Assembly (NCBI GenBank): GCA_914767715.1
Contig: OU612075.1
Coordinates: 4,464,001-4,528,000, forward strand
Reading direction: 5' to 3'
Origin: Membranipora membranacea
Lineage: Eukaryota > Bryozoa > Gymnolaemata > Cheilostomatida > Membraniporidae
DNA: 64,000 nt
Positions 1-64,000 of the stretch are shown here, piece by piece. Below the pieces are notes generated by a model, which worked only from the letters and a program-made list of their open reading frames with translations, had not been told where the DNA came from and made no database searches. Position 1 is the stretch's first letter, and the number at the start of each line of letters is the position of its first letter. A program made the position numbers and the translations under genes.

Positions 1-60
1 ATTGCTTTAGTTGTTGACGCAGCAGTTGGTGCAGCAGTTGACGCAGCAGTTGACGCAGCA
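1..60. repeat. 12 bp coding tandem repeat
   Basis: About four units of a GCAGCAGTTGAC-like 12-mer with small changes (GGT for GAC). The unit length is a multiple of three, so it keeps frame inside the Thr/Ala-rich exon of the minus-strand secreted protein. Confidence 0.7.
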
Positions 61-472
61 GTTGGTACTGTAATGAAGATCATTCAAAAATCATTCAACC
101 AATAAATCAAAGCATAAATTAGATAAAAACTGGAACAAAATTGAAAAATGTAGCATCAAATCGCAATAGGGAAGATCTTCCAACTTGGGCCAACATGTGA
201 AATTTGTTAGAATCATGAACAATGATCAAAAAATGTCATCTGATAAATTTGATGAACACTTATCATATTTATAAGTAACCCAAAGTGTGCCGATCATGGA
301 TTTCATATATAAACGAACCAACCGTTGAGATTTGTTAAATGTTTTGATGTGTTTTAATTTAATGTTGCTGTTAATGTTGATGTTAATGTTTAAACAAACC
401 TGCATTCAGTTCAGTGATGAGAGCGAGTATGATGACTACACTCAGAATAACGTAAGAGCTAACTCGAGCCAT
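1..472 (-). CDS. 5' end of a secreted Thr/Ala/Ser-rich protein (partial, runs off left edge)
   Basis: Two exons are visible on the minus strand. Exon 1 (472 down to 400) starts MARVSSYVILSVVIILAL and has a short basic start, a long hydrophobic core and a small-residue end (ELNA), so it reads as a signal peptide. It ends in phase 1 at a GTTTGT donor. Exon 2 starts at 67 after a TTACAG acceptor, and the phase fits. It encodes repeated Thr-Ala-Ala-Ser/Pro units from a 12 bp tandem repeat and continues beyond the window. A mucin-like or extracellular matrix protein is possible, but the function is not recognised. The same repeat is also open on the plus strand as (AAVD/G)n; the signal peptide plus matching splice phase favours the minus strand. 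Confidence 0.6.
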
Positions 473-562
473 GATATCACAAGGATTGTCTTTGTCTGTA
501 TATTGAGTATTTGTCTTAACAATAGTTACAGCGGAGTGATGCCCCGAAGTTCTCACAGCGCG

Positions 563-569
563 TTTTATA
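563..569 (-). promoter_or_regulatory. TATA-box-like element of the secreted-protein gene
   Basis: Read on the minus strand this is TATAAAA followed by a GC-rich stretch, about 90 bp upstream of the signal-peptide ATG at 472. Position and sequence suit a core promoter. No initiator was assigned. Confidence 0.4.
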
Positions 570-629
570 GTCACCAATCCCATCAATTGGTTATCAGTTT
601 GATTTGTGACGAGTAACCAATAGCAATAC

Positions 630-3090
630 AACAGCTGGTATCTTCACAAGAACCTTCAGGCTTCAATTTTGAGTTTGAATAATGAATTTGCAATAGATAA
701 GTAGGATTTTTATCTCGATGTTTACAGCAAAACTGACGGTAATATGTGGATTCCACACACGCATGTCATGATTGTACAAGTGAGCACTTCTCTTGTAATC
801 ATTATCACCTTAAATTTTGTTTTCATATTTTTTATTCACTTTCATCTTTTTAAATTTATGACCATGAAATATTTAAATATTGAGTATCACAACCAACTAG
901 TTTTTGATACCCCATAATCAGGTGAGCATGTGCAAATTTCCTGATCAAATAATATTCTGCAATCAAACAATATGACATGTTGATAAGAAAAGTCTGAAGC
1001 TGAATGCACTGATAACAATTTAAAATTAGAAAACACTATTTTCCGGGTCAATTGTTGACTGCCAAAAATTTTTCAAAATGACAACCATTATATCCAAACA
1101 TTACCGTTCCAACTACTACAAGATCAAAATAGGATCCATGACATACAACGAGCAAATCCTAATTAAGTCAAAAGGTTTCATTTTCACTCTACCTTCCTAA
1201 TATCTTCTGTAAATTTACATATAGAAGCTGTAAAAATCATGTGAAGTTGATGTGTGGCACCAGGGATGATGGGGTAGTGTTAATTTGAACAAGGAGCAGG
1301 GAGAATATGAAAATTACTATGAAAATAGTAACTTCTTGATGTGATCAGGGAGGGTGGGATATACCCACCCACCCTCCCACCAATGAACTAAAGGTTTAGT
1401 TCATTGTTCCCACACTCCCTGATGTGATCACTACTATATTGGTAGTTGTCTCATAGTGATATAGAAGCAGGCAACTTCTAATGAGTTTGTTCATATTTAT
1501 TCATCCAATGAAAGGAGACTTTACATTACAATGTGTTGTCTTATAATTGATATGATTGGATGACTCTAATTACACACTGTATCATATAGTAGAGCAAGGA
1601 GTTAAAGGTTACCTACCTACTAGCTAAGAAAGTGTGTTTTAGTCATTATTGTGTTAATTTTGTTTTCAAATTTGTACTTTCTATCATTTGAGTTGTGCAG
1701 TATACAGCCAACAAAGCTTACAGGTGAGTAGTGATAGAATTCATACACACCTTCTATACAGGTAGCCAATATACTACTAACCGTTGAGAGGAATAATTAT
1801 TTTTAGTTCCATTTATTTATTATTATTATGCTACTACTATTTATCATTTTTTTATGACTGTTTGATTGATGATCATCATGAATGAATGAATTGAATGATG
1901 TAAGAGTATGTAGCCTGCGCTAAGGATTAAAAGCTCCTTTACTGAAGTATATTCTAGCTTTGTCAGTGGCTTGTCAAGGCAGACTAAACTCAAAATTAAT
2001 GTTGTCATTGTTGATGGCAACCAGCCATCCATCCCATTGATTTGGATGGAAGGAAGAAAGAATAGAGCAGGACCCTTCATTTCTACTCTACTGACCAAGT
2101 TGCCCTAGTGGAATGACTGAAGCACCGGTGACTGACTGAGCGAGAGTTTATCATTACAAAATAAAGCACAGTTATGCAGTAGAAGACCATGTCCGATTGT
2201 CCCCCAGATCCAATGTTGGGAATGGGCTGGATGATGTAGCAGACCTAGCCTGTCTTAAAAACTTCTCAATATAGGCTATAGCAGACTATGCCCGTGCACA
2301 CCATAGAGCATGTCTTATTGGGTTTAACTTCACTTGATAACTGGTGAAACTTGCGTACCTATATAAGCATGCAACTAATAGGCCCTACCTTGCAATGGGG
2401 GAATTACATAGGCCTAAATACTGTTTACGTATGATTATATACTCATGATTTGCGGACTTTATATGATTAGTATCTCAGTCAAACAAGAGCTGAATAAGCC
2501 TGTATGTTATAATTGAATGTTTGGCTGATATAGGCATATATGCCCATATCACTAATCAGTTTGTTAATTTTGCATTTTGCAATTTTCATCTCACTACTTA
2601 CGAACTGCAGTAGTCCTATGATATGCATCATGTCCTGTTCCTGCATCAGTGGTAGGCCTATGCTACCGTTTCACAAATAGGAATTAGGCCCTGACTGGTA
2701 TAGTTTACCCCTTGATTTAGGCTTTCCAAGTGTAATAATAAGACTTCATACATTAAAGCCAATGCGTAGGAGAAAGAATCGCAAGGAAATTTATATAAAT
2801 ACCAGATAATCATGTTCATTTTCTCCTTTTAACTCTGTGGCTTCAGTTTCATCAAAATGTTGAAAAAAAGTCATGGTAAAAATTTTAACTTTGTAATATC
2901 CCTCACAAAGAGAGGGATTCTGGACAGTGTTGGGCCAAGCCTTGGTGGAGCCCTCTCAGTGCAAGTTCTCATAACACAAATATTATCAAATTTTAATACA
3001 TGATTATATTCATGGTTTTTACTTTTCAGTCTCTGATCTGGGCCAACATACATGTTGCATCCTACACTGATGAAAAAAGTGAATTCATAA
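630..3090. other. Intergenic region with a foldback sequence
   Basis: No coding exon is supported here. A foldback lies at about 1340-1437: GTGATCAGGGAGGGTGGG is mirrored later by CTCCCTGATGTGATCAC, with an inner ACCCACC/GGTGGG arm and a TGAACTAAAGGTTTAGTTCA palindrome. A related GGGAGGGTGGGAG...CCCTGATCAC sequence is at about 32838-32880. Between 2240 and 2720 the heptamer AGGCCTA and near variants recur often. Confidence 0.4.
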
Positions 3091-3094
3091 CAAG

Positions 3095-6000
3095 ATGGCT
3101 TATCTCCAAGACATATCGAATCTCAGGGTGAGTAAGCTTAATCATCATTTTCAAAACCTTCTCCTGGCTATAAGAGAAGTGTTCTTGTATTTTTGGTGTT
3201 CTGGCCACGTGTGTCAGTCCAGCAGTAGAAAAGCGTTATCTGCTCCAATAAAAGCCTATATAATATTTTGCAAAAGCAATTGCATCTTCAGGGAGAAGTA
3301 ACTCCACTCAAGAGACAACCTCGTTGTTGTTTTAACTATGTATGTTCTTCAGTATCGTATCTATCGTGATACTGAAGGCTAGTATAGAATAATGAGAGAG
3401 TAGCATGTCAGTTGTAATGCAGCAAATATTAAGTCTCAAAGGAAGACGGAGGCACTCACGACTTAAATGCTGACTGCAAAATATTTATTGATTATTTGTT
3501 ACCATTATTGTTATTGCGATATTATTATCATGTTATTTGTTATCATTGGTTTGTTGACAGCAAAACCTGCAGTCACGAGACATGGGCTGTGTAGAGTGTA
3601 TGTGTGTGATGACTCTAATCCAGGAGCACGTCAGCTGTCGTCACTCCGACCATCACCAGGTACCACTGATATATCTGACCCTGAACAAGCGTATGGCTAT
3701 TCCTGTATAGTTGCTGGACCGCATTCCTCATCTTTGATTGGTCCACAAGTTCAGTATCTATCAAAACTTACGTCTAACAGCTTGTCTGAGTTTTTGAAGG
3801 TTGTTACTGGGATGTCAATCAATCCATAACGTGAAAGCTGCCAGATTTATAGCTTTATTTAGATCCTGAGACAAAGTTTTATACTGATGGCATATCTCCA
3901 CAAATAGCCACGCTATGTATTTTACCACTGATCCATAAATTCATATCACTGCCAGGTGCTGCCGGATCTATTCTTTGAGCTGACGGAATGGCAGCAGGCG
4001 GGATACAAACAGAAACTCAAATGGACGCTAGAATGCGACAGGTGCGACTTCAAAACTACGAGCAAAGGCAAAATGTTTGAACACGTCGCAACGCACCAGG
4101 TATGTTTGTTGGGAGCGTCTGTGACGGTTGGGTTAACCTACTGATGTTATGAAATGTATTATGCTTAGCTGGCATCTGCAACACAGGGACACAACTTTCT
4201 ACAAACCCTGTAGGAGTAAATATAAGCAATAATCTAGTTTCACTAATATGGGAGTGACTGGATGTTACTTAGCTTAGGGATTAAAAAGTGGGGTTTAAAT
4301 TGCAAGTCTGTCTCTGTCCAAAGACTGGGAAATAACAGCGGCGCAGGTGCCGTATTCGACGCCGATTCGCTCATAAGACCAAGACCTCAACGCTTGCATA
4401 TTAGAGGGCGGGCAACTTAGCTACCTCCTACTCCTAGGATTGAGCTTTATGAGGTAAAGATGGAGAAAATGTTAGCTAGCCAGAAATATTACTGTTTTTA
4501 AACAAAAGAAGTGAATGACTTACTCAATACTTCCCTTCTCCATGATAGTAGTCTTGTCATCTTTCATGGTATGGTTTATCCCCAACTCCTGCCGCTTAGG
4601 TGCTTTTTATCTCTAATAGCAAACAGAAGCATATGAAAACAAAAACTCCAGTAATGCCAATGTGGTTGTCCCTGCTATATTTTCCTTACGTCTTACTTTA
4701 TTTTTGGGAATCAAGTTGTGTGTCCCTGCAACATCTAGCGAGCTGGGCATAGTATTAAAAACGCAAGATTCTGTAGGCCTATGGTTCTGGGATTTGGTAG
4801 TTTGGGTAATTCCACGGCTTTTTATTGCACATACTTGAGTCCTGAGTTAATGTTTATGGTCATAACCAGTCAAAAGCGTCCTCTAAAACTTAGTCTAATA
4901 TTTACTTTTGTGTTTCATTCGACTACACGATTCTGTGCTTGCCCCAATCCTGGCTATAATTTGTTTGTATTTACGAATTCTTCTGGGCTTTACTAGGGTC
5001 AAATTCATGGAAGACAGTGGTGCCAGCCTTTTATTTGGCCGCGCATCATGAAAAGTTGATCTAAAAGGAGACTTCTGGCATTGCACCCACTACTTTGTAT
5101 CTCAATTCTTGCTGGAAATTAGACCCAACCTTGCAAAAACCTTTATATCACATCTGTACTAGATCAATTTTGACAGTATTCCAGTGGTTGCCACGCTTCT
5201 GGAGAGCTCCAACTCCAAATGCAGGCACGTTGGATCATGCTCCATCTGTGTCTATACCAGGCAATTCAATACTGCATAAATAGGGCTGTCTTGTTCAACA
5301 CAATCAGCAGGTTGCTTTTCCATATAAACTTTTAGCATACAAAAACCTAGCACATACAACAATATGTGCGTCTCTGTGTATCGTTTGTCAAGCATAGGTT
5401 TATCACCATAAAATTGTATTAGCAAAAGGCTGGAATTGGGTTACAAGTTACATCCATTGTATTTTGTATTTGTTTGAAAGAAATGCACATATACTGGTAA
5501 ACCCTTTAGGCTTGTTATGTCTCTGAACTACACAATAGCTACTCTGTCTTCTACCTTAGCTACCCACAATGAATATTGATTTGAATAATTACTATGTATA
5601 CCTACCATGACATGTCTTTGTTCGGCATACAAGTATTTTCATTGCATACATTTTACATGCGCATAATAATAGCCCATTAAGATGAATAATGTATTACTTA
5701 TACCCGTAATATACAATGCATGCAAGTATGTCATGTGGTTTATTAGCTGAGCGCCTAAAGTATACTAACGGTTGCAATATCTTGTATATTCAAGTAATTC
5801 AACCATGACAACTTTTGAGATAATGAATACGCTATGGATGAATAGATAGCTGGTAGACGCCTTTTTGTTTATAGTTGTTTGAAGCCAACCGAACAATGTT
5901 TGAAAAAATGGAGATGCAAAGCTTTTTTGACAAGATAAATGCACTGTTTATTGAACAGATAGTTAATGTATTTGATCACCTTGACTAACAGTTTGACATC

Positions 6001-8357
6001 TTGCCTGGATATATTCATTGTTAGTCAATATCTATCGTGTAAGACTCTGCTTCTCAAGCTATTGTTTTTTGGAACTATATTTGCTTGCCTATTTCACTTT
6101 ACCAACAATTGGCCTACCAAGAATAAAATTGTAAATGTAGGTGGCCTTTTTTTTGCTTGCAGATTATCGAGGAAACTCAAAACACCATACCACTCGATGA
6201 TATACCTAGCCCAACCTTACCGACAAAACGGCCCAGACCCAGCCACTCGAACCATCCAAGCCAAATACCACCGAAACACCGACACCTGCATCCTCAGCCC
6301 CTGCCTGCTCATTACTCACCGATAATTCCCCCATCAAACAGCCACCCTGTGACTCATCAACGCACACACAGCGGTCACACTCAAAATCTACCACAGCTTC
6401 ATAGAGCATCATACCCTGCCACTGCTGCGACAGGTGGGGCTCTAGCACCTGCTCTGACAAGTCAGAAATCGACAGCCTCAGCGGAAGCACCTGCGGCGGC
6501 TGCCAGAATGTCGATGGATAGTAGAGTACAGGAAGGGACGGGTGACACTATATCGAGTGCTTATGATATGGTTCCTCTAACAGACATACAATCAGCCACA
6601 ACGAGTCACAATATACGAGATCACAATATACGAGACGCCGACAGCGATAACAGCATGGAAGGAGGTTAGTGCTATGTGAAGATGACGAACAATAATGTAC
6701 GGGTTAAAGTGACAGTCCTACTAGACCATGGTATTGGTATGGTTTTAAAGATCTAAGGCTGAAAAGTCATTGGGGCATATGAAATAAACAACCTGTGATC
6801 CTAGTTGCAGTAAAACTGCTGCAAAGTCTAAAAACTGGGATCATAGTAAAATCATCATAATAAAAAAATGAAAATTGTGTAAAATAGCATTTTAATTTTT
6901 TCAAATTATTTCAGCGGGGATCATAGTGGATCATAGTTATTAATTGCCTCCCCATGACCACTATGATCCACTATGATCCCTGCTAAAATATTTAAAAAAA
7001 ATTAAAATACTATTCTCCACAATTTTCATTTTTAAAAATTTTTATTTGCCCTGTGAACTCACAATATTCGATTTACTGGGATAATATATCCACTTTTCTT
7101 ATAGGACTGTCACGTTAAGAGGTTTTTTAGTAAGATTTGCAGCAATCAGAGCCATTCACTTCTTAGTTGTGTAACATTTAATACTTTTAAAAGATCCTCT
7201 TGCAGACCTTTGGTATTTTGAGTGTAGGACTGAGAAAAGAAACAAGAGTTTTTTTCCGCTTTTTATGAGACATATCAACTCATGTACTAAGCCTGATGTT
7301 ATTGTTATTGCAATGATAGATGGATTAAAATACACATACATGCATAAGGGTTAGGGGTTGTTTAGGGATCAGAATTAGTACATTAGGGTTGGGGAGGAGG
7401 GTAGACAAATATTCCAGTTAGAGATTAAAAGTACATTGTTTTTAGATGCTGGCGAATCACATCAAGTTGTAAAGTGTTTTATAGCCTTTATCAGCAAGGG
7501 TCCCCTTTTCCCAACTTTATTCGTCTCAGTTGCAAGTTTCTGAAGTGACCTTCAATCAAGGAAAACTTCCCGAGCGCAAAACTCTATTAATGTTTGATTC
7601 AGCGCTACGTGTTTTGCTCTCCTCTGTGACTCTAGCTCATGTCAGCAATTGAATGTACTATACTTTACCATTGGCTGTAGGCTACTTAGACACATAAAAG
7701 TACTGGTACCGCGTACGTGATATTAATACTATTACTCAGTGTATGGAAAAGAGACCTACCCATTATTGATAAACAGAATTATCATTGGCAATTCAACACG
7801 CTAATACAACTTCATTAAATTTGGCGTATAAAAAAGATTTTAACTTACATTCTAACCGAAGTAAAATGTTAGCATCTTTAAACACAGTGTTATCCTCTCT
7901 CGATGTATTTAAACCGTTGATGTCACTCTCATAACAGGGTCATCATTTGCTAGTACCACAAATCGTTGAATGAGTTGGAACTTCCTTTCATCATGTTTTC
8001 AATATACAAAAAATGACTGAAATTCTGATCAAATTCTTCCTGAATGGTACTTCTGAAAAATTTGTTATGGGCAGAAACCTTCATGCTGTAAATTCCATCA
8101 CTCTCAATCCTGCTCACCTTATATAAGGCCTAGTATAAGAATTTGATCTTACTACGAGTTGGGCAATTTCCAGACATGTCGCTTATTTTAATCCTGTTAA
8201 TATTTCATCCTTAACTCGTTATTATTATAATCTTGTTTATTTTACTGCTGTTACAGTGATAATAAAGGATGAGATGTCGGACTCGATGGATCAGAGCGCG
8301 GCGGTCATCTTGCACTCAGACGAAGTGGATATAAACCTGGCAGCAGAATCTCATAGG
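3095..8357 (+). CDS. Shared 5' half of a zinc-finger locus with alternative 3' cassettes
   Basis: Five exons: 3095-3127, 3561-3659, 3956-4099, 6163-6664 and 8257-8357, with all junctions GT-AG and in phase. The start MAYLQDISNLR is the first in-frame ATG. Exons 2 and 3 encode two C2H2-type fingers. The first has Cys21, Cys24, His34 and His39. The second has Cys71, Cys74, His87 and His91 (C-x2-C-x12-H-x3-H). Residues 93-259 form a Pro/His/Ser/Thr-rich, probably disordered linker. The next exon is acidic (DEMSDSMDQ and DEVDIN). It ends in phase 0 at 8357, and every one of the four downstream cassettes begins in phase 0. A nuclear DNA-binding or chromatin role is inferred from the fingers only; no orthologue was recognised. 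Intron 2 (3660-3955) is almost entirely a repeat shared with an intron at 58736-59059. Confidence 0.65.
3660..3955 (+). mobile_element. Introner-like repeat family B, copy 1 (whole intron 2 of the zinc-finger locus)
   Basis: The 296 bp intron is homologous from its donor to its acceptor with the 324 bp intron at 58736-59059. Both begin GTAC(C)ACTGATATAT and end CACTGATCC-TA-ATTCATATCA plus a short CAG. A 6 bp direct repeat CCAGGT covers both splice junctions (3656-3661 and 3952-3957). Confidence 0.75.
6708..7114. mobile_element. Foldback MITE flanked by TTAA (piggyBac-type target)
   Basis: The ends are AGTGACAGTCCTA and, reversed, CGTGACAGTCCTA, each beside a TTAA (6704-6707 and 7115-7118). 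The interior forms a long imperfect hairpin with arms at about 6836-6940 and 6955-7055, including GGATCATAGTGGATCATAG and its complement. There is no ORF. It begins about 44 bp inside the intron that starts at 6665. The TTAA flank suggests piggyBac-type mobilisation; this is inferred. Confidence 0.6.
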
Positions 8358-8414
8358 GTGAGTTATCTTATCCTGCTTAGTTTATGTTTACCTGAGAAGC
8401 ACACTGACATCGAG

Positions 8415-8605
8415 ACTACGCTATTATCATGTGTTTCTCTGATCGTTAGAGTCAGTTTAGTAAGAGTACCTAACATATTCTAGCCACTGATTATTAAAAT
8501 TTCGGGTCGTCACAACGAATTCCTTGTGATGGTACTCATGCTATGTGAGTAAGTTCACTCTCTATCGATCAGAGATATAAATGTTAATAGTTAATCATGG
8601 TGTCA
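8415..8605 (-). mobile_element. MITE family C, copy 1
   Basis: About 190 bp. It shares TTTCTCTGATCGTTAGAG...TCGGGTCGTCACA...CTCTATCGATCAGAGATAT with copies near 21985, 22920 and 56515. The ends are complementary around ATCTCTGATC. It lies about 55 bp inside the intron following the last shared exon. Ends are approximate. Confidence 0.6.
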
Positions 8606-8821
8606 GTGTGATGCTTACACTTAAGGAGGAAATTATTAGCTAGAGGAAATATTCACCTTTTTGTGCAGGCTTGAAATAATGGAAATTGTTGATAGCTGAC
8701 ATTTTCTTGGCCCTTTATTTTTTTATAAGCTCTGTTCTTAGATGATGATAAATTGGTCTAAGCTTCACTGGTTGAATACCTCAACCAAGCTTAATAATTA
8801 CTTCTCAAGTGTATATCAAGT

Positions 8822-8910
8822 TTGATCTTGTTTGCCTGTATTTGGAATTGCTCCCCGTCGAGCTGTTGGTAGAATGGGAGCAACTTGAAATGTAGGGCAA
8901 ATCAGATCAA
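8822..8910. mobile_element. Palindromic MITE family D, degenerate copy
   Basis: GATCTTGTTTGCCTGTATTTGGAATTGCTCCC is mirrored by GGGAGCAACTTGAAATGTAGGGCAAATCAGATC, giving one hairpin of about 90 bp. Related copies lie at 11862-11955, 18771-18912 and 62548-62655. Confidence 0.55.
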
Positions 8911-11133
8911 TCTTTATCTAGATAACGCTGGGGTATGACTGGCATTGATATTACACCATAAGTATGTGTATATCTGATAGACAGTCAAATTTGCAAAGAA
9001 CCTAAAGTTTTCCCACCTCTACAGATTTAATTCTAATCTTCTCATCAAGTTCCTTATGAAGATAGCACGAAGACATACTCATCTATCATTGATACACATA
9101 CAGTTGGTGTAATACACGTGTAATGAGATTTAGTGATATCCAAAAAATCTAACTTCTGTCCTTCAGACAATGATTGATGCATTACAATCCTTCGGCTATT
9201 GAAATGATATATGTCTATAGACAGACCACAGTCATATTATGTAGCTTAACAAAGTGTCATATAACGCATATTGGATTGGTGATAGCTGTATATGTAATTA
9301 CCTATACATATAAATACTATTTATATGTAAAGGTAATTACTAGAGGTTGTTGATGATTATTTATTTTCCTCAGCCGGCCCTGTAAATAATTTAAAGAAAA
9401 GTGATGAACATGGATTCCTCATCTAAGCTTGTTAAGGCTGTGTGCATGAAATAATATCCGACCTGCCCGAAATTCTTGACGGCCAACAAGGTTAGTTAGA
9501 ACTATTTGCAATGGCTGGCGGTATGGTTTATATAAGATCCGGAGTTGTCCACTCTGCAACTTGCTTTGTATAAGAGAAGACAACTTGCGATCGGCGATAC
9601 TATTTCCCGTGTTAAGGTCAGAATGGCCTGTCGTAACAAGCTTGACAAAGCTTGTCAAGGTTTCTGTATCAGCCGTCTCGATTTTCGTTCCTCTGTATAC
9701 ATAAGTTGCAGAGGTGAGTGCTTGAAAAAAAGACCTATTCAGCCTTTTAATAATTTTGACCTGTTCCATTTTCTTTCTTTGAACATTATTGAATCAAAAA
9801 GTTTGATCACTTCCAAAAGGTATTAAGGTATTAATTTGTGGGCAAACCCTTTTCGAGCCTGTATACGCGTGACCAACTTCAATTGTTAATGGGCTGCTGC
9901 TGTTCATGTCTAAGATCTTATTTGCTGATAAAATCAAACAGAGGATGCTCACAATGACGGGTGAGTCTTTTTATGACACTCTTATATAAGATCTGGCAGG
10001 TGAAATTTGGTTTCATAGGTTGTCTTCTCAATGGTTAATATGCAATGAGAAGAGTTATAGCTGAGATGAGCCGCTATAGCTGAGAAAAGGCCTAATCATT
10101 ATTCATTGATTGCAGTAGAGGGACAGTTTCAGCAGAGATTCACTTTATTTCACGCAGAACAGTCACATAATATGCTCCAGATTATATACATAGTTTTTTT
10201 CAAGATAAATAAATCCTTGCGCTGTTGGCTCGAATGTGCAATGGTTCACTAGGTCATTTTGCAAAATGCTTTCCTTTGTCAAATTCTAACTGATTTACGG
10301 TATAAAAATTCATGCGTCGACATACCAACAGGATTGCTTTCTCTAAAATCTTTTCAGTCAATTGAGCGGCAAGGTAGCATTAACAGTGTGGTTAACAAAT
10401 AAGGTTTCTTAGCATATGGCAGTTAGGCATACACTAAAGTGGTGAACACTTGAATAATTAATGCTGAAATGACGCCGGCCCGACAAGGCGATCAAAGACA
10501 CCGATCACAACTGGACTCTACAAGCCGTCCGCCACAAGCCCTTGCGGATCGGATGTTTGGGGAAAGGCTGCTTGCCTATCACTGCAAAAAAACATAGCCA
10601 GAGAGAGACTTTAATTTTATTTTTGAAACATGTTGCTGAGAATTTATTCAGATGGAAGACAAAGATGTAAGTAAGCTATTGTTAATCTCATCGCCAGAAA
10701 TAGCCAACCACCGTTTACAAAGCATGTTGAACCCATGAGCTTAACGTAACCAAATTTAAGGGACAGTATAAACGGAATCTGCTGCTGTGTTTAATATTAG
10801 TTCTACCTCAAGACACATAGCATTTATATCTCCATGAGCCACACTCTGCCCTAGCTCATCTCACATGTACTATCCATTGAGCAAAATTATTTTCTGCGCT
10901 CCTCTGTCTCATGGTAGTGAAGCAGAATAGAAACAGCCTTGATCAGAACATGAAGGAGAAAATCTTCTCAGATCATGCATTTTATTTTTTACATAATAAT
11001 ACAATAGATAAACAAAAACAAATAAATATGGCTTAATCATTGATATTCAAATTAGAGAATTTTTTATCCAAATGGAACAGGTCAAAATGCTCAACCCAGT
11101 CCAAATTGACAATAGTTTATTTAAAAATTGTAG

Positions 11134-12545
11134 AATTCTATTGACTATGCTGCTAAATTAGACTCGCCGAACGATGGGATGGTCTTAACCAATAACGACA
11201 TTGCCGTTCCTCAGATAATACCTGCCTTCAAAAATGGAGTCCCCTCTGGTATCCTCATGCAGAGGCATCCGGGGGTATGCACATTGAGTGATACAATTTC
11301 TGTGCTACAGAAACTACCGCCTGAACTGGTAAGTCACATGTATTCAATAATCTGCCTAGCATATTGAAATTGTTTTTTTTGCTTCCTTTGTTTTATAACA
11401 GTATGTTTTAAAAGTTTCCCCATCAAAGATGATATTATATATTATTTCAGTACAAGTTAAATTCAAAAGCTAACATCTGGCCCACATTCACAACTCTCAA
11501 ATCCTATGTTGAAAGCATACCAACCTCGAAATATATGAGGTAGGAACAGATTCAGCTGTTGTCCTTGCATGGAACAAATGAGCAAAATTGATGGGTATGA
11601 TTACTGCTATACTCCCATAAAGTATTATTATGTTCTTATTGCACTTTATTTCATAATATGGTTTTATAATGCATTGTTTTTTTCTTATTGTAGCTGGCCA
11701 GGTTTGCAAGGTTATCAAATAACAGGGACATGTTGTACATCCACTCCGCCTCGGCCAACATATATGGTATACCATTACCAAGATCTAATAAACTAACAAC
11801 GACCACATTTCCATCTTATGATCCAACAAATTCAAGTAAGTGTAGCATCGCTGTGATCCTAGACTTAGTTTGGTCCATTTGCCTGCATTTGGAGTTGCTC
11901 CCGATCTTCTGGTCAAGCCAGGGAGCAACTGGAATGCAGGCAAACTTGATCTACTATGATCCCTACCTTGATTTAAAATATCCTTGCTGAATGTCTTCAT
12001 CTTTATCACAACGCCATGCAACGGTAATCCATAGGCTATTATTATTTTGTGAGTTGTATATAATCCTTTGTACTTTTTCAGGTTACACTGGTGCAAAAAG
12101 AACTAATGTGCATGCATACGATATAGATCATACAACACGCATGCTACTAGAAGGTCAGTACAACATCAAAAAAAGTGAGGCAGGGGGATGCAGATCGCTC
12201 TAGAAAACTTGTTTTATTGTGACAGCTTACAATTATTGATGTAGGAGGCGAGTTGTCCTTAGTCCTTGATTTCAGACAATTATCTGACACATGAATAATT
12301 TCATTCTGCTTTTTGTAGCACTTCTGACCCATCCGACCGGCGGTACCAGACGAAGGATGTTGGTCCCACAGACTAACAAGATATCAGTCCCTCACACAAA
12401 CATTTATCCTAGTGACACCCCTCCAAGAGGAGGGCCTTTTATTACGAACAGATACAATGCTGAAGATCACGACCGAATACAAATACCAGCTGAGCCTGCA
12501 CAAATGACAGCTAAAAATAATGTTCAAGATCAACCTCCCACTTGA
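11134..12545 (+). CDS. Cassette 1: unrecognised repeated C-terminal domain with own stop
   Basis: Exons 11134-11328, 11694-11835, 12082-12153 and 12319-12545. Joined to the shared 5' half this gives 504 aa. Exon I carries TLSDTISVLQKLPPEL, exon II carries MLYIHSASANIYGIPLPR, exon III carries RTNVHAYDIDHTTRMLLE, and exon IV begins ALLTHPTGG and ends in a Pro-rich tail at TGA 12543-12545. An AATAAA lies at 12840-12845. The entry phases are 0, 0, 1, 1, as in the other three cassettes. Exon I has an extra 30 or so residues of linker that the other cassettes lack. A palindromic repeat (11862-11955) sits just after exon II. I do not recognise the domain. Confidence 0.65.
11862..11955. mobile_element. 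Palindromic MITE family D
   Basis: The arms are TTTGCCTGCATTTGGAGTTG plus CTCCC and the complement GGGAGCAACTGGAATGCAGG plus CAAAC, separated by a short loop. It lies in the intron after exon II of cassette 1. Confidence 0.65.
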
Positions 12546-13073
12546 GGCTGGATTGACTTTTATTCGCTATTTTTCATATTCATGAGATTCTAGCTTTTGT
12601 TTAATTTTGCAACTGGATTCATTCATACACTTGGAAGGATAATCTCTCTCTAGTCAAGGCATTGTAAAATAGAAGCTGAAACATTTTTGTTAGAGAGAAT
12701 GTCCATCTGGAAATGTTTACCTATGATAGCAACTGCAGTGCAATCTGTTTCTTAGTAAGTGGTGTCTCAGTAAGTTTTGTGATATTGACTCATGCTTTAA
12801 TGTTGGTTACTTATGTTTTTTTCTGTGATCAAAGTTACAAATAAATTTATATCATCGATGACTTCGTTATGCTCTTAGATGGTGCAAGGTTAGCTGAAAG
12901 TTGGTAGATCTAGGGAAAAAAACAGTAGCCATCTGCTTGTAGTGAGCTGATTATACCAATAGATAGGAGTGTCCCATCATCATCATGGATTGCCACATGC
13001 AATCAGTAGGCTTTTCATTTAAAGGTCAAGCGAATTATTCTTAGTGCAAGATTATTTATGACTTACATTACAG

Positions 13074-14212
13074 AAGTATCGAGAAAGTTTGCAGAATAAA
13101 TCACAGCCTATAACCATTGAAGATACACTAGATGCCCTAGAGAAAATGCCGCCACAAATGGTAAGAAATAGTTGAAACATATTGTCATTTCACACACATC
13201 CTGACTGTCTTATCGTAGAACTCTTGGCAGTTGGTTCCGCAGCTGAGGTGAATTATTTGATTATGAAAACAATGATAAGTTGTGTACTGTGCCTGCAAAC
13301 AGCAACAATTGGTTGGAATAACTACTCCACGGTTAAACTAAATTGACATGCTGAGATCTAATACAATAATGGAGGTAACATACTTTTTCACATAATGAAA
13401 ATTTTTTTTCCTTTTGCATCAGGTAATGCGATTTGTGAAACTCTCCCAGTCTGGACAGTATGTCTATATCCACACACCAACAGCCAATTTGTACAAAATC
13501 CCAGTGCCTCGAGTACCATTCAAGCTTACATCGGCGAAGTTTCCCAGTCATTTCGGCCCTGAACAAGGTAAGTTACATTCAATCGCAGATAAAGTATGCT
13601 GTCAGTAGAAACCAAATTTGAGAAATTTTTGACCAGAAACTTTCTGTTGTAGAGGGTAAGAGTGTCTCATAAAAAATCAACTCACCCATTTTCCTGAATT
13701 TAAAAAAATTAACACCTCACCATTACATCCCTGAGCTAAACTTAGACGACTAGTTGAGTTCAAAGTTCAATATGATGATATGGTAGACCACACCGCCACT
13801 CGACCGAAAATCATACCTTGTTGGGAACAAATATGTAGACTGTGCTGCTTGTAAATTTGTGTATGCTTTGCTATTTTTACAGATAAAGAAGGCAGAGGAA
13901 GAACCCCATGCGTCAGGGTAAAGGCATACGAGACATCAAATGAATCATTAGCTCGTTTTGCCGGTAAGCCGTATATACCATTTTAATTTTATATATTTTT
14001 GTTTGGCCACAGATAATGCATACTTATTTATACCATTCTCAAGATAGAACTTGCTTTCAGATATTGCATCAAATGAGACAGTACTTGTGCAAAGTGATGT
14101 TGTTACCAAATATAAAAAAACTTCTATTTTCATTTTAGTGTTACTTCAGATGACTTCAGCATTTGGGAGTCCACAACCACCAAATCTTCAACCTGCTGTA
14201 TTCCCTATGTGA
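13074..14212 (+). CDS. Cassette 2: homologous alternative 3' end
   Basis: Exons 13074-13160, 13423-13567, 13883-13963 and 14139-14212 add 128 aa, making 421 aa with the shared half. Exon I has TIEDTLDALEKMPPQM. Exon II has VMRFVKLSQSGQYVYIHTPT followed by ANLYKIPVPR. Exon III has VRVKAYETSNESLARFA. Exon IV begins VLLQMTSAFG and stops at 14210-14212; its LL start matches the ALLT start of cassette 1 exon IV. Exon I enters in phase 0 with no ATG, so this is not a free-standing gene unless an unseen 5' exon exists. The nearest AATAAA is at 14992-14997. Confidence 0.6.
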
Positions 14213-16881
14213 TAGTCATAACTCGCCAATTCATATCTGCCAGTTGAGGTATGTTGTCATCTTGTCTCATCTAAGATTTATTCTTCATAAACATGCAAAG
14301 ATTTAAAAGAACAAAAGGTTTTTTTAATGATTTTTCCCCATAGGTTGTTTGTAGTCAATACCCTCTTGTTCTTCAGATTCAACACAGCTATGCATAGAAA
14401 CATGGTAGTGTAATCGACCTAAAAAGTTGTGATGACCCATAAACAGGTCTGGCATCCGTTGGCCTCACATTTGCTTAGGTGTGGTGCCTTCTCTTTAAAA
14501 TTGATTTGATTTCAATTTATTTTTTCAGGTCTTCAGTATCATGTTGGAGACTGGAATGGTTCACCTTGGGCCATGAGATCAACAGAAAAAGTAACCGAAC
14601 AAAAGGAAGTCTGTATACATTTAATCAGTTTCGTTTGCTGACCTATTCATTTTTCCATTCTGCAGTATTCTTATGCTCTATTGTCATTCCTATATTCTGC
14701 AATCACTGTTATTCAGAGCATATTTTTTGCCAAACCATATTATGCATACTTGTACTCTCAACAGTTTAAACTGTGGCGCTTTTCTCAGTTTAATCTTTTG
14801 CTCCGATATTTTTTTGCTAAACGTGTGATGTGTTTCTCTTATTTCAAGACTGTGTTGGAGTTGCTTACCCGACATTCATTTTTCTACTTATTATAATCCT
14901 TTTTTTAATCTTGGCTTAACCTACAATAAGGATATTAGGTAGGTGGTTTTTCCACACTCCCTATCTTTTAACACGAATCTTACTTACACATAATAAACTA
15001 TGTAAACTTAGTATGCTAGAGAATGTTATGCTATCGCATCCACACATTTACTGGAAGTTACAGCTCCCTTAACCAATGAAAACTCTAAACCCAACTTCGG
15101 TTTAGAAAAAGTATGAGCACATGTTGTCAGTGATGTTGCAAGCATTGTAATTTCGGCCAAGGCAAACGGAGTTTACACATTTTCAACTTGCTGACCACAA
15201 TACATTTGCCTATTATCTCAACCATCACCACTTCCAATCTTCTGAATTCCCTAATGGCTGCAGAAAAGTTTCAAGTTAAACATATCATTTAGTGCTCACC
15301 AGAGATGGGAATTACCCAATACAAAATGGATGGCTAGGATTAAATACGCAGCGCACAGAATACTAGCAAAATTGAGGCAATCATTGTGGCATTAGCTCTG
15401 CCTCGGTCATTTGATTGGCTCAGTGATAAAGTGTGCGTCCTTTTCATTGCGAACCAGATGAATAAACTTTTCAATCAGTCCGTCAATACGGAATAAGTGA
15501 TATACCAAAATGATGATACAAAAGGTACGTATAGGATAAGTTTGTTATCTTTGATTACTAAATAGATGTATGAGGACTTCTCTGAAAATGAGATGGCCTG
15601 TGATTTACTAGGGAGTCGCTTTACTTAGTAGTAGATATCACTAATATCGTAACCTCAGAACTAACTTCTGTGTGCTTAGACATGTGTGATCATAGTTTGT
15701 GAGCAAACTGTCAGGAATTGACTTACAACAATGGATCTCTCAGTAGTATTTGAATAAGTTTATTTTAGAATATTAGTTTTATATTCTGCGCACAGAATAT
15801 TAGTTTTATATTTTTCAAAAGTTGCAAATTTGTAGTGTCATTAATAATGCAATGAATGCCTAGAACAAGGTCATAAAGAGAAAGAAATTGTTCCGGTAAG
15901 GGTCTAACTGACTGACCTATAGCAAGCAAAAATAACTTAACTCAATGTGCAGCAAAGACCAGATTCATTAACTTGAATACCATGTCTATAAGCTGTCGGT
16001 GGGGTATGATTAGTGTCTGGTTAGTGCCACAATAGGCATGGAATGTGAGTGACTACCTTCACCACATTTTGATTGATTATAGCAATTGTTACCTCTGCAA
16101 GGTCCTGAATTAGATCTTAAATGCCCTGTGATGAATATTTGGGATCAGGCGTCAATTTAAATAAAAAAAAGACATTTGGGCGTTTTGCGTTGAAACGTGG
16201 AAATGCCGCAACACAATGCAAAATTTCATCATATCATAGAATTTTCCCCTATGTGACTGAGTGCTCGTAATTTCCATGCATTTATATTTATATTTATATT
16301 TAGCACTCATGAACTCATTGTGTGTAGTTAGGTTGACAATCAAGCCGTCTCAATATAACCTTTGGCATATTTTGAACATGTCAACTTCCGAAGAAATATA
16401 ACTATTCCTGATCAGATCTAGATCAATCACTTATCCCTGCAAGTGTGAATTGGTGTGGGTTGGCACAATTAATATGGTGTGTTTCAAAAAATAAAAACCC
16501 AATAATTTGCTTTAACTATCTTTTGCCTACCAGTTCAATGAATTCAACATGCTTTCAACACACTTCGACCCTCTCTCGTATTGATAATGCCTAATTGTCA
16601 TCTCGAGAGGTAGATATGATCAACATGAGAGGGTTGAAAGGTTAGTTGCAAGGGTCGGCCACTCTTGCTTTGATACAGCTGATCGACAAGATAACATTCA
16701 TATACTGGGAATGACTTGTTTCCTAAATTTACATGGTATTGTTACATCATATTTTGTATGGCCTCTCTTTTTTATTGGACATGATCAGCACACCGTAAAT
16801 AACTAAGTTATTAAAAATATTATAATGACTATATCATTAACATTTATATAAGAGAGCATCCATTTCATGCTTGTATTTCAG
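14213..16881 (+). other. Non-coding stretch between cassettes 2 and 3
   Basis: No start exon, zinc-finger exon or linker exon like those at 3095-8357 was found here. The open stretches around 14479-14896 are low-complexity and show no splice-consistent coding signal. The lack of a promoter-proximal exon here is one reason to read cassette 3 as an alternative 3' end rather than a separate gene. Confidence 0.4.
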
Positions 16882-18064
16882 GTCACAATTGAAGATGTAC
16901 GTGACTGCCTCAACGGTTTCTCTGTGGATACTGTAAGTTTAATTATTCAATCTTGTATCTCGCAGAGGATGTACTTTGACTTTCATAAAACTTATTTCCT
17001 GTTATTAGAACCTCAGAAGAAATGTGAGTTGCAGTTGAAAGAGTACATTATTAGAAGCAAATGTTTTGGCTCCGATTGCATTTGAGTTCAACCTGTGCAG
17101 CCAAAAATGGCCAACACCTTGGCATATCTTTGAGTGGGTCATCAAACCATAATTGGTAGATTCAATTTATTCTTCTTAAATTTAAGAGTCAACTCAACTT
17201 CTTTTGTGCATATATATTTTTTTCATGTTCAAAGGTAAAAGAATTTGTGAAACCATCTCGGACTGGGAAGTACCTCTTTATTCATGGACCATCTGCAGCA
17301 AAGTATGAGATACCCCTACCAAGATTTCTCAAAAAGAGTTGCACGAATTTTGGAAGTAAGTTTTTTTTATATAAACTAAGTCTAAATTGACAGCCCTATA
17401 TACAGGCCCCCTCGAGCTCAAGGTTTATGTGGAGTAGTGATCACATACCCTTGTTCGCCGGAACAGGCTACTGATGGACCAATGCCCTTAACTTTGCTTT
17501 ATTTACAAAATAAATCGTAAAAATTACTCATGAGATGCCGTCGGACTGGCCAAAATAAAGATCCCAGATCGTTTTAAGTTTTTGTGTCTATTGCAGCTAG
17601 AAAAGTGTTCGTCAACGTCTATGAGCTCACTCCAGACCTGGCAAGACATTTTGGTAAGTGAAATGAATGGAGCAGAGTGAAAGTTGTTGATTTCGCTGAA
17701 GCAATTTTGCTTGATTTATTTACCATCTACTGATACTTCAAGATGGTTTGCTTGCTTTGCATTGTATTTCCAAATGTATGCCACATCAATGAACTGAGGG
17801 AGAGGTAGTTCATTGGCCACATTCATACTGGGAGTTCAGTACCTTATACCGATAGTTTTTGGTGGTGACCCGGATTGGTCGGTTGGTGGACAGATCAAGA
17901 TGCTGAAAAGCATGTGTGACTTTATATATACAAGAGAGTTTGTGTTTGGGTTATTTATTGATTTGTGGCTTTTCTTGTTTTCAGCAAAGTACAAGCACAA
18001 TAAGTATCCACCGCTACCATCGCAAGAAGAGACATTCTGCATACTACGACAGAACAAAACATGA
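16882..18064 (+). CDS. Cassette 3: homologous alternative 3' end
   Basis: Exons 16882-16932, 17235-17355, 17597-17653 and 17985-18064 add 102 aa, making 395 aa with the shared half. Exon I is the shortest (VTIEDVRDCLNGFSVDT). Exon II has VKEFVKPSRTGKYLFIHGPS then AAKYEIPLPR. Exon III has RKVFVNVYELTPDLARHF. Exon IV is basic and stops at 18062-18064. Exons II and III have exactly the same lengths (121 and 57 nt) as in cassette 4, which suggests cassettes 3 and 4 are the most recent duplicates. No canonical AATAAA was seen close downstream. Confidence 0.6.
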
Positions 18065-18632
18065 ATATAATTCAGAGAAAAGATTACAGACGAAAGGATC
18101 CTGCCGCCTGCTGCAATCATGGACTTATGTCACTTTTCTCAGTAAATGTCACTGGCCACCATTCTATGGCTACATGCTATCATGTTTAATCGCGGAGAAA
18201 GGTGATGCCCATAAAAGAACAAAAAGAACGATTGAAAGATGAACTGCTGATGACATAATTGTCATATTTGTACATTATAGCCTCAAGTTTGAAAAGCATC
18301 TTGTTTGTTAATTTTGAAAAAAGATCACAATATATGTAATACACGCAATACAGGCTTACTTGTTTAGTTTTTGGACTCGGCTCTTAATGATAGTTTCCTA
18401 TAAAACACAGGTGTAGGAGGGTCAGTCTCAAGAACTGGAGAGGCACTTTTTCGAAGGACTTTTGTTGGTCCATCCATAACTATTGTTTACCTCCAAGATA
18501 GACCCCAATGGTCACCACTGGGATAACCAATAGAGGAGTTTTTTTCCAGACCACAAGATCATCTTAATTTACCTGCAGTTTTTCGTTTCCTGCCCAAGGA
18601 AACAACTGAGTTAATTTTGTGTTTTGCTATAG

Positions 18633-20491
18633 AGGGTACAGACAAAAGCTATTAGAAGACAGGTGAATGACCACTTTACAATCACCGACCTGATACACCA
18701 GCTTCATAAACTACCTACCATCACAGTGAGTAATCAGGTGCAGTATATGGCCAATGTGTTGGCTCTGATCTAGACCAAGTTTGGTCCATCTGCCTGCAGT
18801 CGGAGTTGCTCCCGATCCACTGGTCACACAGCAGGCAAAGACCTTTGCCTGCTGTGTGACCAGTGGAAGGGAGCAACTGGAATACAGGCAACTGGATGAA
18901 ACTTGATCTAGCTCTGATCTGATTGGCTGTTGGGTGGGAAGAGAGCCAATGCCAGGTCACTGAATGCACCTATTGAGTTATAGTGAAAGTGAAACCGCTT
19001 TACTTCACATTCACTATGTAGCAGTAGGCACTCACAGGAAAGTATCTGACCTAGCATGGGCTATCTCTTTTCACCAGCCAATCAGCATAGACATCACATT
19101 TGCTAAAAGATTATAGTTATATACCTTGCCTCTAAAATAAATAAACTAACTGATATAGACTTATGTATAAGTAATAAACCATAGTATATGGACTGACGGA
19201 TGTCCTGCGACCATTATAAGTCAAGGTTAAAAAGGTATGGTGAGAAATAAAATTCGTTTCAGCTGTCAGTCCTCTTGATGATGATTCATAGCTATTTTCA
19301 ACTTGTTCTCATCTGCTATCGGTCATGTGTCTAGGACTCCAGGTACTCGCAGTTGCTGTAAAACAAATAACAATATTTTCTTGTAGCGAATCTAGTACTG
19401 AGTAAGGGTTTCGTGTATTGCTTGATCTATCATCATGCTATTTTTTATTATTCAGGTAGAGACTTTCGCAAAGCTGTCGATGACAGGCCGTGTACTCTAT
19501 GTGCACGGCCCAACAGCTACACAACACTGTATTAATTTACCTAAATCAACAAAGCAAACGGTCACAGTCATCAAAGGTTTGTCTACTTTTTCTAAATTTA
19601 TAGTAACTTGCGTTTTTCATGCAATGAATGCTTTTGTTTGCCGTTGAAAAGCTAGCCCTGAGCGCCATTTTAATTCCATAACGACTAGCACCGCCGATTG
19701 GAAGAATTGCCAATTCAAATTTGTTGAGTTTTTCTTATTTGCTATGATTGACAATCTGATCAATTTGGCATTTTCACACAATAAAACTGCGTGACAAGGC
19801 TAGGCAGGCTGGCAGAACAGAGTTCATCCAGCCAACAGGTTAGCTAAAATCAGGGATTTGTGAAACATTTTGTCCTTTTTTTGCAGAACGTAAGATGAAG
19901 GTGTCGGCTTATGAACTGGATGATCAGCAGGCAGTTGACCTAAGTAAGAGTGTTATGTAATATCTCATGCACATGTGTACCTGTGTTCATGATTACATGT
20001 GTACATGTGTACATGTGTACATGTGTACATGTGTACATGTGTACATGTGTACATGTGTACATGTGTACATGTGTACATGTGTACATGTGTACATGTGTAC
20101 ATGTGTACATGTGTACATGTGTACATGTGTACATGTGTACATATTTAATTTCCCATGTACAAATATCCCATGCACACAAAGGAAGTTGTGAGCTGAAATA
20201 ATATTCCCTAAATTGCCTAAGGTCGAAGAATAATCTGTACACTCGCTCATCTTTTGAGCGCATGGTATTTAATTGTTCCATTGTGGTGCATTGTTCTTTA
20301 TGCAATATGTACTGCGCGATATGTGAACGGCAATTTATTTATGTCGTGCAGGAAATAGCCCAGATGAAACTAAATACTCACTCACACTTTCGGATAATTT
20401 TCCTTTAGAGCAAACCAGCCTAGCCAATATACTTCTGCACCCATTTGCTATTGCCGATGTCTGCTCTTACAACCAATATAATCTTCAGTAG
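18633..20491 (+). CDS. Cassette 4: homologous alternative 3' end
   Basis: Exons 18633-18725, 19456-19576, 19887-19943 and 20352-20491 add 136 aa, making 429 aa with the shared half. Exon I has FTITDLIHQLHKLPTIT after a basic stretch. Exon II has VETFAKLSMTGRVLYVHGPT. Exon III has RKMKVSAYELDDQQAVDL. Exon IV stops at TAG 20489-20491. The last intron carries an (ACATGTGT)n array. A palindromic repeat at 18771-18912 follows the exon I donor. Confidence 0.58.
18771..18912. mobile_element. Palindromic MITE family D, long copy
   Basis: The outer arms match the other family D copies. The inner part is a long near-perfect hairpin: CCACTGGTCACACAGCAGGC followed by AAAG, mirrored by CTTTGCCTGCTGTGTGACCA. 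It sits about 45 bp after the donor of cassette 4 exon I. Confidence 0.7.
19995..20142. repeat. 8 bp tandem array (ACATGTGT)18.5
   Basis: About 18.5 near-perfect copies lie in the last intron of cassette 4. The unit alternates purine and pyrimidine throughout. Because eight is not a multiple of three, the array reads as the same octapeptide in all frames on each strand, which creates long but meaningless open frames. Confidence 0.95.
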
Positions 20492-22210
20492 AGTGAAAGC
20501 CTTCCATACTCCTCTTATTCGCTGTGATGATTGTGGTAATTTCTTTTGTATCATTTTTCAGGCTGGGTGACAAAATCACGCAGGTAACCTAAAGTGGAAG
20601 ATAGACTGAGTGATTGACTTCTCGTCTGCCAGAAGCTGATGTTTAATACAGTGTTTGTCGCTTCTTGCATGTAGATGGAGAAAATGTAGTTCACCATACC
20701 GATTCATTTATCAATTTAGCAAGCTATGCTAAGCCTTAGATCTTCGACTTCTTATTTTACATCTCTGGTATGGGAGTGTGATTTGGCTCCCTTGATGATT
20801 TATAGTACCAAATTGAAACTCAGACAAAAATCAATAGACAGTCATTTTAAATCATAGTAAACACATTGTCATGGAATATATATATTTATAATATATATGC
20901 ATATTGTTACTGTTTATCTCCAGCGTATATTTGTATGTTTTTGCATCTTTTACCTCATAGAAAATGGGTTGGACAATATATTGCTTGGTTATAATGTTTT
21001 ATGTTCAGCTTTCTGCGATGTTATCAAAACAAGAAGGACGATGTGCCAAAATGTACCAGCACTGAAAACTTCCAGCTCTGTCAAGTTAAATACCTAAAAA
21101 ATCGCCTAGCAACTTCAGAAAAGAAGCCCTCTTTATAGGTTATGTATTTGGAGTTATTTCCCTTTGAACAATGGCACAGTAAATTTCATGAATATTCTAT
21201 ACAGTCAATACAGGCTATCATCAGAACAAATAATATGACACTCCCTTCGGGTGAGGTATAGTAGTCATAGCTAGGTATTATGAACTCCCTTTACGTTTGA
21301 TTAAAAACATGAACATATCTCAAAAGATATCTTCACATACCTGACGTTGCTGGGCATTGCTTTATTCCCTACAATGATGTGATAAGCACATTTTCTCCCA
21401 AAAGTGAGCGATACAATCAAGTCTTTTATTTTCAAGGGTCAAACCTGCGATCGTTGATTATTTTCACGTAGGTACACAGCGTTAACTTAGGCTGCTTTCC
21501 AGATTTTGATGTCCGCTAAGTCAGTATAGGTATATTTATTCATGAGATAAACAGTTCTGATTTCTTGCTACCCTCCATGCACGTGGGTCTGAATGACTAA
21601 TTACCTCAAACAGGCGCTATGTCCCTGATGAGATTAATCTAAGCATTCCATGAAATCTGTGACAAGACCATAGAAAGCTGTCATATATTACACCCAAAGT
21701 ATTGTTTATTTTCCATGGTAAATCAGATGAGGTCAAAAGGCTCAGTAAATGCTAGACAAATACAAATTTAGATATTTTTATCATTTTATTGAAACACACT
21801 CAAAATGGAAAATTATGTACGCGATAATAAAAATCAGTCTGAGATCATAGTATCATTCCTGATTGGACAGATGCGGCATCGGAGTAGCTGATTGGATGAG
21901 GTATCAGTTTTAAAAGTCCAACCACGCGAATCTGGCTTCTCATAAGAAAACTAAAGTATTTAATCCTCACACACTGATGACGGTATATACTATAGCAAGT
22001 ATATCTCTGATCGTTAGAGAGTGACTTAACTCACTTGCAAGAGTATCATCACATGGAATTTGGTGTGGCGACTCGTTTTCAATTTTACAAATTAGGGGTG
22101 GGTACATCTTAAGTTCTACTACTAAATTGACTCTCACGATCACAGATACATATGTTAATAATATAATCTCGTATCAGTGTGCACATAAGAAAACCTAAAT
22201 TAATGAATCC
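20492..22210. other. Intergenic region between the cassette locus and PPP2R3C
   Basis: No gene is supported. MITE family C copy 2 is at about 21985-22180. The 3' end of PPP2R3C probably lies here, where a minus-strand CAATAAAA reads at 21784-21791. Confidence 0.4.
21985..22180 (+). mobile_element. MITE family C, copy 2
   Basis: It carries ATATCTCTGATCGTTAGAGAGTGAC, then a GGAATTTGGTGTGGCGACTC core, and ends in ACGATCACAGATACATATG, matching the other family C copies. It lies just beyond the stop of PPP2R3C. Boundaries are approximate. Confidence 0.55.
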
Positions 22211-25200
22211 TCAAGCGTTTGATTCTCCTGAGTCGCCGTCTCCTTGATCAGCAACCAGAACTTCTCTGTTCTCATAACTCCAGAAACCATTCAGATCTAT
22301 CAGTATGTTGACTACAGTGTCACCTTGGTGTCTATAAATCATAGAGACACATAGGACAGATTGAACAACATGATTCAGCAGCATTGCATAATATGTCAAA
22401 TGTTGTCGGGATTTTGACTTTTGGAGGTTCAATTGTGGTCATTTTGGGTAGCAGTTGCCAATAAACTACAGTGTCACCTTGGTGCCTTTGAGTCATAAAG
22501 GTAAAATTATCAGTTATTTGTAAGATTAAACATTTCACTTTTCCAACAATATTAATAGAACAATGTTGCGTATGGCAGATGCTGTCGGGATTTCGACATA
22601 AGCCTCTCAAGTGTGTTCATTTTGGGTTGCAGCTACCAATGAACTGGAGACATCTTTGAACCTGGGGGCAATATAAGTGATTCAAGCTATGACTGCATAT
22701 TCTGTTGACTGTAAGACTGTGGCTATAAACCCAGCAGTAAATAATGGAGTCCATATTTTTGTGTCAGACATTATATTTACAACTTGGGCCAGTAATGTCC
22801 AATTACAGTAAAGTTTTTAGATAGTAAAAAGTGCAATATTCACATACAACAAAACTGAGCAATATATGAAATATCACCATTTATTTCTGTTGCTGTCAGT
22901 AATAAGGCACACAGATAACGTGATATACTATTGCATGTACATCTCTGATTGATGGAGAGTGAACTTATTCACTTAGCATGAGTATCATCATAAGGAATTT
23001 GGTGTGACGACCCGAGTTAAGTTTTACTAATTAGGGGCAGGAACATGTTAGGTACTCGTACTAAATTGACTCTCATGATCAGAGATACACATGATAATAG
23101 TGTATGCTCGATGTCAGTAAGCATAATAAGGGGATTATAAATGTACATACGAGTTGACGAGATCCTGATATGAGATCCTGAGAGGGTCGTCAGGTTTGAC
23201 CATATCGAATATCTCATCCTTGACATCATGGAATGATACTGGCTCCTGTCCGTGCTGTCTCATCTGATCCTGAATGGCCTGTCAATTGAAAAGCTATATT
23301 ATAATAATGAGGAGGGACTTGATGATGTAGTCTCCTATCAATAATTAATTTAGTCAAAAGGAGCCAACATATTATCATTATTAATAATTACCTGCTTGAA
23401 AAATTAGTACCGTAATCCCTCACCTATAAGAGAGTAGCATATAGACGCGACTATCATTTGAAGCATTTTTATATTTAGATTGGACCAAATCCCCTACAGT
23501 CACTGAAGCTGAATAGCTCAGTGGTAGAGCTTACGAGTTTAAACATGGAGTTGTGAGTTCGAAACCCACTGAGGGCAGTTTTTTTCCCATAACTACTTAG
23601 TTCATTTGTAGTGAGTGTAGTGTAGCTGTGGGGTGTCTTATAGCTGTGGGGTGTCTTATAGCTGTGGGGTGTCTTATAGCTGTGGGGTGTCTTATAACTG
23701 GAGCATTTTTATTTTTTCTGAGGGGGGTGATTCACTTATAAGTCCGGTGTCTTATAGGTGAGGGATTACGGTAATGTATATTGTAAACTTATTGCTGTGA
23801 AATTTCAAATATTAAGCTCTTTTCACCATGAGATATTAAGATTCTCAATTTATTATAATATTAACTAATCAGTAGGTATAACTAATACACAGTTCATTAA
23901 AAATTCTATGGCATAACCTATAGCCTTGTCAAGCAGCCACGGGTTTTGGTTATTTTGGTTTTATTGGTTTTGGGGAAAAACATCATAACCGTGGACGCAT
24001 GACAAGGCTTCATAAGCTAGTCTTGTCAAGATGCCACAAAGTATATCGTATATACCAAAAGTAAAGCAGGAATTCCAGTCAGTGACCATTATCATCGACT
24101 CGCTTACTTTGGAACACTACAACTTTATTTTTTTTCGTAGCTATGGCTGCTACGAACGGGTCACAAATTTAAGTCCGTACAGTCTGACACCATCCACTCT
24201 ATTGTAGAAAAACTTAGTTTATGTTTTATGACATATTACTTACCCTAAAGAAGTAGTTGAGATCGAATGCATTGAGATGACCTTTGTGATTGATGTCTAA
24301 TAGCCTCATAAAGTACTGTAAGGATTGAGGGGCTCTCCTGTTCTCCAGAGCCAGTACAAAGTCTAGATAAGTCTTATAGTCCTGAAATATAAGAAACAAG
24401 CTTCATAATAATAATATGTTTACTGTCAGCGACAATTTATCATTTCTAATGTTTTTCATGATGCGACAATAACATAACTGGCAAAAAATAATACTAACAA
24501 AGATCCTTCAAAAAATATGACTATGCCAATAAACAGAAAAAGTGTTGCAGTAGCCTTTTCTTAAACATTTTAATAGTAAGAGTGATTCTCAATGTCATCG
24601 GAATTGGTGTGATGTGTAAATGAAAAGACCTGAGCTGTAAGGAGGGGATAAATTATTGATTTCATGAAAATTCCATGATATTATGAAAGATGAAACTATC
24701 TAAGGCGTGAGCCAAATATTATGTGATGTTGAGAGAAAACTTGACAAATAGATTAGTAGCTTGCGAGAGCTGATAACAACAAATGACGCCCTAACTGAAT
24801 TCACATCAGCCGTCCTAGTCTGGGACAGAGTAAGCTAGTTTTCTCACAGGAGGAGGTAACTCCAAATTATTAAAAAAGCTAGGGATTATTGTTTGATTTG
24901 TGTGATTTATGAGCTTTACCATGTGAGTCAGAGCAAGCAGCAAGGATAGTGGCAACGCTGGACTAACATGTTACTATAAATAATTAAAAACTATTATTGT
25001 TGCATTATCAACATCGGCAACACTTTCAGATACTTGAAAACTTCAACCAACATGGACACCATTGGATGGATCACGGATCTACATTACCTGAGATCAAATG
25101 GTGAGTGGCTTACACTTTATAATTTACTTGACTGGATTTTCAACTTGTTTCAGATGGTTTGGCTGGTTGGAAAGTTTCATCCTGTCATCTTGTGAATCAA

Positions 25201-28200
25201 CTAATAAATTTTGTATTTTGGGTATTGCAATGAAGTTCTTACCATTTCTCCGTCATATGTGAGACACTCTTGGAACACTCTGGCTATGAATACATCGGTC
25301 AGGGTCCCTGTACCATATCTGGCTAACTCTTCTTTACTCAACATACCTGCAATAATCATCAAATTAAAACCAAAAAGTCTTCTCAAATCTTAAAATGAAA
25401 GAAGCAGGTTGATGGTACTAAAATAGACTGAACTCAAGAACGATACGAAAAACCTAATAACTTTTCTATCGTTTAAACAAGTTCGGATAGAGTTAGATTT
25501 GGTGATTATATTTGAGTGGTACAAGCTGTACAATATTATGGAACATTGTAACACTGTATCACAATATCAATTGAGTAATCCTGGAGCTATCGGAAATTTA
25601 ACATGATCGTTTATGATTCTATAAAATGACAGTTTTCTCGGGTTATGTTATGTCAACCTAGTCTTGATCTGAAAATGGCCTGATTTTTTTTTAGTTAGGG
25701 GCTAAACAACTAAAGATGAAGTAAGATGCACATGTAAAGATATTTAAGCACTCTCACTCCGAGCAATGAACTCGCTCTAGTTACTGGTAGTAGCATTCCA
25801 TCAAAAATCACACCTGTGTCAGATAATGGAATACTTTTACCAGTAACCCAAACAAAGTTTGATCACATGAACTTGTGTGAACGTTACCAACCATTGTGAT
25901 CTTTATCAAGGTTGAGATATTGTCCGTATACTCTAAGTGCTGACGGGGCCGAGAACCAGTTTGTTTCTTGTTGTTCTCGGGACAACTCCTCATCTCTTAG
26001 CTAAGAATGAAAAGAAGACAATAACAAAACAATATTTGAGCAACAACTCAATATTTGTAAATGTTATGTTAGCAATTAAGTAATGCAGAGCTTCCTTACC
26101 CTGTTTAGAATTGTTTCCCTTACCTTTAATCGTGGCTACAAAGGAGAGATGGGTGTGAGAAGGCAAGCCATTTGGTAACAATAACGACCAACATGTTACG
26201 TCAAATACCGCGGGTAAAGCCATATCAACTTTTGGCATCCCTGGACTTATAATTCACCAGAATAAATATGTAATATATATATCATGTGAAAATAACGCAA
26301 TAGTAAAATATATCACCGAATCATACCTCAAGTAGATCATCTAGGAAGCTGCAGGCTAGTATATCTTGTATCTTTACTCTGCCAGTCCTCAGGGGGTCGA
26401 GGAAGAAGAAAAATTTCCTGACGGCAGTACAAACATAAAACGAGTAAAATGACTTCTCCAATCCATCGAGCTGAGGTAGCGTAGGTATCAACTCCAGAAT
26501 GTAATTCTCCAAGTCCTGTAAAAATAGAAGATACCATCAAAAATATTACAGGTTGTAGCAGTTGTTTACTCAGTGTACACGAGGGGACAACTCCAATTTC
26601 AAATGGCTCTATAAGAGTGGTGGCGAATGGGTATTACCAGGGAGTTTGGGACAGACTCCCAAGTCTAATGCATGAGTTCTGAGTCATGTCTCAGACAACC
26701 TGACTTAACCAAAAACAGATGTTGCAGCAATACAACTGATCTGGAATACAACAATTTTTTTAATAAAGGTATCAAAAAGAACTGGACTGCTTGACACCAT
26801 GGAGTAAGAAGTTAGAGTTCCTCAAACTCCTTGCTGGCACACGTACTTACGTACGTACACATGTACGTACACACGTACGTACACACGTACGTACCCTCTC
26901 AATCTTATAGGTAATGCTACCATACACAACTCAGTTTGCTTATGTCATGCTATGCTCCATTGAATGGTTGCATCATTGACACAATTACTCACCGACTCTC
27001 TAAGGAACCCTTGACCTGCGACATCATACAGAGCCAAGCCTATCCTAGTCTGATGGAGCCAAGTCTTTCTCATCACATAATTGAAGAACTGCATAATACT
27101 TATCCGACCATACGGATCACTCTGTAACAGCTTAGCGTATATGGTTGCTGTGAAAAATGGTCTGCAACAAAAATGACAATTTATTAACATGGGGGTAATT
27201 CTATTAAAAATAGCCGAAATTGCAATCTGATCATTTAGTCAGTGATTGAGCGACACCTGCTATGGTCGCTCTCACAAATCGCTCATTCATTGATGGAACA
27301 TTGTGCGATTTGGGAATGAATTTGTCCAATTAAAAGACAAAGTGGGCAATAATTTTGAGCAATGTGAGAGTGATCATTTGCTTTAGTAAAGCTTTGAAGG
27401 ACGCCATAGATGAAAGGAAAGCAGATTTTTGATAGCTGTACTGGTTAGTTATGATATATGTGAACATTTAAGATAACTAACCATGTAGCCATGGCCCATC
27501 AAAGTCTGTGCTAAACACTCCCGATGAGACTCCTCTGACTAACGCCATACTTAAAATAAATGCTTCACATATCAACTTCCTCTAAAAATATTCCAAGAAA
27601 TCCTTGAGCTGAGACTTACTTGCATTTCTCTCCAGCTTCTTTAGCCACTTCCTTATAAGCCACATAGTTAATCATTTTATCATCTCCTACTAGAGGAGGT
27701 GTATGCTTCTTATCCAGTAAAAACCACAGAGCCTGAAAATGAAAGACAACAGAGTTAGATAGGTGCATATATAACAAAATTGAAGTTTTACATGTTTGGT
27801 CAGCATCTGCAGCTGTTTATCTACCCTAGATTACTTGTTATCTGATGCACTTTTGCATTCAGTTTCAGCGCAGACTTTCTCTTTGTATTGTTATATCCAT
27901 TTCTTTCCATCAATATTTTTTCTACAGGAAGGGGATGACAACTCATAAATTGGCCAAAATATATGTATATACAATATGATTTGATCCGTGTACGGTTCAT
28001 ATTCACAGCAACCTACTAGGCAACCACGGTGAGTCCAGGTATAAGTGGAGGACAAAAAAAATGTAATTAAAATTCTGTTCGCTCTTATTTGACACCTGAA
28101 TTAAGGCTAGATGGTCACTGATAAAACTGAACCTAGTTTGGCTTGACATAATTATCTATCTATGGCAACAGTACTAATCACGGTGGCAAATCTGAAGTCA

Positions 28201-29154
28201 CAGCCACACATATTTTGCACTCTAGGCTAAATCACAGTGTAAATTTGAATAAATGTTTATAATGTTATACCTGCAGCTCATCGTTATCTAGCAGCTGTCT
28301 GCTTCTCCTCTGTAAGAATACAGCTCTGGCCTCCTCTCTAAGCTTCTGCTGTAAGACCTCTTCTTCTGAGGGTAACTGGAAATAAACACATTGTATTATG
28401 ACAAAAACTGCCATATAAATATAAAAAAACTGAGTAAACTGTATTTGTACATTGTAGTTAGTGGAAAAAACATGATTCTGAAGTCAAGGAGAATATCTAA
28501 AACAATTGTCAGTGCGGCATTGCTGTTGTAGTTTGAGCCCTCCTAACTCTTGCCCTCCGCCCGAGCAAATCCAGTTCTTTGGAGATTGTTTGTTGGTCTA
28601 ACAGTGATCAAGATAAAGAGTAAGATGAACCTAACAGTGATATCTTATCAACCCCTGGGGCCCTGCTCCATATTATGCACATGATATAAAATATTTCTTT
28701 TATTAGTTTTCTGATGTAAATCTCTGTCCATTCTGATTTATTTATATGTAGAGGTTGGCTTGAAAGTATACAACTAACATAGATGAAGGCATCTTGTTGA
28801 CCTCTGATCGAAGCCATCATGTAGCTGGAGAATAACTTTCTCAATTTTTAGCTACTAACTTTGTGATTGGGACTATGCCTCTGAAAGCGAACACCTACCT
28901 TGAAAAAGAACTTAGGAATTTGGTTATAGTTTGTATTTGCTGAAGGTTTTTGTTTGCCTTTTATATTCTTGTGTAAATCTGCGTAACATTTTTCATATTC
29001 TGCATCAGCCTCTTCCGACCTCCTTTCTTCAGCTACCAAAAAAGTCAACGCTATTATGATTTCTCTCATACTCCCTGACATAATTCCCACTTAATCTATA
29101 GCAAGTTACCTAGAATTGCATCTGAGTTGAGCTTTCCCCGACCAAGTTTAGAGA
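22211..29154 (-). CDS. PPP2R3C: PP2A regulatory subunit B'' gamma (G5PR)
   Basis: Minus-strand exons: 29032-28899, 28375-28271, 27732-27620, 27161-26993, 26515-26327, 26000-25892, 25346-25243, 24381-24244, 23278-23151 and 22331-22211 (stop TGA). Together they give about 435 aa; the human protein is 453. Near-verbatim family segments include GRISIMQFFNYVMRK, LENYILELIPTLPQLDGLEK, KFFFFLDPLRTG, the EF-hand-like DKDHNGMLSKEEL and FDMVKPDDPLRIS. The ending is ILIDLNGFWSYENREVLVAD. The family targets PP2A and has roles in lymphocyte signalling and centrosomes. The initiator exon is not identified. A small exon at 29154-29110 fits the phase (SKLGRGKLNSDAIL), but its coding status is uncertain. It is head-to-head with NAXD, about 1 kb apart. 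Confidence 0.93.
22312..22641. repeat. Tandem duplication including the start of the last PPP2R3C exon
   Basis: Two diverged units (about 22312-22465 and 22466-22641) share CTACAGTGTCACCTTGGTG at one end and GTCGGGATTTTGAC/CGAC plus CATTTTGGGT-GCAG at the other. Each unit carries, on the minus strand, an acceptor-like AG followed by the codons for HQGDTVV. The upstream copy therefore mimics the beginning of the final exon inside the last intron. Confidence 0.65.
22920..23112 (+). mobile_element. MITE family C, copy 3
   Basis: GTGATATACTATTGCATGTACATCTCTGATTG at one end and GATCAGAGATACACATGATAATAGTG at the other form about 30 bp imperfect inverted termini. The core GGAATTTGGTGTGACGACCC is shared with the copies near 8415, 21985 and 56515. 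It lies in the last PPP2R3C intron, about 40 bp from its donor. Confidence 0.7.
23408..23773. mobile_element. TIR element enclosing a tRNA-like sequence and a 20 bp tandem repeat
   Basis: TACCGTAATCCCTCACCTATAAGA at 23408-23431 is the exact complement of 23750-23773. If TA is the target duplication, the element is about 362 bp. The interior holds a tRNA-like sequence (about 23507-23577) and four copies of TAGCTGTGGGGTGTCTTATA (about 23620-23698). It lies in the intron between PPP2R3C exons at 24244 and 23278. Confidence 0.8.
23507..23577 (+). other. tRNA-like sequence (pseudogene or SINE head)
   Basis: A consensus A box (TAGCTCAGTGGTAGAGC) and a B box (GAGTTCGAAACCC) lie at tRNA spacing, with a mostly paired T arm. 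The two acceptor strands (AGCTGAA and TGAGGGC) do not pair, so a functional tRNA is unlikely. It could still act as a Pol III promoter. Confidence 0.6.
23922..24031. mobile_element. Palindromic repeat family E, copy 1
   Basis: GCCTTGTCAAGCAGCCACGG then GTTTTGGTT is partly mirrored by AACCGTGGACGCATGACAAGGC. The copy at 62998-63072 is a cleaner palindrome. Confidence 0.55.
24420..24580 (+). repeat. Dispersed repeat family H, copy 1
   Basis: It shares ATTTATCATTTCTAATGTTT followed by TTCATGATG, and GACTATGCCAATAAACAGAA then AAAGTGTTGCAGTAGC, with 54695-54845. No termini or ORF were recognised. It lies in a PPP2R3C intron. Confidence 0.5.
26838..26896. repeat. ACGT/ACAC-rich alternating purine-pyrimidine tract
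   Basis: CACGTACTTACGTACGTACA and following units of about 14-18 bp repeat in a PPP2R3C intron. The tract alternates purine and pyrimidine nearly throughout, like the array at 19995. Confidence 0.7.
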
Positions 29155-29159
29155 CTGCA

Positions 29160-30140
29160 AAGGTTTCCAGATGAAAATGAACTACTTTTTAGTGAGCTTT
29201 GGGTTTCTTCTCGGCAATCAATAGAGGAATTGAAAGAAGTTTTGTCAATGAATACAGGGGGTTCAACCTTCAAAGAGTTTTCCATCCATGTTCAGCTAGA
29301 ATCATTTGCCTCAAATCAAAACAAATTAGGAACAACTTGCAGCAATTAACTTTTATTTATGTGAGGTCAAGGAGTTTCTCTCTATAACTGTAACTCCTTG
29401 GACTGGTTGAAATCATATTCAAACACTTAGAACTCTCTGACACTACATTTACATTTAGGTTGGCTGAATGATTTATAAGGCACTGACCGATATTATTGTA
29501 ACTGAATCTGTTGTTACTATCCATTTATATTACTAATAATAATAATATGAGTCATGACAATGTTCCTCCAGTCCAAAGACAATATATATAAGTTCGTAGG
29601 CTTGGTTGGGCTACACTCAAACAGTTTGTACACCTACATATGGCTTTTCGATCCACTATCCTTCTTGAGAAAAGTTCCACAAGTGATGGTGTAGTCATTC
29701 CTTCATTAGATTTCCCAGCCATGGTTTATTTATATGAATTTATTTATGTGAATCACATCAAAAACACCAAAAATCACCTCAACATAACTTGGTTTTTAAT
29801 TGAAATATTCACACAACAAGATGTGGTTTGTGATTGGATAGCCAAATAATTCATAAGCAAATGATTGGTCATTTGACAAACTTATAATGTGAGAAGTTGG
29901 CTCACTAAATTAGATGTAATCTATGAATCTATAACTAAAAATCTTTTAGGCAATTGGTGAAAGCCCCCTCTTTAATGTGGATAGTACTGCATAGAAAACT
30001 GGGCTCTACTATCATTTCCGGTTATGAATTTATTTTTCTGAATCTATTCTTGGTTATGGTTATGGTTTTGGTGATGAAAATCTTGACACATGTCTAGTAT
30101 TGAGTTACAGTGAGACAACCTTCTTCATTGACTGTCAAAG
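29160..30140. other. Divergent promoter interval between PPP2R3C and NAXD
   Basis: The two genes are head to head. PPP2R3C's first exon probably lies here but was not resolved. No long repeat family was recognised in the interval. Confidence 0.4.
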
Positions 30141-33100
30141 ATGTTCAGCCTGATATCCCTGTTTCATAGAGCTGTCAGGACGCCTATGCCAGTGTTCAAG
30201 TATGAATCATGTGAGCAGAAATTCATTTTTTTTGCTCACTCCCTGAACAGTCATCACTATGTCTTGTTATATTATCACTGCAGCTGGCGAAAATCATTTC
30301 AAACTATCTTTCCTTTACATCACAGTAACAGGAAGAATCAACCTAGTATGATTAATGAGTGTAAAAATGACATACAATGTGGTGATAAGTTATTGTATAT
30401 CACATGTACCACAAGCTTTCCATCAATCAATGATTCCACTACCACTACTAGGCACATACAGTCTAGCTAGATGAATGTTAAGCACCAGTTTGGTGGAAAA
30501 ATACTGATGTCACCTTGCTGGTTAATCACATGATAAACACACGCCTGGCTGAACCATAATATTGCATGTCATATTGATATTGTAGATGGAACAAACATTA
30601 CACCTGAATCTATACCACCGAAGCTTTTGAAAGCTATTATATCATGTATCCCACCTCTTTCACATGATAAGTATAAAGGGCAGGCAGGACGGATAGGGGT
30701 TCTTGGAGGTTCTGTCGAGTAAGTATTACCTTATTGCTGTGTATGACTAAAATATGAAGCCGCATTGGGTTCAGGTGTACACATAGACTATGCACCTGCT
30801 ACAGATAGAAAGAAAGAAAAAACTTCTACAGTCCGTTTCTCATAAACAGCAGCATTAGCTAGCCAATGTTTTGATCCCCAATCAATCAGAGCCAACACAT
30901 TGGCTAACGTTAGCACACTAATTTGTAGTTCAATAATCATTCTTCTCTATGTGTTTCATGATGGGTTTTTTTTTTGTATTTTTCGTGGTGGGTTGAGTCT
31001 TAGTCAGATCACTGAATGTGATTATAATCTTTGTTGATTGTAGATACACTGGTGCTCCCTACTACGCTGGAATATCTGCATTAAAATGTGTAAGTATACT
31101 CAAGAGAAGGAGTCCACAAATTATGCCAGCACAACAGCCGATTATTTTTTGGATAAATTGGATAATATTTCAGTCGACTTGTCTGGTCTAATAACGATAT
31201 TGCACCGCATTTAGGACAGGCCAACTCGTCAACGATGGTCATACAGCCAAAGTGTTCTCTGAAGATACCATGACTTGTGATAGTATACAAAGACAACATA
31301 TGACAAAGGTGACATTTGGAGTTGCAACATGGGTGTTGATATTTGACCCTTGATATTATATGTCAGTTATTTGATAAAATGATGAATTATTCAGAAATCA
31401 GGAATAAGTTCTTGTATTGGTTTGCGCTGACTTTTTATTTAGGGTGCTGACCTGACATACATAATCACAGTGCCTTCAGCTGCTACAGTAATAAAGTCCT
31501 ACAGCCCTGAGCTGGTGGTGTTACCTTATCTGTGAGTTCACAAGGTCACAATATTTTTTTACAATTTTATCTGCATATTTTTCACTCAATAACAATGTTT
31601 TTTTTTCAAAATCAGCCATCTAGAAAAAAGGTAAAAAGATTCAATCAAGATGAAAAAAGGGTTATCAGCATATGACTGCTATTCATTATCAGCTACATGC
31701 TAAGAGCTGACGCTCATTTATAACATGGTTACTCATAACAATATTTAATATACTATAATATACTTTATAATATCAATATATCAAACTGTGTGACGGTAGT
31801 GCATCATTTGCTATTCAGTACTGTAGAATATCCCAAAATGAGCCAATGAGTTCAACGACCAATTGTCATTTGAAGAATGCCCACACAGATTAATGATCGT
31901 TTCTATTATATTTACAGTCATGGTGAAGATGCCGTGAAGAACTCAGTCGCTTGTCTTCCTCGCTCACATTCAATAGTATTAGGTCCAGGATTGGGCAGAG
32001 AAACAGACACTATGAACAATGTGGAGGTAAACTGCTATGAAGAAAAATCCTTCAATAGAAATTTTTATTAGGTTGTAGATTATCCCCTTCATCTGATTAT
32101 CTGTCTGCTGAAAGCCTAATGAGAAATTTGTCAAGTGCAGAGCAGTTTGATTTCATTTGTGCTTTCATGACCTCATACAGCTTCTAAACTTGTAAATAAT
32201 TTTCTTTGTACAATTTCCTTAGTACTCTGAGCAATGTTGAGGTAAGCTCTATGAAACACAAGTGTGTGCAAGTCATTTGCTATTTTTTAATAATAATAAT
32301 AAGTACTACATGGCTCTTCAAAGTCAGTGCAAAACACTGTGATCCCTGACGTGAGTCTAAACTTGCCATGCTTCAAACAATCTGCAGTTATTACCTGTCT
32401 ACCCATCACTGAGCATATTTTCTAGACACTAGTCATGTTGCTATGAAACCCCCCAAATTATGAGGGATCTCGATCAGATATTGTATTGGATTTATTTACT
32501 TTTGTTTTGCTGGTAGTGGAATAGCATTAGCCATCTATGAAATATGACTACCAGCATCAACCAGGTCAAAATTTCCGTATTTAAACTACATAAGAATCTA
32601 TCATGGGAAACAGAAGGAAGATAACCTCTAATTTTTAAGCTTTGTTAACCATGTGTATTACAAAATGTTATTTTAGCTTTGCTTTCAAATGTGTTGATAT
32701 TACTTTGTTATCCTTTTGTAGAGGATTATTTTGGAAATCAAGGAGCGAGGTTTGCCACTAGTCATCGATGCTGTAAGTTCACTCAATAAATTGGCTAAAT
32801 TATGATTTTTGTACAACCATTAACATATACCACAACAAGGAGGGTGGGAGTCCCACCCTCCCTGCCCTGATCACAACAATAAGTGTAGTCACTTATTTGT
32901 AGTTGTCATCCCTTTATTCATTTTCTTTAAATTTACGAAGAAAGCTTCTCAAAGAAAATGGAATAAGGTTTCGTTAGTCAACCTGTAGCTCATTTTCAGC
33001 CTAGACTTTTAAATTCTAAATTCATCTCATTTAACTTGAAGATGGTAGGTTAAGTCTCTGAAATTTTCTTTTTGCTATGTCAAATCATTAATTTTCCTTT

Positions 33101-35089
33101 ACAGGATGGTTTGTTCCTGATAACACAGAAGCCACAGATCATCAAAGGCTACAAGAAGGCGATCCTCACTCCTAATGCTGCTGAGTTCGAGAGGCTATAT
33201 AATGCTGTGGTGAATTCACTTGTTATATAATTATCATAACAATCAAGAATTGGCTTTTATATGGCCTTTTTCTTGCTAACATAGTGACAATCTGACTCTT
33301 TTACTATCTTACACTTGAAAGGTTGACTTTTGAGAATATGGCTCTGACCTATAAAGCTGGTTGGTGTTTGATGATAACGGCATGCAGATTACATTGTGAT
33401 ATTACATGCTGGTCAATTGCTAGTATTAGATCCAGTTTGACCGCTTTCTTAATGAATAAGGGGAAGCAACTCTAATTTCCAGCAAAATGGATTCAATCAG
33501 ATTATCAGCGTGTTTCTTTTCCAACCTGCGTTATATGCTTTTCTTTTTCCTGTTAAATAGAACAAATCTTTTACTTCTCACAGTTCTCGGCTGCGATGTC
33601 TTCAAATATAATAGAGCCGATCAGATATGTAAAGAAGTTAGCCAATGAGCTACAGGTGACGGTCATGAGGAAAGGATTGAGGGATATCATCTCTGACGGA
33701 ACAAACGGTATGCTTCTCAGATTTGCTTCCTTCCTTCAGAATTGTAAAAAATAATGCGATCATGAACAAATCAAAAGGAAACAGTTTAGAGGTATTGAAA
33801 CTCTTGTCATTTTAGTGAAGGCATCTTTTATGACATAATTATTTTAGATTTGTGATGAGCCATTAGATTGAAACCCATTTCCAGGACCCCAGTTGCAAAG
33901 AATGAAGAGCATAGATTATTTTTATGACCTGAAATTCTTCCAATTGTTCTAAAAACTATGATGAGTGAGACCAAAAATTTAGTGATTTCTAGCTTACTTG
34001 CTAATAAACTTAAAATCCAGTGAAAACTTTTATTATGTAGCGCTTTTCTATAACCATAATCAGTAATTTTCTTTCCAATATTCAAAAGGAAACATGATGT
34101 TTGATCCCCTCAAATTGATCTGATCCGATTCTCTATAGCTATTTGGTTCATACATATAGCTTACTAATTGGGTGCAACTGGTAGGCTTTTCGGGTTATTT
34201 TAAGACTTTTATTGAAATTGATTTTAATTGTAGCTATGATCTCTTAACTTAACTTAGTCAATTAAATAACTCCAATCGGAAAAAAATAACAGTTATACAA
34301 TATTAGGGTATAGACAGTAGAAGCTACCTACTTGAAAAGTTTTTAGATTTATGTTCTATCTCTGTTTATTTGTAGTGCTGGTTGTGGGGACAGATTGCAG
34401 TCCCAGAAGATGTGGAGGACAGGGAGATTTACTCGCTGGATTTCTTGCTGTCTTTAGTTACTGGACGCAACAAATGGTGCTGAGAAACCCTACCGCTGAA
34501 CAATCGTGAGTTTATTATGAAATTAATTGTAGCTACTAACTATCTCAATTCTCTGTCTCAAAAGGGCCGAGTACTTTGGGGCAAACTATCACAGTCTGAA
34601 CTGAATACTAAGAGCTCCAACTAATGTTAACTGTATCCTTCCCTGTGCCCTTCCTGATTATTCAGAGGTCTTTGTGCAGTTTCAGTGCATTGTCCATCAT
34701 AGATGCTTAATTTCACCATTTATTTGATAGATCGAAATTGTTTTTAGATATTAAGATATACGCAGTTTGACATGATATACAAGTGTCTCTGCAATGCAGG
34801 TTAGCATTAAATTCTTGGTCATTTACTCCCAATAGGGTGTTCTCAAATGAGAATTCGAATGAATTTGTATAATTTATTCCAATATTTTAATTTCAGGAAA
34901 GAGATTAAACTATACGGGCCAAACATGTTGGCTTCTTATGCTGCGGCTGCCTTGACTAAAGAATGCAATAAGAGAGCTTTCACCAAACACAGGCGAGCGA
35001 TGGTTGCATCAGACATGATCTCAGAAATCGGACCGGCGTTTGAAGATTTGTTTGTTAGGGACTACAGTGGAACTGATGAGATTTTGTAA
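30141..35089 (+). CDS. NAXD: ATP/ADP-dependent NAD(P)H-hydrate dehydratase
   Basis: Ten exons: 30141-30210, 30586-30718, 31044-31089, 31443-31531, 31918-32026, 32722-32772, 33105-33209, 33584-33707, 34376-34505 and 34897-35089. They sum to 1050 nt in frame (349 aa). The enzyme dehydrates damaged NADHX/NADPHX back to NADH/NADPH and belongs to the ribokinase-like YjeF C-terminal family. Visible family marks are GRIGVLGGS and YTGAPYYAGISAL, the phosphate-loop region IVLGPGLGRETD, VIDADGLFL, ILTPNAAEFERLY and the GGQGDLLAG motif. The first exon (MFSLISLFHRAVRTPMPVFK) is hydrophobic and basic without acidic residues, like a mitochondrial targeting peptide. Its donor phase fits exon 2, but this start is an inference. 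AATAAA is at 35506-35511. Confidence 0.93.
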
Positions 35090-35731
35090 GATGTGACTAG
35101 TCTGTTGTCCTTTTTCTGTTGGTATTATTTCGTTTTTGCTCAATCTTCAATATGCAACCATTATATTTATTAATCAAAGCACATTACGACTGTATTAAGG
35201 GGTTATGCAGTGGTAGTAGTTTTATGTGTAATACATATTTTTGTTGATCAGCTCAGGTTGTCATTGTTTGTAAATCATAACTTTCTCGGTATTTTTCCTC
35301 AATCTGAAAATTGTATCTCTAATGATAATCTGATTTCCCCATGCAATTGATCTAGTCTTGTGATTACGCTTTAAATATTTTTGGCGGGGTCCCCTTGAGA
35401 ATGTCCGATATAAAATGTACTGTGTCCCCATTGGAAAACAACTGATTTATACTGACAATGCAAGTAATCCTTGGATTCTTCTTCTCTGTATTTCACCCGT
35501 ATGATAATAAAAATCTACAAAATACTTTATCAATCACACTGAATTCTGTACATAAACAAATATATATGAATTCTCTAAATACGACTCTTATAATATAGCA
35601 GATTTATAATGGCATTTTGAAATGGACGGACAAATTTTGCCAATATGTTGCTTTCTCATCTATAGATTTTTGCAACATGAATATTTCTTTTCTAAGATAA
35701 TATCTGGACGGAGCACAGCATAGTTTCAGAC

Positions 35732-38700
35732 TTATCTCCTCTTGTTGACTGTAGCATACATCGGTTCCACTTCATTGAGTTCAGACTCTGATTCCTCTTC
35801 ACTTCCTGACTCAGTCTCATCATCATCTCCCTGTAAGCATAGGCAACAGGTAAATGATCGATAAATACCTCACCTGGACTAGGCATAGAACAAGTTTGAA
35901 CCAATATGTCCAGAGTCCGATCATTCCTGTTATACTGCTCAAACCCCTGTTAAGATACATTCAATTTTCCTACACTTTGGAGTTGTTCCCCCTTGAATGT
36001 TGCTATCACAAGGAAGCATCTAAATACAGGCAACATGAAAACAATTATATTGTTTTCGATGTGAGCTTGGAAAGTTCGCTCCATAGCTTCGTCAATTGGC
36101 AGTAAAAGTGATCTTGTCCAGCACCTGCTATGTCACTTATTGAGCGAAATTCAAGGCTACAGAAAAAACACTTAAAACTTCCAGGAATCTGACCAAAATA
36201 ACTCAATATTCCAAACCCTAGACTGGTTTGCTAAATCAAAAATCTTGTTTCAATCATTTTCAGCTCTCGGTAAGTTCCCCAATCCATGACTGAGAATGTG
36301 ATAAAATTTGCTGCACAAATTTGTTCAGGGACTCCTCTAACCCTAAAACTGAGTGCCAGTATGACTACTGAACGCTGGCTATCAAAATAGAGAAAACGGT
36401 AAACAAATGGCCCTATCTCAGAGTCTGTGATTCAATCCGGATCTTACGCAAATATATATGATCTAACTTACCAGCATTGAGGGACGATTGTTCTGTCTGA
36501 GTTGTTGTTGAGGTGCAGGTTGTCCTCTTACTGGAGTAGTAGGTCCACTACCGGGTCTCTGTGGTGAGGATCTGCTGGCTGATGTAGTGAACATATTAGT
36601 GACTCCCCCTCCTGATGAGGAGGCAGCTGGGGTACTCTGTGGTCTATGACTGCTCGCTGTCGAGTGCTTAGGTGTAGCAGATCTGTCAAAAGTAAGTGAA
36701 TATTTGATAAGAATGGCAGTTTGAAGGCTATTGCAGGGACTATCTTTTTAGAGAGATTCAGATTAATTTATTTTGGTAATATTGTCAAGGACATATCACA
36801 GCGATGGTGTTTAAAATCATAATGCTAACCAGTATAAAACTACTGAAAAATCTGCTGGTCCAAACTTTTAGTAAAGGTATCGAGATCTTGAGATCTTTAT
36901 ATAGATGATTTGTTGTTACTACAAAATACTTGGTACCAATATCAAGCTATCAAGATCTGTTCAAAGCTTTAATTTCTGCTCCAAGCCTGGTGGAAGGTTA
37001 TAGAACTCATCAATTTAGAAAGTATTCACAGGTGCGTGTTACAAGCATCATTTACTTTAAAATCTTACGCCCAAAAATTAATAATGACGTCTAAAAGAAA
37101 GATCCAAAACGAATCAATCAGCTTCCAAGAAGCGCTGAGTCTACATACCTGCTGCCCGAGCGCTGACTGTAGTTGGATCTCTGAGAGTTGAGGGAGACTC
37201 GGGATCCTCCACCTACACTCCTCAACATCTGCTGTCTCTCTATAGCACTGGTAGGGTGCAGTATGTTCCTAAACTCCTACACAAAGAACACAAAATGAGT
37301 ATATACTGCAGCACATTGTTATTTTGGTATTTTATATCAATTGCGTCACATATTGGAGTTGTCTCCTCCTGCGAAAAAGTTTCAATTCAATTATTCTGCA
37401 AAAATGTAGCTGAATTTGGTTTCCAAATGTATTTCATAGACGTATATGGTCAATTATATTACAGAGGTCATCATGCCTCGTTATTTATAGCAAGCTAATC
37501 AGTTTCATATAACTTGATTTAACGGCTATGAGCTAAAACGATATGTTGCATGTTTAGTTCTATAAGGGGTAATCGTTGGATTTGAGAAGGAGTGTGGCTC
37601 TAAATATTACATGATATTGTAGTGTACAGAGATAATGGGTATATGGACAGTAACAGGATCCAATCAACGACCAACCACTGCTAAAAATTTTACTTTGATA
37701 ATTCTGAACAAAAAAGAAGACCCTATTGTACAAGCAGATGTAGTTTGCAGGTAGTCTTAGACCATAAATTGTAGGTTGTGCCCTGATATTGAGGTATTCC
37801 AGTGGTCAATAGGAGCACATACTGACTCTCGTGATCTGACTGGGCATGTAGATCACTGATAAACTAGGCTATCATTACCACAAAGCAGGTGTCGTAAGGC
37901 TAAGTATGCATCATGCGTGACTTGAATTTGCGCATGTGCAAGAACAATGAGTTTAGTTTGGGTTCTGATTGATACTTTGGATAAGGGGAGATGGGACATC
38001 CCCTGCATAAACTGTCAATCAAAATCAGCTAATAATGACAAGAGAGGATAACTATTAATACCAAATCCGCACGCTTTGGGGAATATGTCACCAGAGCAGG
38101 TAGCCAATCAGATGGCTTCGGAATTCCGAGACTCAATTTTGCAGAGATCAGCTCAAGCCCAGAGCTGAGCATGCGCAGAATGATAGGAGCGCAACCACCC
38201 GTCTATGGTCTCGGGCTATCTAACAGTATACTATACCTCCAGGTCCTCCTCAGTATCGACTACATCCAGATTCCTGTAAGCCTTAGTCAGCGACTCCAAA
38301 CACTTAGCATGGTAAGACATCTGTATGCGTATGTAATTCCCAACAGTTTTCTACAAAAAAATATTAATATTCCAGCATTTCAAAGAAAAATAAAACTATA
38401 GGTCGCAATTTGCATTGACCACCTTTTAAAATAATATGAGTGTATAACAATTTGCACAAGAACTGGCCCTGAACAATCTGTTACAGCAAATTGACTGCAA
38501 TTGTTGGATTGGCAATTCGCTGCATTCAAATAAGTCAATCTTTTGATGTCTAGGACCATCGGCACACCTAGATCAAGGAGTTGCCCTAGATCTACCTCAT
38601 ACACAAAATTCTATCAATGAGCATCAGCCATCAATATATATAACATAGTTATTCTACATGTTTGTGGCATCAAAGCAGTATTTAATTATAGGGGTTAGCG

Positions 38701-41700
38701 TTTTGTTATTTGTATACTTTCAAGTCAACCTCTATAAATAAACGAATAAATGTTAAAAGGCTGAACCAAACAGCAAATGATGGATAGCTGGTAACACAGG
38801 GGTAGTATCTGTAAGACAAGCACAATGACAAGTATTCACCAACCTTTAAATCTGTAAGTTTCTTCTGTTCGAATGTATCGATGGCCTCCTCCAGCTGTTT
38901 AGCACTTCTAGAAGCCTGTACCTGAGCTTTGTGTAACTCTGTCTCTGCTTGGTTCTATAGAGAATTCGTGAAGGTGTTAAAGTTTACCAAACAAGGCAAT
39001 GGTAAGTTAGCACATAACGTAACACACCATAACACAAAGTGGCTAAGCTAAGTACCATCTGAACATTGTTTGGAGGTGTTATGTAATCAAGTTTAATCTT
39101 GAAAACAATGTCTCATCTATGACTAGGTTATCTAGTTCAATAATGGTGCAAAGAAACTTAATCTGCTAGTATTAAATTCCATTAATTTGAGGATTTTCAG
39201 TCATTTAATTCCAAATAGAATGACGTCATTGCACCTTATAGGATAGGTTATATTATTGAAATTGTTTAATTTTTAATAACTATATTGTGTAACTTAATTT
39301 GTCCTTACCAGTTTATGTCGATCACTGGGATTCTTCTCTCTCATATTATCCACAGCTTTCTTACTCTTCTGCTCTTTATCGTAAGCGGTGAAGGCTCCCT
39401 GTATCTCTTCCTGTTTGAATTAGATAAGAAAAATCAGGCAGGCTCCAATGTGAATTCTTTTATTGAGCTGTTTGGAAGGAGTATTTGTTGGATAAGAGTG
39501 ATGTTTTCATTCTTACGTGAAATGAAAATATTATAGATGAGCATCCACTTTAGTCATTGCAATGAGTATAGGAAAAACGGAATTGAATTGTGTTGATCTA
39601 TTTGTACAAGGGTCGAATTTCACTTTGGGTTGAGAATACATTTTTCATGGTTTCCATAGATAATTTTGTGGTTATGTTTCTAGTGAGTATCTTTTGTTTG
39701 CAACCTGAAATTAGATAGTCTTTTCAAATTAAACAAACCCTTGAGTTCTTGATGACAGTGTCGAATATCATGAGGGGCTCCACAACATGCGCCTCAACTC
39801 TCTTCACCTGAAATAAAGTATCAATTTGTTACTGAAATTGGCTGGGACAGGAAAAATAATGAATTTTAGCGGAATGCAAGAGTAAAAGTCATATTCTGCC
39901 AGTCAACAGTCTCGGAAAAGGTAAAAAAGTTTGGGATTTGTCACAAATTTCATTTCATTCATAAAACTTCTCAAAAGTATAAACATGTTCCCATCTGTAT
40001 AGAACCGGATAGTTTAAAATTGCTATACCCCAATTCCACTCAATTGATAAGTTATTTAATTGGTCATCTTACAGATTTATCTCAAAACTGTTTAATTTTA
40101 TTATCATGGCAGGGCTTTCATAACGGGCCAAGAATAAAGCATAACATACCATGGCGTCCTGGTAGTCGTTACAGCAGGCTAAATCTCTGGATACCTGTGA
40201 TAATGCTGCCTTACTGGAGCTGTTATATGTTACATTCTCAGAGTACTCCAACATATGCTGACATAACTCATCCTCTGATAAAATTACCATTACACCTTAT
40301 GACCAATTATGGCTTCATAAAAATAATACAATGAAGGTGAAATAAAAATATTTATAAGTATTTCCTATTGTTGGTATCCCCCCCCCCCAGAAGATCTCAA
40401 CTGCAGTTGTTACTTTCTTATTACTCCAATGAAGTAATCAATTATTTATGTAATTATTTGAATACAGTCGACATATCATATCTTGTCATACATGTGATAT
40501 AATAGTAAATATCCATAGATGCGTTAAAATCCCTGCATAAGCAAATACAACATTATCATTACGTATTGAACCAAGGAGTTAGAGGGGCTCTTACTCCTTG
40601 ATTAAACTATTCTTGAAAGGTTTTTCACTGATCATGGAGGCAATGAGCTAATGAATGGAAACAATATCTGCATACAACTATTTTGCCTACTTACGTTTAT
40701 CTCTCAGTTTGCCACTTTTTCTGGCTATAGATCCGAAATCATCACATAGGCTACCAAACGATCTTTCAACGTGTGTCACTCTGTCTTTTATGAATTTGGA
40801 TTTGTTGCCACTGAAAACAGCAACAGTTTTGCAGACAAACTCAATAAGGATAAAGAATGATACTAACAGATATTAGCTATTAGATGCAGCCACTGAATTA
40901 GATTATTCTCTTAGAATGGAAATAGTATCATAGCGTTATACGGTTAGGACACTAAACACAGGGACCCATCTGACTGTTATCTGATTGGCTGTCCCTGGTA
41001 GCATGAATAATTAGCCTGAGAAATTGTCTTGTTTACAGAATTGCAAACAGTAATTATACCCAATACAGTGTCGATGATTAGGGCATTTCTAGATTGCTAC
41101 TAGGGACCGGCTATTTTTGCAAGCCCTTTGTTTTGCAAAAGAAAGCTAATGATGCTATTCCAGATATGGAATTCAATGGATGCAGCATAAACGGTGCAAA
41201 TGAAGTGAGCTGATTTGGCAGCTTTATAACCACGTTGAGCAAAGTTACTCCAAATGGGCAACCTGTTTAGGATAAAGGATGATTGATAATAAAATTTTAT
41301 ATTACAAGTTTCACGCTGGTTCATTACGCCAAACAGGTGTTCCAAACCTATGGTATTTTCAGGGCATTGACTTGACCATAGGTAGGCTGTTTAACAGTCG
41401 GTAGAAGGAAATCTCATTGTATTCAGTGAGACGGCAAATTAATGCTACAATAAGGTCACTCTACAGGTAGAGCATGTATGAGCATATGGGTCTAGGGGAG
41501 GAAGGGGAGGGGTGAGAACAGATTACATTGTTGAGCCTTAGTCCATTATTTCCATAAATACCCTATATATCCAGAAGATGATATGGTATCTGTTATTTTA
41601 GATACTTTAACAAACTGTACTGCCAAGGGTTCTCAATTACCCCTTGGTACAGCTTGTATAACAACCCAACCCATCCTCTCCATTGATTGATACTGCATTC

Positions 41701-41824
41701 AGACTTTGGAGCTGCTAAGCACTACCTACCCTTTTCTGCTAACTTTTTGGTTACTTTTCTATGGACCCTACCTTGTTCTTGAGTCAAAATCCATGCTCAA
41801 TGTGTTGCTAGATCTTGTTGACAT
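35732..41824 (-). CDS. CIBAR1: CBY1-interacting BAR domain protein (FAM92 family)
   Basis: Ten minus-strand exons: 41824-41772, 40810-40695, 40274-40150, 39807-39739, 39410-39309, 38954-38844, 38350-38237, 37276-37149, 36682-36472 and 35830-35732. They sum to 1128 nt in frame (375 aa). The FAM92/CIBAR BAR domain is clear: FIKDRVTHVERSFGSLCDDF, VEAHVVEPL, then KNPSDRHKLNQAETELHKAQ, SYHAKCLESLTKAYRNL and EEDLEEFRNIL. Family members bend membranes, bind Chibby and act at the ciliary base. After the BAR domain comes a Ser/Pro/Gln-rich tail and an acidic end (DDDETESGSEEESESE). The tail is longer than in human CIBAR1 (about 289 aa). CIBAR1 versus CIBAR2 is not resolved. Exon 1 (MSTRSSNTLSMDFDSRT) is chosen for its ATG and matching phase. 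The gene is convergent with NAXD. Confidence 0.88.
40379..40388. repeat. Poly-C run
   Basis: A run of about ten C in a CIBAR intron. Similar runs occur near 58305-58316 and 61622-61633. Confidence 0.8.
40917..41168 (+). mobile_element. MITE family A, copy 1
   Basis: About 250 bp, bounded by ATGGAAATAGTATCAT and its near complement ATGATGCTATTCCAGAT. The interior holds GATTGGCTGTCCC-GGTAGCATGAA and TTTTTGCAAGCCCTTTGTTT. Copies lie near 51246, 58013 (reverse) and 59862 (truncated). It lies in CIBAR intron 1. Confidence 0.75.
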
Positions 41825-42133
41825 GTTCAGAGTCATCTTGAGTGATTTATTTTTTTTCCAATATTAAGGAATAGAAATTGTGTTCAGTGGGCAGGTATTC
41901 TTATCCAGCAACAAGAAAGTAGACTGTTGGATAGATCAAAGTAATTTAATTTTAATCTTGACAACATCTAAACAAAGCATTCCATCTTTTTCCCTCCTTT
42001 CATCAAAGTAATGTAGCGACTCATACTTTTATTTCATGTGAGCAAATCTGATATCCCAGAATTTATTGAATCAACTCAGTGAAAATGACTGTACTTCTAT
42101 GTGAGAGCTCATCTGCACATTGCTAGAGAAAAA

Positions 42134-45100
42134 GGAAGAGCTTGTTAGCCACATAGCAGGGTAGGACGAGGCGCAGATTGCTAGTAGAGGCGTGGCTTGC
42201 TGCTCTTGTTTTATTGGCTACTTATTGTATACAAACATTGCGAAAGCACATGGTTTTATCAGAATTGTGTATATTATGGATGTCTTATACTTACAAACAC
42301 TCTTTATATGCTTATGATATATGTCTATGTAATAGCACATATAAATTGTCATGTGACATTTGCTCAGTTCTGTAGAAACATCCTATATTTTACAACATGT
42401 GTACTACTAAAACATTTCCAACATTCCAGCTAGTGTTAGACTTTATTTCAGAAGAGCAGGAAAGACAAGGGTCTACCTTCACAAATGACCACACAGCGAA
42501 GCAACTGAAAACACCACTTAGTGAGCTGAATTTTGGTGGGTAGCTTATTATACATCCTAGCCTTATTCAAAACTGGTGTTTGGGGATGTCGAATATTCTT
42601 AACATTTTGCAGCCTCATTTTTTTTCATTTAAGCAGCGACAAGTGCTACCTTACTTGCATTTAATAATAAATCACAACGCTCGATGGTGCTGTCACAAAC
42701 AAGGAAGAAACCACTGCAGTTGAATGATGGGAACAAATACTGCAGATATATTCAACTGAGAGTTCACATTTACCGTATTTGAAAATATGTTCTGTGTGTC
42801 TATTTTAGATCCTTTTGACTTTAGCAAACACCGATTGCGCTTTGATAATTGTGGGAGAGCCTTAGTGAATGTGTCTTCTGCGATCATGCATTGTTTATAT
42901 GGAAAAGATCATCATACTGCTCATAAGAGAAAGGAAAAACAAAGGCGATCGGTAAGCTTACTATCACGTTCAAATACTTACCATGCCTAACCAAGAGGCT
43001 TGTCTACCCAGAAGTGTGCTACTCAGAAAAAAACTTCTCGGGAATATTTTTCAGTTTTGCAAGAGATTGGAATATGAATTGATACGATAATACTATCAGA
43101 GGTTCCTGACGATTTAATTCAACCATAGATTTGCATTAAACCTCTCGCACATCATGGCTGTGTAATTCCCCATTGATGTTTGCAAGTTGGTCGGCCCACT
43201 TATTTACTGAGTGATCAGTACCTACATATTTACTCACCGTGAAATAAAATTATTAAAAAACTTGCAATTTGATTTTGGATCTTTGAGTCACTATGCTGCA
43301 TCACCTAGACATAATTGTGACTGGTTAGTTAACAAGCATCAATAGTAAATGAGCCGGAGAACAATTGTAGGAGATAATCTGTCATATCCATTATTAACAA
43401 ACACTGGAACTCCCCTTAGCCCATTACAATTCTCTGTTTACACTAATTTAGATTAAAACATATACAGACGACATAACTATCACCAAATACCAGCCGACAC
43501 CTGTATCATAGGATTAGTCAATAGTAATACAATGCAATAATTTACGGTTGAAAACTGGTAAAACTAGAAATAAAAACCAATCTTTCTACAATATGACTGC
43601 GTAAGATAAATTGAAGTCAACTTGGCATTTCAATATTATGTTATTTCAGATTGACATGGATCAAGATCATCCAGTGGTCAAGAAAACTCGGATGAGTACT
43701 CAGAATACTAAAAAGCTTGGATGTCCTGCTGCAATCAAAATATCCCGCTGCGTCATTTTTCAAGGCTTTGTTGTGAGTATCCCTAATGATTCGTTTAGCT
43801 TTTTACTGTTTACATTTGTGAATATTTTGGTAAAGATAACTTGAGCTAGACATTCTTCGATAAAAATTTGTAGTTTAACCTATTATGAAAGAAAATGTAT
43901 GAACAGTACATAGATGTTTAGTACATATATTATACTCATGCAAAATTTTATTTATATTCTAGGTCTACTGCACCTGCCGACTAACGTTTAATCGGATTAA
44001 AGGATGATATGATTGAGTGTGAGGAGTGCAAGGAATGGTTCCACAGGGGGTGCGTCCACATTCCCTGGACAGCCTTTGAGCCCCTCACAAACGAAGTGAC
44101 CAACTTCAGGTGTAGAAGATGCCGGGGAGGGGCATTCTTGATTTAGTACCAATACTTTTCTCTCTTTGCACCAATTTAATTATTAATTGACCACTTAATT
44201 CTTGTGCCTTAAATTTTTTAACACATTTGACTACTCAGGCAGTAAATAAATGTTGGTTGTAAATATGTGGTTTCCGTGCTGGCATGTTTAGAGTTATCAA
44301 AGTTATGATTTTAACTCATGTAATTTACTGAATTCTTTTAATATTTAGCTTCATAATTGTTACGAGGGTGAAAAATCATGTCTTTTACTCTTTATTGTAT
44401 GTATCAGCTTATCAATTACAAATAAATGTCTTTATCAACCTAAAGATATTTGAATGTATACATAAATATTTATATTTATTATATTATAAAATCATAGTCT
44501 GACCTCCTCAAAGTCAATGATGCCGGTGGTTAACAAACATTTATCATTGTTGTGTTCATATTGAAGAGTAGTCAAGGCTTTCCAATTAATAGACCTTCTA
44601 AGGATGATTCATCTAGTGAGAGGAGACCAAGCACAACATGCATATTCCAGCTTTAGGCATCACAGGGTTTTGTAAGCCAGAATGAGAAAAATCCGTACCC
44701 TCCTGAGGTTTCTAAGAGGCGTTGACACATTATTCTAAGCTTTGCCACAACAATACCTACAAAGAACAGCAGACAAGTTGTCAGAATTCATGTGTGCCAT
44801 TACATAGACATACATCATAAGCAACTTTCCTGCTCTTCTGAAATAAAGTCTAACACTAGCTGGAATGTTGGAAATGTTTTAGTAGTACACATGTTGCAAA
44901 ATATAGGATGTTTCTACAGAACTGAGCACATGTCAATGGCAATATCAGAATTTATATGTGCTATTACATAGACATATATCATAAGCATATAAAGAGTGTT
45001 TGTAAGTATAAGACATCCATAATATACACAATTCTGATAAAACCATGTGCTTTCGCAATGTTTGTATACAATAAGTAGCCAATAAAACAAGAGCAGCAAG

Positions 45101-45162
45101 CCACGCCTCTACTAGCAATCTGCGCCTCGACCTACCCTGCTATGTGGCTAACAAGCTCTCCC
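42134..45162 (+). mobile_element. Mutator-like element with long TIRs and 9 bp target duplication
   Basis: Terminal inverted repeats of about 331-338 bp (42134-42464 and 44825-45162) differ at few positions plus one indel. They start GGAAGAGCTTGTTAGCC and GGGAGAGCTTGTTAGCC. The 9 bp AGAGAAAAA lies directly outside both ends (42125-42133 and 45163-45171). Long TIRs, a terminal GG and a 9 bp duplication are the marks of Mutator/MULE elements. The transposase core is absent; the interior holds a CaRF-like/PHD gene. The high TIR similarity implies recent activity. Confidence 0.85.
42430..44146 (+). pseudogene. CaRF-like and PHD-finger gene remnant inside the Mutator-like element
   Basis: Exons 42430-42535, 42809-42951, 43650-43772 and 43963-44146 join in phase. 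Exon 2 contains CGRALVNVSSAIMHCLYGKD then a His/Lys-rich stretch. Exon 3 contains KKLGCPAAIKISRCVIFQGF. Both resemble the CaRF-like DNA-binding module found at the N-terminus of many marine-invertebrate proteins. Exon 4 encodes a PHD-type zinc finger: the entry-frame CTC is followed by IECEECKEWFHRGC and RCRRC in another frame. A one-base frame break around 44000-44010 interrupts the finger. No initiator exon or transposase catalytic domain was found, so the gene is probably non-functional or a deletion derivative. The first exon starts inside the left TIR. Confidence 0.6.
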
Positions 45163-45171
45163 AGAGAAAAA

Positions 45172-45827
45172 AGCTTCTGCAAGACTGAAGTGAAGGAAGT
45201 CCAACGAACTTGAAGGGTGGTCTTTCTCCCTACATAATCAAAATGCATAGCATTAAAGGGATGCAGCGTATTTTCCATCAATCATGTTTGAGAGTGAGAC
45301 AAACAGACTTGGTGGAAAGAGGTTTGTTCAATTATTTTTAAATCAAATGAAATTGAATAAAATTTCATCAATAAATAAATAAAATATCATGATGATGTAA
45401 CATAAATAATTGATGAGATCAAGGATCCTTGGTGACATCAAACATATTAAATGGTTACCTAGATCACAATGAATGTCAGATAGATAACAACCTAGTTTTC
45501 AACACATAAATAGGACCTTTTTTACTGATCTGTCCTACTATATTACATTATAGGTAGTAATAATTATTATTTTCCTATTAATTTATAGGCCTAGCTGAAT
45601 TGAGACTATGAATCAGTGGGCTCAGTTAGCTCGGTATATTAAAATTTACACTTGTGGATGGATTTGATATGTACCTTATTACGAGCCAAACGTTTAACAG
45701 AGGCATGTATAACCTCAAGTCAATGAACGGAAATTAATGAAGTCTGTTTAATGTTGGCGGTAGATTAACTCCCTGCCATACCAGAACAGTTCGGTGATAA
45801 AGTGAAATGAGTCTTCTCTTGTTATAG
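45172..45827. other. Region upstream of the first recognised TSFM exon
   Basis: It should hold the TSFM promoter and initiator exon. A weak candidate is ATG at 45284 with a phase-1 GTGAGA donor at 45294, which gives only MFE before the next exon. I do not accept it as established. Confidence 0.3.
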
Positions 45828-48800
45828 CAAGACTTGCTGTCCAACCATCTGCGCTTCAGCTGGCATCATACAGTCAGACCGCCCAAGCTCCAGCCATCGA
45901 CAAAGTTCTGTTAAGTAAACTCCGTAAGCAGACTGGCTTTGCTTTCTCAAACTGTCGCCAAGCTCTTGTCTTACACAACAACGACTTTGACCAGGTAAGT
46001 AGGCACATCAATACCTGGCAAGATAAATCCAGATAGTCGCCTTGACCGAAATATGGCCAACGTTTTTTATCAACCCCACAATATGAGTATTAAGACAGGT
46101 CAGACTTTATTCAAAACAATCATCCACAGTGATTGAGTGAGTCATCTTAATTGGTGAGTGCATTTAAATGGTCCCTCACTTAGTTTCAGATCACAATCTT
46201 GTATCCTTGGCTCCACATAATCACGATGTTGTTTCCGAAAGTTGCATTGCAGCAATAATTGATAGGAACATCACTTATTTTTAATCAAGGGCACTCATTG
46301 AGCATGACTATTGTAACTTTTTTTCAAAAGAGGCAACTGATCTTGCCTCCAGTCCATAAGTTTCCAAAATTAAACGTGTAGATTATGAGTTGGCCAATAG
46401 ACTACATATATATACTACCTATACTGCTAAATACAAATTATATAAACACCATGTTGCTTAATACAAATGTGTCCTCTCATTCATCTGGTGTATGATTATG
46501 CATATCAATACTTCATTTTAGAACTGATGGTATTTTTAATTTTTCCACCATTTTTGTCTGACATGTCCTTATATGATGTGTATTGTCTTCACAATGCATG
46601 TTTTGAACAGTATTCAATAAAGTTCATATCATCATCATCATTCTTGTATATGGCAGGCATTAAAATGGCTGAATGAAGAATCAGCCAAAGCAGGATGGGC
46701 TAAAGCTACTAAGCTGAGTAACAGGCCGATGTCTCAGGGTGTGATTGGTCTTGTTAGAGACGGTAATAAAGCTCTCCTGCTCGAGGTTTGTTACATCACT
46801 TCTTTTTCTGCAGAAATATCATTTCTTTCAAGTCAATAACAAAATATTGATGATTATTACATGCAGCTGAATTCAAGCCAACTTGATGCTCGAAAAGTTT
46901 ACAATTAGATATTAATAACTACTGTGTGTCAGTTAAATTTAACCTATGATCCTGGGTTACATGTGCGCATAGATTACAATGACATTTGTACAACTTTGTA
47001 GTTGTGCCCTCTTGAGTTGTATTGTATTTGAGGGTAAGTTGGGTAATTCAGCCAGATCTCAAATGCATTCCAATATCAGATAATCTAGACATATTTTTGT
47101 GGTCCCCAGAGGTTTGAATTAAGTGAACTGCACTGTATTCAGTGTCTGCGTCTGAATAGCTACTATTACCGCCACTCCAATGCTACATTAGATAGTCATT
47201 TATGAGTTGGCTGCCATACCTAAACAATAACTTATCTTTCATTTTCAGGTAAACTGTGAGACAGATTTTGTTGCAAAGAATGTGAAGTTTTTAGAGTTGG
47301 TTTCCAACGTGACGAATCTGTGCTTCCATCACATGCAGACCACTAAAGAGTCAAGGGTAATGCATATAGTTTGTTTATCACATGTAGGCAACATAGACAA
47401 AGTTGCCATAACCATGTTGATTGGAAATTGAATTATCTAATGATTTATATAAATTAAGAAAGCTGCGTCATGTGAAACACTTAACTTTCTCTGATCATAT
47501 GTCAAAATTTGTAACTTTCATGTTCAGCGGCCTCTCAATGAAACTGTTGGCAGGAAGTTTCGAACTGTTAAAGCAGGTAACTGTCTAGTGACTTATCATG
47601 GGATATGCACCATCAGAACCACTACTTACCCAACACTTGCTTTCTAAAACATTTATGGATATTTGTATCTGATATAACTATACGTTCCCCCATCTCTTTT
47701 TTGAGAACAGAACAGATGTAAAACATGTTTGTCTTTTCTCGTCGCCAGGTAGAATTAGCTGATAACAGTTTGACTACATTAGCGGATAACGCTAGTCAAT
47801 CTATAGCTGATATTGTTGCTAAAGAGGTGGGCAGTATTGGAGAGAACATTAAGGCATCACGTGCTGTTTGTCTGACTATAGAGAACAACGACCAGCACTT
47901 AGCTCACTATCTCCATAACGCAGGTAAGAATTTATTTTGGGTACTTTTAATTATGAATTAAAGTTCTTATTTTGTTTTATTCATTTATTAAATGAATTAT
48001 GAAGTATTAAGTTAGAAAAGTATAATTATTTGAGGTACTTTTAGTTGAGGTACAATTAGTTGGGGTACTATGATTATGAAATTTCTTTTTATGATAATAA
48101 ACAAAAAATTTATCTATGATCTTTTCTTTTTAAATTATAAAATTATCTTCTGGTTGTCAAATTGTTGTATGTTATGAAATAATTTCTATTATATGAATCG
48201 GTCGTTCCTGTCGGTAACAGCACTATAAATATCATCAGTTGTTCAGTTGGTTAAACCCATAAATATACAAATACAAGTAATTATATGTTTATGGTTAAAC
48301 CACTCGCCCATTAGGCACAGTGAGGGGACATTGGACAAAGGGAACACAAGTTCAGAGGCAACAACTAGGAATATAGTTCCATTTTCACCTGTGACTATAG
48401 AAAGCTACCAAAAGTGGTCCAACTATACAAAAACAAATTCAGTTTTTCTTAAGTTCAATTATTAATGGGGAACAAACTGATTAAATACCGTAATGTACCA
48501 TGATGTACCAGAATGTCCATTGCAGGTTTGAATGAGAAGTATTTGGAGATCGAAGGTTGTCACTTTGGTAAATACGGCTGTCTGTCATCGCTTCAAGGAG
48601 CCACATCAGGAGAGATACAGTTACACGGCACTCAGTTATGTAAGTTGATTCATTCTGCCCTCAGCTAATTTAGAGTAACTGTTGTTGTTTTAATCTCAAA
48701 ACACCATTGTTGTTGTTAGTCATGTGTGTCCAAGTACTGTGACAAGCGTACACCCTCATTCACTCTAGACGGATACTTATAAAATTGAAATCTGATGTGA

Positions 48801-50216
48801 ACCACCAATGTTTCAATGAAGATTACCATACTGTTAAGTCTTTAGAAATTATGATTCCATCTCACTGACCATGTTTTCAAAATGTATGACATTCCACCTT
48901 ATATCCATATTTCAAAGCTTGGTTTAATTATAAATGGAGAAATCTCTGCTCATTCTTGCATACCCTAGAGGAGTTTAATTTAGCTAGAGTTTAATTTCGC
49001 TATCTGGACCTGGTACTAAATTTCACTAGTACTAAATTTCGCTAATAGGCTTACTATAGTGAGAATTAAAAATAAATGTCCAAGCTGGGATTCGAACCCA
49101 GGGCATAAATCTCCATCTGATTGCAAGGCAGACACTTAGACTACTACACCACGCTAGCTATCATGCATAGGTAAGGTGTATTCCTGTATAATTGTACATT
49201 GTTTATGAATCTATGGTGAGTGAGTTTAATTTCAGATACACTAAATTTCGCAACCTAGGCAACAACGGAAAAGCGAATCCTAAATGCCGCGAAAACTAAA
49301 CTCCTATAGGGTAAATAATGATGGGTGTTGTTGATTGTCCTCTCTTGTCTTGACTTCTCTTGATGACAAAACACACAGATTTGTCCATATCATTTGTTGT
49401 TCCATCCTTGTGTTATCAAGGAACTTTGTTTACTTGCAAAGCAACAATGTTGTGAATCTATCTATACACACAATTCGATGTAGCTTGATGGGTATCATGG
49501 TACAATAGTTTGTACACACTCATAGATATTTTCTTTCTGTTTTCATGCAATTATTTCAGTATGGATAAATTATGATAGCTCTCTTGTTTCTGATGGTAAG
49601 GCTGAAAAACTAAAAAATATTCTGCATACTTTGTTTCATTAACAGGTCAGCATATAGTAGGAATGAATCCAAAGTCAATAGATGCACCAGCGGAGGTCGA
49701 AGAGTCTGTGGATCAACCAACCACCAGCGAGGAGTCAACAGAAACTCCTGAAAAGTCTAAAGAAACAGAGAAAGTAGAATCGAGATTACTTCATCAAGAG
49801 TTCCTGCTAGATCCAGACTATAAAGTCAAACAGTGGCTGACCCAAAGGTCAGGAGTTCACAGCCTGCTCACAGAAAGAGATTAACAACAGAGTTTACATT
49901 TTTGTGACAACTAAGCTAATGTACTTTGCGATGATTAAGTTGATTAAGTGGTTGAATTTTTTTCTAATAATATTCAAGACATAGATTGAGATTTGGTTTT
50001 GTTTCATTCAGTCCTCATCAAGACTATGGTATTGAATACAATGCGATGGTGTGACAGGTGTACATACATTACGTTGTAATAACTGAATCAACAGATTTTA
50101 ATATATAGGATTTCTCATTCAGTTGGATGCGTTTTAAACTATCTTTCCTACATTTCAGAGAGTTGGTGGTGAAAGACTTTGTGAGGTATGCTGTAGGTGA
50201 AAATGCTACATGGTGA
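45828..50216 (+). CDS. TSFM: Mitochondrial elongation factor Ts
   Basis: Exons 45828-45994, 46657-46785, 47249-47356, 47528-47576, 47753-47923, 48526-48639, 49646-49847 and 50159-50216 join in phase. The protein recycles EF-Tu-GDP to EF-Tu-GTP in mitochondria. The UBA-like N-terminal domain reads LLSKLRKQTGFAFSNCRQAL and ALKWLNEESAKAGWAKA. The hallmark EF-Tu contact CETDFVAKN follows. The core continues VAKEVGSIGENIKASRAV. The C-terminal exon gives ELVVKDFVRYAVGE as in other mitochondrial EF-Ts. An acidic Glu/Ser/Thr insertion (about 49680-49780) precedes the C-terminal end. The 49 nt exon at 47528 is required for phase. Reading through 49847 would stop at 49884 and lose the conserved end. 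The targeting peptide start is not located. AATAAA at 50236-50241 is only 20 bp past the stop. Confidence 0.92.
48961..49313. mobile_element. TIR element enclosing a tRNA-like sequence, TSFM intron
   Basis: TACCCTAGAGGAGTTTAATT at 48961 and, reversed from 49313, TACCCTATAGGAGTTTAGTT form the termini, with TA as the likely target duplication. The interior repeats TACTAAATTTCGCTAA-like and GAGTTTAATTTC motifs. A tRNA-like sequence lies at about 49081-49157 on the minus strand. Confidence 0.75.
49081..49157 (-). other. tRNA-like sequence within a TIR element
   Basis: On the minus strand it reads GCTAGCGTGGTGTAGTAGTC then GTCTGCCTTGCAATCAGA and GGGTTCGAATCCC. The B box and T arm are perfect. The anticodon-loop position reads TGC (Ala-like) with one stem mismatch. 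The acceptor strands do not pair well, so this looks like a tRNA-derived SINE head rather than a working gene. Confidence 0.6.
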
Positions 50217-51245
50217 TTTAAAATCTTTGGAAGTGAATAAAAGACTGGCGTCTCTACCAACATAAGGTAACTCTCGTGAATGCACGATATGAGAAAGCAG
50301 TAAGAGAGGGACAACTCCGTGATAAGTATACAATATTAATTTTTTAATATAAGACTGTTGCATCTCCTTCACTCTAACTTCATAGTGTGAGCAAATCTTG
50401 TTTGAACGGATCGGATACTATTCTCCATATGTCATGACGTCAACAGTTTTGCAGCGTAATTACCGGGCGAGAGTTGTTGTTTTCAGATGTTAGTTATTTT
50501 CCTCCCTGTTATTGCCCTAGCTTATTATTTTGAATTATTTTGTCTGCAATTTTGTCTACCATATTTGACCGCATTCTTTAGTCTGCTGTTTGTCTGGGTG
50601 ATGTCCAGCAAAATTTTGGGTGGCAATGAAATGAATTATAATGCCTGGTTGGTGGGTTGGTACTTTGAACAGCTCAAGCAGTTTTATTATCTTTATTCTG
50701 ACTTTTGATTTTCACACAGAGTGTTAAACCTTTAAAAGTCTCGTTACTTAAAAAGTGACACCCTGTATTGAAAAAAACATGTTTTAAAAATTTCAGTAAA
50801 AATAATTTAAAAAGAGTAAAAAATCTATTCTTTGCGAGATATTATGTCCTGGTTAGCATATGAAAGTAAGCATACAGGGTTGGTTTTGAGTTTTATGAAC
50901 AATATACTTTTTCTCAACTCAGCTTTCTTGCTCAACGGATATATATGCTGAACGTAGCAGAAGAGTTAAAAAACTGGCATTACTAGAATATCAATACATA
51001 CATTGTTACAAAGAAGAAACACTGAGGAAATATTTTTATTCCATTTCTCTGTTGGCGCTATGAAAGTTTCAAACTATAGATCAGGATCATTGGTGGGAGA
51101 CATTAAAAGAACCTCAAGCATTAAGAAATAATGGTCAATCCAATGTAATTGTCTAGGATAAAATGGTCTTGTACAAGTTGGTGTGAAACTACTAAGTCGA
51201 GCTGGGTTATCAGTATAGAGCATTGAATTAAATTCTTCTCATGGA

Positions 51246-51495
51246 ATGGAAATAGTATCATAACCTTATACCATAAGAACACTCAACACAGGGACTGATC
51301 TAACGTTGTTTGATTGGCTGTCCCTACTAGCATGAATATCATAGCCTTGGAAATTGTCTCGTCTACAAATCTGCAAACAGTAATAAATTACCTTCAGCTT
51401 TGATGATTTTGGGCGTTTCTAGAATGCTACAAGGGACTGTCTTTTTTTGCAAGCCCTTTGTTTTGCAAAAGAAAGCTAATGATGCTATTCCAGAT
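51246..51495 (+). mobile_element. MITE family A, copy 2
   Basis: It starts ATGGAAATAGTATCATAACC and ends GATGCTATTCCAGAT. The interior matches copy 1 closely, including TTTTTGCAAGCCCTTTGTTT followed by TGCAAAAGAAAGC. Confidence 0.7.
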
Positions 51496-51596
51496 ATGGA
51501 ATTCAATGGTATAGAGGTACTATATACACTAGTAACTCTATGGGGAAAAGATATGGGATCAAGTTGTCTGATCGTTTCATGAATATTGTCACCAGC

Positions 51597-51783
51597 TCTG
51601 CTGTGTTGGCAGTGTGTCCTTGGTTTCGTGGCTTGGCTATTTGCTCAAGTGATAGCTATCACCGAGCTTGCTAGTGCTTTGTTTATCCCTATTGTGTTGT
51701 GACTGCACAGTGCATGATTAGTTTCAGTGTCATACCAATCTCAAGACACACCAGTTGATATTTTTTGTGTGCTGGTAATATAA
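51597..51783 (+). repeat. Dispersed repeat family F, copy 1
   Basis: It shares GTGTTGGCAGTGTG-CCTTGG, AGCTATCACC-AGCTTGC and AGTTTCAGTGTCATACCAAT with 61815-61993. No ORF. Confidence 0.6.
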
Positions 51784-52199
51784 ATTCTATAATTATGAAA
51801 AAAATAGGATAGGACCGGAAAGGTACCAAATAAAAACAAAACATCTACACAACCGACCCGTCCATCAATGTCATAACCGTAGTTAATCTCTGAAATATAT
51901 CATGGCCACCACACCAGCGTAAAAGTAGAAAATGCTGGGGTGCTTTTTTATATTTATTCACTTTTTACATGCATTTCTGATAAATTCCAATCCCCCAATG
52001 CTAACAGCTATCTCAGTCATACCATCACTCACTCTGTCATCTAAAGTGCTCGTATCATATAGAGTGTTTTATTCAAACCGTGGATACGGATTCTTGATCG
52101 TTTGTATTGAACCAAAAATTGGTTAAGTCTACCTATAAAAACCACAGCTACTTGATATATCTTGTATACTGTCCCACTTTTGCATCCATAAACATATAA

Positions 52200-52237
52200 G
52201 CACTGATTTATAATACATATGTATTATAAATCAGTGC
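52200..52237. repeat. Perfect 38 bp palindrome
   Basis: GCACTGATTTATAATACAT is followed directly by its exact reverse complement, with no loop. It lies in intergenic DNA upstream of the BBOX1-like gene. Confidence 0.95.
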
Positions 52238-53099
52238 ATAAAGTACTTATTTATAGTATTTATATGTTGATGTTTGCACTGTATTCCTTATAACCTAGAA
52301 GAGTCAAGTATTCTCAGGAGAAGAAATATGGCTAGCTTACTCTTACTCAACAGCATTACTTTATATAAACTTCCACATTAGAAAGTGAAAATATGTCCTA
52401 GCTAACATCTGTCGCAAAACTAGCTAAAATTTATTCCTCTTGAATATTGAAACTCCCTGACGTATTAGTGTCTGGTTTTATTCCCTAAACAACTAAGAAA
52501 ATCGTTCCTGTTTTCGGCACAGTTAGAACAACATGCTACAATTATTGAGTATTAAGCATCTCAGGCATATGCTGTTGATACATGCTTAAGTGCAGGTGCA
52601 GAATTAAACTTTCAGTTTCATAGAAAAACTACCCCTCTATTAAATAAAATTGATGAAACTAGTAATAACTTGTTATTGTAAGGATATAGGTTTATCCGTG
52701 GGCTCAAATTATAAAATGTGATAGAATCAATGCTGCTTCGATTCTTAAAATTGGAGGGTGTAGGAGCTATAATTCTCAATACTACAATTCATTTTGAATT
52801 TCTTAGAATTGCATGATGTCACACTACTACTGTGTAAACAGCTATATTATCTACTCCAAATCCTGTCAATGGATATTAGAGGGGTTTCAAACATACTGAT
52901 TGATGCCAAGGCACTTACCATTGTATAGCATTTAATACCAGGTGCTGGTTCTATTCATTTGCATACATATCCATATAAATTTACTTGCCTGATTGGAAGT
53001 GATCATTCTGGGTTCGTTGATGACCTAGTGATAAACCAACTGACCTAATCTAACCAACCTTGATATAACTTACAAATCTAATCCCACTTCTTCGCGGCG

Positions 53100-56000
53100 A
53101 TGAGTTTTTCTTCCGACTCCATTTTGCCTGTAAGAGATGTCTCGTTGAAATCTGCTCTCTATAATTCTGAGACAGAGAGAATCCATGTTGACATCAGTGG
53201 TGAGGTGAGTATTTTTCACGTCATGAATTATTTCAATAATCCAAAAATTCTTCAGAAATGCCCTTCATTATGAAAAGGGGAATATTATGAAGGATTATTT
53301 ACTATTATTACTATTATTAGTTTATTATTACTAGATTATTTACTGGAAAATATCTTCTTTTTTTGAAACAATTAATGACAGCAATCTTCAACTTTCATTT
53401 TGATCTCTCAAAGTGACACATGGGGTACAGAGGATTATAGAATATCTTCAGCAATATAATATAATATTAATTTTTTTATTCAAAATTTTTTTCTTGTTTT
53501 TCATCTGTTGCCTCTTTTAATCTAGTGTGCATTTTGTAACAAGGAGATAACAGAAATTGTCATCGATTTTTTTCCCGGTTATGGTTGGAAGTTTTGAAGC
53601 TGAAATCTACAATAAAACAAATAATCATCATTTGAGGTTAAAAAAAGACATCAAAGTTCCTGTCAGAGGAGACCACCAAATCATCATTCATACACATTGA
53701 TTTACTCTCACTTCTATAGGCGCTAGAGTATCCTCAGGAATGGTTGAGAGTTTATTGTCCATGTGAGCAGTGCTTTAATCCAAAGGCTCAGAGCTACCAG
53801 CTTAACTATGAACCGATAGCAGCAGCAACAGACATCAAACCAAACACAGTTTGTATTGATGAGGTTAGTGAAAGATGCTGACCAGGCAGATATTTTACGC
53901 GGCTGATGTGAATTTATCGATCAGTGGTAAAATACATAGCGTGGCTATTTGTGGAGATATGCCATTATATAAGACTTTGTGTCAGGATCTAAATAAAGCT
54001 AAAATTCTGGCAGTCTTTACGTTATGCGATGATTGACGTCCCATGAACTACCTTTAAAAACCCAGGCAAGCTGCTTGACAATAGTTTACCAGGGTCAGCT
54101 TTATTAGATTCTGAACTTCTGGACCAATCAAATATGAGAAATACATAAAAAGCCATACGCTTGTTCAGGATCAGATATGTTCCCTTCATCTATATAATAT
54201 ATAATATATATATCAGTATTCCATCTGCACATCTGCATTTCTCCGAATAATTGGTACTAAACGGTAACTACCATCAGGTCCCATAATGAAGAATTTTGCT
54301 GTAATGTGTGTGCTAAATATTTATATATACTGGTAGATGATTTTTGCTAATTATAAAGTGTTAGAAAATGTCTCTTTGCGGAGACCTTCTGTTAACAGCA
54401 CAAAGTTGCTTTAAAATTGCTGATGATCCACCTCCTTGCACAACCCAAAGCGCTGAGCTCAGGTCGCCCCTACAGTTCGTCGTGTTGTTATTTATTTAAT
54501 ATTTTGTTTTATTAGTTGATACTGAACAATTGATTTCACTGGATGGGATATTATAAAGTTTTTTTTACGGCGCTGTGTAAAATGAAGATGTTTAAAAACT
54601 GTTCCAAAAGACAGGACGTGTTGACAATAAAATAAACATGGATCATACATGAAACGTGATACATGTTAGTGGTTTGTATAATAATAGTAATTCATTTATT
54701 GCCGGCAACATTTCATCATTTCTAATTTTTTCATGATGTGGCGAACATAAATGGAAGAAAAAAGAAAAAGAATATTCACAACGATTCAACAAAAAATAAG
54801 ACTATGCCGATAAACTGAAAAAGTGTTGCATTAGCTTTTTCTTAGACCCTTTGATATTACTTTTATAATAAATAGTTAAAAGCCCTAAAACCTGTTATGC
54901 AAGTAAAATAATTTTGTAGCAATGGTAGTGGTAAAATTCTTAGGTATGAAGAGGAAGCTTCCACAACACACTATGATTCTACTACGATGCATTTAGAATT
55001 ATTACACCATATTTATCTCTGATTGGTTACAGAAACAGTTGAGGGTGGTTTACTCCGATGGCCATGTCATAGAAGTGTCTGCACAGTGGTTATATAACAG
55101 GCGTTTCACTGAGGATGGTGTGAAAGAAAGAATAGACAGTATCTATATCAGGAAACCGATAGCGTGGGAAGAGAACTTCACTCCTAAGAGAGCAAGCTAC
55201 AAAGATGTAAGTCTTAACTTTCATACGTGATGAGCATACATACCCTATTTGGTAGGGTAACACCAGATATTTGGACTAGAACTAGAACAAGTTTGTTCCC
55301 TCTGTGAGTGCGGATAAATACTAAAAGAGCTGTGTATCAAGAGGTTTCTGTCGCAGTGCCATGATACCCAGAACTTTTACATATCACTCCGCTAACAAAG
55401 ATATCAGTGAAATGTTTTAGTTTACTTTAGATTATTATCAGATCCGATATAAACATGTGATAATAAAAGTGAATCACAGGGTGCTCCTGGTAAAAACTTA
55501 CCTAAATATTATTGTCAAGGTACGACATAAAAAAAAAAAAAATATGCGTCGACTCTCCTCAGTGCAACATCGCTTTGGTCTAAAGTTGTTGACTGTACGA
55601 GAAGATATTCGCGTGAAGTCATTCAAAATGAATGTATTATGTAGTGGGTAGGTTGGATCATTTAAAACTTTACTTAATTGCTTGAATTTTTATCACCAGG
55701 TTGTCAATGAAAACAGGATACTATGGTTATTTGCTTGGCCCAATGTCATGAGTTTGGCTTTCAACCAATTATAACTAATTGCTTTTAAGTTGGAATTTTT
55801 TGCACATAATAATAACTTTGTTAATCCTCGCTAGATTTAGGCTAATTAGCAGCTATTTCAAAATGAAACAGCGCTACGAACATTTTAAAATTTCAAAACA
55901 TTTTTAATAAAATGTTTTAATCGCTCTCAAATTGCTCATTAAGGATCAAAATATGCACCAAATGTTTCCACTGGGACGCTGGCCTGCGCCCGGAAGGAAA

Positions 56001-59000
56001 GCTAAACGGCGGCCAAGTGACCCCCGGCTGTGGATGGGCTAAGCACCGCCAGCCAACTTGTCATGCATGGATAAGCTGGCCACATTGTCTAGGTCTAAGT
56101 TTTGGTTGTGACTGAGTACTCGAAAGAATTGAATTCATGTAACAATTACATAGTAATTTTTATATCTTCCCACACCATTGCCAATATTGTATCTACATTT
56201 AAATAAAGGAAATAATATTATCCTGTCAAAAAATTTGATGGAAATTATTTATGAATTATTTTATTTTTTATTTTTGTATTGTTAACACTTTTATTACTTA
56301 ATTACATGAAAATAATAATATTCTGAATAGATACTGGAGATGGGAGACATGTTTGAGTATTTTGGTGATCGCCTGTGTAAGGATGGTATGTTCATAATCA
56401 CAGATGTACCCGATAAATGGGTTAAGGATGAGTATGCTGAGAAGACTGGACAGTATACCATACCTACTCATTATGGGTAAGTATACAATACTTCTCACTA
56501 GGTGTATTGATGACGTGTGATATACTATTGCATGTATATCTCTGATCAATAGAGTGTGAATTAATTCATTTAGCATGAGTACCATCAGAAGGAATTTGGT
56601 GTGACGACCCATGTTCAATTTTATCAATAAGGGGTGGGTACATGTAAGGTACTGCTACTAAATTGACTCTAACTATCAGAGATACACATGATAATAGTCT
56701 GTGTCAGTGTGCTCACCAGGTGCATTTCAGGGCCCTAGTGTAGAAAAATATGGTAGGGGAGGCAAAAGTTACTGAAGACACAAAGTAACACCAGGTAAAT
56801 TGATAGCGAATGGAAGCAAAAATTGAGCCGATTCCGGTATGGATTATCTAATTATTTTATTTAGGCATTCTTGAGGAGGCAGTGCACCCCTGCTTCCCCT
56901 AGATCTACGGCCCTGCATTCACAATCATGTCCTGAAAACCGGCAATGTTTTTCCTAAAATCTGGTACCTAGATGGTCACCATCAACTAGATTGAAAATTA
57001 AAATTTTGGCAGGCAATACTATACCTTTAAATAAATGGCAGACCTGCACGTCCTGTTATTGTTATTCACAAATGTAATTTCGCTATTATGTTTGCCTGAT
57101 TGACCAACCAATTGCCAATCGGAAGGTATCCTTCATTCAGAAAACTACCATACAATTGTATCGAGATTCCTCATCATTCAGTTTAACCTTATAATTTTGT
57201 TATGACAATTCATGAAATTTCCGTTTTGACTGATATTCACGTGGACCAATATGTTTGTACTGTTTGTTGGCAGGCAGTTCTTTGATGTTCAAAACAAACC
57301 GACGCCCACTAATGGAGCTTACACTACCGGTAAACTGGAGCTGCATGTGGATCTGACACATCTCATAGCCACCCCACAGGTTAGTGAGGAATATGAAACA
57401 AGTAAAACCACAAACAAAATATAAGTTATATTTAATGTTACGTATAATATTAATATTATGACTTTTGTGAAAAACACATTAATCCAGGAACAAGAAACTA
57501 TGTTTTATGAGATCCTTGAGAAAGTGTACAGTAATACTAACTAGGAGTAGGACTGCGTTCCATCGACCAACCAACCTGCCTGCAAACAGAGAGCAACCTG
57601 GCGCAGATATTTCAGCTCGCCACTACGGCAACAAATTTTGCCGCCCATGCTTTGGGATGTGGGGTGTGACAAGAATCTGATTTTAATCAACCGTTTTAAA
57701 AAAAAACACTACTAGAGGTTACTGCATACAGTATAAGCTCTTATAAATTTGGATATTACAATGTATCTTTTTTTTGTTGCTGTGGTATATACGGAAATAT
57801 TGCCAAACCCTGTTGAAAATATTTCACTTTTGAACAAATAGACAGAAAGTTGGATACTTGGAAAATATGTTTACATACGGCGTCAATCACCCAGTACTAG
57901 TTGGCTGATGTCTGCAAATCTATGAATACCCGAGAGCAGTAGCTATTTCCATTGTCATACAGGCTTGAAATACAGAAGATTATGGCGGGCAAGCATTCAT
58001 CCCATTGAATTCCATATCTGAAATATGAAATCATTAGCTTTCTTTTGCAAAATAAAGGGCTTGCAAAAATAGCCAGTCCCTAGTAGCAATCTAGAAATGC
58101 CCTAATCATCGACACTGTAGGGGTATAATTACTGTTTGCAATTTTGTAAACAAGACAATTTCTCAGGCTAATTATTCATGCTACTAGGGACAGCCAATCA
58201 GATAACAGTCAGATGGGTCCCTGTGTTTAGTATGATACGCTATGATACTATTCCATTCTAAGAGAAGAATCTAATTCGGTGATTCATCCATATAATATAA
58301 TGCTCCCCCCCCCCCCGAGCTGACAAAGTTTGTGCTCGCTAACTTTAAGTCACTCCCAAACTAGCCAAACTTTGGAAAGTAACGATATGTAATACAGAAC
58401 AAGACCTGTTTAATCATCAGCAATATGCTTCGTTTGTAAAAATGAATACAAAAATGTATAAGTAAAACACATAATATATCTATATTTATATCTCAACTTT
58501 ATTTGCCGTCAAGTCACTAAGACATACAATATTACATGAGTAATACATACATTTGAAATAAAACATAAATTATTAAGTAATGAATATCTCTAACTGTCTC
58601 TCTGTTGCACAGATACAGTACTTGCACTTTATGATCCAGTCCGATAACGGAGGTGAGAGTATAGTGTGTGACAGCCTGAAGGCCGCCCTACTCCTCAGAG
58701 AGAGATACCCGGATCACTATAAGACTATGACACAGGTACACTGATATATATTATATGGATGAGGGTTACATACCGACCCTGAGCAAGCGTATGGCTATTC
58801 ATGTGTGGTTGCAGGATGCATTTCTCATCTCTGATTGGTCCACAAGTTCAGAATCTAAAACATCTGACTCTTGTAAACTTTTGTCAAGCAGCTTGCCTGA
58901 GTTTTTGAAGGTTGTTACTGGGACGTCAATCAACGCATAACGTAAAAGCTGCCAGATTTTTAGCTTTATTCGTACCCTGACACAAAACTTTATACTATCT

Positions 59001-61176
59001 CCACAAATAGCCAAGCTATGTATTTTACCACTGATCCGTATATTCATATCAATGCACAGGTACCCATACACAATGAGGATATCATACAGTGTGGAAAGGT
59101 TGATCAGGCTGTGTATATGGCTAACAGCCAGCCAGTTATCATGTAAGTTTTATAAACTAAGAAGTATAAATCATTATATAAGTATGATTTAGATGTTACA
59201 AAACCAATCGTAGATATTTTATCATGCCAAAAACCAGAACCTCAAGATTTTTGTCCAGCTTTGTGCCTTTTAGTATTCGCCTTCTTAATAAATGAGAGAT
59301 GTGGTTGACACCTAAATTGTAATGTGTTTTTAACACAATTACCAAAAATAAACTCAATCTCAACTGTACAAGATTTATAAATCATATAGTTATATTATTA
59401 TTAACGACAATAGAGATGTAGCAAAATCTGCCCTAAAACGTGAAACAATACTAGATATGACAATTTTACATATCATGAGAAGACAATTACACAATGATAG
59501 AATAACATTAACGATGTAATCTAATCGGGATTAGTTCTATCCCTACCGTATTTTTCCCTTTTTCCCCACGCCCTTTTATTTCCTGCTCTATATAGAAATC
59601 ATTTCTTGATCAGTACTTTTTTAGACAACCATTAAAGGTATTCTAAAAATTAAAATAAGTTGCTACTTAAAATTGTAAATAGCACACATGAAATGTGTAT
59701 GCTTGACTACCTATGTTTGGCTTACTTAATACTTGACAATGTATGTGTGTTTGTATTCTGTTGTATCATTATATCAGTATATAAACATGTGCCTTACTGG
59801 AGTAGATTCCACTAGACTAAAATCTATGTGATGTTTTACAGATTGAAGGATGGAGAGCCAGGATTGGCTGTCCCTACTAGCATGAATAATATAGCCTTAG
59901 AAATTGACTTGTTTACAAAACTGCAAACAGTAATAAAATAACTTCAGCGTCGATGATGTGGGCATTTCTAGAATGCTATTAGGGACTGGCTATTTTTGCA
60001 AGCCCTTTGTTTGACAAAAGAAAGTTAAATATGCTATTCCGGATATGAATGTCGATAATATTTTACAGATTGAAGGACGGAGAGCCGGCATGGACTAACT
60101 GGTCGTTCCACGGACGCAGCAGCTTCTTTAACGGATCCATAGATGACTGTGAGAGACACACAGCAGCACTCAGGGAATATTATAAACTCATGCAGGAATG
60201 CAGCATAGTCATCAAAAACACTTCAGGTATACATACACATACAGTTTAGATGTAGCCAATGAGTTGGCTCTGATTGGCTGGTGGAAGCCAATCAAATCAG
60301 AGCCATCACTGTAGTTTATCGTTATTGACATATCACAATACCATCAGCATATTGCTTCAAGAGAAATATATGTTATAATATCAACCTGCTTTAGATAGAC
60401 AAATAAATGGTTGGTAAGACTCAACACTGTGCTACTATAATTACATGCTGAACATCATCTTGTTCGTAAGCTAAGAGCCCTTTATTAGATCACTCATATA
60501 AGATATGCGAGTCTAGATACACATTGGGCCTCTAAACCCCAAAATTGAGAGATAATAAACAATGTATGTGATCAACATGTTTGGTTGAAATAAGATTTAT
60601 TTCCAATGCCTAATGCTAAGTTTACCATAAACCGATCCGATCAAAACATGAGTAATTTGGTTATTGTGAACAGGAAGTCCTTAAATGATGGATGAAAAAT
60701 AATCTTATCTGAAAATCTGGAGTTATCATTCCAGAAAATAAGAAGAGACAATCTGTATGTGTGTAGTTCAAGCTCTCTAACTTTGCTGGGGTTGCTGGTA
60801 TTGGCATATAAGCGACCTGGCAATGTTTAGGCACTACAATAAGTATGTGCGCTTAATACAAAGAAAGAAAGGACTGGCAAAAGTATAGAACCCAGATAAT
60901 CATTTGATTTAGTTTGTAGATACCTTTGGTCAAGAATGCCATTTATCTGCAGGGAAATAATCTAGGCTTGACTTCAACTAATAATTGAATGACTTATATT
61001 CTGGTATGTTTTTTGTTGCAGGAGATATTATGGTAACCGATAACCAAAGAGTGATGCACGGTAGGCTGTCCTATCAGTCAGACCAGAAGAGGAAGTTAGA
61101 GGGCTGGTACTCAGGCTGGGACTCCATGCTCTCACAGCTCAGAGTACAGAAAATAAAAAAGATGAACAGGCAGTAA
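53100..61176 (+). CDS. BBOX1: Gamma-butyrobetaine dioxygenase-like 2-oxoglutarate oxygenase
   Basis: Nine exons: 53100-53204, 53720-53863, 55033-55206, 56331-56476, 57274-57379, 58613-58735, 59060-59142, 60069-60226 and 61022-61176. They sum to 1194 nt in frame (397 aa; human BBOX1 has 387). The N-terminal zinc-binding DUF971-like domain shows CPCEQC plus the later DGHV histidine. The catalytic TauD-like core follows: GMFIITDVP, then AYTTGKLELHVDLTH with the HxD iron ligands, and RVMHGRLSYQSDQKRKLEGW with the distal iron histidine and oxoglutarate-binding Arg region. It likely hydroxylates gamma-butyrobetaine in the last step of carnitine synthesis. Trimethyllysine dioxygenase (TMLHE) is the alternative, but no mitochondrial leader is seen. 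AATAAA is at 61462-61467. Intron 6 is an introner-like repeat, and the exon 8 junction is partly duplicated. Confidence 0.88.
53900..54217 (-). mobile_element. Repeat family B, copy 3 (inside BBOX1-like intron 2, antisense)
   Basis: The reverse strand carries ACTGATATATATATTATAT, GATCCTGAACAAGCGTATGG and CACGCTATGTATTTTACCAC, as in the other two copies. Here it is a partial occupant of a 1.17 kb intron, in the opposite orientation, about 35 bp from the donor. No clear target duplication was found. Confidence 0.75.
54695..54845 (+). repeat. Dispersed repeat family H, copy 2
   Basis: ATTTCATCATTTCTAATTTT and GACTATGCCGATAAACTGAA then AAAGTGTTGCATTAGC match 24420-24580. It lies in BBOX1-like intron 2. 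Confidence 0.5.
56515..56702 (+). mobile_element. MITE family C, copy 4
   Basis: GTGATATACTATTGCATGTA then TATCTCTGATC at the left and ATCAGAGATACACATGATAA at the right match copy 3. It starts about 38 bp inside BBOX1-like intron 4, again close to a donor. Confidence 0.7.
58013..58258 (-). mobile_element. MITE family A, copy 3
   Basis: Reverse orientation. It carries GGGCTTGCAAAAATAGCCAG, then CATGCTACTAGGGACAGCCA and ATACTATTCCATTCT, closely matching copy 1. It lies in BBOX1-like intron 5. Confidence 0.75.
58736..59059 (+). mobile_element. Introner-like repeat family B, copy 2 (whole intron 6 of the BBOX1-like gene)
   Basis: The element spans about 58740-59054. The 9 bp CACAGGTAC is present at 58731-58739 and again at 59055-59063, spanning both splice junctions. 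Splicing therefore restores the single-copy sequence exactly. The interior (GACCCTGAGCAAGCGTATGG onward) matches copies at 3660-3955 and about 53900-54217. Confidence 0.8.
59834..60086 (+). mobile_element. Truncated MITE family A insertion duplicating an exon start
   Basis: A family A copy lacking its first 80 or so bp (59862-60047) lies between two copies of a 26 bp segment with one mismatch (59834-59859 and 60061-60086). That segment contains the acceptor TTTTACAG and the first 18 bases of BBOX1-like exon 8. The downstream copy is the one that continues into the full exon; the upstream copy is a decoy that runs into the MITE. Confidence 0.75.
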
Positions 61177-61814
61177 GAGTGGGGAAAAATGACTATATAC
61201 TAGCCTCTGTTTTGCCTCTGATATGATTGGTTCCCACCAGCCAATCATATCCAACCATAGACATTAGATTAACCAATAGACGTACTATTAAGTCTATGGA
61301 ATCAACACATTGGCTGACTTCATACCTGGCAGATTGTCGAATCTTCAACAATTTTTTAATCACTATGATAAATTACATCATTTTTTTTAATATTCCAGCA
61401 CAGAATCATGAATATTATAGAATATTATATTTAACAATTTTATCAAAATGATTTCGGTGGAAATAAAGATTACTACGATTATTAAATGCAACAGTAATAA
61501 ATTTACCTCAAACATTTTCACATATCATATAAAGTGAGAGCGAGTCCAAGCATCTCTGGTGGCATCCAGTAAGACAAAGTTGGATTCAGTCTGTTTGCAT
61601 TTGGAGTTGCCTCCAAAACAAACCCCCCCCCCCTCTACTGATAAGCCAAATGCCAATAATTTTGTTCTACTTTGTACAAAAACTCTTTCACAAATATTAT
61701 CTTATGTTGTCTAAGCCTGATCTCAAACAAATTGTTGGATTAAACGGTCCTCTGCGAACCAGCGAACTGCGAACATGCATAAAAAAATTGTCATATGGAT
61801 GCTAGTAAAAGCTT

Positions 61815-61993
61815 TATGTGTTGGCAGTGTGCCCTTGGTTTTTCGGCTTGGCTATAAACTCAAAATCCCAGTTGCAGTGAAAGCTATCACCAAGCTTGCC
61901 GGTGCTTTGCTATTGTATTGTGACTACATAATAAGTTTCAGTGTCATACCAATATCCAGACACACTAGTTGATAATTTTTTGTGCTGGTAATA
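61815..61993 (+). repeat. Dispersed repeat family F, copy 2
   Basis: It matches 51597-51783 with indels, including TTTCAGTGTCATACCAATAT followed by CCAGACACAC and TGTGCTGGTAATATAA at the end. Confidence 0.6.
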
Positions 61994-62547
61994 TAACATC
62001 AAAACATTGAAAGGTTCCATGAGGTGGCCATTCAAAATTCAAAATCCAGAGAGGGTCTAGTTTGCTGATTCATTGTTTGATGATAGATGAAAAAAAATAA
62101 TAAGCTTATTGGTGCTTATATCTAGTTGTCGAAAAACATTGAATCAAACCGAAATGAAATCAAGAAAATTAAGGAATAGTATCTCAAAAGCGAAATGGGG
62201 CGAACATAAAATGAAAAATTCAACTTGTCAATTCAAAAAGTTCAAAATAATAAAATAAAGAAGGATTTTGGATTTTAAAAACGCGGTTTAAAGATTGAAA
62301 CTAGGACCCTTGATTTTGTTCCTTGAGTGGATTGTGTTAGAAAAGTCAATGATCAGCTGATTTTAAGCATAAATATCAGGATGCAAATAAAAATATGGCG
62401 TGTCAGTTTGAAAAAGTTCGAAGCAGCTTGCACCATTTTCTATCTAGCTAAATTTCCTACAGGCCTACTCGTTGGTTTGTTGTTTGTCCACAGCTCCCTC
62501 CTCCGCTGTAGACCGAGCGTGTGAACGGGTTTGTCTAGTTGTCTCTA

Positions 62548-62655
62548 GATCAAATTTAATCCAATTGTCTGCATTCCATATGCTCCCTTCCTGGGGTGTG
62601 ACCAGTGGAGGGGAAGCAGCTCCGAATGCAAGCAAATGGACCAAACTTGGTGCAA
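62548..62655. mobile_element. Palindromic MITE family D, copy 4
   Basis: GATCAAATTTAATCCAATTG, TGCATTCCATATGCTCCCTT and later GGGAAGCAGCTCCGAATGCA then CAAACTTGG correspond to the arms of the other D copies. Confidence 0.55.
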
Positions 62656-62997
62656 GTAGTCTCAGACTTCTAGGATGATGGTCGCTTCCACTGATACGTT
62701 TTTATCGTCAGCGCTGATTAGCGTTGTATCACTGTATCTATCTCTCATAGGTACTCCACGACTTCCTACAGGCCTCAATCCACTGTTCCCAAAGGGTGAT
62801 GTTGCAACCGGTACCTCACCCTAGAAGGGAAACTCAATACTCTAATTATCATATTAATGATTGGAATTGCTTGCCCTTTGTTTACATTGTGTGTAGTTCT
62901 GTTTGTGGGCAAAACAAAATTATTAGTGGAAAAATCCTTTGTTCAAAATCTTCGACATTGAGTTAAATCGTTTCCCAATTAGAGTAGTGTTGTTTAA

Positions 62998-63072
62998 CCT
63001 TGTTCACGTGGCCACGGGTTTTGGTTTGTTTGGTTTAAAAAACCAAAACCCTTAGCCACGTGAACAAGGCTA
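62998..63072. mobile_element. Palindromic repeat family E, copy 2
   Basis: CCTTGTTCACGTGGCCACGG then GTTTTGGTTTG pairs with AAACCAAAACCC-TAGCCACG followed by TGAACAAGG, giving a 75 bp hairpin. It is related to 23922-24031. Confidence 0.7.
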
Positions 63073-64000
63073 AGTGTTGTTACCTCTAATAACAGGGGGA
63101 TATTCTGAAAGACATTTGGATTATCCCTCTTCCACCAGAGAAACAAACTTGATCTATGTACAACGCCTTGATATAATCATGGTTATTAGAGAGGGGGCTA
63201 GGCTAACTATTAAAGACTATGTGTTTGACCCAGTTTGTGCAGTATTGAATAAAAGTATGCTTAGCCTTTCGTATACACCAGGCGGCTAAAGTCCAATTTA
63301 AATTACTTAACTACTGTTAGCTTATTGTGCTGCTTCTAGACATTGTTTTACCCTTTGGATCTGAAGTTGACCAAGCTCCAGATGTGGACATCTCATTTAA
63401 CTTTTATCCAGAACAGACAAGAACACTTCCTGCAAAACAAATAGCAGTGCTGCATGCAAAACAAAGCATCAACGGAACGAAGCATGCTAACAAAACTCCC
63501 AGAATGCAACTTTAATCATGTGAAAATCACAGCGAGATCAGATCAAACCTTTAAACTCATCATGAACTAATCTCCATGTGAAATCCTGAAAATTGCATTC
63601 TGGGATATCATTGTTTCAAAGCCATAAACATTTGATATGACATGACATTGGCAAGGATATTCAGACTTACATGGGTAGCATTTCTGATGTCACATCTAAA
63701 AGATAAAATAGCGGGGGAGATAAAGGATAAGCTGAGACAATCAAGCTGGCTCTGATCTGATTGGTCAATCAGAGCCAACACATCGGCTAACATCAAGCAC
63801 ATTGATACAAAATCTCACTCAAAGGATATTTCGGTGAACATAGGAAACGTTGGAAGGAGGTAGAAAGTGTTTGTATTAAGTTATTTGATGGGAAGAGTTA
63901 AGTTTTATGGTGAGGGTCACATCTTATGAAAAATGATTACCCTTTTCCTGGAATTGAGTGGCTGACTTTGTCGGATCTGAGAAGGTTTGGGGGCAGTTGG

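Follow-up and report, generated by a model that had tools for sequence, protein, structure and literature searches.

An intron of a gamma-butyrobetaine-dioxygenase-like gene in the bryozoan Membranipora membranacea was very probably created by a DNA transposon that entered an uninterrupted exon, with both splice sites drawn from the duplicated AG|GT of the target. The intron lies in a stretch of 64,000 nucleotides of chromosome 11 (the window, whose first letter is position 1). The element, the target-site duplication, the reading frame and the absence of the intron from two paralogues can all be read from the DNA. A transposon origin is supported by the perfect duplication (8/8), by ends shared with scattered copies of the same family and, above all, by the two paralogues with an unbroken exon. 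Because these sister genes belong to the same genome and are without the intron, a mode of new-intron gain is visible in Membranipora.

The Intron and Its Uninterrupted Paralogues

The gene, which has a BBOX1 match and a TauD domain, appears to be of the carnitine-synthesis type, and we call it BBOX1-like. Its upstream exon (58613-58735, plus strand, 123 nt, ending ...ATGACACAG) was defined by open-frame continuity, paralogue alignment, the BBOX1 match and the TauD domain, and its downstream exon (59060-59142, plus strand, 83 nt, beginning GTACCCATACAC...) by comparison with the paralogues; the TauD/BBOX1 match continues into the exons 3′ of the intron. A sequence-only reading of this DNA had placed an intron made of a transposable repeat at 58731-59063. 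The intron is real, but its limits are corrected to 58736-59059 (plus strand, 324 nt, GTAC...ACAG, phase 0). It consists of GTA, the element and CACAG. The element, a 316-bp hAT-like non-autonomous member of what we call family B, occupies 58739-59054 (plus strand) and has the termini CACTGATAT...ATATCAATG. The left copy of the duplication, CACAGGTA at 58731-58738, would supply the donor, and the right copy, at 59055-59062, the acceptor (both on the plus strand, both CACAG|GTA). Positions 1-326 of the 326-bp family consensus align to the element at 90.8%, in agreement with the earlier view that family B fills the intron from end to end.

The same reading had described a direct repeat of 9 bp. 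The window contains exactly two occurrences of the nonamer CACAGGTAC, at 58731 and 59055, and no other 9-mer is repeated at a spacing of +324 (63,300 window positions tested). Aligned family-B copies, however, show the element as CACTGATAT...ATATCAATG between 8-bp flanking repeats. The duplication proper is thus of 8 bp, and the ninth base (C) is a chance match between the first base of the element and an exon base.

Both of the paralogues found in the same genome have a single uninterrupted exon across the site where the BBOX1-like gene is split. The exon is of 206 nt in the chromosome 3 paralogue, equal to the spliced length of the BBOX1-like gene (123 + 83 nt), and of 200 nt at the corresponding place in the chromosome 1 paralogue. 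The three genes agree in the position of the acceptor before this stretch and of the donor after it. A protein homologue search for orthologues gave 96 candidates, none of which passed. Taken between their splice signals, the two paralogue exons are stop-free; the similarity search reported stops inside the paralogue stretches, none of them inside the exons so bounded. With the frame kept and the chromosome 3 exon length recovered, the proposal that splicing would restore the pre-insertion sequence is supported, as is the attribution of both splice sites to the AG|GT of the target.

Proposed Mechanism and Splicing

We propose that a non-autonomous, hAT-like family-B copy inserted at CACAGGTA in the unbroken exon of the BBOX1-like gene, and that the 8-bp duplication would have put AG|GT at both ends of the insert. 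The left copy of the target would then have become the donor and the right copy the acceptor, the element providing the body of the intron and probably the branch point too. A branch-point-like motif, TTTTACCACTGAT, is present in the element at 59023-59035 (plus strand), about 25 nt 5′ of the acceptor, and may serve this function. Removal of GTA, the element and CACAG would give back both the frame and the length of the unbroken exon in the chromosome 3 paralogue.

The element is now presumably spliced out of the transcript at these sites, as the reading frame, a stop codon and the homology downstream suggest. When the intron is read unspliced, its third codon is an in-frame TGA, so that the full protein needs splicing. 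The donor, CAG|GTACAC, is weak, scoring 4.7, whereas the two donors that follow in the gene score 9.3 and 5.0. The scores come from a table of weights, and of the seven positions scored, three were not true donors. The acceptor tract has few pyrimidines.

Family B

The consensus of family B, a non-autonomous hAT-like element, is 326 bp long; its termini are of the CACTGATAT type, and the duplications at its insertions are of 8 bp. One end pattern of the family occurs at 831 places in the genome. Its 42 sampled copies were picked by likeness to the copy in the BBOX1-like intron, except for the other two copies of the window, and the consensus was built from 34 of them, L036, L038, L039 and L043-L047 being dropped as array duplicates. 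The duplication matches in at least seven of eight positions at unshifted borders in 23 of the 42. The intron copy diverges from the consensus by 0.066, inside the range over all 42 (0.058-0.138), and hence belongs to the same age class as the other copies. The terminal inverted repeats are of the CAnTG type (CACTGATAT against the reverse-complemented end CATTGATAT, 8/9 alike), and short terminal inverted repeats of this type are the hAT consensus. The duplication length and the ends are what place family B, as hAT-like, in that superfamily, and a hAT transposase would be its likely mover.

A second copy in the window (3664-3951, plus strand) probably also fits one intron exactly. It fills a probable intron at 3660-3955 in a zinc-finger-like gene, between duplications that are 7/8 alike (CCAGGTAC at 3656-3663 and CCAGGTGC at 3952-3959). 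The probable exon on its 5′ side (3561-3659, plus strand) has an open frame in common with the next exon and a codon score of 8.1, whereas the highest score among 47 non-coding windows free of stops is 7.5; exon 2 of this gene was excluded from the codon training set. The exon on its 3′ side (3956-4099, plus strand) has weak C2H2-finger matches below the Pfam cut-offs. A genome search recovered this gene but no paralogue of it at a useful score, the two other hits being weak (E 0.24 and 2.8); the case for the second intron accordingly consists of its frame, the codon score and the duplication. The third copy (about 53904-54203, minus strand) is antisense, with an eroded end. It was rejected as an exact intron, as it sits within a larger intron of the BBOX1-like gene, where the exon ends at 53863.

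Insertion Sites Across the Genome

AGGT is present in both duplications at only three loci among the 42 copies: the BBOX1-like intron, the second window copy and one five-copy array on chromosome 3. In the listed 3′ flanks, the first eight bases contain AGGT in four of 100, or in two of 72 once flanks within two mismatches of each other are merged; the composition of the same flanks predicts 1.2% per copy. Pattern searches gave five AGGT-flanked loci of family B, namely the two introns, the chromosome 3 array, a fragment and a copy placed on the donor of a kinase-like exon. Exact introns recognised thus number two among the 42 copies examined and two among these five loci. This count is a lower bound: the patterns require intact ends and sense copies were scanned, so that copies that are eroded or spliced in another way escape the count.

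The first AGGT pattern matched 50 places, mostly an unrelated repeat. Thirty were compared with the consensus and only two matched, both in the chromosome 3 array; among the other 20, only the BBOX1-like intron resembles family B by its letters. The pattern ACCACTGATN{8,28}CANTGN{0,4}AGGT matched 11 places, four of them family B (the BBOX1-like intron, the second copy and two of the array). The pattern TTCATATCANTGN{0,4}AGGT matched 138 places, of which 100 were listed. Fifteen of the 100 were retrieved (L096-L105, L109-L113) and four more are known family B (C1:23411212, which is L095, and three of the array); the other 81 were put aside by their letters as a second repeat, a judgement checked only in L109-L113. 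The remaining 38 of the 138 were covered only where the AATG-end pattern (14 places) overlaps. From three patterns together, 19 candidates (L095-L113) were retrieved, among which L098 is a full copy and L095 a 57-bp fragment; on neither strand do the remaining 17 match the family-B consensus at E <= 1e-3.

Neither the full copy nor the array was accepted as an exact intron. L098 sits exactly on the existing donor of the kinase-like exon, with GAGGTAAC duplicated. The array (five copies, two of them inspected, with ATCAGGTA) lies 3′ of an exon-like stretch and is not counted because the surrounding sequence translates discontinuously. When the window was scanned for further inverted-repeat elements with flanking duplications, AGGT was not in excess (three AGGT rows, two of them the BBOX1-like element in two registers, against two to four for each of five other cores). 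The scan missed the second copy because identical duplications were required.

Alternative Explanations

The element might instead have entered or adjoined an intron that was already there and then lost its own sequence, so that the intron position would be old. Insertions of this kind do occur, as L098 exemplifies, and the third copy likewise lies within a larger intron of the BBOX1-like gene itself. No remnant of an older intron is found between the two duplications of the BBOX1-like intron, however, and the exon is continuous in both paralogues, with a spliced length equal to that of the chromosome 3 exon; we consider such an origin highly unlikely. It is still harder to believe that an ancestral intron was lost from both paralogues and that the direct repeat reflects the splice consensus by chance. 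AG|GT belongs to that consensus, which makes four of the eight repeated bases less surprising, but two losses would be needed, together with an intron that by chance equals a complete transposon with its full 8/8 duplication.

A different matter is whether family B could be a true Introner family, adapted to intron making by AGGT targeting or exon enrichment and present as many exact introns. Two of three copies in the 64-kb window resemble exact introns, and the genome-wide counts, being made with intact-end patterns, overlook eroded or otherwise spliced copies. Against this stand the three loci among 42 copies with AGGT in both duplications, the flank frequencies of 4/100 and 2/72 beside the expected 1.2%, and the yield of two introns from five AGGT-flanked loci, which together leave this possibility very improbable. 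Sampled copies are largely scattered without relation to splice sites, so that family B is hardly an intron-specialised introner family. The sequence-only reading had named such scatter as grounds for refutation; it is largely true of the sampled family, but the gain of this particular intron is not refuted by it. Its second ground, an intron at the same position in distant orthologues lacking family B, is opposed by the two paralogues. Its term, introner-type gain, is apt for the mechanism but not for the family as sampled, with AGGT near the composition expectation and two exact introns recognised.

We therefore return to creation of the BBOX1-like intron by a family-B insertion, and read family B as an ordinary transposon, an intron resulting when a copy happens to hit an exonic AG|GT. 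The family seems to have no special liking for AGGT and would give introns only when an exonic insertion falls on that sequence.

Significance and Comparison with Known Systems

Well-documented new introns are, to our knowledge, rare in animals. Here the mechanism is readable at one locus, from the element, the duplication, the frame and the paralogues with an unbroken exon. More tentatively, and a little short of an even chance in our estimation, an ordinary hAT MITE of an animal, inserting without target selection, may give introns at the rate of its exonic AGGT insertions, the rest being purged, with no need for a specialised introner. If so, a small and predictable number of such introns would be expected in bryozoans, and perhaps in many animals that have had MITE bursts; surveys that require many look-alike introns would have overlooked them. 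As family B has hundreds of copies, this genome permits a direct estimate of the rate at which exonic landings become introns, and of the need for specialisation.

MITEs of the hAT superfamily have 8-bp target-site duplications, short CAnTG-type termini, lengths of about 300 bp and many copies. Family B is alike in all of these, although it is placed among them by its ends only. Most hAT MITEs have not, as far as we know, been described as intron makers. Introners, or introner elements, are reportedly also the subject of Huff et al. (2016).

The Introner survey of Gozashti et al. (2022; PMC9860276) describes Introners as families of many look-alike introns, with gene enrichment in 161 of 175 genomes. 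Some families take their splice sites wholly or partly from the duplication, and in a Florenciella sp. case the insertion site gives both splice sites (PMC9860276). Introners and the BBOX1-like intron are alike in that a whole intron comes from a non-autonomous DNA transposon with target-site duplication; splicing of Introners usually keeps the mRNA length, and the predicted splicing of the BBOX1-like intron does likewise. They differ in that Introners form many look-alike introns, whereas family B, with hundreds of copies, has two exact introns recognised and no AGGT excess seen. They differ also in their hosts: that text gives Introners in only two animal groups, 'copepod' being the only one of seven animal-group terms found in it, whereas the host of family B is a bryozoan.

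A transposon-filled intron in the BBOX1-like gene

The 9-bp repeat CACAGGTAC has just two occurrences in the window, at 58731 and 59055, and it is the sole 9-mer repeated at a spacing of +324 among 63,300 positions, which confirms the direct repeat across both splice sites noted in the sequence-only reading. The intron, GTAC...ACAG, extends from 58736 to 59059 (324 nt). Its excision joins ...YKTMTQ to VPIHNED... in a single frame; the unspliced frame meets a stop at the third codon inside the intron. Once joined, the gene's C-terminal exons give matches to human gamma-butyrobetaine dioxygenase (PDB; E 1.6e-23) and Pfam TauD (E 2.8e-22). The intron is filled by a family-B element (58739-59054) with the duplication CACAGGTA.

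A genome search with the joined peptide led to two paralogues, on chromosomes 3 and 1, in which a single stretch (residues 33-106 and 37-107, respectively) spans 77|78, the site of the intron. In the DNA, each has one stop-free exon there from acceptor to donor (206 nt on chromosome 3, 200 nt on chromosome 1), and the two exons of the BBOX1-like gene sum to 206 nt (123 + 83). Across the three genes, the preceding acceptor and the following donor agree in place and phase. As the paralogues have diverged, they are evidence for the absence of the intron, not for the original letters of the site. At the level of sequence, then, the locus shows an element, its duplication, a restored frame and paralogues lacking the intron, and these support the earlier proposal that a transposon made it.

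Splicing would occur at CACAG|GTA (donor) and CACAG|GTA (acceptor), with a putative branch point within TTTTACCACTGAT, ~25 nt upstream of the acceptor; a hAT transposase would have been the mover of family B. The donor is weak, scoring 4.7 vs. 9.3 and 5.0 for the gene's next two donors.

Family B in the genome

Self-comparison of the window, which lies on chromosome 11 (C11:4464001-4528000), gave three family-B copies. The genome was searched over 18 contigs (339,339,785 bases; the scaffold statistics in PMC10290214 give tzMemMemb1.1 a longest scaffold of 41,072,641, N50 of 29,963,023 and N90 of 24,422,204 bases). Of 1515 first-look candidates, 40 were scored, and the 39 besides the BBOX1-like intron were fetched with 1-kb flanks; the 40 and the two other window copies form the sample (n = 42). 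Copies start with CACTGATAT and finish with ATATCAATG, with changes, between 8-bp direct repeats, the duplications being at least 7/8 alike at unshifted borders in 23 of 42 (at 3664, the border was placed by eye). In the 326-bp consensus, the two ends agree at 8 of their first 9 bases. Elements of the hAT superfamily have 8-base target duplications and CAnTG ends, and the same two traits here point to a hAT-type non-autonomous element.

Divergence from the consensus, in substitutions per site, is 0.066 for the BBOX1-like copy and 0.069 for the second window copy, within a range across all 42 of 0.058 to 0.138 that is biased low because the 39 fetched copies were picked by likeness to the first. 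By age class, both introns group with the rest of the sample. Neighboring duplicates, each with a family-B copy at a near-identical target site, lie at C3:17.5-17.7 Mb (L022, L044-L047) and C6:16.4-16.7 Mb (L034, L036, L038, L039, L043).

The second window copy (3664-3951; duplications CCAGGTAC/CCAGGTGC, 7/8) fills 3660-3955, and the sequences on either side share one reading frame. In that frame the upstream exon has a codon score of 8.1 (-11.1 and -0.9 in the others); across 47 non-coding windows free of stops, the maximum was 7.5 and the mean -4.4. Matches of the downstream exon to C2H2 are weak, under Pfam cut-offs, and the genome search found no useful paralogue of this gene. On these letters, 3660-3955 is probably a second exact family-B intron.

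Target sites

A 19-base end pattern (at most 2 mismatches) found 831 genome places (405 + 426; 3 + 0 for the backwards control). End patterns detect intact-ended copies, and the counts cover the AGGT core in sense orientation. AGGT lay within the first 8 flanking bases in 4 of the 100 matches listed (all exact; 831 in total), or 2/72 once like flanks were merged; flank composition predicts 1.2% per copy. For one AGGT end pattern, 100 of 138 places were listed and 81 of those set aside on letters. Over all patterns there are at least five AGGT-flanked family-B loci: the BBOX1-like intron, the second window copy, a chromosome 3 array, a chromosome 6 copy and a chromosome 1 fragment. So far as these places go, the AGGT flanks, about as common as composition predicts, give no sign that family B seeks AGGT.

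In the chromosome 6 copy (L098:333-673; C6:20073751-20074700), the duplication GAGGTAAC coincides exactly with the donor that follows HRDLKPE in an exon resembling those of protein kinases (HRDLKPE|GTAAC); two donors now stand in tandem, with the element between them. Its sequence reads as an insertion at a pre-existing exon-intron border.

Other repeats

A second short repeat family (40883-41186, 51225-51512, 58001-58282, 59862-60047) includes a copy that has GATGCAGC as an 8-bp direct repeat and CACTGAATT/CATTGAATT as its ends; because of this repeat and the family-B-like ends, it may be another hAT-type MITE. An acceptor with exon start of ~26 bp, TTTTACAGATTGAAGGA[T/C]GGAGAGCC, occurs twice within 59834-60095: once near 60062, where the BBOX1-like gene has its real exon, and once near 59834, immediately 5′ of another repeat's partial copy. 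The latter would be a decoy acceptor or a second copy of the exon start. Most matches of the first AGGT pattern (many of the places L048-L077) belong to a repeat starting AGGTGAACACTGATATTGCTGGGCTTAAACG, present on every large contig among those listed; its copies are almost the same in the letters shown, and it may be a young mobile element. Dozens of AGGT-pattern matches end in TTCATATCACTGGNNAAGGT; copies L109, L110, L111 and L113 align mutually at 82-99%, no family-B match was found in L109-L113, and by its letters this repeat appears unrelated to family B. The long open frame at 19940-20338 (-) is mostly simple repeat (HVHMYTCT repeated) and is not likely a gene.

Comparison with introners

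An open-literature search on bryozoa, introners, intron gain and transposons showed no mention of bryozoa among the matches listed, and a prior report may exist; "intron" and "introner" are absent from the main text of the Flustra genome paper. As described in passages of Gozashti et al. (2022, PMC9860276), introners were found in 175 of 3,325 genomes, yet in only two animal groups; they carry target-site duplications, and the insertion site supplies their splice sites in part or in full. Many exact introns are another mark of introners, which family B does not show within our sample, and the wider label of introner family is not borne out there. The likeness to the introners so described lies in the mechanism, which would be the same for the family-B intron of the BBOX1-like gene.
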